64,000 nucleotides of DNA from Candidatus Kapaibacterium thiocyanatum. Lineage in GTDB: Bacteria; Bacteroidota; Ignavibacteria; Kapaibacteriales; Kapaibacteriaceae. The position numbers and the translations under genes are program-made. The DNA lies in the NCBI GenBank assembly GCA_001899175.1, contig MKVH01000025.1, positions 62,001 to 126,000 on the forward strand. Reading direction: 5' to 3'. Below are positions 1-64,000 of this stretch, one piece after another; positions within the stretch are counted from its first letter, which is position 1; every line of letters starts with the position of its first letter. Below the pieces are notes generated by a model that made no database searches, was not told where the DNA came from, and worked only from the letters and a program-made list of their open reading frames with translations.

Positions 1-197
1 GGTGAAGCCGTAGGTCATGGGCGTTCGTGTCGTTCGGATAAAACACAAATTACACGAATGGCGGTCAATCCCGTGGTCGTCCCCTCGGGCCGTCATGCCA
101 GGGTGGAGTGGCTTGGCGTTGCGGTGTTCCGACGGGTTCCATTGCCCTGGTACCGTATCTTGCCTCGAGAAGAATCGCAGCACGTACTCTCCGGATC

Positions 198-740
198 ATG
201 CCCTACGTCGCACTCCTCCGTGGCATCAATGTCGGCGGAAACAACAAGGTGGAAATGGCGCGGTTGAGAACCGTCCTGACCGGACTCGGATTCTCGAACG
301 TGTCGACCTACATCAACAGCGGGAATGCCTTCTTCGAGACGAAGGAGAAAGACGGCCGGAAACTCGAGGCGATGATCGAACGGGCCCTGGCCGATGAGTT
401 CGGTCTGACGCTGTCCGTCGTCGTTCGCAGCCGTGCCGAGGTCCGGAAGATCGTGAAAGCGATTCCGGCGGACTGGCATACGCGTACGGACAGGAGATAC
501 TACGTCCTGTTCCTGCGGCATACGATCGACGACAGGAATGTCCTTGCGCGGATACCGTTCAGGAAGGACGTCGAGGATATCGCCTACTGTCCGGGCGCAC
601 TGCTCTGGTCCATCCTGCTGGACAAGATCACGAGAAGCGAGGTCGGAACGCTGACCCAATACGACTTCTATCGGGATATCACGATCAGGAACCTGAACAC
701 GACGTTGAAGATCGCCGGAATCATGGAGGCGATGGAGTGA
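198..740 (+). CDS. DUF1697 family protein
   Basis: A 180-residue protein opening with MPYVALLRGINVGG, the signature start of the DUF1697 family. Members are about 180 residues long and cytoplasmic, with no established biochemical role. The frame is open further upstream, but the ATG at 198 is chosen because the family motif begins exactly there and the upstream extension (from 108) resembles nothing. The C-terminal part (LTQYDFYRDITIRNLNTTLK) has the family's usual N-T-x-x-K ending. It appears to be a single-gene unit whose 3' end faces the convergent dehydrogenase gene. Family assignment is firm; function is unknown. Confidence 0.85.
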   Translation: MPYVALLRGINVGGNNKVEMARLRTVLTGLGFSNVSTYINSGNAFFETKEKDGRKLEAMIERALADEFGLTLSVVVRSRAEVRKIVKAIPADWHTRTDRRYYVLFLRHTIDDRNVLARIPFRKDVEDIAYCPGALLWSILLDKITRSEVGTLTQYDFYRDITIRNLNTTLKIAGIMEAME

Positions 741-1169
741 TCGAGGCACGGTATCGTGAGCCGAACGGCACACACCCCGCTTCTGCATCATCGTTCCGGC
801 ATGTCACGGCAGCGGGGACGGATGCGAACGGCACGTTCTCGTACTTGCGGATGATGTCCTGGATCAGTTCGAAACACTCGATGCATGTGTCGCCGTTCTC
901 GAGCCGGGACTCCTGTCATCTCGACCAGGGCTTCACCCGGGAGCCGTTCGAACGGATCGGATATGCTGCGGGATCCCGATACGTTTTCGGCTGGATCGTC
1001 ATGGAGCCGGATCGCGCGTCGTTCGTCATGCCGTAGACAACCTATGCGATGGCCTCGACGGCGTGACATGTGCGGTAATCCCGTGGCCGCAAAACGAAAA
1101 CCCCACACGGTGCGGAACCATGTGGGGGCTAAATGACCGGAGTCGATGTATTCCGAACCTTCGGGCAGG
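741..1169. other. gap between convergent genes, no convincing gene
   Basis: This 430-base stretch lies between two convergent genes. It holds the terminator at 1091-1129 and otherwise no gene I can support. One minus-strand frame (about 915 down to 727) reads as plausible protein, including GDTCIECFELIQDIIRKYEN, but it begins directly after an in-frame stop (918-916) and has no start codon. It may be the remnant of a small gene whose earlier part (from about 1030) sits in the same frame before the stop. Confidence 0.4.
1091..1129 (-). terminator. intrinsic terminator of the acyl-CoA dehydrogenase gene
   Basis: On the minus strand a stem CCCCACA/TGTGGGG with an inner GGT/ACC extension is followed by TTTTCGTTTT. 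It sits 41 bases past the stop codon of the glutaryl-CoA dehydrogenase-like gene. The U-rich tail lies on the minus-strand side only, which fixes the orientation. Confidence 0.85.
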
Positions 1170-2339
1170 TTATCCTGCGAAGGCTGCGAGGCCCGTGATG
1201 TCCTGACCGAGGATCAGCGTGTGCATTTCATGCGTGCCTTCGTAGGTCTTCACGCTTTCCAGGTTGGCGGCGTGGCGCATCACCGGATATTCGTCGAGGA
1301 TGCCATTGGCGCCGTGGATTTCGCGGCTCATGCGGGCGATGGTCAGGGCCATTTCGCAGTTGTTGCGCTTGGCCAGCGATACCTGTTGCGGACGCAGTGT
1401 GCCGTTGTCCTTGATGTGGCCGAGGCGCCAGCAGAGGAGCTGGGCCTTCGTGATCTCGTTGAGCATGTAGACCAGCTTGTCCTGCGTGAGCTGGAAGCCA
1501 GCGATCGGCCTGTCGAACTGGACGCGGCTCTTGGCATAGTTCAGGGAGCTGTCGTAGCAGGCCATAGCCGCGCCGACGACGCCCCAGGAAATGCCGTAGC
1601 GCGCTTGCGTGAGGCAGGAGAGGGGGCCCCGCAGACCCTCGACACCCGGAAGGATGCTGCTTTCGGGCAGCTCGACGTCCTGGAAGACGAGTTCCGACGT
1701 CACGGAAGCGCGGAGCGAGTGCTTGCCCTTCATCTCCGGTGCGGTGAAGCCCTTCATGCCCTTTTCGACGAGGAAGCCACGTACGACACCGTCGAGCTTG
1801 GCCCATACGACGGCGACATCGGCCAGCGTACCGTTCGTGATCCACATCTTGGCGCCGTTCAGGAGGTAACATCCGTCGATCTTCCGTGCGTTCGTGACCA
1901 TGCCCGACGGATTCGATCCGTAGTCGGGTTCCGTCAGGCCGAAGCAGCCGATGGCCTCGCCCTTGGCCAGGAGGGGTAGCCATTTCCGCTTCTGTTCCTC
2001 CGAGCCGTAGCTGTAGATGGGATACATGACGAGTGAACTCTGCACCGAGGCGAAGGAGCGGATGCCCGAATCGCCGCGTTCGAGTTCCTGCATGGCCAGG
2101 CCGTAGCAGATATTGTTCAGTCCGGCACAGCCGTATTCCTGCGGGAGGGTGATGCCGAACAGGCCCAGTTCACCGATCTTGCGGACGAGGTGCATGGGGA
2201 ACGTTCCCGCGCGGGCATGTTCTTCGATGATCGGCAGTACTTCGTCGTCGACGAAGTCGCTCACCGTCTGGCGGACGAGTTTCTCTTCATCGGTCAGCAG
2301 TTCGTCGAGGTTGAAATAGTCGGGATGACGGAAGCCCAT
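1170..2339 (-). CDS. gcdH: glutaryl-CoA dehydrogenase-like acyl-CoA dehydrogenase
   Basis: A 389-residue FAD-dependent acyl-CoA dehydrogenase of normal family length. The RSFASVQSSL segment (about residue 93 on) and the C-terminal TYEGTHEMHTLILGQDITG are typical of glutaryl-CoA dehydrogenases, which oxidise and decarboxylate glutaryl-CoA to crotonyl-CoA in lysine and tryptophan breakdown. The catalytic base would be Glu367 in YEGT, and the Arg of RSFAS matches the residue that binds the substrate carboxylate. The flavin-binding segment CFGLTEPDYGSNPSG is present. It is transcribed alone, divergently from rimP, with its own terminator. Family is certain; the exact substrate is inferred from these motifs. 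Confidence 0.88.
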   Translation of the reverse strand: MGFRHPDYFNLDELLTDEEKLVRQTVSDFVDDEVLPIIEEHARAGTFPMHLVRKIGELGLFGITLPQEYGCAGLNNICYGLAMQELERGDSGIRSFASVQSSLVMYPIYSYGSEEQKRKWLPLLAKGEAIGCFGLTEPDYGSNPSGMVTNARKIDGCYLLNGAKMWITNGTLADVAVVWAKLDGVVRGFLVEKGMKGFTAPEMKGKHSLRASVTSELVFQDVELPESSILPGVEGLRGPLSCLTQARYGISWGVVGAAMACYDSSLNYAKSRVQFDRPIAGFQLTQDKLVYMLNEITKAQLLCWRLGHIKDNGTLRPQQVSLAKRNNCEMALTIARMSREIHGANGILDEYPVMRHAANLESVKTYEGTHEMHTLILGQDITGLAAFAG

Positions 2340-2465
2340 CGGAGTACCTAGGTCGTTGTATTTGCGGATGATACGCTGCCTGGAAGGGCCAGGTGCGGGA
2401 GGGAGGCCGGAGGGGTCCCCCAGGGAACGGCGAAGTTACGAAATGCCCTTCAGACCCCGGGGAAG

Positions 2466-2492
2466 TTGCCTGTGGATTTCTTCTTATATTTG
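2466..2492 (+). promoter_or_regulatory. Bacteroidota-type promoter for the rimP-nusA-infB operon
   Basis: TATATTTG at 2485-2492 matches the TAnnTTTG element of Bacteroidota promoters exactly. A TTG lies at 2466-2468, 16 nt upstream, slightly closer than the usual 19-21. Transcription would start near 2498, just before the leader hairpin at 2505. Confidence 0.55.
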
Positions 2493-2504
2493 TTGCTCGT
2501 ATAG

Positions 2505-2529
2505 AGGATGGGCGGGTTGCCCATTTTTT
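2505..2529 (+). promoter_or_regulatory. terminator-like leader hairpin upstream of rimP
   Basis: ATGGGC (2508-2513), loop GGGTT, GCCCAT (2519-2524) and six T residues (2524-2529) form a small intrinsic-terminator structure 11 bases before the rimP start. Nothing is coded on the plus strand upstream of it. It is therefore more likely an attenuator of the operon than the end of another transcript. NusA, encoded in the operon, acts on exactly such hairpins, so autoregulation is plausible but inferred. Confidence 0.6.
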
Positions 2530-2539
2530 GTTGGTACCT

Positions 2540-3034
2540 ATGCTGCATACCGAATCCGTGGAGACGTCGGGGCTTCCCGACCATGTTCGAGTCATCATCG
2601 ACGAGCTTTGCCGTACGGCAGGGGTGACGCTGGTAGATGCGCGAATCCGCGGACAGGCCCGCCAGCTCAAGCTGGAACTCGATATCGACGGGCCGAACGG
2701 TGTGACGCACGATGAATGCCGTGCGATCAGTACGGGGATGGATGAACGTCTGGAACAGGATGAATGGTACGGCCGCCTCAGGGCGGTCGACGTGTCTTCG
2801 CCGGGCGCCGACACTCCGGTGAAGTTCCTCTGGCAGCTCGCCAAGCATGCGGGCCGGAAGGTCCGGGTGGCGAAGACCGACGGTACGGTGCTGGAGGGCC
2901 CGCTGACGACCGTGGGAGAGAGCGATCTCACACTTTCCCAGACTACCGGCAAGGGTAAAGAACGGCGAACGGAAGACGTCACGGTTCCTGCTTCGGACAT
3001 CGCCGAAGCGCGTATCGTGCTCAACTTGAAGTAA
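2540..3034 (+). CDS. rimP: ribosome maturation factor RimP
   Basis: A 164-residue protein. RimP binds the 30S precursor and is needed for small-subunit assembly. The N-terminal part contains GVTLVDARIRGQARQLKLEL followed by the DECRAIS segment, as in RimP. The C-terminal SH3-like part starts near PVKFLWQLAKHAGRKVRV. The frame is open upstream to 2393, but the ATG at 2540 follows the leader hairpin and gives the normal family length. It is the first gene of the rimP-nusA-infB-rbfA-truB-ribF run, 31 bases before nusA. The linker RTEDVTVPASDIAEARIVLNLK is a typical RimP ending. Confidence 0.9.
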   Translation: MLHTESVETSGLPDHVRVIIDELCRTAGVTLVDARIRGQARQLKLELDIDGPNGVTHDECRAISTGMDERLEQDEWYGRLRAVDVSSPGADTPVKFLWQLAKHAGRKVRVAKTDGTVLEGPLTTVGESDLTLSQTTGKGKERRTEDVTVPASDIAEARIVLNLK

Positions 3035-3065
3035 CGAACCAGAAACAAGCGACCGGCTACGAACA

Positions 3066-4532
3066 ATGGCACGTCGAAAAGTCAAGCAGAAAATCGACAA
3101 CAAGAAGCTCATCATCGAGGCCTTCAACGAGATGGCCCGCGAGAAGAGCATCGATCGTGACCTGTTGCAAGGTATCGTCGAGGAGACGTTGTCCCTCATG
3201 GTGAAGAAGAAGTACGGCTTGAACGCCAACTTCGACATCATCGTGAACATGGAAAAGGGCGACATCGAAATCTACCTCATGAAGACGGTCGTCGAGGAGA
3301 TCGAAGATCCCGAAACCGAGATCACGGTACAGCAAGTCCTGGAACTCTCCGGTGAAGTCATCGAAGTGGGCGACGAGTACCTCGAGGAAATCACGCTGGA
3401 GAACATCGCCGATTCGTTCGGACGCCGCTTGATCGCCCAGGCGATCCAGACGCTGAACCAGCGTATCCGCGATGTGGAGAAGGACAACATCTACGACGAG
3501 TACGCCAAGCGCGTGGGCGAAGTGATCATCGGCGAGATCTATCAGGTGCGTCCCAACAACATCCTGGTGATGCACAACAAGATCGAGATGCGCCTGCCCC
3601 GCGAAGAGCAGATTCCGAACGAGCGTCTCAAGAAGAACCAGCAGGTCAAGGCCATCCTCAAGGAAGTGCGCCGCTCCGGCGGTGCCACGGGTCTTCCCGA
3701 CGTGATTCTCTCCCGTTCCGACGATTCCTTCCTGGCACGTCTGTTCGAGCAGGAAATTCCGGAGATCTACGACGGCATCATCGAGATCCGTGCCATCGCG
3801 CGTGAACCCGGTGAGCGCGCCAAGGTCGGCGTGACGTCGTTCGACGAACGCGTGGACCCCGTAGGCGCATGCGTGGGCATGAAGGGTATCCGTATCCATG
3901 CCATCGTGCGCGAGCTGAACAACGAAAACATCGATATCATCGAATACACGGACGATCCGCGGCTGTTCATCGCCCGCGCGCTTTCGCCCGCCAAGGTGCG
4001 CGACATCCAGTTGTCCACCGAAACACGGCAGGCGACGGTCATCGTGCCCGACGACCAGGTGTCCCTGGCTATCGGCAAGAACGGACAGAACGTCCGCCTC
4101 GCCTCGAAGCTCACTGGCTATTCCCTGGCTCTCGTCAAGGAAGGCGCCGAGGATATCGAACTCATCGAGTTCCGCGACGAGCTCGGCCGTGAACTGTACG
4201 ATGGTCTCATCAACAACGGTATCGATACGGCCCGTGAATTCCTCGAGGCCGACCCGGCGATGCTGTTGACCTTCATGACGAAGGACAAGATCGTCGAGAT
4301 CCGCAGCATCATTCTCGAAGAATTCGAAGAGCGCGAGGACCAACGCTATCTGCGCGCCCTCGACGAAGTGGCTGCCGATGGTACGTCGACCGACGAAGGC
4401 GACGTGCACGACGATCTCGCCGAAGCGTATGCCGAGGATACGCCGCAGGTATATGCCGAAGACGAAGAAGGATCCGAGGAAGGTACCGCCGATGAGGAAG
4501 TCGTCGGCGATGCCGGGGAATCGGAAGAGTGA
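3066..4532 (+). CDS. nusA: transcription termination/antitermination factor NusA
   Basis: A 488-residue NusA. The N-terminal RNA-polymerase-binding domain (about 1-130) is followed by an S1 domain (about 135-200). Two KH domains come next, with typical segments such as ACVGMKGIRIHAIVREL and LAIGKNGQNVRLASKLTGY. NusA modulates pausing, intrinsic termination and rRNA antitermination in the cytoplasm. The last 60 residues are strongly acidic (runs of D and E), a common but variable tail; no E. coli-type AR repeats are evident. It sits 31 bases after rimP and 52 bases before infB, the conserved order in most bacteria. Confidence 0.97.
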   Translation: MARRKVKQKIDNKKLIIEAFNEMAREKSIDRDLLQGIVEETLSLMVKKKYGLNANFDIIVNMEKGDIEIYLMKTVVEEIEDPETEITVQQVLELSGEVIEVGDEYLEEITLENIADSFGRRLIAQAIQTLNQRIRDVEKDNIYDEYAKRVGEVIIGEIYQVRPNNILVMHNKIEMRLPREEQIPNERLKKNQQVKAILKEVRRSGGATGLPDVILSRSDDSFLARLFEQEIPEIYDGIIEIRAIAREPGERAKVGVTSFDERVDPVGACVGMKGIRIHAIVRELNNENIDIIEYTDDPRLFIARALSPAKVRDIQLSTETRQATVIVPDDQVSLAIGKNGQNVRLASKLTGYSLALVKEGAEDIELIEFRDELGRELYDGLINNGIDTAREFLEADPAMLLTFMTKDKIVEIRSIILEEFEEREDQRYLRALDEVAADGTSTDEGDVHDDLAEAYAEDTPQVYAEDEEGSEEGTADEEVVGDAGESEE

Positions 4533-4584
4533 TCAAGTGTATTGAATGCACGAAGTGCAGAGCGAATAGGCTACTAAAGGACGT

Positions 4585-7500
4585 ATGGCTTCTTCATCAG
4601 GAACGAAACTTTTCAAGGTCGCGAGTTCGATCAACATCGGCCGTGATGCGATCGTAGACTACCTTGTCTCGAAGGGCTTCTCCATCGAGAACAAGGCTAC
4701 GGCCGTATTGACGGACGAGATGGTCGATCTCGTCGAGGAAAAGTTTTCCAAGGAAATCAAGCACGCCGAAAAGCAACGCGAGAAGGTCGAGCGGCAACGT
4801 CAGGTTCGCAAGAACATGATGGACCAGGGAAGTGCCGTTTCCATCGAACCTCAGGGCGAACTGGTGCCGCAAGGTGAACCGTATGCCGCTCCCGCCGAAG
4901 TCGTGGCCCCCGAGGCCGCCGCTCCGGTAGAACCGCCCGCTCCCGCCGTCGAACACGCACCCGTTGCCGAAGCCGCTCCCGCTGCTCCGGTCGCACCTCC
5001 CGTCGATGTCAAGGCCGACGTCGAACAGGGTGGCGCAGTCGTGGCGGAAGAGAAGGCCGGCGAATCCGACGCAGCATCCGAGAACGTACCGTCCGGTCCG
5101 GCCGTCGGTACTGTGATCGATCTCGGCGGATATCGCAAGGGACCGCAGCCCAAGCCTGTCAGGGAACAGCCGTCGGCCCCCGCACCGGCGGAACGCGCGG
5201 TGGAGCAGCCCGCTGCCCCCGTCGTGGAAGCCGCTACGGAATCCGTCGCCAAGGTCGAGCCCGTCGTCGAGACGCCGGCTCCCGTGGCACAAGCGCCGGT
5301 AACGGCGCCGGAGCCTCCTGCACCGGCCAAGCCTGCGGATGCTCCTGCCGCTCCCGCAGCAGCAGCTCCATCGGGTCAGGCGCCGGAAGCCGCGGCAGCG
5401 GCCGAGGGCGACGATGCTCGCCAGAAGAAGAAACGCAAGCGCGTCATCGAAGTCGAGTACCAGCCGGGTCAGGGCGTACAGCTCAAGGGCCTGACGGTGC
5501 TCGGAAAGATCGATCTCGCACCCAAGCCCGAACCCCGCCCGAAGCGTGGTGAACGCGACAAGAACCAGGGTGAGCGCGAACGGGGCGGTGGTAACAGCGG
5601 CAAGGCCACGATCGGCGATGCTATCGGCAAGGCCGGACGTTCCGCCGTAGGCGCATCGAACAATACCGGATCGACCGGACCGCGCTTCGGTCCGCCCAAG
5701 AAGCCGGGTGGCGGCGTACCGAAGAAGGACGACAAGAAGAAACGCAAGACAGGCGCCAAGTCGACCCGTGAACAGTTCTCCGACAGCGATGTCGAGAGGG
5801 CGATCCGGCAGACGCTGGCCGGTATCGAAGTCGCGGCAGGCTCCACGTCGAGCCGCCGTAACGCCCGGCAGCGCCGTCGTATGGAACGCGAGGAGAAGGA
5901 GGCCATCCGCCAGGAGGAACTCGCACGCGAGTCGACGATCCTCCGGTTGTCCGAATTCGTGACGACCGCGGATCTGGCCAACCTCATGCGCGTGTCCGCA
6001 TCGGACATCATCCTGAAGTGCATGAGCCTCGGCCTCATGGTGTCCATCAACCAGCGGCTCGACAAGGATACGATCACCCTCATCGCAGACGACTACGGAT
6101 TCCAGGTCGAATTCCTGGACGACAAGTCGATGCAGGAAGTCGAGGAGGATGAAGACGATCCCGAAACCCTGCGTCCGCGTCCCCCGATCGTCACGATCAT
6201 GGGACACGTCGACCACGGTAAGACGTCGCTGCTCGACTACATCCGCAATGCCAACGTCGTTGCAGGCGAAGCAGGCGGCATCACGCAGCACATCGGTGCC
6301 TATCGGGTGGAATTGCCGAATCAGCGCAGTATCACCTTCCTCGACACGCCGGGTCACGAGGCCTTCACGGCCATGCGTGCCCGCGGTGCCCAGGTCACGG
6401 ACATCGTCGTCCTCGTGGTCGCAGCCGATGACTCGGTGATGCCTCAGACGATCGAAGCAATCTCGCACGCCCAGGCCGCGAACGTGCCGATCGTCGTCGC
6501 CATCAACAAGATCGACCGTCCGGACGCCAACCCTGACCGTATCAAACAGCAGCTCGCCGATCACGGTGTGCTCGTCGAGGAATGGGGCGGCAAGTATCAG
6601 GCGGTCCAGCTTTCGGCGAAGAGCGGTCTCAACGTCGATCAGCTCCTGGAAAAGATCCTTCTCGAAGCCGACATCCTCGAACTCAAGGCCAATCCGGACC
6701 GTGCGGCCCGTGGTACGGTCATCGAGGCGCACGTCGACAAGGGACGCGGTAACGTCGTGACGGTCATCGTCCAGAAGGGTACGCTGAACGTGGGCGACAT
6801 CTTCGTCTGCGGTCAGTTCGCCGGTCGCGTCCGCGCACTTACCGACGAGCGTGGCAACAAGGTCGAGTCCGCAGGCCCGGCCTTCCCGGTCCAGGTCACG
6901 GGCTTCGATGGTCTGCCCTTCGCCGGGGATATCCTGGTGGAGATGGAAACGGACGCCGAAGCACGCGAAGTGGCAACGCGCCGCCAGCAGCTCCGCCGCG
7001 AACAGCAGCTCAAGGGCATGCGTCACATGACGCTCGACGATATCTCGGCACAGATCTCCGCCGGTGGCGTGAAGGAACTGCGCCTCATCGTCCGCGCCGA
7101 TGTGAGCGGTTCGGTGGAAGCCCTCAGCGACTCGCTGCAGAAGCTCTCCACGAACGAAGTCAAGGTGCGTATCCTCTTCAAGTCGGTCGGTGCCATCACG
7201 GAAAGCGACATCATGCTCGCATCGGCTTCCGATGCCGTCATCGTCGGCTTCCAGGTGAACGTACCGCCCGCAGCGCGCAAGCTCGCGGAAGCGGAGTCCG
7301 TGGATGTTCGTCTCTATTCGATCATCTACGACTGTATCAACGAAGTCCAGCTCGCCCTCGAGGGTATGCTCACGCCGGACATCAAGGAAGAGACGACGGG
7401 TACCGTCGAGGTACGCGCCACGTTCAAGATCAGCAAGCTCGGAACCATCGCCGGATGTTACGTCACGTCGGGCAAGATCACACGGAACGACAGGATTCGC

Positions 7501-7686
7501 GTCCTGCGCGACGGATTCGAGATCTTCAAGGGTACGCTCGCATCGCTCAAACGTGTCAAGGACGACGTCCGTGAAGTCGATACCGGTTACGAATGCGGTA
7601 TCGGTGTCAACGGCTTCAACGACATCGAGGAAGGTGACGTGATCGAAGCGTACAAGACGGTAGAAATTAAACGAAAACTGGCCTGA
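4585..7686 (+). CDS. infB: translation initiation factor IF-2
   Basis: A 1033-residue IF-2, the GTPase that brings initiator tRNA to the 30S subunit. An IF2_N module occupies about residues 5-55. A long Ala/Pro/Glu-rich disordered linker follows (about 80-290), then a second IF2_N-type module (about 455-510). The G domain has G1 GHVDHGKT at 540-547, G2 around GGITQHIGAY, G3 DTPGHE, G4 NKID and G5 SAKSG. Domains II, III and C2 end with TVEIKRKLA. The extended linker explains the large size and is typical of GC-rich members of the Bacteroidota group. Confidence 0.98.
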   Translation: MASSSGTKLFKVASSINIGRDAIVDYLVSKGFSIENKATAVLTDEMVDLVEEKFSKEIKHAEKQREKVERQRQVRKNMMDQGSAVSIEPQGELVPQGEPYAAPAEVVAPEAAAPVEPPAPAVEHAPVAEAAPAAPVAPPVDVKADVEQGGAVVAEEKAGESDAASENVPSGPAVGTVIDLGGYRKGPQPKPVREQPSAPAPAERAVEQPAAPVVEAATESVAKVEPVVETPAPVAQAPVTAPEPPAPAKPADAPAAPAAAAPSGQAPEAAAAAEGDDARQKKKRKRVIEVEYQPGQGVQLKGLTVLGKIDLAPKPEPRPKRGERDKNQGERERGGGNSGKATIGDAIGKAGRSAVGASNNTGSTGPRFGPPKKPGGGVPKKDDKKKRKTGAKSTREQFSDSDVERAIRQTLAGIEVAAGSTSSRRNARQRRRMEREEKEAIRQEELARESTILRLSEFVTTADLANLMRVSASDIILKCMSLGLMVSINQRLDKDTITLIADDYGFQVEFLDDKSMQEVEEDEDDPETLRPRPPIVTIMGHVDHGKTSLLDYIRNANVVAGEAGGITQHIGAYRVELPNQRSITFLDTPGHEAFTAMRARGAQVTDIVVLVVAADDSVMPQTIEAISHAQAANVPIVVAINKIDRPDANPDRIKQQLADHGVLVEEWGGKYQAVQLSAKSGLNVDQLLEKILLEADILELKANPDRAARGTVIEAHVDKGRGNVVTVIVQKGTLNVGDIFVCGQFAGRVRALTDERGNKVESAGPAFPVQVTGFDGLPFAGDILVEMETDAEAREVATRRQQLRREQQLKGMRHMTLDDISAQISAGGVKELRLIVRADVSGSVEALSDSLQKLSTNEVKVRILFKSVGAITESDIMLASASDAVIVGFQVNVPPAARKLAEAESVDVRLYSIIYDCINEVQLALEGMLTPDIKEETTGTVEVRATFKISKLGTIAGCYVTSGKITRNDRIRVLRDGFEIFKGTLASLKRVKDDVREVDTGYECGIGVNGFNDIEEGDVIEAYKTVEIKRKLA

Positions 7687-7711
7687 CGCCTCGGGCGTCG
7701 GGAGGAAACAC

Positions 7712-8104
7712 GTGTCCATTCGCACCGAACGGATTGCCGGCGAGATCATGAAAGCTCTCGCCGCGCCGCTCAAACGTATCGCCGAGGAACTGTCGGCAGG
7801 CTTCATCACCGTGACGGAAGTTCGGGTGTCACCCGATCTCCAGACCGCACGCATCTACATCAGCGTGTTCGGCGGGAGAGTCACTCCGACGGACGTCCTC
7901 GCCCATATCGAGGAAGAGGAAGCCGGCCGTCTCCGCGCGCAGGTTGCCCGCTCGATCCAGTTGAGGTATGCTCCGCAGCTGCGGTTCTACGTCGACGACA
8001 GCCTCGACCGTGCGCAACGGATCAACGCCCTGCTCGATAGCGTCCGCCCTGCGGACGAAGCCGAGCAAGGAGAAGGCGGGGCGACAGGGGAGGACGATGC
8101 CTGA
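7712..8104 (+). CDS. rbfA: 30S ribosome-binding factor RbfA
   Basis: A 130-residue RbfA, a KH-fold factor for late 16S rRNA maturation and cold adaptation. The opening SIRTERIAGEIMKALA, the core VTEVRVSPDLQTARIYISVFG and the ending YVDDSLDRAQRINALLDSV match the family. Translation starts at a GTG (7712) preceded by GGAGG at 7701-7705. The acidic 20-residue tail is extra. Its end overlaps truB by 8 bases, so the two are probably translationally coupled. Confidence 0.93.
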   Translation: MSIRTERIAGEIMKALAAPLKRIAEELSAGFITVTEVRVSPDLQTARIYISVFGGRVTPTDVLAHIEEEEAGRLRAQVARSIQLRYAPQLRFYVDDSLDRAQRINALLDSVRPADEAEQGEGGATGEDDA

Positions 8105-8828
8105 GCATGCCATGCTTCAGCGCTCCACTCTCGATGCACTGTCCTCATGGCTGGAATCGGCCCGTTCGACGGGAGCGGTAGCGCTCGTCGACAAGGAAGA
8201 GGAGTGGACGTCCTTCGACTGCGTGGCCAAGTTGCGCGGGATGACGAAGGTGAAGAAGGTCGGTCACGCCGGTACGCTCGATCCACTTGCGACGGGTCTC
8301 CTCATTCTCTGCTTCGGTCGCGCGACCAAGGACATCGTTCTTTTCCAGGATGCCGACAAGGCATACGATGTGACGATCAAGCTCGGTGCCACGACGGCGA
8401 CCGACGATCGCGGTGCTGCCGAGGTCGACGCGGCGTCCCTTCCTCTCGATGCGGATACTGTACGTACGGCACTGCAGGCCTTCGTGGGCGATATCGAACA
8501 GACACCTCCCGACTATGCTGCCGTGCGTCACGGCGGGCGACGTCAGTACGATCTGGCGCGTGAAGGACGGGAATTCGTTCCGAAGGTGCGGCAGGTGACG
8601 GTACACGGCATCGGCGATATCGTCGTGGAATGGCCCTACGTCCATGCTCACGTTCGCTGCTCGAAAGGAACCTACATCCGTTCCATCGCACGCGATCTTG
8701 GCACGGCACTTGGTTGCGGCGGATACGTATGGTCGTTGCGCCGGACCCATATCGGAGCCTTCGACGTACGGGAAGCACTGACGATCGGTGAAATTCAGGA
8801 AGCATTGCGGACGCTGACTACGGCATGA
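8097..8828 (+). CDS. truB: tRNA pseudouridine(55) synthase TruB
   Basis: A 243-residue enzyme that makes pseudouridine 55 in the T loop of tRNAs. Motif I is GHAGTLDPLATGLL, with the catalytic Asp in TLD. QTPPDYAAVRHGGRRQYDLAR and CSKGTYIRSIARDLGTALG are the other family signatures. The start is the ATG at 8097, preceded by GGGGAGG; a second ATG at 8112 would also work. The 3' end overlaps ribF in an ATGA. The protein is shorter than E. coli TruB and seems to lack the full C-terminal PUA domain, as in many bacteria of this group. Confidence 0.93.
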   Translation: MPEHAMLQRSTLDALSSWLESARSTGAVALVDKEEEWTSFDCVAKLRGMTKVKKVGHAGTLDPLATGLLILCFGRATKDIVLFQDADKAYDVTIKLGATTATDDRGAAEVDAASLPLDADTVRTALQAFVGDIEQTPPDYAAVRHGGRRQYDLAREGREFVPKVRQVTVHGIGDIVVEWPYVHAHVRCSKGTYIRSIARDLGTALGCGGYVWSLRRTHIGAFDVREALTIGEIQEALRTLTTA

Positions 8829-9763
8829 TCATTACACGATTCGACGAGGCCATCCCGTTCGACGCCGCCACGGCTCTCACCGTCGGCACGTTCGACGGCG
8901 TTCATTGCGGGCATCGCGGCATCATCGACAGGATGAAGGCCACGGCATCGGCCGAACATGAACGTACGGTGGTGGTGACGTTCGATCCGCATCCGCAGAT
9001 CGTTCTTGCAAAACCCGATCGCGAACCGGTCCGGCTGCTGACGTCCATCGACGAACGCTGTGCCCTGCTCGCGGACCTCGGCGTGGACATGACGGTCGTG
9101 ATTCCATTCACGCGCGAGTTCGCTTCCACACCTCCCGATGTCTTCATTCGCGATCACATCGCAGGACGTATCGGCGTACGGCATTTCTTCATAGGTCACG
9201 ATCACATGTTCGGCAAGGATCGTGGTGGCAATGAAGAGCTGCTGCAACGTCTGGGCGACGAACTCGGCTTCGTCCTCGAACGCGTGGAACCGCTCTATTG
9301 CAATGGACAGGTAGTGAGCAGCACCAAGGTCCGCCAGGCACTGCAGGCCGGTGACGTGACGTCCGCGGCCGAAATGCTCGGGCGCCCGTATACGGTGACC
9401 GGTACGGTCGTGCGTGGTGACGGACGTGGTGCCAAGCTCGGGATTCCGACGGCGAACATCGAAACGCCGGATCCGTACAAGCTGCTGCCCGGAAACGGTG
9501 TCTATCTCGTGAGCAGCGAGATCGATGGCCGTACCGTATACGGCATGGCGAACATCGGGCGGCGCCCGACGTTCACCGACGGTTCGCGGACCACGCTCGA
9601 AGTCCATTACCTCGATCTCGACACGATGTTGTACGACCGCACGCTGACGGTGGCCTTCCGCCACTTCATCCGCGCGGAACAGAAATTTCCGAGCCTCGAC
9701 ATGTTCCTCTCGCAGATTCGGGAGGACAGGTCGACGGCGTACGAACTTCTATCCAATGGTTGA
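8825..9763 (+). CDS. ribF: bifunctional riboflavin kinase/FAD synthetase RibF
   Basis: A 312-residue enzyme converting riboflavin to FMN and then FAD. The N-terminal adenylyltransferase domain has VGTFDGVHCGHRG (nucleotidyltransferase HxGH-type motif) and GHDHMFGKDRGG. The C-terminal riboflavin kinase domain has KLGIPTANI and YGMANIGRRPTF. It overlaps truB by four bases (ATGA), continuing the operon. Length is standard for the two-domain enzyme. Confidence 0.95.
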   Translation: MIITRFDEAIPFDAATALTVGTFDGVHCGHRGIIDRMKATASAEHERTVVVTFDPHPQIVLAKPDREPVRLLTSIDERCALLADLGVDMTVVIPFTREFASTPPDVFIRDHIAGRIGVRHFFIGHDHMFGKDRGGNEELLQRLGDELGFVLERVEPLYCNGQVVSSTKVRQALQAGDVTSAAEMLGRPYTVTGTVVRGDGRGAKLGIPTANIETPDPYKLLPGNGVYLVSSEIDGRTVYGMANIGRRPTFTDGSRTTLEVHYLDLDTMLYDRTLTVAFRHFIRAEQKFPSLDMFLSQIREDRSTAYELLSNG

Positions 9764-9805
9764 AAACCTAACCCGTAATCCATAATCCAAACCACAGGAG
9801 TACCT

Positions 9806-10072
9806 ATGATCTCCAAGGAACGTATCGCAGAGATCGTGCAGCAGCACGGTGGCAGTGCGAGCAACACCGGCAAGCCGGAAGTCCAGATCGCTCTCCTCAC
9901 CGAGAAGATCAACACGCTGTCGTCGCACTTCGACATGCACAAGAAGGATCACCACGGCCGCCGTGGCCTGATCATGATGGTCAGCAAGCGCAAGAATCTG
10001 CTGGCCTATCTCGCCAAGACGGATATCCAGCGGTATCGCGACGTCGTCGCAGCCCTGAATCTGCGGAAGTAA
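9806..10072 (+). CDS. rpsO: 30S ribosomal protein S15
   Basis: An 88-residue S15, which binds 16S rRNA early in 30S platform assembly. The sequence is full length and conserved: [29 protein letters not shown] and LVSKR-type [12 protein letters not shown] are visible. A purine-rich CACAGGAG precedes the ATG. It follows ribF by 42 bases and is closed by a strong hairpin, so it may be read both with the upstream operon and on its own. Confidence 0.98.
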
Positions 10073-10081
10073 TCCAAGCGT

Positions 10082-10112
10082 AACGACGGCGCCGCGTGCG
10101 CCGTCGTTCGTT
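10082..10112 (+). terminator. hairpin terminator after rpsO
   Basis: An 11-bp perfect stem AACGACGGCGC/GCGCCGTCGTT (10082-10092 with 10098-10108) and 5-base loop lie 10 bases after the rpsO stop. The tail CGTTTC is only weakly T-rich, so termination may be partial. Confidence 0.65.
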
Positions 10113-10154
10113 TCGGGACGTTCGGATCGTATCCACGCATCATGCCGAGTGTTG

Positions 10155-10203
10155 TGTCACTCTGAGCGAGACGTCGCACGACGCCGTCTGCCTCAGGGTG
10201 ACA
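10155..10203. repeat. REP-like imperfect palindrome upstream of pnp
   Basis: Arms TGTCACTCTGAG (10155-10166) and CTCAGGGTGACA (10192-10203) pair over 12 bases with one G-T. An inner AGACG/CGTCT stem lies between them. The sequence type (TGTCA..CTGAG arms) resembles small palindromic repeats scattered in many environmental genomes. It lies in the rpsO-pnp gap, where a structured RNA would also suit RNase or PNPase control. Only one copy was noticed in the window. Confidence 0.45.
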
Positions 10204-10283
10204 ATGCCGTACACGACACTTCGTACCGGACGTCCTTGGTGCATGATGCAGGCATCATTCAATTTTATCCCAAGGAACATGCG

Positions 10284-12644
<2,361 letters not shown>

Positions 12645-12672
12645 CGGAACAGGACATGATAATGAACGGCAA

Positions 12673-12695
12673 GGGGCTCCAAGGAGCCCCTTTTT
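12673..12695 (+). terminator. intrinsic terminator of pnp
   Basis: GGGGCTCC (12673-12680), AA, GGAGCCCC (12683-12690) and TTTTT (12691-12695) form a textbook terminator 28 bases past the pnp stop. Confidence 0.95.
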
Positions 12696-12742
12696 CGTAT
12701 TATTCGCGGCGTAATGCCGAGCCACTGAAGTACGTGAACGTA

Positions 12743-14857
12743 ATGCGATACACCTCTCTTCCTCTCGTTCTTCTCTTCATGACTACGATTACCAGGGCAC
12801 AGTTGCACCCGTTACCGGCATCTCCCCGCGAGGCACGGGTAGATACCATTCATGGTATCCCCATCGCCGATCCATATCGCTGGCTCGAGGACGATCACGA
12901 TCCGAAGGTCATGCAGTGGGTCGCCATGCAGCGGGAGCGCACGGAAACCTATCTCGCCACCATACCGTTCCGCGATGCGTTGCGTGCACGGCTGGCGCAG
13001 TTGTACGATTACACGAAGTTCTCGATGCCCAACCGGCACAAGGACCTGACCTTCTTCCGCAAGCAGACGGGCACGCAGAACCACTCCGTCCTCTATATGC
13101 AGAAGAAGGGCGGCGACCCCGTCGTGCTACTCGATCCGAACACGTGGTCGAAGGACGGTACGATCGGCCTCGACTCCTACGATGCGAGCGAGGACAACAG
13201 GTATCTTTCTTACATGCGTACGGAAGCGGGGTCGGACTGGCGTGAGATCCACGTCATGGACCTCCGTACGAAGAGATATCTGGGCGATGTGATCAAGTGG
13301 GTCAAGGCCAGTGGCGTCTCGTGGTGGAAGGATGGCTTCTACTACAGTCGTTACGACGCTCCCGTCGCCGGCACGTCGGAACTGTCCGGCGTCAACCGCG
13401 GCCAGAAGATCTACTATCATACCGTCGGTACGAAGCAGGAAGATGACAAGCTGGTTTACGAAGACCCGAACGAGCCCCTGCAGTTCAACGGTTGCTGGGT
13501 TCCGGAAGAGAGCAATCTGCTATTGCGTTGGGCCAGCAAGGGCAGCGAACGCGGATCCCGCATCTTCGTGCGCCATGTGGACAGGCCGCAGGAAGCCTGG
13601 CACACGCTCTTTTCCTCGACCGACGACCAGCTGGACATCGTGGGCGTGCATCGCGACGTGGTCTACGGTGCCACGACGCAAGGGGCGCCTCGCGGACGTA
13701 TCGTGCGGTTCACCGGACCGCTCGACGCACTGAAGATGGAAACCGTCGTCGAACAGGGAGAGCATCCCATCGTCGGCATAGGAATGGCCGGTGGCAAGCT
13801 CTTCGTCATTCGCATGATCGACGTCCATCATGAAGTGACGATCTACGACCTGAACGGCAAGCGGACCGGCACCGTGACGTTGCCCGGGCTGGGCACGGTA
13901 GGTGGTTTCGGCGGCAGGCATGACGATACGACCATCTATTATTCGTATACGTCCTACACCTATCCAACGACGACGTTCGAGTACGATCTGCGTACGGGAA
14001 CGTCGAAGGTGTGGAAGAAGGCCGAGGCACAATTCGATCCCGGACAGTTCACGGCGCGACAGGTCTTCGTCACGAGCAAGGACGGCACGCGTGTGCCCAT
14101 GTTCCTGCTGCACCGCAAGGACTTCGTCGCCGACGGTACGGCTCCGACGGTCCTGTACGGATACGGCGGCTTCAACATCTCCCAGACGCCCGCCTTCAAT
14201 CCGTTGCTCGTCGCATGGCTGGAGCAGGGTGGCGTCTATGCCATCGCCAATCTGCGCGGTGGTGGCGAATACGGTGAGCCCTGGCACGATGCCGGTACGA
14301 AGCTGAAGAAACAGAACGTCTTCGACGATGCGATCGCCTGTGCGCAATGGCTGATCGATCAGCGTATCACCACCACGCCGCGGCTCGCCATCAACGGCAG
14401 GTCGAATGGGGGACTGCTCGTCGGTGCGCTGATGACGCAACGGCCCGATCTGTTCGGTGTGGCTGTGCCCGAAGTCGGTGTGCTCGACATGCTCCGATAC
14501 CACCTCTTCACGATCGGCTGGAACTGGGCGTCGGACTACGGTACGGTCGCCGACGAGAAGGAGTTCAAGGCCCTGCTGGCATATTCGCCGCTGCACAATC
14601 TCCGCCCGAACGTCGACTATCCCGCCACGATGGTGATGACGGCCGATCACGACGACCGTGTGGTGCCGGCACATTCGTTCAAGTTCGCTGCCATGCTGCA
14701 ACATGTCTATGCCGGGCAACGCCCGATGCTCATGCGCGTGGAAACGAAATCTGGTCATGGTGCCGTCAACGTCAGTACCATGCTCGATGGCATGGCCGAC
14801 AAATTCGCCTTCATGTGGCAGCAGATGGGATTCGTACCTCGATACCAGAACAGATAG
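12743..14857 (+). CDS. secreted prolyl oligopeptidase family serine peptidase (S9A)
   Basis: A 704-residue S9A peptidase that cleaves short proline-containing peptides. The ATG at 12743 opens a signal peptide (MRYTSLPLVLLFMTTITRAQ), which suggests periplasmic location. The frame is open upstream only through the pnp terminator. The beta-propeller region (about 80-430) starts after ADPYRWLEDDHDPKV. The alpha/beta-hydrolase domain carries the triad Ser554 (GRSNGG), Asp637 (HDDRV) and His672 (KSGHG), at nearly the same spacing as the well-studied mammalian enzyme. The adjoining membrane protein gene begins 7 bases after the stop. Confidence 0.95.
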   Translation: MRYTSLPLVLLFMTTITRAQLHPLPASPREARVDTIHGIPIADPYRWLEDDHDPKVMQWVAMQRERTETYLATIPFRDALRARLAQLYDYTKFSMPNRHKDLTFFRKQTGTQNHSVLYMQKKGGDPVVLLDPNTWSKDGTIGLDSYDASEDNRYLSYMRTEAGSDWREIHVMDLRTKRYLGDVIKWVKASGVSWWKDGFYYSRYDAPVAGTSELSGVNRGQKIYYHTVGTKQEDDKLVYEDPNEPLQFNGCWVPEESNLLLRWASKGSERGSRIFVRHVDRPQEAWHTLFSSTDDQLDIVGVHRDVVYGATTQGAPRGRIVRFTGPLDALKMETVVEQGEHPIVGIGMAGGKLFVIRMIDVHHEVTIYDLNGKRTGTVTLPGLGTVGGFGGRHDDTTIYYSYTSYTYPTTTFEYDLRTGTSKVWKKAEAQFDPGQFTARQVFVTSKDGTRVPMFLLHRKDFVADGTAPTVLYGYGGFNISQTPAFNPLLVAWLEQGGVYAIANLRGGGEYGEPWHDAGTKLKKQNVFDDAIACAQWLIDQRITTTPRLAINGRSNGGLLVGALMTQRPDLFGVAVPEVGVLDMLRYHLFTIGWNWASDYGTVADEKEFKALLAYSPLHNLRPNVDYPATMVMTADHDDRVVPAHSFKFAAMLQHVYAGQRPMLMRVETKSGHGAVNVSTMLDGMADKFAFMWQQMGFVPRYQNR

Positions 14858-14864
14858 ACCGTAC

Positions 14865-16028
14865 GTGCAACGTATCATCTCCATCGACGTCCTGCGTGGT
14901 CTGGTCATGGTCATCATGGCCCTGGATCACGCGCGGGATTACTTCCATCATGGAGCGATACTCGGACAGGATCCCATGGACCTGTCCACCACGACGCCCT
15001 GGCTCTATCTCACGCGCTGGATCACACATTTCTGCGCGCCGGTCTTCGTATTCCTGTCGGGCACGAGCGCCTATCTCATGGCACGACGTACGGATCCCGT
15101 GAAGGCATCGATCTTCCTCCTGACGCGCGGATTATGGCTGGTCGTTCTGGAACTGACCGTCATCTATTTCGGATGGACGTTCAGTCCGTACTGGCCGTCG
15201 GTGATGCTTACCGTGATATGGGCCATCGGTATCGGCTTCATCGTCCTCGGTCTCCTGATACGGCTTCCCACGCGATTCGTGGGCTTCCTGGGACTGCTGA
15301 TCGTCTTCGTCCACAATGCCTTCGACGGTATCGTCATCGACGATCCGGCGTGGTTCTCCGTCCTGTGGTCCATTCTCCACGTCAACGGGAGCTTCGAGCC
15401 GATAGCAGGGCACGTCGTCCTCGTTGGCTATCCCGTCCTGCCCTGGATCGGAATCATGCTGACAGGATATGCATGCGGAGGGTTGTGGAGCAAGGGCGTG
15501 ACGGCACAGGACAGGCAAGGTACGCTGGCACGCATGGGCATCACGGCCATCGGATTGTTCCTGCTGCTGCGCCTCATCAATCTGTACGGCGACTCGCATC
15601 ACTGGACGATGCATATCGATCCCGTCACGACGATGATGTCCTTCCTCGATACGACGAAGTACCCACCGTCACTGCTGTTCACGTGCATGACGCTCGGTCC
15701 GTCGCTGCTGCTGCTGTCATGGCTGGAATCGCATGACGTGCGCCGGAACTTCCTCGTCGTCTTCGGCCGCGTGCCACTCTTCTACTACATCCTTCACATC
15801 TACGTCCTGCATGCCGCAGCGTGGATTGCCGCACTGGCCATGGGCTATGGCTGGACGCAGTTCGACGTGGCGACGGGCTTCGGAGGAATTCCTTCCGGCT
15901 TCGGCTTCTCACTTCCGTGGGTCTACGTCATCTGGATATGCGTCGTGGCAGCCCTCTATCCACTCTGCCGATGGTACGACGGATACAGGATGGCGAACAG
16001 GCACAGGGCGTGGCTCCGATATCTCTAG
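14865..16028 (+). CDS. DUF1624/heparan-alpha-glucosaminide N-acetyltransferase-like membrane protein
   Basis: A 387-residue polytopic membrane protein starting at a GTG seven bases after the peptidase stop. The opening RIISIDVLRGLVMVIMALDH is the family hallmark (S-x-D-x-L-R-G with the following D-H), and FLSGTSAYL and FYYILHIYVLH are further family segments. About ten hydrophobic helices are visible. Relatives transfer acyl groups onto extracytoplasmic sugars, but bacterial substrates are mostly unknown. The tight spacing suggests co-transcription with the peptidase. The alternative upstream start lies inside the peptidase gene and is rejected. Confidence 0.8.
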   Translation: MQRIISIDVLRGLVMVIMALDHARDYFHHGAILGQDPMDLSTTTPWLYLTRWITHFCAPVFVFLSGTSAYLMARRTDPVKASIFLLTRGLWLVVLELTVIYFGWTFSPYWPSVMLTVIWAIGIGFIVLGLLIRLPTRFVGFLGLLIVFVHNAFDGIVIDDPAWFSVLWSILHVNGSFEPIAGHVVLVGYPVLPWIGIMLTGYACGGLWSKGVTAQDRQGTLARMGITAIGLFLLLRLINLYGDSHHWTMHIDPVTTMMSFLDTTKYPPSLLFTCMTLGPSLLLLSWLESHDVRRNFLVVFGRVPLFYYILHIYVLHAAAWIAALAMGYGWTQFDVATGFGGIPSGFGFSLPWVYVIWICVVAALYPLCRWYDGYRMANRHRAWLRYL

Positions 16029-16031
16029 ATA

Positions 16032-17366
16032 TCACCAGTCCTTCGTCGCCGTGACCACATGTCCGAAGGTATTCGTGATGGCGATGCGGAGGTGCGTCGT
16101 CGACGTCAGTGCCGACGGCACGGTATCGAGTGGAACGATGAAGCGTGATTCCATCCCCGACGGTGTGCGTACCAGCACGGCTGTGCTTGCATCGGCATTC
16201 AGGATCGTACGTTCACCCGCATCCGTCGTCAGATCGATACGCAATGCGCACAACGATGGAATATGATCCGTGAAGGAGACGACGAGGAAGGGGCGGTCTC
16301 CGATCCTGCATACTTCCGATCCCTTGTATTCCGCTTTCTCGTCGAGCGCGACGCGCTGGATCTCGAAGCTCTGACGCAGGTGTTCGACGTGGACGCTGCC
16401 CACGTTGACCGTTCTCGTGGCACGGCGGCGTACGGGATCGACCGTGAAATACTCGATGTTCATGATGTCCTGGCTTCTGGCGCTCACCACGCCGTCACCC
16501 GTCTCGAACAGTGCGGGCAGTCCACTGCCCACGGCGCCGATGGCCCGTCGCAGGATGTCCTGTATCCATCCCTCGCTCAGCTTCCGTGCCTCCGCGAACA
16601 TGTCGAGTTCACCGATCACGCTCACGTATTCGATGTCCATCGGATGGGCCAGCTTGCCGAGACGACGGAGATAGACGCCACCGTCTTCCGGACGTCGCAG
16701 GTCGCGCACGGCCGGTGCATCGTAGGGTACGTCGCCCTCCGTGCCCTGGAGCGTCGCGAGTGCGGCCCTGCATATCGGCGAAAGGACGACGTTGGAACTG
16801 TCCGCACAGGTCTTCATCATCGACTTCCACGTCCATACGCGTGCGAAGGGTGATCCCAGATGCGGCGTGCCTACGGTGATGAGGCGTTTGACGTGATGAT
16901 CGGAATAGCGCTTCGTGAGGTAGGAGCGTGCGGCCAGGCCGCCCATACTGTAGCCGATGAGGATGACGCGGTCGGCGCCCGTATGTGCCAGCACGTGGTC
17001 GATGCACGTCTCCAGCTCACGTCCCCATGCCCCGACGGAATCGTGCGGGTTGCGGAAGGAGACGACGTAGAAGTCGCCGTCGCCGCCGCCGGGAATGGAC
17101 GATTCCACCGCGCCGTTCACGACGCGCAGGACGCCGCCGAAGGACAGGCCGAGGTCCTTCGAGAAATATCGTGTGGCCGCTCCGTCCCATACGTCGGCCT
17201 TCTGCCCAAGTCCGTGCAACAACAGGATCGGATACGGTACCTTCATCGTCGTGACGGCGGCAGGTGGCGTATAGGGTCGCAGGGACGATATACGCATCGG
17301 CAACGACGCACAGGCGCCGAGCATCATGCCGCAGAGGACGATGCAGAGGAAGACAGGTCGGAACAT
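16032..17366 (-). CDS. putative lipoprotein, alpha/beta-hydrolase lipase-like
   Basis: A 444-residue protein with a lipoprotein signal (lipobox LGAC, Cys19). An alpha/beta-hydrolase core follows, with ILLLHGLGQKADVW and the nucleophile elbow GYSMGG (Ser140). TVGTPHLGSPFARV is typical of triacylglycerol lipases and PGAP1-like hydrolases. A C-terminal region beyond about residue 300 (FETGDGVVSARSQD onward) has no recognised domain. It would act at the outer membrane or in the periplasm on lipid or ester substrates. Its start overlaps the stop of the upstream CNNM/CorC gene by one base (TGATG), so it belongs to the recO-corC operon. Confidence 0.75.
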   Translation of the reverse strand: MFRPVFLCIVLCGMMLGACASLPMRISSLRPYTPPAAVTTMKVPYPILLLHGLGQKADVWDGAATRYFSKDLGLSFGGVLRVVNGAVESSIPGGGDGDFYVVSFRNPHDSVGAWGRELETCIDHVLAHTGADRVILIGYSMGGLAARSYLTKRYSDHHVKRLITVGTPHLGSPFARVWTWKSMMKTCADSSNVVLSPICRAALATLQGTEGDVPYDAPAVRDLRRPEDGGVYLRRLGKLAHPMDIEYVSVIGELDMFAEARKLSEGWIQDILRRAIGAVGSGLPALFETGDGVVSARSQDIMNIEYFTVDPVRRRATRTVNVGSVHVEHLRQSFEIQRVALDEKAEYKGSEVCRIGDRPFLVVSFTDHIPSLCALRIDLTTDAGERTILNADASTAVLVRTPSGMESRFIVPLDTVPSALTSTTHLRIAITNTFGHVVTATKDW

Positions 17367-18676
17367 CAGCCGTTCGATGAGAGGGATTGTTGCTGGAGTG
17401 TGAGCTTCACGCGCTCGACACGTCGGGGGGCGCTTTCGAGAATCGTACAGATATACGGTTCGAGGACTACCGTATCGCCCGGTACGGGAATCCTGCCGGC
17501 CCTGGCGTTGATCAGGCCGCCGATCGTTTCGTAGTCCTCGCTTTCGGGCAAGGGGAACGGCAGCACTTCGTTCGCTTCGGCGATGTGTACCGACGCGAGA
17601 AGTTCGAAGTCATTGGCCGTCGTCGACGAGAGGACGGGTGTTTCGTCGTCGTATTCGTCCTGGATGTTACCCACGAGCTCTTCGATGACGTCTTCCAGCG
17701 TGATCAGTCCAGCCGTGCCGCCGAATTCGTCGAGGACGATGGCCATGTGGACCTTGTGTATCTGCATGTCGCGCAGCAGCTTCTTGAGCTTCACGTCCTC
17801 CGACACGAAGTATGCCGGATGGAGGATGTCGTGGATGATGATGAGGTCCTTGTGATGCATCAGCGTCAGAAGGTCCTTCGCATAGACGATGCCCGTGATC
17901 TCGTCCACGCTGCCCTTGTAGACGGGCAGACGCGAATAGCCCTCTTCCATCACGTGGTCGAGCAGCTGATCGATCCGCATGGACATCTCGAGTCCGATGA
18001 TGCGCGACCGGGGGACCATGACCTGTCCGGCCGTCGTTTCCGTGAACTGGAAGACATTCTCGATCAGTTCCTGTTCGCTGAATTCCAGGGCGCCCTGCTT
18101 GGAGCTCTCCTGTATCAGGTAGCGCAGTTCCTCGGGGGAATGCACTTCATGTTCGCCAACGGGTTCGATGCCGATCATGCGCAGGAGCAGGTTGGCCGAT
18201 TCGTTCAGCGACCAGATCACCGGCTTGAAGACGATGTAGAAGATGCGCATCGGCAGAGCCACGGCCATCGTGACCTGTTCCGCGCGCCGGATGGCGAGGG
18301 ATTTCGGCGCCATCTCGCCGAGGACGATGTGCAGTACCGTGATCGTGACGAACGCTATCGAAGCCGACACCGTGTGAAGTAGCGCCGGTGAGGGATGCCA
18401 GCCCAGCAGGCCGGCGATGTCGCTGATGATGCTGGACACCACGCTTTCGCCGATCCATCCCAGGCCGAGCGATGCCAGCGTGATGCCGAGCTGCGAGGCG
18501 GACAGATACGTGTCCATGTGCGACAGCAGATGTCGCGCCATGGTGGCCAGCAGGTTACCTTCGCGGGCCTTGAGTTCGATCTGCGAGGCACGGACCTTCA
18601 CGATGGCGAACTCGGCCGCCACGAAGAATCCGTTGAGGAGGACGAAGAACAGGGTTAACGCAATATTTCCGAGCAT
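17366..18676 (-). CDS. hemolysin/CorC-CNNM family transport protein
   Basis: A 436-residue protein. An N-terminal DUF21/CNNM membrane domain (about 1-180, opening NIALTLFFVLLNGFFVAAEFA) is followed by two CBS domains. A C-terminal CorC_HlyC domain follows the GLITLEDVIEELVGNIQDEYD segment. Such proteins are linked to magnesium or cobalt efflux, and the name hemolysin is historical. It lies between recO (27-base gap) and the lipase gene (one-base overlap) in a minus-strand operon. Confidence 0.9.
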   Translation of the reverse strand: MLGNIALTLFFVLLNGFFVAAEFAIVKVRASQIELKAREGNLLATMARHLLSHMDTYLSASQLGITLASLGLGWIGESVVSSIISDIAGLLGWHPSPALLHTVSASIAFVTITVLHIVLGEMAPKSLAIRRAEQVTMAVALPMRIFYIVFKPVIWSLNESANLLLRMIGIEPVGEHEVHSPEELRYLIQESSKQGALEFSEQELIENVFQFTETTAGQVMVPRSRIIGLEMSMRIDQLLDHVMEEGYSRLPVYKGSVDEITGIVYAKDLLTLMHHKDLIIIHDILHPAYFVSEDVKLKKLLRDMQIHKVHMAIVLDEFGGTAGLITLEDVIEELVGNIQDEYDDETPVLSSTTANDFELLASVHIAEANEVLPFPLPESEDYETIGGLINARAGRIPVPGDTVVLEPYICTILESAPRRVERVKLTLQQQSLSSNG

Positions 18677-18703
18677 GACGCAATATAGGATGTCGGGAAG
18701 GAC

Positions 18704-19423
18704 TCACTTCATGACGTCGTAGGTACGGCCGCTGACGCGCTTGTCCAGGTGATGTGAAAAGTAGAGGGAGAGGAAACTCTCGAGCTCCAGGCGATCGGCC
18801 GGAGACACCGTGGTAGAAATGGCCGATGCATCTCCGAGGCATGAGTGCAGGATGCCGTAGGCCGCGTTCGACATGCGGATCACGCCTCCCGTTCCTGCCA
18901 GCGTTTCCGGGCGGAGCATACCGTTGCCCATATCCACGGCCACGGCCGGATTCGGTGGCGGCGGACCGCAGTCCGGCACTCCGAAGCCCATCACGTCGGC
19001 CAGCCTCAGGCGGATCGCCAAGCCGGTGGCATAGGGATCGTGGGTGTCTTCCACGGCATTCAGACCATCGCACAGAAGGTCGAAGACGGCATCGTTCCGT
19101 TCTTCGTCGGCCTGGGTGCGCAGGAGCAGTTCGCAGACGGCCAGGGCCGTCTGGAGATGGTCGTAGGAATCGCGTATCCGGCGGCGCGGTGTGATCGATT
19201 CGGCTGCCGAAACGGTGTGGAGGTCGCGTCCACGTTTGAAGTACAGCGTCACACGCGCATGCCCCAGCGGCTCGAGGGCGCTGCCGAACGGACTCGACGG
19301 TTTGCGGACGCCCTTGGCCACGACGGAGATCTTGCCGTGATCCCTGGTGTAGAGCACCACGATACGGCTCGTATCCCCGAATTTCCGGGAATGGAGAACG
19401 ATGGCTTCGGTGGACAGCAGCAT
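18704..19423 (-). CDS. recO: DNA repair protein RecO
   Basis: A 239-residue RecO. It loads RecA onto SSB-coated DNA with RecR and anneals single strands. The N-terminal OB fold opens LLSTEAIVLHSRKFGDTSRIVVLYT and includes KISVVAKGVRKPSS. The helical C-terminal part follows; the four-cysteine zinc motif found in some RecO proteins is not apparent. The ATG at 19423 is used; a TTG two codons earlier is the only extension. The gene starts 57 bases from the divergent tRNA gene, so the two promoters share a short region. Confidence 0.9.
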   Translation of the reverse strand: MLLSTEAIVLHSRKFGDTSRIVVLYTRDHGKISVVAKGVRKPSSPFGSALEPLGHARVTLYFKRGRDLHTVSAAESITPRRRIRDSYDHLQTALAVCELLLRTQADEERNDAVFDLLCDGLNAVEDTHDPYATGLAIRLRLADVMGFGVPDCGPPPPNPAVAVDMGNGMLRPETLAGTGGVIRMSNAAYGILHSCLGDASAISTTVSPADRLELESFLSLYFSHHLDKRVSGRTYDVMK

Positions 19424-19438
19424 GGACAAAGTTATCGC

Positions 19439-19470
19439 TTTGCATATTTCCGGAACCTGTGTTATTTTTG
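19439..19470 (+). promoter_or_regulatory. Bacteroidota-type promoter of tRNA-Asn
   Basis: TTTG at 19439-19442, a 20-nt spacer and TATTTTTG at 19463-19470 match TTTG-N19-21-TAnnTTTG perfectly. The tRNA begins 10 bases later, at the expected distance. This is the cleanest promoter in the window. Confidence 0.85.
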
Positions 19471-19479
19471 TAGCCCAAT

Positions 19480-19553
19480 TCCGAAGTAGCTCAGCTGGTT
19501 AGAGCATCTGACTGTTAATCAGAGGGTCCGGGGTTCAAGTCCCTGCTTCGGAG
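19480..19553 (+). tRNA. tRNA-Asn (anticodon GTT)
   Basis: A 74-nt cloverleaf. The acceptor stem TCCGAAG pairs with CTTCGGA. The D arm is AGCTCAGCTGGTTAGAGC. The anticodon stem TCTGA/TCAGA encloses loop CTGTTAA with anticodon GTT. The T arm is CGGGGTTCAAGTCCCTG. The discriminator is G, and the 3' CCA is not fully encoded (GCA follows), so it would be added after transcription. Confidence 0.97.
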
Positions 19554-19563
19554 CAAAGAATAC

Positions 19564-19605
19564 AACGCCGAAACCAAGCATTCATGCGGGTTTCGGCGTT
19601 CTTCG
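19564..19605 (+). terminator. intrinsic terminator of tRNA-Asn
   Basis: A perfect 12-bp stem AACGCCGAAACC (19564-19575) / GGTTTCGGCGTT (19589-19600) with a 13-base loop is followed by CTTCG and TTTC. It sits 11 bases after the tRNA. Confidence 0.85.
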
Positions 19606-20015
19606 TTTCGGCCCGTGCCCCACGTTCCGCACTACCACACGCCTCGTGGACCCTCTGACGAATCAGACGAGTCAAACTCCCTGATTTCATGCCGCTTTCA
19701 TCAGTATCCATGCGGGTTCACGCGATTCCGCCGCTGCTCCTCTTGGGCTTCCCGCTCGGTTCCTCGCCTGTGCAAAAACGGAGTACGGATGGAGAGCAGA
19801 TTCGGAATTGGGATCCGAACATTCGAACGGGAAACAAAAAGGCCCTCTCGAAATGAGAAGGCCTCCCGTGTATAGGCTTGCTGTGCATGGATCTGCGTTG
19901 CGTAGCGCTGCATCGCTGCGCAGTGTCATGTTCCGCCTTGCTGAACAAACCGATCCATCCGAATACGTTGTTCCTGAACCGGAATGCTTCATACCAGAGA
20001 GTGCATAGCCGACCA
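19606..20015. other. intergenic region with no gene seen
   Basis: About 410 bases lie between the tRNA terminator and the end of the efflux operon. Apart from the minus-strand terminator at 19836-19864 nothing is recognisable. Open frames here have biased, low-complexity translations and no ribosome binding sites. Confidence 0.5.
19836..19864 (-). terminator. intrinsic terminator of the type I secretion operon
   Basis: Read on the minus strand, AGGCCTTCTC, loop ATTTC, GAGAGGGCCT and TTTTTG form a 10-bp stem with one G-U pair plus a U tract. The pair is complete only as minus-strand RNA, and the U tract is on that side. It lies about 150 bases after the stop of the TolC-like gene. Confidence 0.85.
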
Positions 20016-21380
20016 CTAGATGGTTCCCGTCGACCACGATAGTCCTACCAGGGCACGGGCCCAGTCCGCACGGGCATTCACCTGCCGCATCAGGGCCTCG
20101 GCATAGAAGCGCTCGCGCAGGTTGAGTGTGAGCAACGTGGACTCGCCGGCGTCGAAGCGGCGTCGCTCGGCGGCCAGCATCTGGTCCGCAAGGCCTACTT
20201 CGGTGGTAGCCACCATCATACGTTCGGCGGCACGTCGCACGGCGATGGCGGCGTTGGCGACGTCGGCTTCCACGCCACGCTCCACGATGGCCCGCTGGAA
20301 GTCCGCACGGCGGACGGTCACGGAGGCCACCTGGGCCTGCGCCGACGCGCTGCGGAAGAGCAAGGGCTGCGTGATGGTGAGGCCGAACTTCACGTCGGGT
20401 GTGAGGGCCGACCCTACGTCGTACTGCATCAGCGAGCCTTCCAGTTGAACGAAGGGACGCAGGTATTCATTGGCCAGGCCCGAGTCCAGCCGCGCCGTCT
20501 GTTGCAGTATGTCCGTACGACGTACTTCGGGGCGTGCCGCCTGCACGGCGGTCATGGATATCGTTGCAAGTACCGAGGTGTCGGCTGCCGCCGGCAGACG
20601 TTCCGGGCGTCCGCTCAAGGTACGGGGCGTCCCGTCCGTGGCCCAGAGGTATACTCCTGCATCCACTCCGGCCTGCTCGGCGATACGCTGTGCCCGTAGC
20701 AGTTCTCCCTGGCGGCGGGCCACTTCCTGCAGGATTTCCACGGTATCGATGGCCGACGTTTCGCCGGCACGGGCACGCCTGGCCATCATGGCGGCACGTT
20801 CACGTACCAGGCGTACCACGGTGTCCGCGACGTCCACGGCGGCGACGGCTTCGGCCCAGTCCCAATAGCGCAGGGCGGCCGCACGCAGCAGGGTGTTGCG
20901 TTCCAGACGAACCTGGGCTGCGGCGAGGTCCGGTCGGAGAGCGGCCTTGCGCAACTGGTTCCGGCGGGTGTCCGTGAAGATGCCCTGGAACAGCGGCATC
21001 GATATGCCGATACCGGCATCGCCACCGGTGCCCGTAGCCGACTCGGGATTCACGTGCGTACCGGTACCACGGTTGTAGGTGGCCTTGAGTTTCGGACCGA
21101 ACAGCATGTCCAGCGGCAGTTCCACCGAACCCTGCAGCAGATCCAGCTTGTTCGTTCCGCCCTTGTCCTTATGCTGATAGTGAAGGTCCAATACGGGATC
21201 GAATCGTCCCAGAGCGTTGCGGATTTCGGCCTCGGCCAGGTCGGCCTCGAACGAGGCCGCCTGCAGTGCCGGATGCGCGCGCTCCACGGCATCCAGATAG
21301 GCGCGCAGGTACACTACCTCCTGCGCATGGATAGTAACGGTGGTAAGGATCGCGAGCACAGCCGTCGTCAGCCACTTCAT
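20016..21380 (-). CDS. TolC-family outer-membrane efflux protein
   Basis: A 454-residue outer-membrane channel with signal peptide MKWLTTAVLAILTTVTIHAQ and two long coiled-coil repeats typical of TolC. RIRNALGRFDPVLDLHYQ-like and FQGIFTDTRRNQLRKAA segments mark the first repeat; LLFRSASAQAQVASVTVRRAD marks the second. It would form the exit duct for the adaptor and ABC exporter encoded just upstream. The start at 21380 overlaps the adaptor stop in an ATGA; the longer open frame reads into the adaptor gene and is rejected. It is the last gene of the three-gene operon. Confidence 0.88.
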   Translation of the reverse strand: MKWLTTAVLAILTTVTIHAQEVVYLRAYLDAVERAHPALQAASFEADLAEAEIRNALGRFDPVLDLHYQHKDKGGTNKLDLLQGSVELPLDMLFGPKLKATYNRGTGTHVNPESATGTGGDAGIGISMPLFQGIFTDTRRNQLRKAALRPDLAAAQVRLERNTLLRAAALRYWDWAEAVAAVDVADTVVRLVRERAAMMARRARAGETSAIDTVEILQEVARRQGELLRAQRIAEQAGVDAGVYLWATDGTPRTLSGRPERLPAAADTSVLATISMTAVQAARPEVRRTDILQQTARLDSGLANEYLRPFVQLEGSLMQYDVGSALTPDVKFGLTITQPLLFRSASAQAQVASVTVRRADFQRAIVERGVEADVANAAIAVRRAAERMMVATTEVGLADQMLAAERRRFDAGESTLLTLNLRERFYAEALMRQVNARADWARALVGLSWSTGTI

Positions 21381-22588
21381 TCCTTGCCGTCCTTTCCGTT
21401 CCTCTTGGGACCTTCCTGTGCGGGTACGGGGAACCTGGGCGGGAAGCCCATGAGCTGGCGCCACAGCTCGTAGCCTATGGCCACTTCCTCCAGCATCACC
21501 CAGCCGGTGGCGTCGGTACCCTGGCGCAGGTAGCGCGAAGTGGGCCACGGACGCGAAGCGGGATCAGGTGTGATGAGCACGCGGAATCGTCCTGTACCGT
21601 CATCCACGGCATCCACCACGCGCACGATGCCGTGGAACACTCCCACGTTCACGTCGCGCCAGCCGGACACCTGGAATGCGGGGAAGCCGGCGAACTGCAG
21701 GGATACGCGGCGGCCCGGATCGATGAGGGCTGCGTCCATGCCGGACACATAGAGTTCCGCGGCCTGGTCGTTCGTGGCGGGTACCACCGTCGCCAGAGGT
21801 TCCCCTTCCTTGAGGGTCTGTCCGGCGCCGGCCTTGGAGATGCGTACGATGATGCCGTCGACCGGTGACAGCACGGTGCTGGCACCCACGCGCCCCTGGG
21901 CGTTGGCCAGGCGCACTTCGGCCTCCTGCATCGTGACGTAGGCCTGGTTGATCACACGCTCTTCTTCCGCGTAGAAGGCGTTCACGTCCTGCACGGCCGC
22001 ATTCACGGCCGCGGCCGTGGAGATGGAATCGGCCACTGCGCGTTGCAGGGTGAGCGTTGCCGTTTCCACGTCGCGGCGGGAGGCCAGGTCCTGCCGGAAA
22101 AGCGTATCGGCTCGGGCATACCGTGTACGGGCCGTAGCCACCTCCACCACCACGTTGTCCATGCGCGCGCGCGCCTGTGCCAGACGTTGTTCCGATTGTT
22201 TGCGACGCTGCACGGCGACCTGGATGGATTGCTCCTGCGCCGTGAACGTACGGTCGCGCAGGGTGGTAAGGCGGTCCAGCAGCGAGCGGTCGAAGAAGTT
22301 CACGTTGATATCGGAAAGTACCACGATCGTGTCGCCCTTGCGCACGTGTTGTCCTTCGCGTACGAACCAGTGTACGATACGTCCGGAGATGACGCTTTCC
22401 AGCGTCTGCGGCCGTGCATCGGGGACGAAGGACGTGACCTTGCCCGATCCACGGATGGTCTGCACCCACGGTACGAACACCAGGAACAGGGCAGCGGCTA
22501 CCACCAGTACGAGGATGGTGATCACCAGCGTGCGCAGGGTGCGTGGTACGGATACCATGCGGAGCGAAAGCAGGTGGCGGTCATGCAT
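21377..22588 (-). CDS. HlyD-family periplasmic adaptor of a type I secretion system
   Basis: A 403-residue membrane fusion protein. One transmembrane segment (about 15-40, VITILVLVVAAALFLVFVPW) is followed by a lipoyl-like half motif (SGRIVHWFVREGQHVRKGDT). A long coiled coil rich in Q, R and A follows, then the second half motif and beta-barrel (SPVDGIIVRISKAGAGQTLKEGE). It bridges the inner-membrane ABC exporter and the TolC-like duct. The ATG at 22588 overlaps the exporter stop by 8 bases; M37 of the longer frame is an alternative. Confidence 0.88.
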   Translation of the reverse strand: MHDRHLLSLRMVSVPRTLRTLVITILVLVVAAALFLVFVPWVQTIRGSGKVTSFVPDARPQTLESVISGRIVHWFVREGQHVRKGDTIVVLSDINVNFFDRSLLDRLTTLRDRTFTAQEQSIQVAVQRRKQSEQRLAQARARMDNVVVEVATARTRYARADTLFRQDLASRRDVETATLTLQRAVADSISTAAAVNAAVQDVNAFYAEEERVINQAYVTMQEAEVRLANAQGRVGASTVLSPVDGIIVRISKAGAGQTLKEGEPLATVVPATNDQAAELYVSGMDAALIDPGRRVSLQFAGFPAFQVSGWRDVNVGVFHGIVRVVDAVDDGTGRFRVLITPDPASRPWPTSRYLRQGTDATGWVMLEEVAIGYELWRQLMGFPPRFPVPAQEGPKRNGKDGKE

Positions 22589-24656
22589 CGGCCTTGTCCT
22601 CCGGTGGTGTGATCCGTCCGTCGTGCATGAGATAGATGGTATCGGTGCTGCGCACCACGTCCCCATCGTGGGACACGTTGACGATCGTCCACGACGGATA
22701 GGCCAGAATGGCCTCCAGCATACGGTGCTTGGTGGCGTTCTCGATCCCGTCGAACGCTTCGTCCAGCAGAAGGATTTCGGGACGGTGCACGATCATCCGT
22801 GCGAACAGGATACGCCGTTGCATGCCGAAGGAAATGGTGAGTCCGTCCGCACGCAACTCCGTGGCCAGACCGTCCGGCAGTGCCATGATGTCGTCGTGCA
22901 GGCAGGCCATACGCAGGGCCCATTGTACGTCGGTGTGGGAAATCGGACGCCCGAGTACCACGTTTTCCTCGATCGTGCCGTCCACCAGTTGGTCGATGGG
23001 CGACACCAGACCGAACCGTGCGCGAAGTGACGTGAGGTCGGCACTGCGCACCTCCACGCCGTTCACCAGGATCATTCCGCGATCCGGACGTTCCAGTCCC
23101 AGCAGCATGTGCAGCAGCGTGGTCTTGCCGCTGCCGCTGTTGCCCACCAGGCTGATGCGTCCACCCGACGGTACGAGCAGCGAGGCGCCCCGCAGCGTCG
23201 GCTGCGCCGCACCTTCGTAGGTGAACCAGACGTCGCGCATCTCGATCGAGCCACCCGTAGTGGAGGCCGGCACGAGCACACCGCCCACGTCCTCCAGGGG
23301 TTTGTTCATCACGCTGGACACCTTGTCCACCGCCGCAACCAGGTCGTAGTACAGGTCGAGTTGCCCGATCAGTTTCTCCACTGCGTTCAGCATCATCACG
23401 ATCACGATCTCGGCCGCCACGAGTTGACCTAGGGACATCTGCTGGTCGATCACCAGGATGCCGCCGAGACCCAATACGCCGACCGTAGCCACGGACTTGA
23501 AGAACATCGAACCGAACATCTGGCGGGCCAGGATCACGAAGTGGCGTCGGCGGTCCTCCACATACGTGGAGGCGATCGTATCCAGCGTATCGTAGACGAA
23601 GGAGCGCGCTCCCGTGAGCTTCACCGCCAGGTGCGCCCGGGCCACTTCCTCCAGCCATGCCGCCACGGCATACTTGCGTTTGCTCACGCGCATGGCCGCG
23701 CCGATGCCGCCACGACCCAGTACGTATACGATGAACGGCAGGAAGGCTACCAGGATGGCGTCGTACAGAAGGAAGAACGGATGGTAGAAGCCCAGTACCA
23801 CGAGGCCCACGGTCAGCACCAGGATGGCGTTGATTCCTTCCAGCAGGATCTTGCCTACCGACTTCTGGATGGTGATCACGTCGAAGAACCGGTTCACCAG
23901 TTCAGGTGCGTACTGTTCGCGCAGGGCCGCAAGGCGCAGGGCCGGCAGGCGCTGGATGAAGGCGAACGACGTGAATACGAAGATGCGCCGCTGGATCAGG
24001 TCGATCACCCACCGTTCCAGTACACCCACCACGCCCGAGGCGAGCAGGCCCAGGAACACCAGGGCACATAGTACCAGCAACTGTTTGTTGAATACGCCCA
24101 GAGCGACGGCGTTCACTACCGCCTGCGCCGTTATCGGTACCACCAGGGCCAGCAGACTGGACACGATGGAATAGCCTATCACCACCAGGATGTTGGAGCG
24201 CTCCTCCATCAGGATGGCCCGCAGGAAGGGCCATACGTCACGGAAGGACGCCACGGTATCCGTTCCGTTCGTACGCGTCATGGCCGATCGTATGGCCGGT
24301 GGTTGTGCCGCGCGGGTAAGGAAGGACGTCACCCTCCCGCGTACCACCAGTATGCGTTCGTCCAGCGCCTGACGAGCTTCCGGAGCACCCGCATCCACGT
24401 AGCGGAGGTGGTACTGTGCGTCCACCATGAAGCCCGCGGGTACCATGTCACCGTCTATCCTTACCAGTTCTGTTTCCACACCCGCATCGCGCAGGATCGT
24501 GGCCAGTACGTCCAGTGCCCGGTGTGGCGTGATGTCGTTCCGGGCCAGCAGCGCATGTGCGCGCACCGAGGCACGGGGCACCATCTCCGGTGGCAGCACC
24601 CGCTCCAGGGCTTCCACCAGGTCATTGTTCAGTTGAATCCGCTCCGACTCCGACAT
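22581..24656 (-). CDS. type I secretion ABC exporter with degenerate signature motif
   Basis: A 691-residue half-transporter. An N-terminal region of about 130 residues of unknown fold precedes a six-helix membrane domain (about 150-450) and an ATPase domain. Walker A is GNSGSGKT, Walker B is ILLLDEA and the switch His lies in NVSHD. The ABC signature, normally LSGGQ, reads ISFGM (22835-22821), keeping only Ser and the second Gly, and the D-loop is also atypical (FDGIEN). The start ATG at 24656 has AGGA upstream. It is followed by the adaptor and TolC genes. No secreted substrate or peptidase domain was recognised nearby, so the cargo is unknown. Confidence 0.85.
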   Translation of the reverse strand: MSESERIQLNNDLVEALERVLPPEMVPRASVRAHALLARNDITPHRALDVLATILRDAGVETELVRIDGDMVPAGFMVDAQYHLRYVDAGAPEARQALDERILVVRGRVTSFLTRAAQPPAIRSAMTRTNGTDTVASFRDVWPFLRAILMEERSNILVVIGYSIVSSLLALVVPITAQAVVNAVALGVFNKQLLVLCALVFLGLLASGVVGVLERWVIDLIQRRIFVFTSFAFIQRLPALRLAALREQYAPELVNRFFDVITIQKSVGKILLEGINAILVLTVGLVVLGFYHPFFLLYDAILVAFLPFIVYVLGRGGIGAAMRVSKRKYAVAAWLEEVARAHLAVKLTGARSFVYDTLDTIASTYVEDRRRHFVILARQMFGSMFFKSVATVGVLGLGGILVIDQQMSLGQLVAAEIVIVMMLNAVEKLIGQLDLYYDLVAAVDKVSSVMNKPLEDVGGVLVPASTTGGSIEMRDVWFTYEGAAQPTLRGASLLVPSGGRISLVGNSGSGKTTLLHMLLGLERPDRGMILVNGVEVRSADLTSLRARFGLVSPIDQLVDGTIEENVVLGRPISHTDVQWALRMACLHDDIMALPDGLATELRADGLTISFGMQRRILFARMIVHRPEILLLDEAFDGIENATKHRMLEAILAYPSWTIVNVSHDGDVVRSTDTIYLMHDGRITPPEDKADA

Positions 24657-24985
24657 ACCAATCCTGTTGCGCATAGTACAATGTCGACCCGGTCGACAGC
24701 CAAGCAATGTACAGGACACACATTAGGATGGGATAAGAGCGCGATCCGGCATGGGTGGAAGGGGGTTACGTGGTCCTTGGATCCCGTTTCGCTGTAACCA
24801 CCGGGAAGATATACGCGACGGTACTGCCATACCGTGGCGATCCCCACATGATGGAACGACTATCCGGTCGCCCCACGATCGGGGCACTGTGAAGCAGCGC
24901 GTGTGGAATAATACCGGACAATTTTATCCGTTATATCGTTCGTTCTTCGTAAGTTCGGACGTCAATCACGGCATGGTGTATACTG
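24657..24985. promoter_or_regulatory. divergent promoter region with an 18-bp palindrome
   Basis: The 329 bases between the divergent exporter and cbb3 oxidase operons hold no gene. A perfect inverted repeat ACGGTA-CTGCCA-TACCGT lies at 24818-24835 and could be an operator. A small GCCCC/GGGGC hairpin lies near 24870-24885. No exact TAnnTTTG element or FNR-type site was found. Confidence 0.4.
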
Positions 24986-26296
24986 ATGCATAGCGACGAC
25001 GACAGGATCGTTCGGCTGTTTCTCGGATCGGCATTGTTCTGGCTGGTCATCGGAACGACGGTAGGTGAGTATCTGGGAATGAAGTTCATCGCTCCAGACA
25101 TGGACGCGATTCCCTGGCTGAGTTTCGGACGCCTTCGTCCGGTCCACACCAATGCGGTGTTCTGGGGATGGGCTTCGCTTGGCATGATGGGCCTGGGCCA
25201 CTACGTGCTGCCGCGGGTGAGCGGCGTTCGACTGCAGGGTAAGGGTCTTCTGAAGGCCGCGTTGATCCTGATCAACATCGCCGTGCTTTCGGGAAGTATC
25301 GCCCTGATGTCCGGTATCAACAACGGTGGCGGTGAGTACCGCGAATACGTCTGGCCCATCGCCATCCTCTTCGCCGCAGGCGTAGCACTGAGCTTCGTGT
25401 CGTCGTGGATGACGGTGGCGAGACGGACGATCGGTACGATCCACATCTCCTCGTGGTATATCGTCTCGGCCCACATCTTCGTTCTCGTCATCTCCATCGT
25501 GGCCTACCTGCCCTACGGACAGAACGGCATCGGCGAAACGATCATCCAGGGCTACTACATGCACCAGGGTGTGGGTATGTGGTTCATGATGTGCACGCTG
25601 GGCCTGTTCTACTACTTCATACCGGACGAACTCGAAACGCACATCTTCTCCCATCGTCTGGGCATGGTGGCGTTCTGGTCGCAGATCCTGTTCTACACCG
25701 TCATCGGCACGCATCACTTCGTCTTCAGTTCGATACCCTGGTGGTTGCAGATCACGGCAATTCTCGGAAGTGTCGGTATGGTACTCCCGGTCGTCGCAGG
25801 TACGGTGAACTTCGCGAGCTGCTTCAGGGGGCATGGACGTCATGCGATACGGTCGGTAACGCTTCCGTTCTTCATGATCGCCGTCTTCTTCTATATCACG
25901 GGATCGCTCCAGGGTACGGCGGAAGCCTTCCAGACGACGAACCTCCTCTGGCACTTCACCGACTTCTCCGTCGCACACTCGCACATGACGATGTACGGCA
26001 TCATCACCTTCGCCCTGTTCGGTGGCATCTACGTCGTACTGCGCAGGACGTCCGCCACACCGCTGCCCGTATCGGCCATACGTCTGCAGTTCACCCTCGC
26101 CATCGTCGGTCTTCTGCTCTACACCGTCCCGTTGATGATCGGCGGAACGCTACGGGGACAGTCATGGATCGACGGAAAGCCGTTCATCGACAGCGTGGTG
26201 CTCATGGCGGATTACTGGCTCTGGCGGGCCATCGGCGGTACGCTCATGTGGACGTCACACCTGGTCGCCATCGTCAATTTCATCAGGATGCGATGA
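24986..26296 (+). CDS. ccoN: cbb3-type cytochrome c oxidase subunit I
   Basis: A 436-residue catalytic subunit with about 12 helices that reduces oxygen at a heme b3-CuB site. Visible ligands are His54 (RPVHTNAVFWGW, low-spin heme b), His193 and the pair His243-His244 for CuB (GTHHFVF), His331 for heme b3 and His333 for heme b (VAHSHMTMYG). Tyr238, six residues before the HH pair, fits the cross-linked tyrosine of cbb3 enzymes. It is shorter than classical CcoN (about 480 residues). It begins the operon ccoN-ccoO/P-CPTC protein-globin-Rrf2. High oxygen affinity is typical of the family. Confidence 0.93.
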   Translation: MHSDDDRIVRLFLGSALFWLVIGTTVGEYLGMKFIAPDMDAIPWLSFGRLRPVHTNAVFWGWASLGMMGLGHYVLPRVSGVRLQGKGLLKAALILINIAVLSGSIALMSGINNGGGEYREYVWPIAILFAAGVALSFVSSWMTVARRTIGTIHISSWYIVSAHIFVLVISIVAYLPYGQNGIGETIIQGYYMHQGVGMWFMMCTLGLFYYFIPDELETHIFSHRLGMVAFWSQILFYTVIGTHHFVFSSIPWWLQITAILGSVGMVLPVVAGTVNFASCFRGHGRHAIRSVTLPFFMIAVFFYITGSLQGTAEAFQTTNLLWHFTDFSVAHSHMTMYGIITFALFGGIYVVLRRTSATPLPVSAIRLQFTLAIVGLLLYTVPLMIGGTLRGQSWIDGKPFIDSVVLMADYWLWRAIGGTLMWTSHLVAIVNFIRMR

Positions 26297-26297
26297 C

Positions 26298-27293
26298 ATG
26301 GAAACCTTCGAGCATAATCATCGCCTGCTGTTCGGCTCGGTCGCCGTCATGTTCATCGTGCTGACGATCGGTGTGGCCATCCTTCCGGCACTCGAGAACG
26401 AACGGACCTCGTCCATGCTTCCCGCGGCACGACCCATGACGGAGCGTGAGCGTGCAGGAGAACGCGTCTACATTTCCGAGGGGTGCGTTGCATGCCATAC
26501 GCAGCAGGTGCGTTCCGTGGAGATGGACAAGGTGTGGGGAGAACGCCCAGGCATTCCTTCGGACTATGCCCAGGCCGTACGCCAGGACGCATGGACGAAT
26601 GCGGCGACATTGATGGGAACACAGCGTACCGGACCCGACCTCACGTCGATCGGCAAGCGGCAGCCGAGTATCGAATGGCATCTCCTGCATCTCTACGCTC
26701 CGAGAGCGACGGTGCCTTCGAGTATCATGCCGGGATATCCATGGCTGTTCGAACGCAAGGCGAAGGCCGGGGCATCGGATGTCGTCGTGGCGATTCCAGG
26801 GCACAGACCGGCCGATGGAGTCGTCGTGGCCCGAAAGGAAGCGCTCGATCTCGTGGCCTATCTGCAGTCACGAAGACAGGACGATCTTCCGACGGGGATG
26901 GCATCTCCGGTCTATCGCATGAGTGACGGTCGAACGGCATCTCCTGCGAAGCAGGAAGTCCGTGAAGACGGCGCGGCACTCTATACCACGTACTGCGGGA
27001 GCTGCCATCAGCCGGATGGCAAGGGGCTGGAAGGAGCATTCCCGCCGCTGGCAGGAAGTCCGGTCGTGACGGGCAACGACGTCGACCTGTTCGTGTCCAT
27101 CATCATGGATGGATACGACCGTCGGCCAGAATATGCCGTCATGCCCGCCGTCGGGGAGATGAATGCCTTGAAGATCGAACAGATCGTCGCCATCATGAAC
27201 CATGAGCGATCGAGCTGGGGAAACAGGGCCGCGAAGGTCGACGTCGACCAGGTACGTGCAGCACTGAAGAAACGTAGCCGGCCGCAGCCATGA
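26298..27293 (+). CDS. fused CcoO-CcoP-like diheme cytochrome c subunit
   Basis: A 331-residue membrane-anchored protein. One N-terminal helix (about 10-30) is followed by a CcoO-type domain with heme motif C63VACH67, and Met144 (IMPGYPWL) is the likely ligand. A second cytochrome c domain has C233GSCH237, with Met282 as its likely ligand. CcoO normally carries one heme and CcoP two, on separate chains; here one CcoO and one CcoP-like domain share a chain and no separate ccoP is present. It starts one base after ccoN stops. The protein would pass electrons to CcoN in the periplasm. Confidence 0.85.
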   Translation: METFEHNHRLLFGSVAVMFIVLTIGVAILPALENERTSSMLPAARPMTERERAGERVYISEGCVACHTQQVRSVEMDKVWGERPGIPSDYAQAVRQDAWTNAATLMGTQRTGPDLTSIGKRQPSIEWHLLHLYAPRATVPSSIMPGYPWLFERKAKAGASDVVVAIPGHRPADGVVVARKEALDLVAYLQSRRQDDLPTGMASPVYRMSDGRTASPAKQEVREDGAALYTTYCGSCHQPDGKGLEGAFPPLAGSPVVTGNDVDLFVSIIMDGYDRRPEYAVMPAVGEMNALKIEQIVAIMNHERSSWGNRAAKVDVDQVRAALKKRSRPQP

Positions 27294-27619
27294 CGGATTC
27301 CATGACGATAGCGTCGGAACGTTCCTGGTATGCATCGGTCGCGCCGTCGATATACCTGCGATACGCGATCGTGATGACGGCGTGTCTGCTGTCGACGGTC
27401 GTACCCGTGCAGGCCTGCCCGACGTGCACGACCAGGAACGATGGCGTGATGCAGTCACTGACGCACGGATCCGACCCGACGTCCGTCATCGATATCCTGC
27501 TCGTCATCGTCATGCTCTGTTGCGTCCTGTGGTCGGCGATAGCCACCGTAGGTGCGATCTCCGGAGAGAAGAAACGAAGGAAACAGGTACAACAAGGACA
27601 CCCACATGAAGCCGAATGA
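27290..27619 (+). CDS. small membrane protein with CPTC motif in the cbb3 operon
   Basis: A 109-residue protein of unknown family. It has a signal-like first helix (about 22-42), then CPTC in the presumed periplasmic part, a second helix (about 64-88) and a basic cytoplasmic tail. The ATG overlaps the previous stop in an ATGA. The position suggests an assembly or CcoQ-like accessory role, perhaps in metal or thiol chemistry through CPTC, but this is inference. M5 (27302) is an alternative start. Confidence 0.6.
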   Translation: MTDSMTIASERSWYASVAPSIYLRYAIVMTACLLSTVVPVQACPTCTTRNDGVMQSLTHGSDPTSVIDILLVIVMLCCVLWSAIATVGAISGEKKRRKQVQQGHPHEAE

Positions 27620-28076
27620 CGAGACCCGCATGGATCATCATGATGAGGCGGCACATCCCGGTTGCGGCTGCCATACCCACAGGCGTATCGAAAGTCGCGA
27701 CGACGTCCGGCTTCTCGTCCATACCTTCTATGATCGTGTGCGTGCCGACGATATTCTCGCACCGGTGTTCGCACTGCGTATCAAGGGTTCGTGGGACGAG
27801 CACCTGGAACGCATGACGTCGTTCTGGAGCAATCTCCTGCTCAACGAACCGGGCTTCAAAGGCAATCCGCTGCAGCGGCATATGGGTCTTCCCCTCAACC
27901 ACGATCTGTTCGAGCGATGGCTGAAGCTGTGGGAAGATACCGTCACCGGTCTGTTCACCGGCGACATCGCGCACGAGGCAATCACGAAGGCTCGTAATAT
28001 TGCCGACGTCTTCATGATGCGGCTTCTCCCGCCCGTCGATCCACGGTCACTCATCATCTTCCCGAATGCTCACTGA
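27606..28076 (+). CDS. group III truncated hemoglobin
   Basis: A 156-residue globin. By alignment from memory with Campylobacter Ctb, the key residues are present: Tyr42 (B10, HTFYDRV), His66 (E7, WDEHLERM), proximal His92 (F8, QRHMGLP) and Trp105 (G8, ERWLKLW). An N-terminal extension carries a Cys/His cluster (CGCHTH) not usual for the family. AAGGA at 27594-27598 precedes the ATG, which lies inside the preceding gene's end. Group III globins are linked to NO or oxygen chemistry; together with cbb3 oxidase and an Rrf2 regulator this suggests respiratory protection. Confidence 0.88.
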   Translation: MKPNDETRMDHHDEAAHPGCGCHTHRRIESRDDVRLLVHTFYDRVRADDILAPVFALRIKGSWDEHLERMTSFWSNLLLNEPGFKGNPLQRHMGLPLNHDLFERWLKLWEDTVTGLFTGDIAHEAITKARNIADVFMMRLLPPVDPRSLIIFPNAH

Positions 28077-28497
28077 AGCCTGTCGCAATGCCGTACGCGC
28101 CGTCGTATTCCTGGCCTCGCAGGACGATCCGTCGTCGCGTCATACCGTCCGCGAGATCGCCGCATCCATCGGTGGCCCCGAAGCCTTCGTCGCGAAGGTC
28201 CTGCAGACCATGAGCAGGGAAGGCCTCATCTCGGCATCGAAAGGTCCGAACGGAGGGATGTATCTCACGGCGCGTCAGTGCGCACGTCCGGTACTGGATA
28301 TCGTGAAATGCATCGATGGCCTCGATGTCTTCCGCGAATGCGGCCTCGGATTGCAGAAGTGTAGTGCGCAGCGTCCATGCCCAATGCACGATGCATACGC
28401 CGCCCTGCGCGATGCGTTGCTACTGTCCTACAAGACCACGACGATCAAGGATCTCGCCGACAGCGTCCGCAAGGGAGATGCAGTACTGCACCGGTAA
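28066..28497 (+). CDS. Rrf2-family Fe-S transcription regulator
   Basis: A 143-residue winged-helix regulator of the NsrR/IscR type. The helix-turn-helix is around TVREIAASIGGPEAFVAKVLQTM, and the wing around GLISASKGPNGGMYL. Three cysteines at 92, 99 and 105 (ECGLGLQKCSAQRPC) sit where Rrf2 proteins bind an Fe-S cluster, with spacing close to that of NsrR. It overlaps the globin gene by 11 bases and is probably the operon's own sensor of NO, oxygen or iron-sulfur status. Which of these signals it senses cannot be read from sequence. Confidence 0.87.
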   Translation: MLTEACRNAVRAVVFLASQDDPSSRHTVREIAASIGGPEAFVAKVLQTMSREGLISASKGPNGGMYLTARQCARPVLDIVKCIDGLDVFRECGLGLQKCSAQRPCPMHDAYAALRDALLLSYKTTTIKDLADSVRKGDAVLHR

Positions 28498-28589
28498 CTG
28501 CCCATGTTCGGCATGATGTCTCGACTCATGGTGCATCGACGACCGACGGGATCCCTTCACCCTGATATCCTTCCGATCAGGAGACCCGG

Positions 28590-28748
28590 ATGGTCGATGT
28601 CATCGATGTACAGGGGAGGATACTGACGACACCCAGTGCTACGACCGGGGGGGGGGCATCGACGTGTGTGGGCTTCGGTCCGGATGCCTGCGTCGTCGTG
28701 GCGCGATGGGGCTCCACGTGTTTCCGGCAGGTCTTCGTGAAGCGATGA
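28590..28748 (+). CDS. possible 52-residue ORF with an internal G10 tract
   Basis: An ATG with AGGAGA at 28579-28584 opens a 52-codon frame beginning MVDVIDVQGRILTTPSATTG and ending FRQVFVKR. It has three cysteines and no recognised family. Codons 20-22 lie in a run of ten G (28647-28656). With 11 G the frame would run on to about 28830, and with 9 G it would stop at about 28740. That is the layout of a slippage-controlled (phase-variable) gene. It may equally be chance, and it is too short for firm support. Confidence 0.35.
   Translation: MVDVIDVQGRILTTPSATTGGGASTCVGFGPDACVVVARWGSTCFRQVFVKR
28647..28656. repeat. homopolymer G10
   Basis: Ten consecutive G residues, the longest homopolymer noticed in the window. 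It lies inside the possible small ORF at 28590-28748 and is also a place where sequencing length errors are common. Confidence 0.9.
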
Positions 28749-28790
28749 GTCCGATCCACCGGGGGTATCGCCCCGGGCGCGACGGTATAC

Positions 28791-28808
28791 TCTTAGATCT
28801 TTCTAAGA
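28791..28808. promoter_or_regulatory. inverted repeat TCTTAGA-N4-TCTAAGA
   Basis: A perfect 7-bp inverted repeat with 4-base spacer, TCTTAGA-TCTT-TCTAAGA. It is AT-rich in a GC-rich setting and lacks a T tract, so it looks like an operator rather than a terminator. It lies 294 bases after the Rrf2 gene and 168 bases before the glycosyltransferase start. A second hairpin, CCGGGG/CCCCGG, lies just upstream at 28759-28776. Confidence 0.45.
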
Positions 28809-28872
28809 CTTCGGTAGTCCGTACTTGAAGTATCTTGCATGCAACTCCGGTGAACAATCTGCGTATTCCGTG

Positions 28873-28908
28873 CGCTGTCCGGGCCTGAGGGGCCCGGATC
28901 ACACAGCG
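28873..28908. other. bulged stem-loop of unknown role
   Basis: CGCTGT and CCGGGCC (28873-28885) pair with GGCCCGG (28891-28897) and ACAGCG (28903-28908) around a TGAGG loop, with a 5-base bulge on the 3' side. There is no T tract. It could be a leader structure of the glycosyltransferase mRNA or a weak terminator for the upstream unit. Nothing else is seen in 28749-28976. Confidence 0.4.
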
Positions 28909-28976
28909 ATCAGCGACCAGTGCATCAGTATTTCGGGCATGGCCAGAGCCGGTCCGCCGTTATTCGACAACTCCGT

Positions 28977-30119
28977 ATGCCCGACCACATCATCCATATC
29001 AATACCTCCTGTTCGTGGGGTGGTCTGGAGCAGTATACGGCACAGTATATTCGCGAACTTCAACGGCGCGGCGTGGAGAATACGGCCGTCGTCAGTGCGG
29101 GCACGAGGCTGGAAACGGATCTGCGCGATGCGGGCATCGATGTGGTGCGGGCACACCGGAACCGGCATGTCAGCCCTGTCGACATCCGTACCGTACGTCG
29201 ATATCTGAAGCGGCATCGCGACGCCATCGTCCATTCGCATACGCGCATCGATGTCTGGACGGGATCCCTGGCGACGGTCGGCATGGACGCTCGGCACGTG
29301 AATACCCTGTACATGATCGCCGTGGACAAGCACGATCCGTTGCATCGCTTCATCTATGGCCATGTCGATGCCATCGTCAGTACGTCGTCGGTGAACAACG
29401 ATGCGATACGACGGGGCTTCCCGATTCCTGCCGAGCGGATACGGCTGATACGCTACATGCGCGATCCCGGGACGTTCAGCAGGGATGAAGACGCCCGTCG
29501 TCAGCTCCGGCAATCCTGGGGAGTGCCGGACGACGTCATCGTCGTCGGTCTCGCCTGCAGGATCGATCCACAGAAGGGTGTGCGCGAATTCGTCGAGGCA
29601 CTGTCGTCGCTTCCCGTGGACGTACTGGAGCGTGTCCTGTTCGTCGTCGTCGGTGAGCCAACCGTGGAGCGTATCGACGACGAGGGCCGCCCCGTACACG
29701 AGGCCGCATCCGCGGAGCTCTATGGCTGGTTGAGGGACCAGACGCAAGGGAGCTACGGCCGCTACCTGCGCGTCATGCCCTTCCAGAAGAATCTCGCCGG
29801 CGTTCTGTCGGCATTCGACGTCTTCGTTCTCGCATCGTATGGTGAAATGTACGCGCTCTCCGTCGTCGAGGCCATGATGTGCGGTCTGCCCGTCATCGGT
29901 ACGGATGGGGGAGGGACGCCGGAACAACTGGCCGACGGACGAGGCCTCGCCATCGTATCGAGATCGCCCCGGGCCATCGCCGATGCGGTGACGAACTATG
30001 TCCGTAATCCCGAACTACGACAGGAACACGCACGGCGAGGACGTGCATGGGCCATCGCCGAACATGCACCCGATGCCGTCATGGAACGCTGGCTGTCCCT
30101 CTATCATTCATTGCTCTGA
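28977..30119 (+). CDS. glycosyltransferase family 4 (GT-B)
   Basis: A 380-residue GT4-type enzyme transferring a sugar from a nucleotide donor. The acceptor-side domain opens with IIHINTSCSWGGLEQYTAQY, the usual GG-x-E entry. The donor-binding part has VGLACRIDPQKGVREFVEAL and the E-x7-E motif in YGEMYALSVVEAMMCGLPV followed by GTDGGGTPEQL. It is cytoplasmic or membrane-peripheral and probably builds surface polysaccharide or lipid-linked glycan. The ATG at 28977 is preferred over 28920 because the family motif starts there. The aminotransferase gene follows after 10 bases, so the two are likely one unit. Confidence 0.88.
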   Translation: MPDHIIHINTSCSWGGLEQYTAQYIRELQRRGVENTAVVSAGTRLETDLRDAGIDVVRAHRNRHVSPVDIRTVRRYLKRHRDAIVHSHTRIDVWTGSLATVGMDARHVNTLYMIAVDKHDPLHRFIYGHVDAIVSTSSVNNDAIRRGFPIPAERIRLIRYMRDPGTFSRDEDARRQLRQSWGVPDDVIVVGLACRIDPQKGVREFVEALSSLPVDVLERVLFVVVGEPTVERIDDEGRPVHEAASAELYGWLRDQTQGSYGRYLRVMPFQKNLAGVLSAFDVFVLASYGEMYALSVVEAMMCGLPVIGTDGGGTPEQLADGRGLAIVSRSPRAIADAVTNYVRNPELRQEHARRGRAWAIAEHAPDAVMERWLSLYHSLL

Positions 30120-30129
30120 GTATCCGAAC

Positions 30130-31296
30130 ATGCTACCCTTGACCGATCCCTACGTGTCGCCTGCAGCCTGGGATCTTCTACGTGATTGTATGGATCGTCG
30201 CGCCTTCGCAGGTGATGGCGTGCTCTGCGGGCAGGCAGAGGAAGAACTCAGGAACATGACGGGAGCGTCCGACGTCCTGCTCACCACCTCATGCACGCAT
30301 GCCCTTGAACTGGCCACGTCCATGATCGAAGGGAAGGAAGGCGACGAGATCATCCTGCCGTCCTTCACCTTCACGTCCACCGCAACCGCCATCGTCCAGG
30401 CCGGCTTCGTTCCCATCTTCGCGGACGTGGATCCGTCGACGATGAACATCGATCCGGATGACGTGAGGCGTTGCATCACGTCACGTACCCGTGCCGTCAT
30501 CGCCGTTCACTATGCAGGCGTCGCCTGCGACATGGACGCGCTGGACGCCATCGTTTCGGACTGTGGCGCTGTCCTGATCGAGGATGCGGCACACAGCCTC
30601 GGTGGCTCGTGGAATGGACGCGCCCTCGGTACCATCGGCGGTATGGGCGCCTACAGCTTCCATGCTTCCAAGAACTTCGCCTGCGGCGAAGGAGGAGCGT
30701 TCACGACGGCCGATGCATCCATCGTGGAACGCGCCGAGATCTACCGTGAAAAGGGAACGAACCGCAAGCAGTTCTTCCGTGGCACTGTCGACAAGTATAC
30801 ATGGGTAGGACGCGGTTCGAGCTATGTCATGGCCGATCCGCTGGCCGCACTCCTGCTCTCGTCGTTGCGCGATCGCGATATCATCCAGCGGCACAGGCAG
30901 AGACTCGTATCGCGCTATCGCGAACTGCTCGGCGATGGAGAGATGTCCGACGTCGTCACGTTGCCGACGATACCCGACTATGCCGCACCGGCATGGCACC
31001 TCATGCACGTCATCCTCGCAAGCGAGGAGCTCCGCGATTCGCTCATGAATCATCTGCGCAGCAATGACGTCGGTGCCGCCTTCCATTACATTCCGCTGCA
31101 TACGTCGCCGATGGGACGCAGCATCGCGGCATCGCCACGGCACCTTCCTGCAACGGACGAGTATGCCGGCCGCCTGCTTCGCCTTCCCTTGCATACGCAC
31201 ATGACGGTGGCGGATGTGGAGCGTATCGTCGATCTTATCGGTACATGGCGGATGTCGGTCGCCGGCGGCTCACCTGTCGTGCAGGGCGCATGGTAG
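30130..31296 (+). CDS. DegT/DnrJ family sugar aminotransferase, WecE-like
   Basis: A 388-residue PLP enzyme that aminates keto-deoxy sugars bound to dTDP. The PLP lysine lies in FHASKNFACGEGG, and LIEDAAHSLGG is the conserved acidic segment. REKGTNRKQFFRGTVDKYTWVGRGSSY closely resembles WecE/RffA, which makes dTDP-4-amino-4,6-dideoxygalactose. The substrate is inferred from this. It follows the GT4 gene by 10 bases and suggests that an amino-deoxysugar is transferred to a surface glycan. No other sugar-nucleotide genes are nearby. Confidence 0.87.
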   Translation: MLPLTDPYVSPAAWDLLRDCMDRRAFAGDGVLCGQAEEELRNMTGASDVLLTTSCTHALELATSMIEGKEGDEIILPSFTFTSTATAIVQAGFVPIFADVDPSTMNIDPDDVRRCITSRTRAVIAVHYAGVACDMDALDAIVSDCGAVLIEDAAHSLGGSWNGRALGTIGGMGAYSFHASKNFACGEGGAFTTADASIVERAEIYREKGTNRKQFFRGTVDKYTWVGRGSSYVMADPLAALLLSSLRDRDIIQRHRQRLVSRYRELLGDGEMSDVVTLPTIPDYAAPAWHLMHVILASEELRDSLMNHLRSNDVGAAFHYIPLHTSPMGRSIAASPRHLPATDEYAGRLLRLPLHTHMTVADVERIVDLIGTWRMSVAGGSPVVQGAW

Positions 31297-31352
31297 ACGG
31301 TTACCGGCTTCGCGACGAACCATAGATATTGTCCATTCATACGATATCCCTC

Positions 31353-31823
31353 ATGACTCCTTCGTTCGTCACCATCGAATCGTTCAAGGTCACAGGACCG
31401 AACGTCCGCACCGACCTCGCGACGGAACTGAATCCCGATACCGGGCGACTCAAACCCATGTGGACACGTTTCCTCGAAGAGAACGTCATGGCGACGATTC
31501 CGAACCAGGTGGACGGCTCCACGGTCTACGGCGTCTATTCCGACTATCAATCCGATCAGAACGGTCCGTACACGGCTACCGCCGGACTGCGGGTCAGCGC
31601 AGACGTCGGGAACGTTCCCGATCTCCACACCGTCGTCGTGAACGGTGGTGACTATCTCGTCTTCGAAGCCGAAGGACCGATACCCGATGTCGTCGGCAAG
31701 GTGTGGAGAGAGATATGGGCCTACTTCGAGAGCGGCGCCGATTACAGGCGCAGGTACTCGACGGACTTCGAACGCTATGCGAATACGGATTCCGTTGCGG
31801 TCTACATCTCCGTGGAACGCTGA
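31353..31823 (+). CDS. GyrI-like/AraC effector-binding domain protein
   Basis: A 156-residue stand-alone effector-binding domain. FVTIESFKVTGPNVRT at the start, VYGVYSDYQSDQNGPYTATAGLRV in the middle and VVVNGGDYLVFEAEGPIPDVVGKVWREIW match the fold shared by GyrI/SbmC and AraC-type C-terminal domains. Such proteins bind small cationic or aromatic ligands, and some hydrolyse them. No DNA-binding domain is present. The ATG at 31353 gives a normal family length. It stands alone between unrelated genes. Confidence 0.75.
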   Translation: MTPSFVTIESFKVTGPNVRTDLATELNPDTGRLKPMWTRFLEENVMATIPNQVDGSTVYGVYSDYQSDQNGPYTATAGLRVSADVGNVPDLHTVVVNGGDYLVFEAEGPIPDVVGKVWREIWAYFESGADYRRRYSTDFERYANTDSVAVYISVER

Positions 31824-31892
31824 CCGGCATCCTTTCGGGCCGTTCCACGTCCAACGATTATGACAGGAATGCAGGTTGGATCGGAGGTCGCC

Positions 31893-33248
31893 ATGCGCTG
31901 GAGAATGCTCGAGGCGGTAGCCGCCATGATCGTCATGTCCACGACGGTCATGACGGCACAGGAGAATCATGATCATCACGATCATGGCGATATGACGATG
32001 GGAACCGCCGATGCCATGAAGATGGACCATACATCCATGATGTCGCACGGATTTTCCAGATCGCTGCCGATGAATCGCAACGGGTCGGGAACCTCATGGA
32101 TGCCCGACGCTTCGCCCATGTTCGGCTACATGGGCCATGCAGGCTCGTGGATGATCATGGCGCATGGTAACATCTTCGGCAGGTATACCGCACAGGACGT
32201 GACGCGCACGACGTCACGCGGAGCCTCGTTGTTCGATGCACCCAACTGGGCGATGGTCATGGCACAGACTCCGGTAGGAAGCCGCGGCCTGTTCCGCACG
32301 AGCATCATGGCTTCGCTCGACAGGCTGGTGATGCCCGGCGACGGTTATCCGCTGCTCTTCCAGTCCGGTGAGTCCTGGGAAGGACGTCCTCTCGTGGACA
32401 GGCAGCATCCGCACGACGTGCTGGCCGAGCTCTCCGTCGCCTATACCCATATGTTCTCGCCCGACGTCGACGCTACGGTCTATCTCGCCTATCCCGGTGA
32501 ACCGGCCATCGGTCCTACGGCCTTCATGCACCGTATATCGAGCATGTTCACGGCCGACGCACCGCTCGGACATCATTGGCAGGATGCGACGCACATCACC
32601 TACGGTGTGGCGACGGCAGGCCTGCGTACCGGCCCGGTGAAGTTCGAAGGATCGGTATTCACCGGTCGTGAGCCGGACGAGGATCGCTGGGTTCCGGACA
32701 AGCCGCGGTTCGACTCGTGGTCTGCACGGCTGTCGTGGAATCCCACGTCGACCCTGGCCTTGCAGGTGTCTCATGGTCTCATCATGCACCCCGAAGTGCT
32801 CAAGCCCGAGGTCAACGTGCGTCGCACCACGGCATCGGTCATGCATACCACACGACTCGCATCGTCGACATGGATCGCATCGACGCTCGCATGGGGATAT
32901 AACGACATCGACGAACACCATCGCGAACATTCGCTGCTGCTCGAGAGCGCACTGCTGACGTCGGGCACGGCCATTTCCTTCAGAGGGGAAGTCGTCCAGA
33001 AAGGCGCCGACGAACTGGTACTGCCGGAGAGCATGTTCGGACACGATGCACGTTTCGACATCGGCAGTATCTCGCTATCCGTTTCGCGTTCACTCGTCAC
33101 GATCGGTGAAACCGCTCTCTGGGCGGGCCTGCAAGGTGCGGTGGGAGTAGTGCCCGGGAATCTCGACCCCATCTATGGCCGAACGCCGCTCTCCCTGCAA
33201 GCCTTCATCCGTATCAGTCCCGACATGATGTCCGAAGGTGCGGACTGA
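31893..33248 (+). CDS. His/Met-rich outer-membrane beta-barrel-like protein
   Basis: A 451-residue exported protein. GGAGGT at 31883-31888 precedes the ATG at 31893, which opens signal peptide MRWRMLEAVAAMIVMSTTVM. The mature N-terminus is rich in His, Met and Asp (NHDHHDHGDMTMG), a likely metal-binding stretch. The rest alternates in beta-strand pattern and contains QHPHDVLAELSVAYTH. Similar proteins are often found near copper-resistance genes, but the function is not established. Copper or silver handling is inference from composition. Confidence 0.65.
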   Translation: MRWRMLEAVAAMIVMSTTVMTAQENHDHHDHGDMTMGTADAMKMDHTSMMSHGFSRSLPMNRNGSGTSWMPDASPMFGYMGHAGSWMIMAHGNIFGRYTAQDVTRTTSRGASLFDAPNWAMVMAQTPVGSRGLFRTSIMASLDRLVMPGDGYPLLFQSGESWEGRPLVDRQHPHDVLAELSVAYTHMFSPDVDATVYLAYPGEPAIGPTAFMHRISSMFTADAPLGHHWQDATHITYGVATAGLRTGPVKFEGSVFTGREPDEDRWVPDKPRFDSWSARLSWNPTSTLALQVSHGLIMHPEVLKPEVNVRRTTASVMHTTRLASSTWIASTLAWGYNDIDEHHREHSLLLESALLTSGTAISFRGEVVQKGADELVLPESMFGHDARFDIGSISLSVSRSLVTIGETALWAGLQGAVGVVPGNLDPIYGRTPLSLQAFIRISPDMMSEGAD

Positions 33249-33274
33249 CGAAGCCTGCCGTCGCTTGTGACAGT

Positions 33275-33514
33275 CTATGCCTTCGACGTGCGCGTGGACT
33301 TTCTCCGCATCGTCGTCGTTCTCGGCGTCGTGCTTCCCGATGGTGTTCGACGCGGTACCTTCAGTCCTGCATCCCTCGCTACTTCGAGGGCGATCGCGAT
33401 CGCCTGTTTCTTGTCGGTGACCTTATGTCCCGACCCGCTCTTCAGATCGCCTTCCCCGAACTCGCGCATCACCTTGGCGATCTTCTTCCGCGCGGCTTTC
33501 GATGTCGTTGCCAT
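33275..33514 (-). CDS. small basic DUF6496-like protein
   Basis: A 79-residue, lysine/arginine-rich protein. The segment KKIAKVMREFGEGDLKSGSG followed by KVTDKKQAIAIALEVAR matches the short DUF6496-type family. The C-terminal tail (TTPRTTTMRRKSTRTSKA) resembles a nucleic-acid-binding basic tail. The function is unknown; a nucleoid or stress-related role is a guess. It is convergent with the preceding outer-membrane gene and divergent from the DUF421 gene. Confidence 0.65.
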   Translation of the reverse strand: MATTSKAARKKIAKVMREFGEGDLKSGSGHKVTDKKQAIAIALEVARDAGLKVPRRTPSGSTTPRTTTMRRKSTRTSKA

Positions 33515-33601
33515 GGTCGTACTCCGGTGATTGATCGACAGCAGCCATGGAAATCATATCGTTGCTCCGATGATAATGTTCCGTTCCATCTGGAGACAGA
33601 T

Positions 33602-34093
33602 ATGATCACACCTGGACTGGCATTGCAGACGGCAGCGCAGACCTTCGTGCTTCTCTGGTTCGTCCTGCTCGGACTGAAGGCCATCGGCCGCCGCGTATTC
33701 GGCGAGCTCGGTCCGCAGGACATCATCCTCATCGTCCTGCTCGCGGAGTCGATGGATATCGGCTTGACTCCACAGGGCGCGGGCTTCATGGGAAGCATCA
33801 TCAGTGGAATCGTACTCATGGGGACGATGGCCCTCGTGGAACGCATACGTCCATTACGCGACTGGCTCGATGGATCGCCCGTCATGATCGCAAGGGACGG
33901 ACGGATCATCGAAGCGGTGATGAGGAAGGGTCATATCTCCATGTCCGACCTCGAGAAGGTGGCGCGGGAATACGGATTCGCCCACATCGACGTCATGATG
34001 CTGGAAGGTGACGGCAGCATAACCGGTGTACTGAAACCGGGTTACGTCGCGACGAGGAATTCGAAGAAGCCGTTCCGTCCCGGGGCCGGATGA
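33602..34093 (+). CDS. DUF421/YetF family membrane protein
   Basis: A 163-residue protein. Three hydrophobic helices lie in the first half (FVLLWFVLLGLKAIGRR, DIILIVLLAESM, IISGIVLMGTMALVE). The soluble YetF-like domain (SPVMIARDGRIIEAVMRKGHISMSDLE) follows. The family is widespread in stress or sporulation settings, with no defined activity. The ATG at 33602 fits the family start. It is the first of three small plus-strand genes with stress-type annotations. Confidence 0.8.
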   Translation: MITPGLALQTAAQTFVLLWFVLLGLKAIGRRVFGELGPQDIILIVLLAESMDIGLTPQGAGFMGSIISGIVLMGTMALVERIRPLRDWLDGSPVMIARDGRIIEAVMRKGHISMSDLEKVAREYGFAHIDVMMLEGDGSITGVLKPGYVATRNSKKPFRPGAG

Positions 34094-34174
34094 TTCCGGG
34101 GAACAATTGTCCGGCGGTCACGTCCACCACCGGTAACGGTATGTCGTTCTCCCACACTTTCCCGGAGTAGTACC

Positions 34175-34696
34175 ATGACGTCACTCAATAACCTGCAGGA
34201 CTTGTATGTCCAGCAAATCAAGGACCTGTACAGCGCCGAACGGCAACTGATGCAGGCTCTTCCGAAGATGGCCAAGGCAGCTCACGCGCCCGAACTCAAG
34301 GAAGCCATCACGTCGCACCTCGCCCAGACCGAAGGTCATGCGGACAGACTGCAGACCATCCTGAACGGACTCGACATCAAGATGGGAAGCCATACGTGCA
34401 AAGCGATGGCAGGCATCATCGACGAAGGGAACGAGATACTGAAGATGAAGGGCGATCCCGACGTCCTCGATGCAGGCATCATCGCTGCCGCACAACGCGC
34501 GGAGCACTACGAGATCGCAGGATACGGATGCGTGCGTACGTATGCGCGTACGCTCGGTCTGACGGAAGACGAGAAACTCCTGCAGAAGACGCTGGACGAG
34601 GAAGGTGCCACGGACAAGCGATTGACGAAGCTTGCCGAAGGGGCCATCAACAATCGTGCGAGAGCCGATCACATGCCGGCCGAACATGTGGAATGA
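34175..34696 (+). CDS. ferritin-like DUF892 (YciE/YciF) protein
   Basis: A 173-residue four-helix protein of the YciE/YciF family, which has a ferritin-like fold and a possible di-metal site. The opening LNNLQDLYVQQIKDLYSAERQL and later DEGNEILKM and QRAEHYEIAGYGCVRTYA are family hallmarks, with Glu/His ligands in E-H-Y-E. It is usually induced under osmotic or general stress in other bacteria. GGAG at 34164-34167 precedes the ATG. Confidence 0.9.
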   Translation: MTSLNNLQDLYVQQIKDLYSAERQLMQALPKMAKAAHAPELKEAITSHLAQTEGHADRLQTILNGLDIKMGSHTCKAMAGIIDEGNEILKMKGDPDVLDAGIIAAAQRAEHYEIAGYGCVRTYARTLGLTEDEKLLQKTLDEEGATDKRLTKLAEGAINNRARADHMPAEHVE

Positions 34697-34713
34697 CCAT
34701 GCTATCTTGACGC

Positions 34714-35214
34714 ATGGCAACACCGACCGGCAGTCATCGCTTCACCGCGCCCATCCTCCGTCAGGACTACGGGATGAAGCAGCACTATGCGCCGATACCC
34801 ACCGACCTGGCGAATGACTATCTCGCACACGGCATCCGTCGCATCGTCGTGACGATGAACGGACGCGACGTACGCCGTGCCATACAGTCGAGCAAGGACG
34901 GCGACAGGTTCATTCTTCTCGGTATTCCGCTGTTGCGCGAGATACGTGCCGGCTTCGGAGATATGGTGGAGATCATCATGCGACCGGATCCCGAACCGGA
35001 TCTCGTGGATCTCGGCGAAGAGTTCACGGCGGTTCTGGAACTCGACGACGAAGCGGCGGAACGGTTCTACGCCATGACTCCCGGACGACAGCGCTCGCTG
35101 GCATTGTACGTCACGAGTGCGAAGCGGACGGAGACGCGTATCGCCCGCGCACTCGAGCTCGCCGAAAAGATCAGGACGCGGACGCTCTACGGTGACAGGA
35201 AGAAGGAAGGATAG
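34714..35214 (+). CDS. DUF1905 plus YdeI/OmpD-associated domain protein
   Basis: A 166-residue protein. The N-terminal DUF1905 domain (about 8-95, HRFTAPILRQ to GFGDMVEIIM) is followed by an OmdA-type helical domain (about 105-155) with RQRSLALYVTSAKRTETRIARAL, where S-A-K-x-x-E-T-R is diagnostic. The function is unknown; relatives occur as small cytoplasmic proteins in stress regulons. It starts 17 bases after the ferritin-like gene and is probably co-transcribed. A strong bidirectional hairpin follows. Confidence 0.8.
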   Translation: MATPTGSHRFTAPILRQDYGMKQHYAPIPTDLANDYLAHGIRRIVVTMNGRDVRRAIQSSKDGDRFILLGIPLLREIRAGFGDMVEIIMRPDPEPDLVDLGEEFTAVLELDDEAAERFYAMTPGRQRSLALYVTSAKRTETRIARALELAEKIRTRTLYGDRKKEG

Positions 35215-35241
35215 CCTCCCTGCCCGATCGTGCATGAAATG

Positions 35242-35277
35242 GAACACCCGCATCGGCATGTGTCGATGCGGGTGTTC
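35242..35277. terminator. bidirectional terminator between convergent units
   Basis: A perfect 14-bp stem GAACACCCGCATCG (35242-35255) / CGATGCGGGTGTTC (35264-35277) lies with an 8-base loop between the DUF1905 gene and the RND pump gene. GTTTG follows on the plus strand and CATTTC on the minus strand, so it can serve both. Confidence 0.75.
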
Positions 35278-35320
35278 GTTTGATGGCCGTTCCTGGGAAC
35301 GCTGTTGGTTACGCTCCCGA

Positions 35321-38300
35321 TCAGGCCGTGATACTGTCGTTCGGAAGGACGATTTCCTCGTCGTCCACGTCGGCCAGGTCTTCAAGGATGAGCTTGGCCT
35401 GCTTGTTCGTGATCTCACGCTTCAGCATGTCGATGATGAGATAGACGGACGGTACGACGACGAGCGTCAGGAGCATGGAGCTCGTGAGTCCGCCGATCAG
35501 CACCCATGCCAGGCCGCTCTTCCATTCGGCGCCCGCGCCCGAGGCGAGGGCGATGGGCATCATACCGAAGACCATGGCCAGCGTCGTCATGAGGATCGGA
35601 CGCAGACGCGTCCTGCCTGCGAGGATGAGGGCTTCGATGGTGTTGTGCCCTTCCGCCTTCTTGTGATTCGCGAAGTCCACGATCAGGATGGCGTTCTTCG
35701 CCACGAGGCCGATGAGCATGATCATGCCGAGCATCGAGAAGATGCTGAGGGGCTGCATCGACAGGGCCAGGGCGAGCAATGCGCCCACGACGGCGACAGG
35801 AATGGAGAACAGCACGACGAAGGGATAGATGTAGGAATCGTAGAGAGCCACCATGATGAGGTAGACGAAGAGGATCGATGCGATGAGGGCGAAGCCGAGA
35901 TTGGCGAAGGCTTCGTTCATGTTCTTCGCATTGCCCTCGAACGCAACCGTCGTTCCCGGCGGAATGTTCGATTCCTTCACCCACTGCGTCATCTGGCTGG
36001 TGATCGTACCGCTCGATACACCGAGTACCTGCGACGACACCGTTACCGACGGAATGCGGTTCTTGCGTTCGAGCTTGGACGGGCTCGTGCTCTGGCCGAT
36101 GCTTGCGAACTGGCTCAACAGGATGCTTTCGCCACGGTTGTTGGTGAAACCCAGTCGGGAGAGATCGCTGACGCTCCGGCGGTTGAACGCGTCGTACATG
36201 ATGTTGATGTCGTAGTCCTTGCCATCCTGCGTGAACTTCGTATCCGTGTTGCCGCTGAAGGCCGCCTGCATGTTCATGCCTACGACGTCCATCGAGAGCC
36301 CGAGCTCCGTCATCTTGTCCCGGTCCACGTTGACCGTGATTTCCGGATTGCCCGTTTCCACGGAGAGCTTCACTTCCGACGTGCCCTGGAGCGAGCGCAG
36401 CTTCTGCATCACGCTGTCCGCGATGCGGAAGTTGGTGGCGAGGGAATTGCCCGTCACGGAAATCTGGATCGGTGCCTGGTTGGCCGCACCCGTGATGCTG
36501 ATGGCCGACGAACTCACCTTGACGTTCGGCAGGATCTCCTCCAGCTTCAGCTTCGTCATCTTCGCCACGATATTCGATGCATGGGAGCGTTTCTTGCGGT
36601 CCACGAGCTTGACGTTGATCTCGGACTTGTTCGTGGCCTCGTTGCTGCCGGATTGCCCCGTCGTGGTACCGACGCTGGAGAAGACGTGCGTGACGTCCGG
36701 ATCCTTGAAGAGGAATTCTTCGGCACGCTGCGTCGCCTGGTTGGTCTGCTCGAGGGTGGCGTTCTGCGGAAGCTCCAGCGTGATGACGTATTCGCCCGTA
36801 TCGCCCTGGCTCACGAATTCGCTGCCGATGAAGCCGTTGCCGATGAGGGCGAAGGAGGCGACGAGCAGTACGACAGTGATACCGAGGACGTACCGCTTGT
36901 GGCCGAGTGCCCACCGCAGGACACCGCTGTATGCGGCCGCCAGCTTGTCGATCATACGCTCGAAGCCGGAGACGAGGCGTCCCGTCAGCCGCTTCGGATC
37001 GAGGTGCTCGAGGCGCGCGATGCGCGACGCCAGCAATGGCGTGAGGGTGAACGAGACGAAGAGACTCATCAGCGTCGATACGACGATGACGATGGAGAAC
37101 TGCAGCAGAAGGTTCGAGATGAGGCCTCCGACCATCGTGATCGGAAGGAAGACGACGACGTCGACGAGCGTGATGCCCACGGCCGTGAAGCCGATCTCGC
37201 TACGGCCGCGGATGGATGCCTTCACCCGCTCCTCACCATCCTCGAGATGTCGGTAGATGTTCTCCAGTACGACGATCGAGTCGTCGACGAGGATGCCCAC
37301 GACGAGCGAGATGGCCAGCAGCGTCATGAGGTTGAGCGAGAAGCCGAGCATGTACATCACGGCGAAGACGGAGATCAGTGATGCCGGAATGGCGATCATG
37401 ACGATGAGGGCATTCCGCAGACTGTGCAGGAACAGTAGCATGCACAAGGCCACGATGATCACGGCGAGGGCGAGGTCGAAGAGGACGGCATTGGCCGCCG
37501 CCAGGGTGAAGTCCGACGTATCCGATGCGATGTCGAACTTCAGTCCCTTGTCCTTGTAGATCTCTTCGATGTTCTTGAGTTCCTTCTTGATGAGCTTGCT
37601 CAGCTCGACGGCGTTGGCGTCGTTCTGCTTCTGGATCAGCAGGCCGACGGAGTTCACGCCGTCGATACGGCTGAAGGTCTTGATATCCTTCACACCGTCT
37701 TCGACGGTGGCCACTTCCGACACACGGATGGGCGAGCCCGTGGCCTTGTCGTTCGCCACGATCACGTTCCGGATGTCGTCGAGCGTGAGATACTTGCCAC
37801 GCAGGCGGATCAGCGACTGCGATTCGTCGCTCTTGACCTTGCCGGTAGGGAATTCGAGGTTGGCCTTCTGGACGGCCTGGACGATCTGCATGAGGGAGAT
37901 GCCCATGGCTTCGCACTGCTGGCGATTCACCTGGATCTTGATCTCTCGCTCCTCACCGCCGATGATCGTGACCTGGGCCGCACCCTTGAGCTTCGCAAGT
38001 GCCGGTGTGATCTCGTCCTTCACGATCGTGAACAGTGCACTCGACGGCATGCGGGCCGTGACGCCGAGTCGCATGATCGGCGCTTCGTCGAAGGAGAACT
38101 TTCCGAGAGCGGGAGATTCGGCATCGTCGGGCAGCTTGGACGCGATGGCGTTGATCTTGCGCTGTGCGTCCTGGATGGCGATGTCGGCATTGGCGTTCGG
38201 CTTGAGCATGAGGACGACGGACGATACGCTTTCCATGGATGTGGAGCGGATCTCGTCGAGATTCTCGAGGTTGGAGAGAGCGTCCTCGATACGCTTCGTG

Positions 38301-38488
38301 ACGGAGTTCTCGACTTCCGACGGCGAAGCACCGGGATAGAGCGTGGTAACGCTTACGACCGGGATGGAGAACTTGGGCATGAGCTCGTAATTGAGCTTCG
38401 TGAAGCTCAGGAGCCCGAGAAAACCGAGAACGGAGAAGATCACCACAATGAGCGAAGGCCGCTTTATCGCGATTTCCGTGATGGACAT
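35321..38488 (-). CDS. RND-family efflux transporter (AcrB-type inner-membrane pump)
   Basis: A 1055-residue proton-driven pump of normal length. There are twelve helices and two periplasmic loops, opening MSITEIAIKRPSLIVVIFSV. The proton-relay aspartates lie in GILVDDSIVVLENIYRHLE (helix 4). GLVAKNAILIVDFANHKK marks the second half. It sits after the adaptor (23-base gap) and outer-membrane factor as the last gene of a tolC-MFP-RND operon. The start at 38488 is the family start; the longer frame reads into the adaptor gene. Substrates (drugs, bile-like compounds or others) are unknown. Confidence 0.95.
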   Translation of the reverse strand: MSITEIAIKRPSLIVVIFSVLGFLGLLSFTKLNYELMPKFSIPVVSVTTLYPGASPSEVENSVTKRIEDALSNLENLDEIRSTSMESVSSVVLMLKPNANADIAIQDAQRKINAIASKLPDDAESPALGKFSFDEAPIMRLGVTARMPSSALFTIVKDEITPALAKLKGAAQVTIIGGEEREIKIQVNRQQCEAMGISLMQIVQAVQKANLEFPTGKVKSDESQSLIRLRGKYLTLDDIRNVIVANDKATGSPIRVSEVATVEDGVKDIKTFSRIDGVNSVGLLIQKQNDANAVELSKLIKKELKNIEEIYKDKGLKFDIASDTSDFTLAAANAVLFDLALAVIIVALCMLLFLHSLRNALIVMIAIPASLISVFAVMYMLGFSLNLMTLLAISLVVGILVDDSIVVLENIYRHLEDGEERVKASIRGRSEIGFTAVGITLVDVVVFLPITMVGGLISNLLLQFSIVIVVSTLMSLFVSFTLTPLLASRIARLEHLDPKRLTGRLVSGFERMIDKLAAAYSGVLRWALGHKRYVLGITVVLLVASFALIGNGFIGSEFVSQGDTGEYVITLELPQNATLEQTNQATQRAEEFLFKDPDVTHVFSSVGTTTGQSGSNEATNKSEINVKLVDRKKRSHASNIVAKMTKLKLEEILPNVKVSSSAISITGAANQAPIQISVTGNSLATNFRIADSVMQKLRSLQGTSEVKLSVETGNPEITVNVDRDKMTELGLSMDVVGMNMQAAFSGNTDTKFTQDGKDYDINIMYDAFNRRSVSDLSRLGFTNNRGESILLSQFASIGQSTSPSKLERKNRIPSVTVSSQVLGVSSGTITSQMTQWVKESNIPPGTTVAFEGNAKNMNEAFANLGFALIASILFVYLIMVALYDSYIYPFVVLFSIPVAVVGALLALALSMQPLSIFSMLGMIMLIGLVAKNAILIVDFANHKKAEGHNTIEALILAGRTRLRPILMTTLAMVFGMMPIALASGAGAEWKSGLAWVLIGGLTSSMLLTLVVVPSVYLIIDMLKREITNKQAKLILEDLADVDDEEIVLPNDSITA

Positions 38489-38511
38489 GGTGTTGACTCT
38501 TGTGGTGTTGA

Positions 38512-39576
38512 TTACTTGATGATCTGGATCTGCGATCCGTTCGCGAGGTTGAGCTGTCCGGATTCCACGACCTGCTGCGTCGGGTCGACGCCCGAGACGA
38601 CTTCCACGAGATCGTTCTGCATCGTGCCGATGGAGATGGACTTGAGAACTGCCTTGCCGTTCTCGACGATGTAGACATGCGGGTCCTGCACGCTGCCTAC
38701 GAGGCACTTGCCCGGAATGACCATAGCTGTCCTGTTGCCGCCGAACTCGAAGAAGGCATTGCCCGTCATACCCGAGAGCAAGGGCGTCTTCGCATTGTTC
38801 TGCAGGGTGATCTCCACGTCGTACTTGCGCGCACCGTCGGCGATCGTACCGATGGACGTCACCGTGCCCGTGAAGGAGCTGTTCGTATACATGTCCGGAA
38901 CGATGCGGACCTTCTGCCCCTTGCTCACGCTTACCACTTCGTGAGGCTGGAGCTTGACGATCATCTTCAGCGAGCTCAGGTCGGCGATCCTGGCGACGAG
39001 GTTACCCACCGTGACGAAGCTGCCGACTTCGAGAGACATGTTGTTGACGGTGCCGGAGACGGTCGATACGATGGACGTGGCCTTCAACTGTCGCTTGAGC
39101 GTGGCCACGCGCGTTTCCGCATTCACCACCGCCAGGCGCGCGTTGTTCACTTCCTGTTTGTTGACGGCATTACGCTTCAGCATTTCCGTATAGTTCTCCA
39201 GGTCCATCTGTGCCTGGGCGAGTGTCGCCCTGGCCTGCGTCAGATCGATGTTGATCTGTTCGTTGTCGAGCTGGACGACGGTCTGCCCCTTCTGCACGAC
39301 GTCGCCGTTGCGCAGTGCGATCGACGTCACGCGTCCTGCCGCTTCCGTCACGAGGTCGAGATGGTGAATGGGAGTGAAACGTCCGTTGATCTCGATGTTC
39401 CTTGACAACGTTTCGTTCCGGGGAGAAACGACGGTCACGGGAAATACCGTGCTTTTCTTGTTGGCGATGGCAGCGTTGGCCGCCATCACGTTCTTGTTGG
39501 ACGAGAGCTTCCACGCGGCGGCGGCGCTCAGGATCACGATGATCACGGCAGGCCAGATGAGGCGTTTCAGTTTCAT
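38512..39576 (-). CDS. RND efflux periplasmic adaptor subunit
   Basis: A 354-residue membrane fusion protein. An N-terminal membrane anchor (about 6-24, IWPAVIIVILSAAAAWKL) is followed by a lipoyl domain split around a coiled coil (GRVTSIALRNGDVVQKGQTV; SIVSTVSGTVNNMSLEVGSFV). A beta-barrel and membrane-proximal domain follow. It connects the RND pump to the outer-membrane factor. It lies 18 bases after the TolC-like gene and 23 before the pump. Confidence 0.92.
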   Translation of the reverse strand: MKLKRLIWPAVIIVILSAAAAWKLSSNKNVMAANAAIANKKSTVFPVTVVSPRNETLSRNIEINGRFTPIHHLDLVTEAAGRVTSIALRNGDVVQKGQTVVQLDNEQINIDLTQARATLAQAQMDLENYTEMLKRNAVNKQEVNNARLAVVNAETRVATLKRQLKATSIVSTVSGTVNNMSLEVGSFVTVGNLVARIADLSSLKMIVKLQPHEVVSVSKGQKVRIVPDMYTNSSFTGTVTSIGTIADGARKYDVEITLQNNAKTPLLSGMTGNAFFEFGGNRTAMVIPGKCLVGSVQDPHVYIVENGKAVLKSISIGTMQNDLVEVVSGVDPTQQVVESGQLNLANGSQIQIIK

Positions 39577-39594
39577 GGTGTCGGTGTAATGATG

Positions 39595-40938
39595 TTAGTG
39601 ATGTATCGATTTGATGTTGCCCGACGAGCGCAACAGGTCGAGTTCGGCGACGCGGACTTCGAGAACGGACTTGACGTAGTTCACCTGTGCTTCCCGCAAT
39701 GCCGTTTCGGCGTTGAAGAGTTCCGTCAGCGACACGATGCCGCCCTGGAACTGCGATTGCGTCGTTCGATAGACTTCGTCGGCCAGTTCCATGTTGTTGC
39801 GTTGCGTCGTCACTCCGGCCAGGTTGATCTCCATCTTGTTCCGTGCGTTGATGCTTTGCATCTTCAGTTGCTGCTCGAGATTCACCTTGTCGAGCTCGAG
39901 CTGCATGACGTCCACCCTGGCCTGCTGGGAACGTGCCATCTTGTTCAGCCCGTCGAAGAGGGGAACGTTGAGGGTGAGGCCGACGACGGACGTCGGAAAC
40001 CAGTTCGTGCCGCTGGCGAAGATGTTGGCGTTGTTCTGCTGTGCCTGATAGTTCATGCGCAGCGACATCGACAACGTGGGGAGATAGCCGGCGTTGATCT
40101 GGTCGACGCTCAGCGACGTCAGTTCGATCTTCATCTGCAGCAGCTTCAGATCCGTGATGTTCGCGTATCCGTCGGAGTTGACGGACTGTACGGCGATATC
40201 GGCATCGCCCATGACCTTCGGGAGAGCGATGGCGGAATCGAGCGGCATGCCCATGTGGAACTTGAGCAGCACCAGTTGCTGCGACTGGGCGAGGTCGAGG
40301 TTCTGCAGTTCCGTCTTCAGATTGGTCCGGTTGACCGCAAGACGGTCGTAATCCGTTTTCTTCGCGAAGCCTCGTTCCAGGCGCGCCTGCGTGATACCCA
40401 GAAGCGTATCGACCTTGGTGAGGTTGGCGATGATCAGATCGCGCTGGATGGCCGTTATCTGCGCGCCGTAGTAGGCCGAGGCGATGTTGTAGATCAGTTG
40501 CTCCTCGGCGTTCTCGACGCTGAGATTCGAGAGGTCCCGCGACGCCTTCGCCGCCTTGATGCCGGTGAGGATGGACTGGTTGTAGATGACCTGCTGGACG
40601 TCGATTCCGCCCGTCACATTATAGGTGGTACCGAACTGGACGGCGATGTTCTGTCCGGGCTGACCGAAGATCGCGCCCGGAATGATCTGCGTCGGCAGCT
40701 TCAGGTTGTCGTTGAAGGTACCGGTGGCATTGATCTGGGGAAGGTAGCCGGAGATGCCCTCCATGACCTTCATCTCCGTCTTCGAGATGTCCAGTCTCGA
40801 CCGCTGGAGACCGACGTTATGCTCCTTGCCGTAGTCGATGCATGCTTTGAGCGACATCTCCTGCTGCGCGGAAGCCGCGATGCCTAACGCCGGCAGCAGG
40901 CCGAGTATGGCGATGGTAGTCCTTAGCCAGGTTTTCAT
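39595..40938 (-). CDS. TolC-like outer-membrane factor of the RND pump
   Basis: A 447-residue outer-membrane channel with signal peptide ending around ALGIAASAQQ. It has two TolC repeats with long helices rich in Q, N and A. The C-terminal FQGGIVSLTELFNAETALREAQVNY segment is typical of efflux outer-membrane factors. It is the first gene of the efflux operon and has the 18-bp palindrome at 40971-40988 just 33 bases upstream of its start codon. This indicates repression by the adjacent GbsR-type regulator. Confidence 0.93.
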   Translation of the reverse strand: MKTWLRTTIAILGLLPALGIAASAQQEMSLKACIDYGKEHNVGLQRSRLDISKTEMKVMEGISGYLPQINATGTFNDNLKLPTQIIPGAIFGQPGQNIAVQFGTTYNVTGGIDVQQVIYNQSILTGIKAAKASRDLSNLSVENAEEQLIYNIASAYYGAQITAIQRDLIIANLTKVDTLLGITQARLERGFAKKTDYDRLAVNRTNLKTELQNLDLAQSQQLVLLKFHMGMPLDSAIALPKVMGDADIAVQSVNSDGYANITDLKLLQMKIELTSLSVDQINAGYLPTLSMSLRMNYQAQQNNANIFASGTNWFPTSVVGLTLNVPLFDGLNKMARSQQARVDVMQLELDKVNLEQQLKMQSINARNKMEINLAGVTTQRNNMELADEVYRTTQSQFQGGIVSLTELFNAETALREAQVNYVKSVLEVRVAELDLLRSSGNIKSIHH

Positions 40939-40970
40939 GGATTATTACTTGATCTCGAATTAAACAGAAT

Positions 40971-40988
40971 GTTCGGGATTAACCGAAC
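40971..40988. promoter_or_regulatory. operator-like palindrome GTTCG-N8-CGAAC (efflux operon)
   Basis: GTTCG-GGATTAAC-CGAAC, extended to a GTTCGG/CCGAAC inverted repeat, lies 33-50 bases upstream of the TolC-like gene. The same 18-bp architecture with identical half sites recurs at 41547-41564 before the regulator gene. This supports a common binding protein, most simply the regulator encoded between them. Confidence 0.7.
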
Positions 40989-41030
40989 CAATTGGACAAA
41001 AGATTCAGCGTTGACGTTTCTTGTTCCCGT

Positions 41031-41501
41031 TTACTGTTTCCGGGCCTGCCAACGCTTGAAGAGAACCGGGAGTTCCTGGCGGATGAAGTCGAGGAAGCCG
41101 ATCAGGCTCTCGAGCTTTTCGTTGAATTCGGCCGTGGATGCCGGGCGCTGGTCGATGATCTCACGCAGGATGGTGCTGAGCTGCAGCATCTGGTCCAGAC
41201 GTTCGTTCACCTGTTCTTCCGAGTTGGCGACCTTGACCCGGAAGTAGCGCTTGCGCTCGCCGTGACGGGTGAAGTATTCGATCCTGTCCATCGTCAGCAA
41301 CAGACTGATGGCCGTGCTCGCCGAGCTCTTGCTGATGTTCAGGGTCTCGTGGATGGATTCGAAGGAGAGTTCGTAGTCATCCGACACCAGGAGCAGCGCG
41401 ACGATCCGGGCCGCCGCGGGCGGGAGCCCGAGCTCTTCATGAGCGACACCCAGACGCTCGATCAGGTTCTTCTGCTTTTCTGTCAGGTTCACTACTGCCA
41501 T
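41031..41501 (-). CDS. GbsR/MarR-type transcription regulator
   Basis: A 156-residue winged-helix repressor-like protein. The helix-turn-helix region is SFESIHETLNISKSSASTAISLL and the wing TRHGERKRYFRV. A C-terminal helical dimerisation part follows. The NLTEKQKNLIERLGVAHEELGLPPAAARI opening is typical of GbsR-type MarR relatives. The ATG at 41501 is chosen because ACGGA lies upstream; the ATG at 41513 lacks a ribosome binding site. It reads in the same direction as the efflux operon 93 bases downstream, and an identical operator lies before both. Confidence 0.85.
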   Translation of the reverse strand: MAVVNLTEKQKNLIERLGVAHEELGLPPAAARIVALLLVSDDYELSFESIHETLNISKSSASTAISLLLTMDRIEYFTRHGERKRYFRVKVANSEEQVNERLDQMLQLSTILREIIDQRPASTAEFNEKLESLIGFLDFIRQELPVLFKRWQARKQ

Positions 41502-41525
41502 TCCGTACCCCACATGATTGAAGTG

Positions 41526-41564
41526 CGAATATAAGAAGTTCTTTTAGTTCGGCAAAAGACGAAC
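41526..41564 (-). promoter_or_regulatory. regulator promoter overlapped by a second GTTCG-N8-CGAAC palindrome
   Basis: On the minus strand TTTG (41556-41553), a 19-nt spacer and TATATTCG (41533-41526) fit the Bacteroidota promoter with one mismatch. The palindrome GTTCG-GCAAAAGA-CGAAC (41547-41564, extended to AGTTCG/CGAACT) covers the TTTG box. A protein bound there would block RNA polymerase, so autorepression is likely. Confidence 0.7.
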
Positions 41565-41625
41565 TAATGGGGTGGCTATTGCCCTGCGCGAATTCCTCGC
41601 GTGGTATGGAAGTCGCCGATCATCG

Positions 41626-41658
41626 CGGGATCTCCGTCGGGCCCCGACGGAGATCCCG
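41626..41658 (-). terminator. long hairpin after the TonB receptor gene
   Basis: A perfect 15-bp stem CGGGATCTCCGTCGG/CCGACGGAGATCCCG with a 3-base loop lies 13 bases after the receptor stop. There is no U tract, so termination may need other factors, or the hairpin may protect the 3' end. Confidence 0.65.
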
Positions 41659-41670
41659 CACGTCGTTCGA

Positions 41671-43839
41671 TCAGAATGATGTATTGATCGATACCGACAT
41701 CGTACGCCCGTCGGCAGGAAGGATACCAGGTCCGGGATAGGCCGTGGCCCTCGACGTGAAATACCGCTCGTCGAGCAGGTTGTTGACGCTAGCCGAAATC
41801 TTCACGTTGCCGCTGAGCCGATACGTCGCCGTCAGGTCCACTACCGTATAGGCAGGAATCTTCCCAACGGTGCCATCGGCTTTCCATTCCGTATTCGCAG
41901 CGTCGGCATAGGTAGAGCTTACGTAGCTGATGGACGGCGCGACAGTGAGATCGGACAGCAGAAGACACGATAGTCCACCACGCACGATGACGTTCGGAGC
42001 GTTCTCCACGGAGTGACCGTTCGCCGGACCGGACACGTAGGCCGCCTTCATCACGGTGCCGTTCGCGAAAACCGTCAGCGCCGCGCTACCGTCCTTCGAC
42101 GTCCATGCCCGTGCATCGAGAGCTAGTTCGAGTCCGTAATGGTCGCTTCTTCCAACGTTCGTGCGATAACCGTTCGGATAGAGCACGTCGTTCGGTCGGA
42201 TGATGCCGATACGATCGTCGTAGCGAAGGAAGAAGAGCGAAGCGTTCACGTGAAGGATACTGCCGATCGTGCCGTGAGCTCCCAATTCCGATGTCCAGCC
42301 GACGGACGGCCGCATCGCGCTGTCGGTAGGAATGCCGTCGTACGGGAAGAGTTGCGCATAGAACGCAGGACGGTAGGCCTGGGCGATATTGCCGTACAAG
42401 GTGAAGGGGCCGACGTTTCGCAGTTCGACCATGGCGCTGAAGAGAGGGAAGGTGCGGTTGTTGGTCGCATCGAGCTGCGTGAATGGAGCGCTGGGAAGGA
42501 AGGGCGTCGCGGATGTCGCGCCGAATTCCTTCGTATACGAACCCGATCCGGTGTTCCTCAGGAATTCGAGCCTGGCACCTACGCCGATGCTCATGTCGGG
42601 AACGACGATCAGCTCCGTTTCCGCGAAGCCAGCGATGTTCAGTGCGCGCAGATCGAGGTCCAGCGTCTTCTGCGCGGTGAACGTCGTCGTATAATCCGAA
42701 CCATCTTCGCCCCTGCCCTGCGAGCGCTGCGTCGTCGTATAGGCACTCCGGATTCCGGTCGTGATCCTGAACGGGCGATCGAGCAGCGAGGTGCGTATGA
42801 GAAGACGCGACTCGAGAATGGTATTGAAGAAGTGATCGAGATTGACGCGACGAGCATTGCTTCCCGAATCGGCGACGGCCGTGGATGCGACGAGCGTGAT
42901 GCTGTTGCGATCGCCGATGAGACCCGATACATGCGTGTGCCATTCGACGTCGTCCGATATCCGCATATCCATCCTGATCGCAGGCATGATGCGTGGTGCG
43001 GCGAACCAGTCCCGCGGTCTGAATGCGGATCGGGGATCCGCGGCATACTGTGCTTCCGTCAAGCCATTCGGCATGTGTTCCACGAACGAGGCCCCGCTCA
43101 GTTCGGCTCTGATACGAAGAGCGTCGGAAACCTGCCATCCGAGCATGACATGTCCCGACAACGCATCGTAGCCGCTCATCGGTCGCCAGCCGTCCGACCT
43201 GCGGAACGAGACATAGGCGCGGTACGACAGGTCATCGATCGTACCATCGGCTCCGGCATACAGGGCTGCCAGACCATACGTTCCACCCGTCACGTTGGCA
43301 TCGAGATGGAATGGCCGCTGCGAAGGTTCGCGCAGGACGTAGTTCAACGTCCCACCGAACTGAGGCCCGAAGGTGATGCCTCCACCACCTCGAACGAGCT
43401 GTATACGCTCCAGCGCCTCGCCCGGTGGCGCGAAGTGCGCTTCCGGATATCCATATGGGTCCGATGCGATATCGTAGCCGTTCATGCGTACGCCGAACTC
43501 CGACGAACGATGTGCGCTCAGCCCACGTGCCGCGACGTTCGTTTGCAGTCCGGTACCGCTGAACTCCCAGATGTTGATGCCCGCCACACCGTTGAACAAC
43601 TGACGAGGATTGTTGATGGCCAGATTCGCCGCGACGGTCGTGACGTCGATCTCGTCCGTGCGACGTCCGTTGACGATCGACGCGGGCAGTCCCTTCGTCA
43701 TGGGAGTGACGGTCGGCAATCGTTCGACTTCGACGGGAATTGCGGGAACGGTAACGACGCGGATGGAATCGCCGCTGGCTGCCAGACAGGGCATGCAGGA
43801 AAGAAGACTGCACAGAAAGAAAGAGGAGAGGTAGCGCAT
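41671..43839 (-). CDS. TonB-dependent outer-membrane receptor (FecA-like)
   Basis: A 722-residue receptor. It has a signal peptide, a plug domain (about 50-160, with INIWEFSGTGLQTNVAARGL and LVRGGGGITFGPQFGGTLNYVLR) and a 22-strand barrel ending in SVSINTSF. The closing DERYFTSRATAYPGPGILPADGRT is typical of siderophore/FecA-type receptors. It imports a metal complex across the outer membrane using TonB energy. Ligand identity (ferric citrate-like or copper chelate) cannot be told. The nearby copper-type MbnP/MbnH genes make copper one possibility. It stands alone and divergent from the propeller-like gene. Confidence 0.92.
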   Translation of the reverse strand: MRYLSSFFLCSLLSCMPCLAASGDSIRVVTVPAIPVEVERLPTVTPMTKGLPASIVNGRRTDEIDVTTVAANLAINNPRQLFNGVAGINIWEFSGTGLQTNVAARGLSAHRSSEFGVRMNGYDIASDPYGYPEAHFAPPGEALERIQLVRGGGGITFGPQFGGTLNYVLREPSQRPFHLDANVTGGTYGLAALYAGADGTIDDLSYRAYVSFRRSDGWRPMSGYDALSGHVMLGWQVSDALRIRAELSGASFVEHMPNGLTEAQYAADPRSAFRPRDWFAAPRIMPAIRMDMRISDDVEWHTHVSGLIGDRNSITLVASTAVADSGSNARRVNLDHFFNTILESRLLIRTSLLDRPFRITTGIRSAYTTTQRSQGRGEDGSDYTTTFTAQKTLDLDLRALNIAGFAETELIVVPDMSIGVGARLEFLRNTGSGSYTKEFGATSATPFLPSAPFTQLDATNNRTFPLFSAMVELRNVGPFTLYGNIAQAYRPAFYAQLFPYDGIPTDSAMRPSVGWTSELGAHGTIGSILHVNASLFFLRYDDRIGIIRPNDVLYPNGYRTNVGRSDHYGLELALDARAWTSKDGSAALTVFANGTVMKAAYVSGPANGHSVENAPNVIVRGGLSCLLLSDLTVAPSISYVSSTYADAANTEWKADGTVGKIPAYTVVDLTATYRLSGNVKISASVNNLLDERYFTSRATAYPGPGILPADGRTMSVSINTSF

Positions 43840-44014
43840 GATTGTGCGGAAGGACGATGGACGATAAAAGGGGAGGCTATATCGTCATGGCCGTCGTGCG
43901 GTCGTCGATGCCGATCGCATGGACACGATAGTGATCGGTATCGCTATGCCGATCTGCGCTCCCCGAATGAATAATAATATAGTCGTCATCGTGGCATATA
44001 TGGAAGTGCCGAGA

Positions 44015-44038
44015 ACATGCTGAATTAATTGAGCATGT
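44015..44038. promoter_or_regulatory. inverted repeat ACATGCT-N10-AGCATGT
   Basis: A perfect 7-bp inverted repeat around an AT-rich 10-base centre (GAATTAATTG). It lies between the divergent TonB receptor and T9SS substrate genes. The 24-bp dyad and position suit a regulator binding site; no regulator gene adjoins it. Confidence 0.45.
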
Positions 44039-44121
44039 CCGATAGTAAATATCGTCTCGGAAATAGTCACGCTATTCACTATCATGTGCACGTACACATC
44101 GATACCATTACGAGGATGATG

Positions 44122-46302
44122 ATGATGCGAATGTCGACCGTATTCGCCATGCTGTTCGTCACGATATGTTCGTTGCATGCACAGATGACATGGAAGCCAC
44201 TCATGCAGCCGCTCGCTGGAGGATCCGTCTCGGATCTCGATCTCGGATCCAACGGCATGATCTATGGACATATGGGACCTATCGTCCTGTTGTCGAGAGA
44301 CCAGGGTGGGTTGTGGGAAGAGATCGCGAGGGTCATGGATGTCGACCCGGAGTCGTCGATCCGGATGGCGGTATTGAAGGGTGGCAGTGCGGCCGACAGA
44401 CTCGTACTCTATCCGGTGAACGGTCATGGCGATATGTGGGTGAACATCCGTCCGTCGTCCGCCTTCACGAAGATGGCCCTGCCCGCGGCTCTGGAGGGAA
44501 ACGGTCTTGCACTGTTCGGCTCGTCGAATGGCACCGTGTTCGCCTTCGTCATGACATCGAACGACAGCACGACCGTGTTCCGCAGCGATGATCGCGGAGA
44601 GACATGGACGTCCGAGATCACGTTGTCCGGCACCTATTTCAATGGCACGACGGAAGGGCCGGACGGCAGTCTCCTGTGCGGAGACAGTTGGAACAACCTT
44701 CTCTATCGGCGTACCGCCGACGGGCAGTGGGTCCAACTGGCGTTGCCCGATGAATCGAGGATCGACGCATGGGCGATGGGCGGAAGCGTCGTCGTCGCTC
44801 GTGCGGATACGGTGGTCTACAGATCCGTCGATGCCGGTACGACCTGGGAGAACATGAACAAGGGCTTCGATCATACCTTCAAGCAAGGCTTCGGCTTCTC
44901 GGAGAGCATGGCCGGCCTGCCGAACGGCGATATCGTCTACATTCGTTCGCTCGGGAACGAACAGTGCAGGATACAGTATCTCGAGCGCAATGCCACGGAA
45001 TGGGCTACGATGATCGACTCCCTGCCGATGCATCTCAGGAGCGTGTTCGCCGTCTCGTCATCGCGGATCATGGCGGTAGATGAGTCCGGTCCGGTAGTCA
45101 GCGACGATCAGGGAGCCACATGGCGAGAGAGCGTCACCGGATTGCATGCCGTTCCCGTATGGAGATTCGCCATCGGTGGCGAGACCATCGTCGCCGCATC
45201 GGCGAATGGGGATATCTATCGTGGTAACGTCGCCAGTGGCGTGTGGGACCCCGTACGCGTAACGCCGTTGCCGCGATCGTCGGGAGACTTCCCGATCGGT
45301 GACGTCGTCGCACTCGGTAACGGTACCTTCCTCGCCGACTCCAGACGACAGGGTATCCTGCGTTCCACCGACGACGGAAAGACATGGACCCTGATCAGTG
45401 AATGCGAAGGGTATGAGGACGGGCTGGGTTCGGGTTCCAGGTTCGTCGTACGCGGCAACGTGATCTACACCACCCTGCGTCATGCCATCGCCGCATCGAC
45501 GGACGCGGGAGCGACGTGGCGCACGCTGTATCGTAACGATACGGTCACCATGTGGTCCATGGCGGAACGCACGGCATCGGATCTCGTCATCACCGCCAAT
45601 CAGGCTTTGTACGAGTATCATGCGGGTGGTGCTGCGGCATTCTACAAACTCTGGGATCTCGAATCAGCGGGTATGATTCTGAGCATGGGGTCGTGGGACA
45701 CGTTCCGTATGGTCCTCATCGGTGGCGACGAGAATGAAGGTACGCTCCGTCTGACTCGGCCGACGAAGGGTTTCATGACGCCGGAAGTGTACGACATCAA
45801 GCTCGGGATGACGATGGACCTGCTTCTGTTCGACTACATGATGATTCCGAACGGGGACGTCTATCTCACGACAGCCGAAGCCATCTGGCGTCTGCAGGCC
45901 GACCAGAAATACGTCGAGCGTTTCCCGAATGAAGACTTCGTATGGGGCATGGCGCTCGGCTGGCACGATACCTATGGCCTCGTACGCTCGACGGTGCTCG
46001 GTGACATCGAGTATGCCGGTACGTCGGTGTCGGTCGATGAAGGTCGTGATCCGGTCGGTGTCACCTGTGGTATCCACCCCAATCCGGCATCGACGCGGAT
46101 CACCGTCCGTATGGCGAAGATCTCTGGCCCGGCGACGGCCGACGTCATCGACATGATGGGTAACACCATCCATTCGGCTATGGTGGACATCGCCGATGGT
46201 CGCGCATCGCTGGATGTGACGGCGCTCCCATCCGGAACGTATCGTCTGCGTATCCGCAATCACGATGCGATCGTCGGCACACAGCTCTGCATCGTTCGAT
46301 GA
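44122..46302 (+). CDS. secreted beta-propeller-like protein with T9SS sorting domain
   Basis: A protein of about 726 residues. A run of ATGs (44116-44125) opens a signal peptide (STVFAMLFVTICSLHAQ); 44122 is chosen for spacing to GAGG at 44112-44115. Repeated Asp-box-like segments (SDDRGETW, SVDAGTTW, SDDQGATW, STDDGKTW, STDAGATW) indicate a BNR/sialidase-like propeller. The last 80 residues form a type IX sorting domain (IHPNPASTRITVRM ... PSGTYRLRI). It would be exported and attached or released at the cell surface. Enzyme activity is unknown. Confidence 0.85.
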   Translation: MMRMSTVFAMLFVTICSLHAQMTWKPLMQPLAGGSVSDLDLGSNGMIYGHMGPIVLLSRDQGGLWEEIARVMDVDPESSIRMAVLKGGSAADRLVLYPVNGHGDMWVNIRPSSAFTKMALPAALEGNGLALFGSSNGTVFAFVMTSNDSTTVFRSDDRGETWTSEITLSGTYFNGTTEGPDGSLLCGDSWNNLLYRRTADGQWVQLALPDESRIDAWAMGGSVVVARADTVVYRSVDAGTTWENMNKGFDHTFKQGFGFSESMAGLPNGDIVYIRSLGNEQCRIQYLERNATEWATMIDSLPMHLRSVFAVSSSRIMAVDESGPVVSDDQGATWRESVTGLHAVPVWRFAIGGETIVAASANGDIYRGNVASGVWDPVRVTPLPRSSGDFPIGDVVALGNGTFLADSRRQGILRSTDDGKTWTLISECEGYEDGLGSGSRFVVRGNVIYTTLRHAIAASTDAGATWRTLYRNDTVTMWSMAERTASDLVITANQALYEYHAGGAAAFYKLWDLESAGMILSMGSWDTFRMVLIGGDENEGTLRLTRPTKGFMTPEVYDIKLGMTMDLLLFDYMMIPNGDVYLTTAEAIWRLQADQKYVERFPNEDFVWGMALGWHDTYGLVRSTVLGDIEYAGTSVSVDEGRDPVGVTCGIHPNPASTRITVRMAKISGPATADVIDMMGNTIHSAMVDIADGRASLDVTALPSGTYRLRIRNHDAIVGTQLCIVR

Positions 46303-46325
46303 ACGATTGACGATATGGACAACGA

Positions 46326-46361
46326 GACGGCCTCCGGCGGATGATTCCACCGGAGGCCGTC
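46326..46361. terminator. bidirectional hairpin between convergent genes
   Basis: GACGGCCTCCGG (46326-46337) pairs with CCGGAGGCCGTC (46350-46361), with a 12-base loop, between the T9SS substrate gene and the minus-strand copper operon. Tails are only weakly T-rich. Confidence 0.65.
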
Positions 46362-46424
46362 GTCATTTGCAGTATGCCGCGTCGAATGCGATCGGGGATC
46401 CCGTCACCTGTCGAGATGGCGATA

Positions 46425-47321
46425 TCACAGAAGCACCGATATCCCACCCGTCAGTCGTGGGTTCGTGCGGAGTGCCCCACCACCGAGATCCTGGCCGACA
46501 GGTATCGATGTCGAAATGGTGATCATCACGGGGTCTATGACGATATCGACTCCTGCACCCAGGAACAGGACGTGTCCACCCGTCACATCGATGACATCGC
46601 CGGACGATGTGTTCATTGCTGCCGTTTCGTAGGTCGCCGAGACGCTGGGGATGAAGGTCATCGACCCCGTCGGAAAGAGATGGAAGACGGAGCCCGTGAT
46701 GGCCGCCGACGTTCCGAAGCGATAGCCGTCGGGATTGGCGGTCGGAATCCGTACCACCGTCCCGAGCTGGAAGCCGAGCGTCGTCGTACGCAACGTCCCG
46801 ATCATCGAGAGCATCGCGTCGACACTGCCCGTACCGAGCTGGAAGTTCGCATTGGCGACCTGATCCGTCGTGTCGCGGAAACGCCATGTACCTGTTGGAA
46901 TGGAGACTCCCGCACCTGCGACGAGGCTGCTTCGCCACTCGTCCTCGGAGCTCGAGAGGACGTAGTTGAGTCCTGCCGTAACGTCTCCGAGACCCGACTC
47001 CGATACGGTCGTGCCGTACATCGTCATCCGTTGCATGTTGCTCGACCACGGCACCGTCGCCGTTATCTGCCAGTGTTCGGCCAGTGTCCAACGTGTCCAG
47101 AGCTCGGACCGGATGAACTGTTCCGTCGAACGGAAGCGTTCACCGTAGGTGAGATGGGATTCGAAGAACGAATATCGAAGACGAACGCCTATGGCACTTC
47201 TGTCGGTATACGGCGAAAGGCCTGCATATGGAGAACCCACGCCGCATCCGCAGACGTCGCAGGCAAGAGCCGGAGACGAGAGGATAAGCGCCACACCGAT
47301 CATCGTCAGAACGTGTTTCAT
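46425..47321 (-). CDS. outer-membrane protein of MbnP/MbnH operon (CDVCGCG start)
   Basis: A 298-residue exported protein whose mature form begins ACDVCGCG just after the signal peptide. About 12-14 amphipathic strands follow, suggesting an outer-membrane barrel. Similar CDxCGCG-starting proteins are found beside MbnP/MbnH and SCO-type genes. The Cys cluster could bind copper at the periplasmic face, which is inference. The gene overlaps the MbnH-like gene in an ATGA and is the last of the operon. Confidence 0.65.
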   Translation of the reverse strand: MKHVLTMIGVALILSSPALACDVCGCGVGSPYAGLSPYTDRSAIGVRLRYSFFESHLTYGERFRSTEQFIRSELWTRWTLAEHWQITATVPWSSNMQRMTMYGTTVSESGLGDVTAGLNYVLSSSEDEWRSSLVAGAGVSIPTGTWRFRDTTDQVANANFQLGTGSVDAMLSMIGTLRTTTLGFQLGTVVRIPTANPDGYRFGTSAAITGSVFHLFPTGSMTFIPSVSATYETAAMNTSSGDVIDVTGGHVLFLGAGVDIVIDPVMITISTSIPVGQDLGGGALRTNPRLTGGISVLL

Positions 47322-48364
47322 GGTTCACCGTGTCGGGGATCGTTCAGGAATGTTCTGTCGGTGAGGGTCTGAAGGAAGGCGACGAGGTCCATGACGTCGT
47401 CGTCGGTGAGAGGAATACCCGTGCGTCCTTCCCTGCGAAGGAGGGGGTCGAGATGCTCCATGTCCGTGACGTTGCGGACGTAATGCCGTACCGCCGCTTC
47501 GAGGGTCCGGTACCGGCCGTCGTGCATGTACGGTCCTGTCACCTCCACGTTGCGAAGACTCGGTACGCGGAAGGCATAGGCATCCTCGGGGCGTAGCGTG
47601 ACCGTCGCGCGTCCGCGGTCGTCCAGCGAACTCGGATGCAGTCCGGTATTGCGGAATGATCCGTCCGTGGTGAGAGGTTCGGCATGACACGGTGCGCATT
47701 CGCGCGCGAAGATGTCATGGCCGCGCCCTTCGGTCGCGGTGAACGAACGTCGCCCACGAAGCACGTCGTCGTACGGGGATTCGGCGGAGACCAGTGTGAG
47801 CATGAAGGCGGAGAGAGCTTGCAGCACGCGTGTCGTCGTCACCGAGTCGTTACCGTAGGCACGGCGCATGCGATCCCTGTATGCAGGGATGCCACGAAGA
47901 CGCTCGAGAATGTTCTCGAAGCGTTCGTCCATCTCCGCAGGATTGGCGATCGGCGCCAGGGGCTGTACGTCGAGGTCGTGTACGCCGCCATCCCAGAAGA
48001 ACGTTCGCTGCCATGCGACGTTCTGGATGGTTTGTGAATTGCGCGTGCCGAGTCTGTCTTCGATGCCGTGGCTCACGTCATGACCGTGCTGTGTGAAGCC
48101 GCTCTGTTGCTGATGGCACGAGCCGCAACTGATGCTGCCATCACGCGACAGGCGTCCGTCGTAGAACAGGGCCCTGCCCAGTTCTACCTTCGCAGGTGTG
48201 ACGGGATTCCGCCCGAAGTCGTAGACGGGCGCAGGGAAGTGGGCGGGGATACTCATCGGATCCACTACTTCCGCAGGAGCCGTTTCACCCGAACATCCGA
48301 CAAGACAGCAGAGCAGCAGGATCGCCGGTACGATCATGCCGAAGGATGTCCGGTCAGTGTACAT
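47318..48364 (-). CDS. MbnH-like diheme cytochrome c peroxidase family enzyme
   Basis: A 348-residue MauG/CcpA-type enzyme with lipobox LVGC. Two heme motifs are CGSCH (near residue 85) and CAPCH (near residue 227). QHGHDVSHGIEDRLGTRNSQ and FFWDGGVHDLDVQPLAPI are shared with MbnH-type proteins. In methanotrophs MbnH oxidises a Trp of its partner MbnP to kynurenine. The partner-type gene is directly upstream and overlaps this one, so the same reaction is a good hypothesis. The ATG at 48364 has GGTGG upstream; an ATG at 48388 is the alternative. Confidence 0.85.
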   Translation of the reverse strand: MYTDRTSFGMIVPAILLLCCLVGCSGETAPAEVVDPMSIPAHFPAPVYDFGRNPVTPAKVELGRALFYDGRLSRDGSISCGSCHQQQSGFTQHGHDVSHGIEDRLGTRNSQTIQNVAWQRTFFWDGGVHDLDVQPLAPIANPAEMDERFENILERLRGIPAYRDRMRRAYGNDSVTTTRVLQALSAFMLTLVSAESPYDDVLRGRRSFTATEGRGHDIFARECAPCHAEPLTTDGSFRNTGLHPSSLDDRGRATVTLRPEDAYAFRVPSLRNVEVTGPYMHDGRYRTLEAAVRHYVRNVTDMEHLDPLLRREGRTGIPLTDDDVMDLVAFLQTLTDRTFLNDPRHGEP

Positions 48365-49169
48365 GATCCACCGAGAACATCGTCGCATAGTTGTCGGCGA
48401 TCGTCGAGCTGAAGGGCGCCAGCATGACGGTCGGATTCGCAGCGATGGAAACGTTCGGTGTTGCGTCGAAGATGCGCATGATGTCGGCCAGCAGATGCAT
48501 CGTCGTCTTCTTGTCCCGCTGGACCTTCATTCCCTCACCGGGAATGGAAAGCCTTACGGTGCGGATGTTGTTGATGGTCGGAGTAGGAGCGATGCCACCG
48601 AAGCCGCCGACGTGATAGCGGAACATCCGTTCGCCCGAGGGTGCTTCGGGAGCGGCGGGCGACGAACCTTCGAGCTTCATGAAGATGTAGCCGGAATTCC
48701 ATACCCAGTACATGTCTGCTGCAGCCGCACCCGGATCGAGTACGCCCGTCCGACGCGAGACGTCGCTGGCGGAACGGAGTGAGTCCACTCCGATCATGAA
48801 GGAGATGGACGTATACGTACCTGCCGGAATCTTCGAAAGGGTCGCGAGGTGCGATGCCGCCACGGCCTCGTCCACGAGGAAGTAGGACGAGTCCTGCGGA
48901 ATCGTGTACAGGGCTCCGTCCTGACGATGCAGAACGACGTTGCTGATGAAGTACCTGCAGGTGGTGACGGTGAACGATTCACCCGTCGCATTGACGTAGG
49001 ACGGACCGGAGAGCACGAGTTCTTGTGGGCCGACGACGTTGTCGAATTCGAGGACGACGGTTCCACCGCCATCGTTCAAGGGTTCGGTGGTCTGGTTGCC
49101 GCATCCGGACATGATGAAGAGTACGGCAAGGCCAAGCGCCGCCGCGCGGAGCGAAGAGATCTGATTCAT
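48354..49169 (-). CDS. MbnP-like copper-binding lipoprotein
   Basis: A 271-residue lipoprotein (lipobox MSGC, Cys23) of the MbnP family. The family segments EFDNVVG, YFISNVVLHR, SFMIGVDS and DMYWVWNSGYIFMKLEG are all visible. The only two tryptophans are Trp155 and Trp157 in MYWVWNSGY, which is where the family's modifiable Trp is expected. MbnP binds copper in the periplasm and is expressed with MbnH. Overlap with the MbnH-like gene (48354-48364) supports coupled expression. Confidence 0.85.
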   Translation of the reverse strand: MNQISSLRAAALGLAVLFIMSGCGNQTTEPLNDGGGTVVLEFDNVVGPQELVLSGPSYVNATGESFTVTTCRYFISNVVLHRQDGALYTIPQDSSYFLVDEAVAASHLATLSKIPAGTYTSISFMIGVDSLRSASDVSRRTGVLDPGAAAADMYWVWNSGYIFMKLEGSSPAAPEAPSGERMFRYHVGGFGGIAPTPTINNIRTVRLSIPGEGMKVQRDKKTTMHLLADIMRIFDATPNVSIAANPTVMLAPFSSTIADNYATMFSVDHVH

Positions 49170-49264
49170 GACTGTTCGATTGTTGTTCGGTGGATGGAAT
49201 AGGATCGAGGAAGGTTCATTCCCACGAAGGCATGGTGATGAACCGGAAGGATCGCGCCCTGATG

Positions 49265-49675
49265 TCAGCTGAGAAGTCGGGGCGGGTGAAAGATCGACTG
49301 GTCGGGGCCGGTCGCGATCCCGAAGGAATAGGATGGGGTACAGACGTCGTATGCGGCAGCGACGGTCGGTGCGATGGATGTCACCTTGCCGTCATGCACC
49401 GCCGGGGTTATCTCGATTCGCGATTCGCGCTGCTGTTGCTGACGCTCCTTGCGATCTTCCTCCTTGAGCTGCTTGCGTACGTAGCATTTGCCCTGGCAGC
49501 AGTTGTTGCGTACGGTGCGCTGCTCGCACAGCATCCTGGCGATCGTGGCGCGTTGCGCGGTATATGCCGAGAGGATGACGACCGGACGCGAAATGCCGAT
49601 GCACAGGCATGCCATGATCAGCATGGCCATGACCTGCGAACATATCCGATGCGATATGGAGAGGAAGGAGAACAT
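49265..49675 (-). CDS. small Cys-motif membrane protein upstream of mbnP-like gene
   Basis: A 136-residue protein with one membrane helix (about 16-36). Behind the helix is YTAQRATIARMLCEQRTVRNN, then CCQGKCYVRKQL. This Cys-x-x-x-Cys pattern after one helix (GKCY-x-x-K-Q-L) recurs in uncharacterised Bacteroidota proteins near metal-uptake genes, from memory. A Gln-rich basic linker and a disordered tail follow. It lies 95 bases upstream of the MbnP-like gene in the same direction and may share its promoter. A copper-related role is inferred only from position and cysteines. Confidence 0.65.
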   Translation of the reverse strand: MFSFLSISHRICSQVMAMLIMACLCIGISRPVVILSAYTAQRATIARMLCEQRTVRNNCCQGKCYVRKQLKEEDRKERQQQQRESRIEITPAVHDGKVTSIAPTVAAAYDVCTPSYSFGIATGPDQSIFHPPRLLS

Positions 49676-49743
49676 CGACGTTCGAACTTACGACGTTCCT
49701 GCTAGATGGGCACTATGGCGGAGTTCGGTTTCCGCCGTGACGT

Positions 49744-50202
49744 TCATCGTCCTTCACCGATGTGAACGACGTACTTGTGGATCTTCGCGAATCCTCCGCT
49801 GCGCTCGTTGCGGCTGCATGTGCCGGGTAGCAGATTGCAGGTGCCCATCGTCATGCTCCGCACGCCTCTCGTGTTGAATGCTTTCCACATGACGGCGGTC
49901 GAACGTGGCGGTACGGTCACACGGAATGCCGTGGAATCGATACGTTCGGTATCGGGAGATATCCAGGCAAGGGTGTCATCGATGGCCTCGATGGTATAGG
50001 TGCCCTGTGCGATGCGGATAGCCGTCAGCATGGAGTCGACGTCGACCGGATCCATCATCCGCACCTCTATCACGGCCGGCGTATCGCCATGATTCACGAC
50101 GTACGATCGAACCAGGAACGAACAGCCTGCTGCCATACCAGCCCACAGCAGGAGTATCAGTATGGATGTTGTGCGACCGTGGATCGCCATGCGAATATCC
50201 AT
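49744..50202 (-). CDS. putative lipoprotein of unknown function
   Basis: A protein of about 152 residues with a signal ending in MAAGCSF, a lipobox. The mature part is a beta-rich domain (VVNHGDTPAVIEVRMMD to AKIHKYVVHIGEGR). No family is recognised. The start is uncertain: ATG at 50202 or 50190, neither with a clear ribosome binding site; a much longer frame to 50313 would overlap the next gene. It ends the run of minus-strand envelope genes. Confidence 0.6.
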   Translation of the reverse strand: MDIRMAIHGRTTSILILLLWAGMAAGCSFLVRSYVVNHGDTPAVIEVRMMDPVDVDSMLTAIRIAQGTYTIEAIDDTLAWISPDTERIDSTAFRVTVPPRSTAVMWKAFNTRGVRSMTMGTCNLLPGTCSRNERSGGFAKIHKYVVHIGEGR

Positions 50203-50260
50203 CGATGGTTGTGAGGGGCGACGAGGTTTCCTGCCCCATGCCCGGTCGATGTGCCGGAGC

Positions 50261-50923
50261 TCAGAGTCCGTCGAACAGTTCCTTGGTGATCGAATGCCTG
50301 TCATCGATATCACCTCGTCCGATGCGCCGGCCGAGCATGGATTCCTCGCAGGTATCCACTGCCGCGAGCCATTCGTCCCGTGTGGCGTACTTGTGCGATA
50401 TCATCAGCTTCGCGCCGGGAATATCGGCGACGGCCCGGCACAACATCGGGAAGTTCGGGGCATCGGCCATGACGTAGACCGGCTTGTAGAGGATCTTGAG
50501 CCGGGCGTCACGGTACTCGATGGTGAGCCATGGAATGGCCGGTACTTCGTTGTCCATCAGACGCCGTTCGATGGCAGTCGACAGCCCGGGGCCATCGAGG
50601 ATGAAGCGCTGTACGATCCGGAAGGGGATCGTCGTCGGACGTGCATTGCGTGCCACAGGCCCGATGACGAAGGCATCGCCATCGATGTCGACAGTGGAGG
50701 GCTGCGTGCCATGCCTGACGGAACGGATCGCTCTGGTAATGCCGATGCCGGTTGCCGAGGCGGCCATGACGACGAGTGCCGTGCCCCATACCGGAGGGGA
50801 CGAGATCAGGGAAATGGCCGAGACCGGGATGGCGAAACGTAACGCCGCGGCAAGGTCCTTCATGTCGAACCGTCGCAGCAGGCCGCGCCATCGATGTCGA
50901 AACGGATCCATTCCGGTCGTCAT
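50261..50923 (-). CDS. membrane protein of unknown family
   Basis: A 220-residue protein. Two N-terminal hydrophobic segments (about 25-63) are followed by a mixed alpha/beta cytoplasmic domain. The domain (VDIDGDAFVIGP to KLMISHKYATRDEWL) looks like a bacterial PH-type fold, but this is only an impression. The C-terminal tail is charged. It lies 58 bases upstream of the putative lipoprotein gene in the same direction. No function can be assigned. Confidence 0.55.
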   Translation of the reverse strand: MTTGMDPFRHRWRGLLRRFDMKDLAAALRFAIPVSAISLISSPPVWGTALVVMAASATGIGITRAIRSVRHGTQPSTVDIDGDAFVIGPVARNARPTTIPFRIVQRFILDGPGLSTAIERRLMDNEVPAIPWLTIEYRDARLKILYKPVYVMADAPNFPMLCRAVADIPGAKLMISHKYATRDEWLAAVDTCEESMLGRRIGRGDIDDRHSITKELFDGL

Positions 50924-50969
50924 GATGTTCCAGTGGTGTCGATGATCATGCGTTCGATGCCATCGGGGT

Positions 50970-51006
50970 ATAAATGCGAAACCCCATCCGTCGGGATAGG
51001 GTTTCG
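50970..51006 (-). terminator. intrinsic terminator of the T9SS substrate gene
   Basis: On the minus strand CGAAACCCTATCC, loop CGAC, GGATGGGGTTTCG (13 bp, one G-U) is followed by CATTTATA. It lies 30 bases past the stop. Confidence 0.8.
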
Positions 51007-51036
51007 TGTGATCGTCATTCCGTAGCGAACGGTGCC

Positions 51037-51732
51037 TTACTTCACCATCATCAGCGGCTTCGAATCCGTATATCCCGGTGCCGTCAGGACGTAGTAGTAG
51101 AGGCTGTTCGACATGTTGTGTTCGCGCGTGTTGAGTACCACTTCGTGCTGACCGGCCGAAAGGGTCTCGTTGACCAGTGTGGCGACGACGTTACCGTTGA
51201 GGTCGACGACCTTGAGCGTTACCGGTGATGCTTCGCGCGTCACGAACGTGATCGTGGCGCGATCCGTGACAGGATTCGGCTGGCACTCACGGAGTTCGAA
51301 CGTTGCGGCCATCGTTTCGTTGACGCCGGCGATCACGTCGTCACCGACCTGCGTCTGGATCGGATAGGCCATGCGGCCGACGATGACGCGGATGGGCTTG
51401 CTTTCGACCGATGCGCAGGGGCTGCTCATCGTGACGGTATAGATGCCGTTGAGGTCGGCCGTCGCGATGGGGCGGCGCAGATCCTGGGCGTTCTCGCCGG
51501 GCAGGATCTGACCATCCTTGAACCACTGGATGGTGAAGTGCGATACGTTCTCGTTCTTGTTGACGCTAAGGATGAATTCCTTGCCTTCGGGAAAACGCTT
51601 GATCTTCATTTCCGTGGCCGGTCCGTCGATGTCGGCACGTGTCGGCTTGGGGATGATGCGGATCGAGGTATTTGCATAAGCCGAGCCTGCGAGGACGGCT
51701 GCGGCGAGAGCTACGGAGAAAAGGCGCTTCAT
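51037..51732 (-). CDS. small secreted T9SS substrate with Ig-like domain
   Basis: A 231-residue exported protein with signal peptide MKRLFSVALAAAVLAGSAYA. The middle (FTIQWFKDGQILPG ... DLNGIYTVTMSS) resembles an Ig-like strand pattern. The last 75 residues are a type IX sorting domain with CQPNPVTDRATITF, VVDLNGNVVATLVNE and YYYVLTAPGYTDSKPLMMVK. It is likely exported to the surface; partner or ligand is unknown. The ATG at 51732 is fixed by the signal peptide. Confidence 0.82.
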   Translation of the reverse strand: MKRLFSVALAAAVLAGSAYANTSIRIIPKPTRADIDGPATEMKIKRFPEGKEFILSVNKNENVSHFTIQWFKDGQILPGENAQDLRRPIATADLNGIYTVTMSSPCASVESKPIRVIVGRMAYPIQTQVGDDVIAGVNETMAATFELRECQPNPVTDRATITFVTREASPVTLKVVDLNGNVVATLVNETLSAGQHEVVLNTREHNMSNSLYYYVLTAPGYTDSKPLMMVK

Positions 51733-51808
51733 GATGAATACCCGTAGTAGTTGATTGTTCAATGGCTCGAATATAGGCAATTTGCATGCCTCATTTACCG
51801 CGCGATTC

Positions 51809-52921
51809 ATGTTCCCGACCCGTTCCGATCAGGTTCGCATCTTCATTTCCGCCGGCGAACCGTCCGGCGATCTGCATGCCGCTCGTCTGATGGCCGAAAT
51901 CAGGCTGCGCATACCGAACGTCGTCTTCGAGGGAATCGGTGGGCCGGCGATGGAACTCCAGGGCCTGCATTCACTTGCGTCACTGAAGGACCTCGCCGTG
52001 AGCGGCTTCTGGGAAGTCGCCAAGCGATATGGATTCTTCCGCGCCCTGCTCGACCGCTGTGCCGACGTCATCCGTCGCACCCGGCCGTCGATCTTCATTC
52101 CGGTCGACTATCCCGGCTTCAACATGCGGCTGGCAGACCACGCCCGGCGCGCCGATGTTCCTGTGGCCTACTATATCGCCCCGCAATTGTGGGCATGGGG
52201 CCGCGATCGCGGCAGGCGCCTGGCCGAAGTCGTGAACCGCCTGCTCGTGGTCTTTCCGTTCGAACGGGAGTTCTTCGCGCAGTTCGGAATCGATACCGTC
52301 CATGTCGGTCATCCGCTGCTCGACGACGAGGCCTTCTGCCCACCGTTGTCCCATGACGGCTCGCAACTGGTCGTCATGCCCGGGAGCAGAAGGCAGGAAT
52401 TGCACAGGCATCTGCCTCTGCTCGCCGATACGGTGAAGAGGCTCCGCACGCTGGAACCGTCACTGTCCGTGATATGTCCACGACCTGGCTTCCTTCCCGA
52501 CGAGGCCTATCGTCTGCTGGCCGATTGCGATGTGAAGATCGTCGACGATGCCCGTCAGGCGATGCGCACGTCCGCAGCCGGATTGATCAAGGCCGGTACG
52601 TCGACGCTTGAAGCGGCCCTGCTGGGCCTTCCGTTCTCGACCTTCTACCGGACGTCATGGCTGTCCTATCGTATGAGCAAACGTCTCGTCCAGGTCGATT
52701 CCGTGACGATGATGAACCTTCTCCTGAACGAGCGGATCATCCATGAATACATCCAGGACGACGCCACGCCGGAACGTCTGGCGCAGGAAGCCCGGCGATT
52801 GCTCCACGACGAGGAGCGACGGGCCGAACTGAGGGCGGCCAGCGACGACGTCCGTGAACTTCTCGGGGGGCCGGGTGCAAGCGCCCGAGCCGCCGACATC
52901 ATTGCCGACATGGTACTGTGA
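51809..52921 (+). CDS. lpxB: lipid-A-disaccharide synthase
   Basis: A 370-residue GT19 enzyme. It joins UDP-2,3-diacylglucosamine to lipid X to form the lipid A disaccharide at the inner-membrane surface. RIFISAGEPSGDLHAARL, YYIAPQLWAWGRDRG, MPGSRRQELHRHLPL and AGTSTLEAALLGLPF are the family motifs. ATG at 51809 is preferred over 51755. It begins the operon lpxB-acyltransferase-lpxK and overlaps the next start by one base. Confidence 0.95.
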   Translation: MFPTRSDQVRIFISAGEPSGDLHAARLMAEIRLRIPNVVFEGIGGPAMELQGLHSLASLKDLAVSGFWEVAKRYGFFRALLDRCADVIRRTRPSIFIPVDYPGFNMRLADHARRADVPVAYYIAPQLWAWGRDRGRRLAEVVNRLLVVFPFEREFFAQFGIDTVHVGHPLLDDEAFCPPLSHDGSQLVVMPGSRRQELHRHLPLLADTVKRLRTLEPSLSVICPRPGFLPDEAYRLLADCDVKIVDDARQAMRTSAAGLIKAGTSTLEAALLGLPFSTFYRTSWLSYRMSKRLVQVDSVTMMNLLLNERIIHEYIQDDATPERLAQEARRLLHDEERRAELRAASDDVRELLGGPGASARAADIIADMVL

Positions 52922-53511
52922 TGAAGTCCTTCCTCACCTCCGCGCTGATCCGTGTACTTGCTTCCACATGGCGTGTCCATGTCGAGGGAACGTTGCCGAC
53001 GGCCCCCTGCATCGTCGTCTTCTGGCATGGCGAGATGCTTCCCATATGGTATGCGTTCCGTGGTTCGAAGCCCGTGGCTCTCGTCAGTTCGAGCGGTGAC
53101 GGATCGTTGCTGGCGACGCTGCTGGAGGATTGGGGATATCGGGTCGTCAGAGGTTCGTCGTCGCAAGGAGGCAAGGAAGCATTGCAGGATATCGTGGCGA
53201 ACGCGGCGACGTCCATCGTGCTACTCACGCCGGACGGGCCGAGAGGCCCGGCCCATGTATGCAAACCCGGTGCCGTCGTGGCGTCGCATCGCAGTGGTGT
53301 TCCCGTCGTCCCGGTCCGTATGATGTCCGTCGGCAAGAAGATATTCCACCGCTCATGGGATGCATTCCAGTTGCCGTTGCCGTGGTCACGCATCACCGTG
53401 CACGTCGGTGCGGAAATCCATCCCGATGTGAACGCCACGCGGGAAGGAATAGATGCAGCCATCGCACATGTGACGGACAAGCTGGAACGATTGGGAGCGG
53501 TGACGTGCTAG
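52921..53511 (+). CDS. DUF374 lysophospholipid acyltransferase family protein
   Basis: A 196-residue DUF374 acyltransferase. The VFWHGEMLPIWYAFRG segment carries the H-x-x-x-x motif region. VSSSGDGSLLATLLEDWGYRVVRGSSSQGGKEAL and LLTPDGPRGPAHVCKPGAV are family signatures. It lies between lpxB (one-base TGATG overlap) and lpxK (seven-base overlap), which suggests lipid A or a related acylation, as in other Bacteroidota-type lpx clusters. The substrate is inferred. Confidence 0.88.
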   Translation: MKSFLTSALIRVLASTWRVHVEGTLPTAPCIVVFWHGEMLPIWYAFRGSKPVALVSSSGDGSLLATLLEDWGYRVVRGSSSQGGKEALQDIVANAATSIVLLTPDGPRGPAHVCKPGAVVASHRSGVPVVPVRMMSVGKKIFHRSWDAFQLPLPWSRITVHVGAEIHPDVNATREGIDAAIAHVTDKLERLGAVTC

Positions 53512-54515
53512 CGCTGTTGTCGGCCATCTACGGTGCCATCGTCGCCCATCGTAATGCACGATACGATGATGGACGCAGCCCGGCCGTGCGCTGTACGGTG
53601 CCGGTGATCAGCGTCGGCAATCTGAGCGTGGGCGGTACGGGAAAGTCCCCCGTCGTGCAGATGATCGTCCGTCTGCTGCAGCGTCATGGCTACCGGCCCG
53701 CCGTCGTGATGCGCGGGTACCGCCGTCGATCGAAAGGACTGGTCGTCGTACATGACGGTGCGTCGATCGTGGCCACGGTTGCCGCTGCCGGAGATGAAGC
53801 CTTCATGCACGCACGTACGCTCGACGTTCCTGTCGTCGTTTGTGAATACAAGGTCGATGCTGCCGTCCATGCAGCGGGGATGCTGCCGTGCGACGTCATC
53901 GTCGTCGACGATGGTTTCCAGCACCGGGCATTGTATCGGGATGTAGACGTCGTTCTCATCGACGAGAGAACCATTCACCAGCCGCAACTGCTGCCGCAGG
54001 GCAGATTGCGCGAACCGCTGACGTCCTTACGGCGCGCATCCATCGTCCTGCTCATGTCGCCGACGCTTATGCGTCACGACGTGGCGTCGTATGTCAGCGA
54101 TGATGTCCTCGTGACGCACGTCGTCATCGAACCGACGACGTCCTTGTTGACGGAAGGATCGACGTCAGGCTCCATCGCGGACATGATACCGCGCGGCGAA
54201 CGGGTCGTCATGGTGAGCGGTATCGCCAACCCCGAACGGTTCCGGGCCACGGTTGCACAGCTCGGTATCGACGTCGCGACGATACTCGAATACGGAGACC
54301 ATCATGACTACACCAAACGCGATGCGATGTCCGTCATTAGAGCCGCGCAGGCGGCTGGTACGACGACGGTGATCACGACGGAGAAGGATGCCGTCAAACT
54401 CGATGCGTACCGGACGTCGTTCGACACGGAGGGCATCCACTTCCTGTCGATCGGCATCACGGCACGCAGTCTCGACCCGCTCGACGATGCCATCATGGAA
54501 CGGATCGTACCATGA
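53505..54515 (+). CDS. lpxK: tetraacyldisaccharide 4'-kinase
   Basis: A 336-residue kinase that phosphorylates the lipid A 4' position at the inner membrane. A GTG start at 53505 overlaps the acyltransferase end; the frame opens VLALLSAIYGAIVAHRN. P-loop GNLSVGGTGKSP lies at about 38-49. RGYRRRSKGLVVVHDG, GDEAFMHA, IVVDDGFQHRALYRDVDV and TTEKDAVKL follow. A slightly short N-terminal membrane helix is present. Confidence 0.94.
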   Translation: MLALLSAIYGAIVAHRNARYDDGRSPAVRCTVPVISVGNLSVGGTGKSPVVQMIVRLLQRHGYRPAVVMRGYRRRSKGLVVVHDGASIVATVAAAGDEAFMHARTLDVPVVVCEYKVDAAVHAAGMLPCDVIVVDDGFQHRALYRDVDVVLIDERTIHQPQLLPQGRLREPLTSLRRASIVLLMSPTLMRHDVASYVSDDVLVTHVVIEPTTSLLTEGSTSGSIADMIPRGERVVMVSGIANPERFRATVAQLGIDVATILEYGDHHDYTKRDAMSVIRAAQAAGTTTVITTEKDAVKLDAYRTSFDTEGIHFLSIGITARSLDPLDDAIMERIVP

Positions 54516-54611
54516 CGGGTGTATACACGGCCTCGTAAGAGCGGTGCCGAGCAGGTCTGCAACGCTGATCCGGATACGGATCGTCATCGACAATATCTGC
54601 AGGATGGTATC

Positions 54612-55337
54612 ATGAAGATCGCAGCTTCACGCGCCTCGGGTTCCGAGAACTACGCTTCCTATCAACGATGGCTGCGCACAGTCGATCCGGACGTCGATGT
54701 CGTCGATCTCTATCCGTGCGCCACACCCGACGAAGCCGTGGCTCTCATGAAGGAATGCAGCGGTCTGCTGCTTACCGGTGGGCCTGACGTCAATCCTGCC
54801 CGATACGGACAGTCCGAGAAGGCCGCGTTGTGCGAGCCGCCGGACGAACATCGTGATGCACTCGAACTCGCTCTGATCGAAGCGGCGACGGAAGCCAACA
54901 TGCCTGTCCTCGGTATCTGCCGCGGGGCCCAGATCCTCAACGTCGCCTTCGGCGGCACGCTCATCGCGGACATTCCCACGGTCGTCGGTACGGAGATCGA
55001 ACATCGTCAGGTCGACGGCGTCGACTCGCACCATGCAGTGCACGCAGAGCCTGGTTCCTTGATCAAACGCATCTGTCGGGCTCTCGATGGAACGATCAAC
55101 TCGGCGCACCACCAATCGGTGGAACGCCTGGCGACGATCTTCGCGCCGTCCGCCACATCGCCCGACGGTGTCATCGAAGCCTTCGAATGGGGCGATGCCG
55201 CCATGGGTGGCAAGCCCTTCCTGCTCGCCGTGCAATGGCATCCGGAGCGGATGGAGTACGGTAATCCGTTCTCGCTGCCGATCGCACAGCATTTCGTGTC
55301 CGAGGTCGCCGCATATAGTCAACTATTCGCGCAGTGA
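54612..55337 (+). CDS. class I amidotransferase-like peptidase C26 (PuuD-like)
   Basis: A 241-residue gamma-glutamyl hydrolase-like protein. The nucleophile Cys sits in VLGICRGAQILNVAFGGTL, the His in AVQWHPER and the acidic partner nearby. LLTGGPDVNPARYG is typical of the PuuD/peptidase C26 group, which cleaves gamma-glutamyl amides. The substrate is unknown. The gene is 96 bases after lpxK and 6 bases before the NDH-2-type gene, so they may be one unit. Confidence 0.85.
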   Translation: MKIAASRASGSENYASYQRWLRTVDPDVDVVDLYPCATPDEAVALMKECSGLLLTGGPDVNPARYGQSEKAALCEPPDEHRDALELALIEAATEANMPVLGICRGAQILNVAFGGTLIADIPTVVGTEIEHRQVDGVDSHHAVHAEPGSLIKRICRALDGTINSAHHQSVERLATIFAPSATSPDGVIEAFEWGDAAMGGKPFLLAVQWHPERMEYGNPFSLPIAQHFVSEVAAYSQLFAQ

Positions 55338-55343
55338 TGCATC

Positions 55344-56660
55344 ATGCCTACCGGAAAACGCCCACATGTCGTCATCGTCGGTGCGGGATTCGGCGGTCTG
55401 TCCGCAGCCAAGGCACTGAAGAACACGAACGTCGATGTCACCATCATCGATCGTACCAACCATCATCTGTTCCAGCCTCTTCTCTATCAGGTGGCGACGG
55501 CCGCTCTGTCGCCGGGAGACGTGGCCCAGCCGATAAGATCGATTCTCCGTCACGTCAACAACATCCATGTCGTGATGGACAACGTCCGCAGTATCGACCT
55601 CGCCGGACGGATGGTCATATGCGATGACGGTACCTACGGTTATGATCATCTCATCCTCGCACCCGGAGCGCGGCATTCGTACTTCGGTCACGACGACTGG
55701 GAGAACCATGCGCCGGGACTGAAGGATCTCTCCGACGCACTGCTCATACGCGAGAGGCTGCTCGCGACGTTCGAGGAAGCCGAATCCGTCGTCGGAACGT
55801 CGATGGCGTCGACGTTGCTGACGTTCGTCGTCGTAGGCGCAGGCCCGACCGGTGTGGAGCTCGCAGGAGCCATCGCCGAAATCGGAGCGCGGACGATGCT
55901 GCCGGACTTCCCTCGACTGCGTCGTGGCGACGTGCGTGTGGTGCTGATCGAGGGCGGGCCTCGCGTACTGCCGACCTTCGACCCCGTTTCCAGCGAACGT
56001 GCACTGGAGTCGTTGCAACGACTCGGAGTCGAAGTCCTGCTCGATACCATCGTCACCGATGTCACCGAAGATGGTGTGATGATCGGCGACATACCGATCG
56101 CGAGCAGGAACGTCATCTGGGCTGCGGGCAATACCGCATCGCCGCTCCTGAAGCTGCTCGGCACGGAGACGGACCGCCAGGGGCGCGTCGTCGTAGATGA
56201 GACCTGCGCCATCCCCGGCCATGGCGACGTCTATGTGATCGGTGATGCAGGTCATTTCACGAATGCCGACGGTATGGTGCTCCCCGGTGTCGCTCAGGTG
56301 GCCCTGCAGCAGGGGGACTACGTGGCGGCACGGATACTCGGCAAGGGCAAGGCGGCGCATGCATTCAAGTATCGCGATCCGGGATCAATGGCTACGATAG
56401 GGCGTGCCAAGGCCGTTGCGGAAATCGGGAAGAGGAAGCTTTCCGGCCTCGTGGCATGGGCCATGTGGGCTGTGATCCATATCGCGTTCCTCATCGGATT
56501 CCGCAATCGCGTGAAGGTCATCGTCGAGTGGCTGTGGTACTACATCTCGTTCCAGCCGGGAGCCCGCCTCATCGTCCAGCATGATTCCGCACACAAGACG
56601 CGCATGTGGCTCGACAGGCAGATGAAGATGAATCGAGAAGAGGAAGTCGTTCACGATTGA
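55344..56660 (+). CDS. type II NADH dehydrogenase-like FAD oxidoreductase
   Basis: A 438-residue non-proton-pumping NADH:quinone dehydrogenase-type enzyme. FAD-binding GAGFGGLSAAKAL lies at the start, LFQPLLYQVATAALSPGD is the quinone-site region, and the NAD-binding motif is VVVGAGPTGVELAGAIAE. YVIGDAGHF is the second FAD contact. The C-terminal helix (WAMWAVIHIAFLIGFRNRVK) suits membrane attachment. It could feed electrons to the cbb3 oxidase. Confidence 0.92.
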   Translation: MPTGKRPHVVIVGAGFGGLSAAKALKNTNVDVTIIDRTNHHLFQPLLYQVATAALSPGDVAQPIRSILRHVNNIHVVMDNVRSIDLAGRMVICDDGTYGYDHLILAPGARHSYFGHDDWENHAPGLKDLSDALLIRERLLATFEEAESVVGTSMASTLLTFVVVGAGPTGVELAGAIAEIGARTMLPDFPRLRRGDVRVVLIEGGPRVLPTFDPVSSERALESLQRLGVEVLLDTIVTDVTEDGVMIGDIPIASRNVIWAAGNTASPLLKLLGTETDRQGRVVVDETCAIPGHGDVYVIGDAGHFTNADGMVLPGVAQVALQQGDYVAARILGKGKAAHAFKYRDPGSMATIGRAKAVAEIGKRKLSGLVAWAMWAVIHIAFLIGFRNRVKVIVEWLWYYISFQPGARLIVQHDSAHKTRMWLDRQMKMNREEEVVHD

Positions 56661-56699
56661 TGATCGCCCACGGAACCAGGAACCTGGTTGCGCCTCCGA

Positions 56700-57213
56700 C
56701 AGGGCTGTATACAGTTCTGGTGCTGCAGTTCCGGCTCCATCGAGATTGAGGCATACGTCGTCGCCCTTGTCATTCGTCAGCCAGTGGAAGCCATCGGGAC
56801 CTGGGCTGGAGACTTGTAGCTGGCCCCGATGGATATGTGATGCACTGCCCGAACCGAATGTATACTCGTCGACGTGCTCCGTTGCGTTCCTCGATTGGTA
56901 TTAGTCGGGAAGCGATCCCCTGAATCTCCTGCGGGTTATCCTGATAGTCGGGAACGTGAAGGAATAACAGTCCCTTGTTCGCTCACCTACCGATTCCTCT
57001 AGCCATGTCAGTGCCAGAACGAAGAATCTGACGTCTGCCCGTGGAAACACGTCCTGTCTTCAGGCCCGTCCGGCCGAATCCTCCCGAGCCGAAGATCGAT
57101 CGTGAACATGTATTCTCGAGCAAGGTCTTAACACGGTAGTAGTTGATATGCATCTGAACGTGTAAGGTCAACGACACGTAACCGTTGTCCCGATGGTGGT
57201 TCGTGAGCTGCAT
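56700..57213 (-). pseudogene. probable decayed gene in several frames
   Basis: The minus strand between the HhH gene and the NDH-2-type gene reads as protein in pieces. MQLTNHHRDNGYVSLTLHVQ opens one frame (57213). A second frame gives DLAREYMFTIDLRLGRIRPD. The first frame resumes after a stop with LLFLHVPDYQDNPQEIQGIA up to ERN near 56885. A shifted frame then continues ATEHVDEYTFGSGSASHIH and DGFHWLTNDKGDDVCLNLDG. Each piece has normal composition, which suggests at least two frameshifts and one stop. No family is recognised. Chance open frames cannot be excluded. Confidence 0.4.
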
Positions 57214-57226
57214 GTCGTCTATCCCT

Positions 57227-58885
57227 TCACTCCAGCCATGCGCCGGGCTCGTCGTCCTGCATGAGCGCGCGGACGAGCTGCGTGTGATTCCGGACGGGAA
57301 GCTGCAGCCCTACCTGGATCGAAAGACGTCCATCGACAGGTGATGCGCGTTCGGTCGTCAACCCGTATGCGCACCAGACGTCCGCCCACGATGCAGGGTG
57401 CAATGCCATGGTCATGAGCATGCGAGTGCCTTGTCCGAGAAGAGGAATGGTTCTCATGAATCCCTTCGCAGGGACTTCGAAGGCATACGGTGCCGCATCG
57501 AGAGTGTGCGAATCGTAGATCCATGCCGTCGCCGACAGGCCGAGCCATGGTTCGGGAGAATAGCGTAGGTCGATCATGCCGGTGACACCTGACGCGACCA
57601 TGCCGTGCCGTTCCCACGATGAGCGTAGTCCCTCGATCCTGCAGCGATATCGGATGTTCTTCGTGATCGTACCCGTGACCTGTGCTCGAAGCAGAATCCG
57701 TTCATGTCGGTCCGTCAGTCTGCGTGACGTGGTATCGACGAGAATGCCATCGTCTTCGAGCTCCATCTGTCCGCGTATATCGAGCGTCGATGATGCACCG
57801 AGAGGCAGACCGAGCTCGGTAAACAGGTGCAGGCCTCGTGTGGGCAGCGGCATGCCGTGCCGTCGGGTCGGCACGAACGTCAGTCGAAGTGCGGACGTGA
57901 TCGATGTCCTTGTGGCGATCCTCGTCGTGGCACCTGCGACCAGTTCCGTCGATGTTCCCGGTGAATGATGGATCGACAGTACGAATCGACCGCGCCCGAA
58001 GAGTGCATCGTATCGCGCAGCGGCATCGATCATGCCGTCGTACGATCGTGCCAGTTCCGCGGATATCGTCAGGCTTCCGCTCGCCATCGTGCGGGCGAAC
58101 AGCGATATCGCAGTCATGCAGTTCTGTATGTCGATGGCGCTGCCCATCGACCATGCGTCGTTCATCCATTGTGCGATGAATCCATAGCGATCGGCCGAGA
58201 GCACGGACGATATCCGGACCGTCGGCACGATGTGCGTACGAACGGCCAGACCACGGATGGCACCAACGGCGACTGCCGATGTCCATGGACGTATGACGAC
58301 GTCGTCGAAGGTCGTGAATGCCTGGGTGCGGATCGTGGTTCGCGCAGCCGACGCGGAGCCGAAGACGAGGCCCCGCCCTGCGAACAGCCCCATGTCTCCA
58401 CCAAGAATCTCGAAAGGACCGATACGCATCGATATCCATGCCGTGCCGTCCTGTCCTTCGGGTGCGTCGGTGATGACGCCGCCGGCATCGGCATAGCGTG
58501 ACGACAGGCGTATCCTGTTGGCGATACGTGGCAGACCTTCGGTCGCCTCCTGCCATCGTGAACGGATCATCGCGGCCGATACGAGGGGAGTCGGGTCGCA
58601 GTCGAAACCCGTGCATGCGAGAAGCATGATGCGCTGATCCGTCGACAGGCAGAGCGTGTCGACGATGCGATGGATGTCGCGCAGTCCCTGCTCGATCATC
58701 GATACGATTCTCGAAGCCGTCAGACGACCGATCCCGGGCAGTTGCGTCAACTCTTCGATGTCTCCGTTCAGCAGGCAGATCGGAGTTTCCCTGTATCGGT
58801 CAAGTGCATCCCATACAGGACTATCCTGTGCATGCACGACGACGGCCAGACAGAATAATGAAGCGATATGGAGAAGGCGAGGCAT
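57227..58885 (-). CDS. helix-hairpin-helix N-terminus on an outer-membrane barrel-like protein
   Basis: A 552-residue exported protein. Behind the signal peptide is a ComEA-type helix-hairpin-helix segment (about 38-80, IEELTQLPGIGRLTASRIV). A 430-residue region of alternating strands follows, resembling an outer-membrane barrel. HhH motifs normally bind DNA non-specifically, so a DNA-contacting or structural role at the cell surface is possible. Bacteroidota genomes carry related proteins of unknown function. A second barrel-like protein gene lies upstream in the same operon (80-base gap). Confidence 0.6.
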   Translation of the reverse strand: MPRLLHIASLFCLAVVVHAQDSPVWDALDRYRETPICLLNGDIEELTQLPGIGRLTASRIVSMIEQGLRDIHRIVDTLCLSTDQRIMLLACTGFDCDPTPLVSAAMIRSRWQEATEGLPRIANRIRLSSRYADAGGVITDAPEGQDGTAWISMRIGPFEILGGDMGLFAGRGLVFGSASAARTTIRTQAFTTFDDVVIRPWTSAVAVGAIRGLAVRTHIVPTVRISSVLSADRYGFIAQWMNDAWSMGSAIDIQNCMTAISLFARTMASGSLTISAELARSYDGMIDAAARYDALFGRGRFVLSIHHSPGTSTELVAGATTRIATRTSITSALRLTFVPTRRHGMPLPTRGLHLFTELGLPLGASSTLDIRGQMELEDDGILVDTTSRRLTDRHERILLRAQVTGTITKNIRYRCRIEGLRSSWERHGMVASGVTGMIDLRYSPEPWLGLSATAWIYDSHTLDAAPYAFEVPAKGFMRTIPLLGQGTRMLMTMALHPASWADVWCAYGLTTERASPVDGRLSIQVGLQLPVRNHTQLVRALMQDDEPGAWLE

Positions 58886-58965
58886 GGATCATGGTGAAAG
58901 AGGATGACGTCGCGCACGGCGAGTCCTGAAGTCACATGCGAAGGTGGCGTCTGCCGGGCGGCGAT

Positions 58966-59724
58966 CTACAGTTCGACGGTGATGGATGGCCGTACGCCGA
59001 GTAGCTCGACATGCCGTAGTTCGAGGCCGATCAGAGGTCCGCCGGTCAGACGGAGAGCACCTGCGACGGCGATCGATATGGGACGGGCGGAAAGCTCGCC
59101 ACGCACGAGGAACGTCGTATCCGGAAGGTGCCGTGTGGAGATGGAAAGGCCGAGACCCGTTCCCGGAACGACGGTCGCGTCGAAGGCCAACGACCATGAC
59201 GCCGTCATATGACGGCCTGCGCCCACGATGAACGAAGGTTCGCGTCCGCGCGGAAACATCACCACGTCGCGAATCATGGCGGCATACTCCCATGTGCCGT
59301 CCAGTATCGTCCTGATGCCGACCGACAGACCCAGGGAGGCCACGAAGGGAAATCCTCGTGCACCGGCCAGCGTGCCATGAAGTGTCGCGGCACAGGTCGT
59401 GAAGTCCGTGAACGGATGGGAAACGAGCACGTTCGCGGCAAGATCCGTCCATCCTCCTCCCGTCCGTCCCGTCAGCCAGCCCGCACCATGGAGACTGCCG
59501 GCATGCGTCAGGAGGATCGACGACGACGTCAGGCCGGCGATGCCGTATGGAAGGGGAGTGGCGGAAATGGAAAGGACGTCGTCGGACAGTGTGGGGGCGG
59601 CGCTCCGCGTGACGGCCTCCATCGTCGTCAGAGCCGTGACGCCGGTGCAGGATTGTCCGGCCAGGGAGCTGACCGACAACAAAAGCACCGTGGCCCACGT
59701 CAGGATGGTATGACCGCCATCCAT
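58966..59724 (-). CDS. exported protein of unknown function, partner of the HhH protein
   Basis: A 252-residue protein starting at the ATG at 59724 with signal peptide HTILTWATVLLLSVSSLAGQ. Short hydrophobic strands alternate with Gly/Thr-rich turns throughout, suggesting an outer-membrane beta protein (PorV- or PorP-like appearance, not confirmed). A longer frame to 59880 would run through the divergent porD start. It precedes the HhH protein gene and is divergent from porD. Confidence 0.55.
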   Translation of the reverse strand: MDGGHTILTWATVLLLSVSSLAGQSCTGVTALTTMEAVTRSAAPTLSDDVLSISATPLPYGIAGLTSSSILLTHAGSLHGAGWLTGRTGGGWTDLAANVLVSHPFTDFTTCAATLHGTLAGARGFPFVASLGLSVGIRTILDGTWEYAAMIRDVVMFPRGREPSFIVGAGRHMTASWSLAFDATVVPGTGLGLSISTRHLPDTTFLVRGELSARPISIAVAGALRLTGGPLIGLELRHVELLGVRPSITVEL

Positions 59725-59767
59725 GCGTATGTTCGTGTGATCAATCCATGAATTCCGGCAGAGTATC

Positions 59768-60673
59768 ATGATGCGTACACTTCTTTCGTTCTGTTGTCTT
59801 CTCGTAGCCGTGGCCGTCCATAACGTGACATCGTCTGCACAGGAACTGGATGCCAACGTCGTGGTCAACATGCAGGCCATTCCGATCGACCAGCGTCAGG
59901 AGCTACAGACGATGGCGAACGACGTGAAGAACTACCTCAACAATCAGCGCTATACCGGTGCGGATTGGGACGGGGCACGCATTCCCGTCGATGTGACGAT
60001 CTACCTCATGAGCCGGAACGGAAATACCTATACGGCACGTCTGGCCGTCGTGAGCAAGCGCCTCGTGAACAACGTTCCCGGATCCGGTGCCGCCCTGCTG
60101 CGGATCTTCGATCAGGAGTGGACGTTCGACTGGTCCTTCAATCCCGTGCTGACCTACCAGACCCTGCGCTACGATGATTTCACGAGTCTCGTCGATTTCT
60201 ACATGCTGCTGGCCATCGGACTCGACATGGATACGTACGAGGATCTTGGCGGTACCAACGTCTACAAGTCCGCCCAGACCATCGCCCAGCTCGGTGCCGG
60301 ACGTGGCATCAATGCCTTCCGGACCTTCTATCAGCCGGGTGAATTCACGCGTTCGGCACTCGTGAACGAAATGCTCGACCTCAGGTATAACGGCCTGCGC
60401 CGGTATATCTTCGACTATCATGATGCCATCGACCAGTATGCCAAGAACAAGGATGCCGGCCGCGCCGCTCTTACGCAGGTCATCGCCGACATCGCCCAGT
60501 TCAAGCGGGACAAGATCAGCAACCGCAGCCTGCTCCTGCAGGCCTTCTTCGATGCCAAGCACATGGAGATCGCCGACATCTTCCAGGGGCAGAAGAATTC
60601 GACCGTGTGGGGCGATCTTCGATTCCTCGATCCGGGGAATACGACGGTCTACGACAAGGCGAGAGGCAACTGA
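59768..60673 (+). CDS. porD: DUF4835 / type IX secretion protein PorD
   Basis: A 301-residue exported protein of the DUF4835 family, known as PorD in T9SS. After the signal peptide it opens QELDANVVVNMQAIP. The middle LVDFYMLLAIGLDMDTYEDLGG and the ending RSLLLQAFFDAKHMEIADIFQG are diagnostic. It supports secretion of the sorting-domain proteins found in this window. It is followed after 26 bases by the TadA-RsmI fusion. Confidence 0.85.
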   Translation: MMRTLLSFCCLLVAVAVHNVTSSAQELDANVVVNMQAIPIDQRQELQTMANDVKNYLNNQRYTGADWDGARIPVDVTIYLMSRNGNTYTARLAVVSKRLVNNVPGSGAALLRIFDQEWTFDWSFNPVLTYQTLRYDDFTSLVDFYMLLAIGLDMDTYEDLGGTNVYKSAQTIAQLGAGRGINAFRTFYQPGEFTRSALVNEMLDLRYNGLRRYIFDYHDAIDQYAKNKDAGRAALTQVIADIAQFKRDKISNRSLLLQAFFDAKHMEIADIFQGQKNSTVWGDLRFLDPGNTTVYDKARGN

Positions 60674-60699
60674 TTCCATACTGCCTTTCGGAGAACCTT

Positions 60700-61905
60700 T
60701 TGAGCGACGTACAACGCCGACATGAGCGGTTCATGGATATGGCCCTCGACGAGGCGCGCCGTGCCGCCGAAGCGGGAGACGTACCCGTCGGTTGCGTCAT
60801 CGTCCGTGGGGACGACGTCGTAGGTCGTGGCGGCAACGAGATCGAGCGGACGGGGGATCCTACGCGGCATGCGGAGATCGTCGCCATCGCCGAAGCCGTG
60901 GCCGTGACGGGAGAGAAGTTCCTCTCCGACTGTACGCTCTACGTCACGCTCGAGCCGTGCAGCATGTGCGCCGGTGCCATCGTGCTGGCCCGTGTTCCGA
61001 CGATCGTCTATGGCGCTACCGACGAGAAGACGGGAGCCTGCAGATCGCTGTTCGAAATCGCCGACGATCCGCGACTGAATCATCGCTGCATCGTCCGTAC
61101 CGGTATCCGTGCAGAGGAAGCCGCTGCGTTGCTCAGCGGTTTCTTCGCCACGCAACGTGGCGGAACATCACAGGCGTCACGCCGACCCCTCCCCGAACGG
61201 TCTCCGGATCAGCGTCCTGCACCCGCATTGTATCTGGTCCCGACGCCGATCGGGAATCTGGAGGACATCACGGTGCGCGGCCTGAAACTGCTCCGTGCCG
61301 CCGATATCGTTCTCTGCGAGGACACCCGCCATACCGGACAGCTTCTGCGTCAGTACGGCGCACAGGGTGGGCGTCTCGTCAGCAATCATGAGCATAACGA
61401 ACGGGAGCGCGTCCGCGACGTCGTGCGCTGGGTCGGGGAGGGCAAGATCGTCGCCCTCGTCAGCGATGCCGGAATGCCGGGCATCTCCGATCCCGGATAT
61501 CGTGCCGTCCACGGCTGTATCGACGCCGGTGTGCCGGTGGTAGCACTACCCGGTGCGACCGCGGCCATGACAGCAGCGGCGGCCAGCGGTCTACCCACGG
61601 ATGCGTTGTATTTTGGGGGCTTTCTGCCCCAGAAGAAAGGGCGCGGCCTGGCACTTGAGCGGCTCGCCGCTCGTGCCGAAACCGTGATTCTCTACGAATC
61701 GCCCCATCGTATCCTGCAACTCCTCGAAGAGCTCGAACACGTTGCCGGATCCGGGCGGAGGATCGTGATCGCGCGGGAGCTCAGCAAGATGCATGAGGAA
61801 TACCTGCGCGGGACGGTGGCGGAGGTCAGGGCGGTCGTCGAGGCGCGTGGCGGCATCAAGGGTGAATGCGTGGTGCTCGTGGCAGGCTCCGCAACGGAGG
61901 AATGA
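60700..61905 (+). CDS. fused tRNA adenosine deaminase TadA and 16S rRNA methyltransferase RsmI
   Basis: One 401-residue frame with two complete enzymes. Residues 12-151 are TadA, which makes inosine 34 in tRNA-Arg: zinc ligands His57 (TRHAEIVA) and Cys87/Cys90 (LEPCSMC), with Glu59 the catalytic acid/base. Residues 176-401 are RsmI, which 2'-O-methylates C1402 of 16S rRNA: VPTPIGNLEDITVRGL, SDAGMPGISDPGYRAV and PGATAAMTAAAASGLPTDALYFGG. A 24-residue Pro/Arg/Ser linker joins them without a stop codon. The TTG at 60700 has GGAGA upstream; ATG at 60733 is an alternative start. tmk begins directly after the stop. Confidence 0.88.
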   Translation: MSDVQRRHERFMDMALDEARRAAEAGDVPVGCVIVRGDDVVGRGGNEIERTGDPTRHAEIVAIAEAVAVTGEKFLSDCTLYVTLEPCSMCAGAIVLARVPTIVYGATDEKTGACRSLFEIADDPRLNHRCIVRTGIRAEEAAALLSGFFATQRGGTSQASRRPLPERSPDQRPAPALYLVPTPIGNLEDITVRGLKLLRAADIVLCEDTRHTGQLLRQYGAQGGRLVSNHEHNERERVRDVVRWVGEGKIVALVSDAGMPGISDPGYRAVHGCIDAGVPVVALPGATAAMTAAAASGLPTDALYFGGFLPQKKGRGLALERLAARAETVILYESPHRILQLLEELEHVAGSGRRIVIARELSKMHEEYLRGTVAEVRAVVEARGGIKGECVVLVAGSATEE

Positions 61906-62523
61906 ATGTTCATATCGTTCGAAGGCATCGACGGCAGCGGCAAGTCGACGCAGTTGCTTCTTCTCAAGGAATGGCTCGAAGCGCGCGGTCACCGCGTGCT
62001 CGCCATCAGGGAGCCAGGTGCCACCGTACTGTCCGAAGCCATCAGGGAAATCCTGCTCAGCAACAAGCAATCCATCACGTCCACCGTCGAATTGCTGATG
62101 TTCAGTGCCGCGCGTTCCCAACTGGTGGAGCGTGTCATCGTACCGGCGCTGGAAAAGGGCGAAATCATCCTGTGCGACCGTTTCGTGGATTCCACCACGG
62201 CCTATCAGGGCTACGGTCGCCTGCTCGATATGGACGACGTCCGGGCCTGTAACAACATCGCCACGCGCGGGGTCATGCCTTCAGTGACGTTCTTCATCGA
62301 CGTCCCCTATGAAGAGGCGCAGATGCGTATGCATTTCCACCCTGCTTCCGGCGAACCGGACAGGATGGAGCGGGCGGGACGGGATTTCTTCGAGCGTGTG
62401 CGGGCAGGCTACCATGCGATCGCAGCGGCCGACGCAGCACGATTCCGGATCGTGGATGGCATGAGGGACCGTGCCGATATCCACGCCGAGATCACCACGA
62501 TTCTGTCGGAAGTCCTCTCCTGA
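61906..62523 (+). CDS. tmk: thymidylate kinase
   Basis: A 205-residue dTMP kinase making dTDP for DNA synthesis. P-loop FEGIDGSGKST lies at 5-15, IREPGATVLSEAIR is the EPG motif, and CDRFVDSTTAYQG is the DRF motif. The ATG begins right after the fusion gene's TGA, with GGAGG upstream inside that gene, so translation is coupled. The family is certain. Confidence 0.96.
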   Translation: MFISFEGIDGSGKSTQLLLLKEWLEARGHRVLAIREPGATVLSEAIREILLSNKQSITSTVELLMFSAARSQLVERVIVPALEKGEIILCDRFVDSTTAYQGYGRLLDMDDVRACNNIATRGVMPSVTFFIDVPYEEAQMRMHFHPASGEPDRMERAGRDFFERVRAGYHAIAAADAARFRIVDGMRDRADIHAEITTILSEVLS

Positions 62524-62570
62524 CACCGAGTTGTGTATCTTTACAATCTTGGCAATTTCGACGTATATCC

Positions 62571-64000
62571 ATGATTTCTTTGGCGTTCCACATGATTCGA
62601 CCCCCACGTATTGTGAGCACGATGATGGCTCTGGCCGTCCTGCTTCCTACGCTCCTCGTTGCAGGAACGGACAACCGTACGGTTGACATCCGTACGTTCA
62701 TGACGCCCGTACCCGCATCGAAGATGGACCAGATGCAGATCACGGGCTTTCAGCGCAGCATGATGCTGTCCAACGATATGGCGAAGACCACCTTCGCCGA
62801 CGCTCCCGCGACGTTGACGCTGAAGAACTTTCCCCTGCCGAACAACGAACAGTCGACGCTCGAACTGCGTCTCGGCCGTCAGGTCTTCGATGCCAATACG
62901 AAGATCCTCGTGGCGACGGGACACGGCAAGGAACCGCTCAAGGTACGTCCGATCGTATCCTATGTTGGCAAGATCAGCGGCGATCCGAACAGCCGCGTTT
63001 CGCTGCACTACAGCGATGGCGACCTCACCGGCTTCGTCGAACAGTCCAACGGTCTGCGCACGATGATCGGTATCGATGTCTCCAGGCGCTCCACCGCCAC
63101 GGTGACGCCCCACCTCATCGCCGACGAGCAGACGGTGTTCCCGGGCGGCCTCAGCAAGTTCCTCTGCGGTAACGAATCGCTGCCGTTCGATGCCGATGCT
63201 CTCGGCCAGGCCATGGCACAGCCCTCGACCGTGAAGGACATGGACAAGATCCAGTCCACGACGGCTCTCAAGGAACTGCGTCTGGCCATCGTGCTCCGCG
63301 AAGACATCCATGAATACATGTCGGGCACCGGCAAGACCAACGAGCAGATCGTCCAGTACTTCGCCAAGTGCGTCGCCGCCTTCTCCCAGGCCTATGAAGA
63401 AGAACTCAACGCCACCTTCTACATCAGCTACGTGATGATGTGGACGGCCGATGAAGTCTCGGGCTATTCCGGTGACGGTACCAATCCCGGAACGCTTCTC
63501 GAGGAATTCTCGCGCGACTGGTCGCAGAACTACAACAACGTCGAACGCGACGTCGCACACTGCTATACGCGCATGATTCCCCAGGGCGGCCTCTTCATCG
63601 GCGGTATCGCCTACGGCGGCCAGGCCGGACCGAAGATCTGCTCCAAGCAGCATCAGGGCGCCTATGGCGTCAGCACGATGTATCTGAACCAGAACATGGA
63701 CGGTATTCCGGGGCGTCCGAACATGGCCAACGCCTTCGTGTGGGACGTCTTCGTGACGGCGCACGAAATCGGTCACAACGTCGGTGCTCCCCATACGCAC
63801 AACTGCTTCTGGTCGCCGCCAGTCGATACGTGCCAGGTCCAGTCCGATGGCACCGATGCATGCTACATGACCGGTCGTACGCCCCGCCCCGGTACGATCA
63901 TGAGCTATTGCCACCTCGTCAACGGCAGCACGACTCCGCTGACGTTCGGTACGCGTGTCGCCGAGCGCATGCGCGCATGGATCGATCAGTCCTGCGTGGT
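62571..64000 (+). CDS. secreted zinc metalloprotease of the metzincin (M12-like) group, 5' part
   Basis: The frame is open from 62571 to the window edge, so the C-terminus is missing. A signal peptide (MMALAVLLPTLLVAG) starts near residue 18; ATGs at 62571, 62592 and 62622 are all possible starts. A propeptide-like region (about 40-200) follows. The catalytic domain has zinc motif HEIGHNVGAPH and Met-turn TIMSYC, with many paired cysteines, as in adamalysin/reprolysin-like proteases. In this group such proteins usually carry a T9SS sorting domain, which here would lie beyond the window. Confidence 0.88.
   Translation, partial: MISLAFHMIRPPRIVSTMMALAVLLPTLLVAGTDNRTVDIRTFMTPVPASKMDQMQITGFQRSMMLSNDMAKTTFADAPATLTLKNFPLPNNEQSTLELRLGRQVFDANTKILVATGHGKEPLKVRPIVSYVGKISGDPNSRVSLHYSDGDLTGFVEQSNGLRTMIGIDVSRRSTATVTPHLIADEQTVFPGGLSKFLCGNESLPFDADALGQAMAQPSTVKDMDKIQSTTALKELRLAIVLREDIHEYMSGTGKTNEQIVQYFAKCVAAFSQAYEEELNATFYISYVMMWTADEVSGYSGDGTNPGTLLEEFSRDWSQNYNNVERDVAHCYTRMIPQGGLFIGGIAYGGQAGPKICSKQHQGAYGVSTMYLNQNMDGIPGRPNMANAFVWDVFVTAHEIGHNVGAPHTHNCFWSPPVDTCQVQSDGTDACYMTGRTPRPGTIMSYCHLVNGSTTPLTFGTRVAERMRAWIDQSCV

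Follow-up and report, generated by a model that had tools for sequence, protein, structure and literature searches.

TadA is the tRNA adenosine-34 deaminase, which acts on tRNA and makes I34 in tRNA-Arg(ACG); RsmI is the 16S rRNA (cytidine(1402)-2'-O)-methyltransferase, which acts on the assembled 30S subunit. Each of the two enzymes forms homodimers, and to our knowledge they are separate proteins in other bacteria. Literature searches on either enzyme or on their fusion turned up no description of a TadA-RsmI fusion, in keeping with the first-pass annotation of the DNA studied here, which knew of none; RsmI is named in a 2025 survey of ribosome biogenesis factors, which has no mention of a fusion (PMC12641178). 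No chain in the PDB was found to match over both domains.

The window, a stretch of 64,000 nucleotides from Candidatus Kapaibacterium thiocyanatum, carries TadA and RsmI in one reading frame, as had been read from the letters in the first-pass annotation; the frame of 401 aa is open throughout and is matched by both domain models. It begins with a TTG at 60700 and ends with a TGA at 61903-61905 (Table 1). This start is located 56 codons before the HAE histidine, and an ATG, GTG or TTG is present at the equivalent position in 21 of the 23 family genes, with the start of the remaining two at most 2 codons away; TTG 60700 holds up as the start of the gene.

Table 1. Features of the fused locus and of the second RsmI-like gene (positions in the window unless a locus is named)
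Feature	Position	Strand	Details or basis
DUF4835 protein (PF16119), upstream neighbour	59768..60673	+	Pfam
Shine-Dalgarno-like GGAG	60690..60693	+	6 nt 5' of the TTG start; read directly
tadA::rsmI fused gene	60700..61905	+	401 aa plus stop; open frame
TadA domain, residues 1-155	60700..61164	+	NF008113, Pfam, alignment, fold match
Linker, residues 156-176	61165..61227	+	pLDDT, composition, length, dN/dS
RsmI domain, residues 177-401	61228..61902	+	TIGR00096, alignment, fold match
tmk (thymidylate kinase), downstream neighbour	61906..62523	+	Pfam; ATG abuts the fusion stop
Second RsmI-like methyltransferase	L002 361-2115; RsmI domain G000:C21:245019-245711	-	Homologues L210, L211

The N-terminal half matches the NCBIfam TadA model NF008113 over residues 4-155 with 149.5 bits, a score just under the cut-off of 150 and far above those of other deaminase models, and Foldseek matches it to the TadA structures 2nx8, 2b3j and 1z3a. 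The catalytic residues of both halves had been called intact from the window alone, and this extends to the whole family. In the alignment of the family fusions, the Zn/catalytic residues H57, E59, C87 and C90 of the HAE and PCxxC motifs are invariant in 23/23, and the C-terminal FF pair of the TadA domain (residues 148-149) is invariant as well. The expected TadA substrate, tRNA-Arg(ACG), is present in the window genome (L157, anticodon ACG), among 42 tRNA matches of which part were typed individually. Besides the fusion, the deaminase-domain proteins of this genome are RibD and one whose score with the TadA model, 37 bits, is far short of the cut-off of 150, leaving the fusion as the sole TadA detected there. 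The low-scoring protein (L005 1423-1986, plus strand) is TadA-like or guanine-deaminase-like, and matches the TadA model only, weakly.

The C-terminal half passes the cut-off of the NCBIfam RsmI model TIGR00096 (residues 177-399; 221.5 bits against 167.9) and is matched by Foldseek to the RsmI structures 3kwp, 9pzg and 5hw4. The RsmI motifs PTPIGN (PxPIGN), EDTR, SDAG.P.ISDPG and LPG are kept, with their core residues invariant or nearly so in the family alignment, and a deaminase and a TP_methylase domain are recognized by Pfam in 23/23 family members. RsmH, the partner of RsmI at C1402, is encoded in the window genome, so that the presence of both tRNA-Arg(ACG) and RsmH is as expected if both halves act. 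At the level of sequence, a TadA-RsmI fusion that is real and has intact active sites is strongly supported.

The RsmI_C domain (PF23016) has no match anywhere in the window genome. It is present in 4 of 14 control genomes, and as TP_methylases occur in all 14, RsmI_C is not a feature of all RsmI. A loss of RsmI_C tied to the fusion was considered and rejected, as the RsmI frames of unfused relatives in the order are likewise short (about 222-250 aa). A second RsmI-like protein of the window genome scores 175.4 bits, above the RsmI cut-off of 167.9; the fused RsmI may thus not be the only C1402 enzyme of this genome. Such a paralogue is clear in only 3 of the 23 family genomes (G000, G010 and G028), and the fusion is therefore the only RsmI found in most of the family. 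The paralogous proteins (L002, L210 and L211) have a basic low-complexity C-terminal tail of 344-445 residues, rich in Gly, Arg, Pro and Gln, which terminates in a conserved M/LRSRRK motif; the copy in G010 has lost the SDAG motif.

The first-pass annotation was right in placing a linker between the halves, although its extent of 24 residues (about 61153-61227) was slightly long in comparison to the 156-176 boundaries given in Table 1. Across the 23 genes the linker has 15-50 residues, always keeps the frame and is rich in Pro, Ala, Gly, Ser and Glu, with no conservation of its sequence. AlphaFold returns two confident folded domains with pLDDT below 50 at residues 156-170; with a pTM of 0.55, the model was used per domain and not for relative domain placement. 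The linker, about 20 residues in the window, is predicted to be disordered and flexible. Ratios of dN/dS, computed from the three closest species pairs, are about 0.06-0.08 for TadA, 0.03-0.07 for RsmI and 0.13-0.59 for the linker, the last resting on 15-18 codons; they indicate purifying selection on both halves, and a constraint on the linker that appears weaker and variable.

The same domain order had been proposed as something to look for in related genomes, and the fusion is found in 23/23 sampled species of the window's family, which consists of uncultured, Kapabacteria-like bacteria, as one open frame in each. Among 123 genomes searched in the order, the window genome and 21 further members of the family gave stop-free full-length matches, and the 23rd case, G014, holds both domains in one 431-codon frame with a longer linker. 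The family proteins are 54-67% identical to that of the window. Outside the family, a stop codon lies between the halves in the sole full-length matches from these 123 genomes, and samples of 391 genomes from the class and 395 from the phylum added no stop-free full-length fusion; in a scan of the contig database, the only one among the matches listed to span both domains is the unfused L059.

In a tree of 68 RsmI domains, all 23 fused ones are on one side of one branch (support 100/97), and as they form one clade a single fusion event is implied. Several independent fusions were also considered and are not needed, as one change on the RsmI tree is sufficient. At the unfused loci of the order, rsmI is preceded on the same strand by tadA at a distance of less than 300 bases in 34 of 45, and tadA is 395-1278 bases upstream in a further 3; it was not found within the fetched stretch at 8 of the 45. 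In L029-L031 the two genes are in the same frame with '...TAAATG' between them, so that losing one stop would fuse them. Given this adjacency in unfused relatives, at times with one in-frame stop between the genes, the fusion probably arose when an old tadA-rsmI-tmk cluster lost the stop between its first two genes. The tmk gene follows the fusion at 23/23 fused loci and is present at 30/45 unfused loci. In most of the family it starts at or overlaps the fusion stop (TGATG, TAATG; 61903-62523 in the window); its placement suggests that tmk may be translationally coupled to the fusion. The DUF4835 gene is upstream of the fusion in 22/23 family members, compared to 7/45 unfused loci of the order.

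It is very probable that the gene encodes one bifunctional protein, with two independently working halves on a flexible tether and a single origin by stop loss. The N-terminal half would be the cell's tRNA adenosine-34 deaminase TadA, giving I34 in tRNA-Arg(ACG), and the C-terminal half the 16S rRNA C1402 2'-O-methyltransferase RsmI; the halves would fold apart and act independently, with both activities kept and the product staying uncleaved. A single event in the family ancestor, the loss of the stop between operon neighbours (tadA-rsmI-tmk), would have produced this arrangement, and its main effect would be that both enzymes are produced in equal amounts. Of the two roles first suggested for the fusion, a fixed stoichiometry follows from the architecture, with both domains on one chain. 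The other, coordination of tRNA and rRNA modification, gained no support, as the known substrates are different RNAs and the disordered linker varies and is under weak constraint; nothing here points to such coordination, which is improbable, and substrate channelling is not expected from general knowledge of the TadA and RsmI targets.

A closer coupling of the two reactions is improbable. TadA tethered to RsmI on the nascent 30S would coordinate tRNA-Arg editing with P-site maturation, or would be an extra RNA-binding or dimerisation module which replaces RsmI_C; a fusion never re-split in 23 species and the absence of RsmI_C from the window genome would fit this, and since both enzymes are homodimeric, the fusion may build a larger assembly. 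However, neither the sequence nor the length of the disordered linker is conserved, the similarly short RsmI of unfused relatives means that RsmI_C loss does not track the fusion, and we know of no substrate that TadA and RsmI have in common. If true, wobble editing would be tied to 30S maturation, and tRNA and rRNA modification would be physically coordinated.

It is very improbable that two proteins come from the fused message and the genes are still functionally separate, whether because ribosomes initiate anew where RsmI begins or because the linker is cleaved. The first reading of no stop and no ATG between the halves stands for the window, and the frame is uninterrupted in 23/23 family genomes despite the changes in linker length. 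A TTG or GTG does occur near the first RsmI residue in some members, including the single in-frame TTG of the window linker region (61228), which is at the first RsmI codon and has no Shine-Dalgarno. Yet the linker and the first six codons of RsmI are free of ATG, GTG and TTG in 4 of the 23 genes (L012, L014, L024 and L025), and an internal start with a Shine-Dalgarno-like site is seen in only 2/23, at differing positions; separate RsmI initiation is thus unlikely as a family-wide rule, and in the four genes lacking an internal start RsmI can hardly be made separately. As the linker is disordered it is exposed to proteases, and proteolysis there could free the halves. An assembly or sequencing error which joined two adjacent genes in the contig has a negligible probability: the genes are adjacent in relatives, at times with a single in-frame stop between them, but the same fusion in 22 further, independent genomes at 54-67% identity refutes it.

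Both halves belong to known families, and their fusion is a new domain architecture, modest yet solid; the join is genuine and ancient, and looks like the merging of two ordinary neighbour genes and not like a new mechanism. An apparently sole tRNA-Arg wobble deaminase has, through the whole history of the family, shared its polypeptide with a 16S rRNA methyltransferase, a clear example of the passage from operon to fusion protein. The fusion serves as a marker trait for the family and as a natural construct for asking if the modification of tRNA is ever coordinated with that of rRNA. Where an annotation pipeline assigns each protein a single name, one of the two functions may be lost.

In comparing the locus to the described enzymes, the N-terminal half shares with TadA of E. 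coli (1z3a) and S. aureus (2b3j) the full domain, the HAE and PCxxC zinc motifs and 45-47% identity over the domain; unlike in those proteins, its C-terminus runs on through the linker into RsmI. The C-terminal half likewise has the complete catalytic core and all motifs of RsmI (E. coli 5hw4, 9pzg; TIGR00096), with 47-48% identity and RsmH in the genome, whereas here TadA precedes it and RsmI_C is missing, as it is by length in the unfused relatives of the order and phylum. Closest in arrangement are the unfused tadA-rsmI neighbours of the same order (L029-L031, and L059/L209 from Candidatus Kapaibacterium), which have the same genes in the same order and on the same strand, often with tmk next; there, however, a stop codon parts the two genes that in the window's family are read as one.
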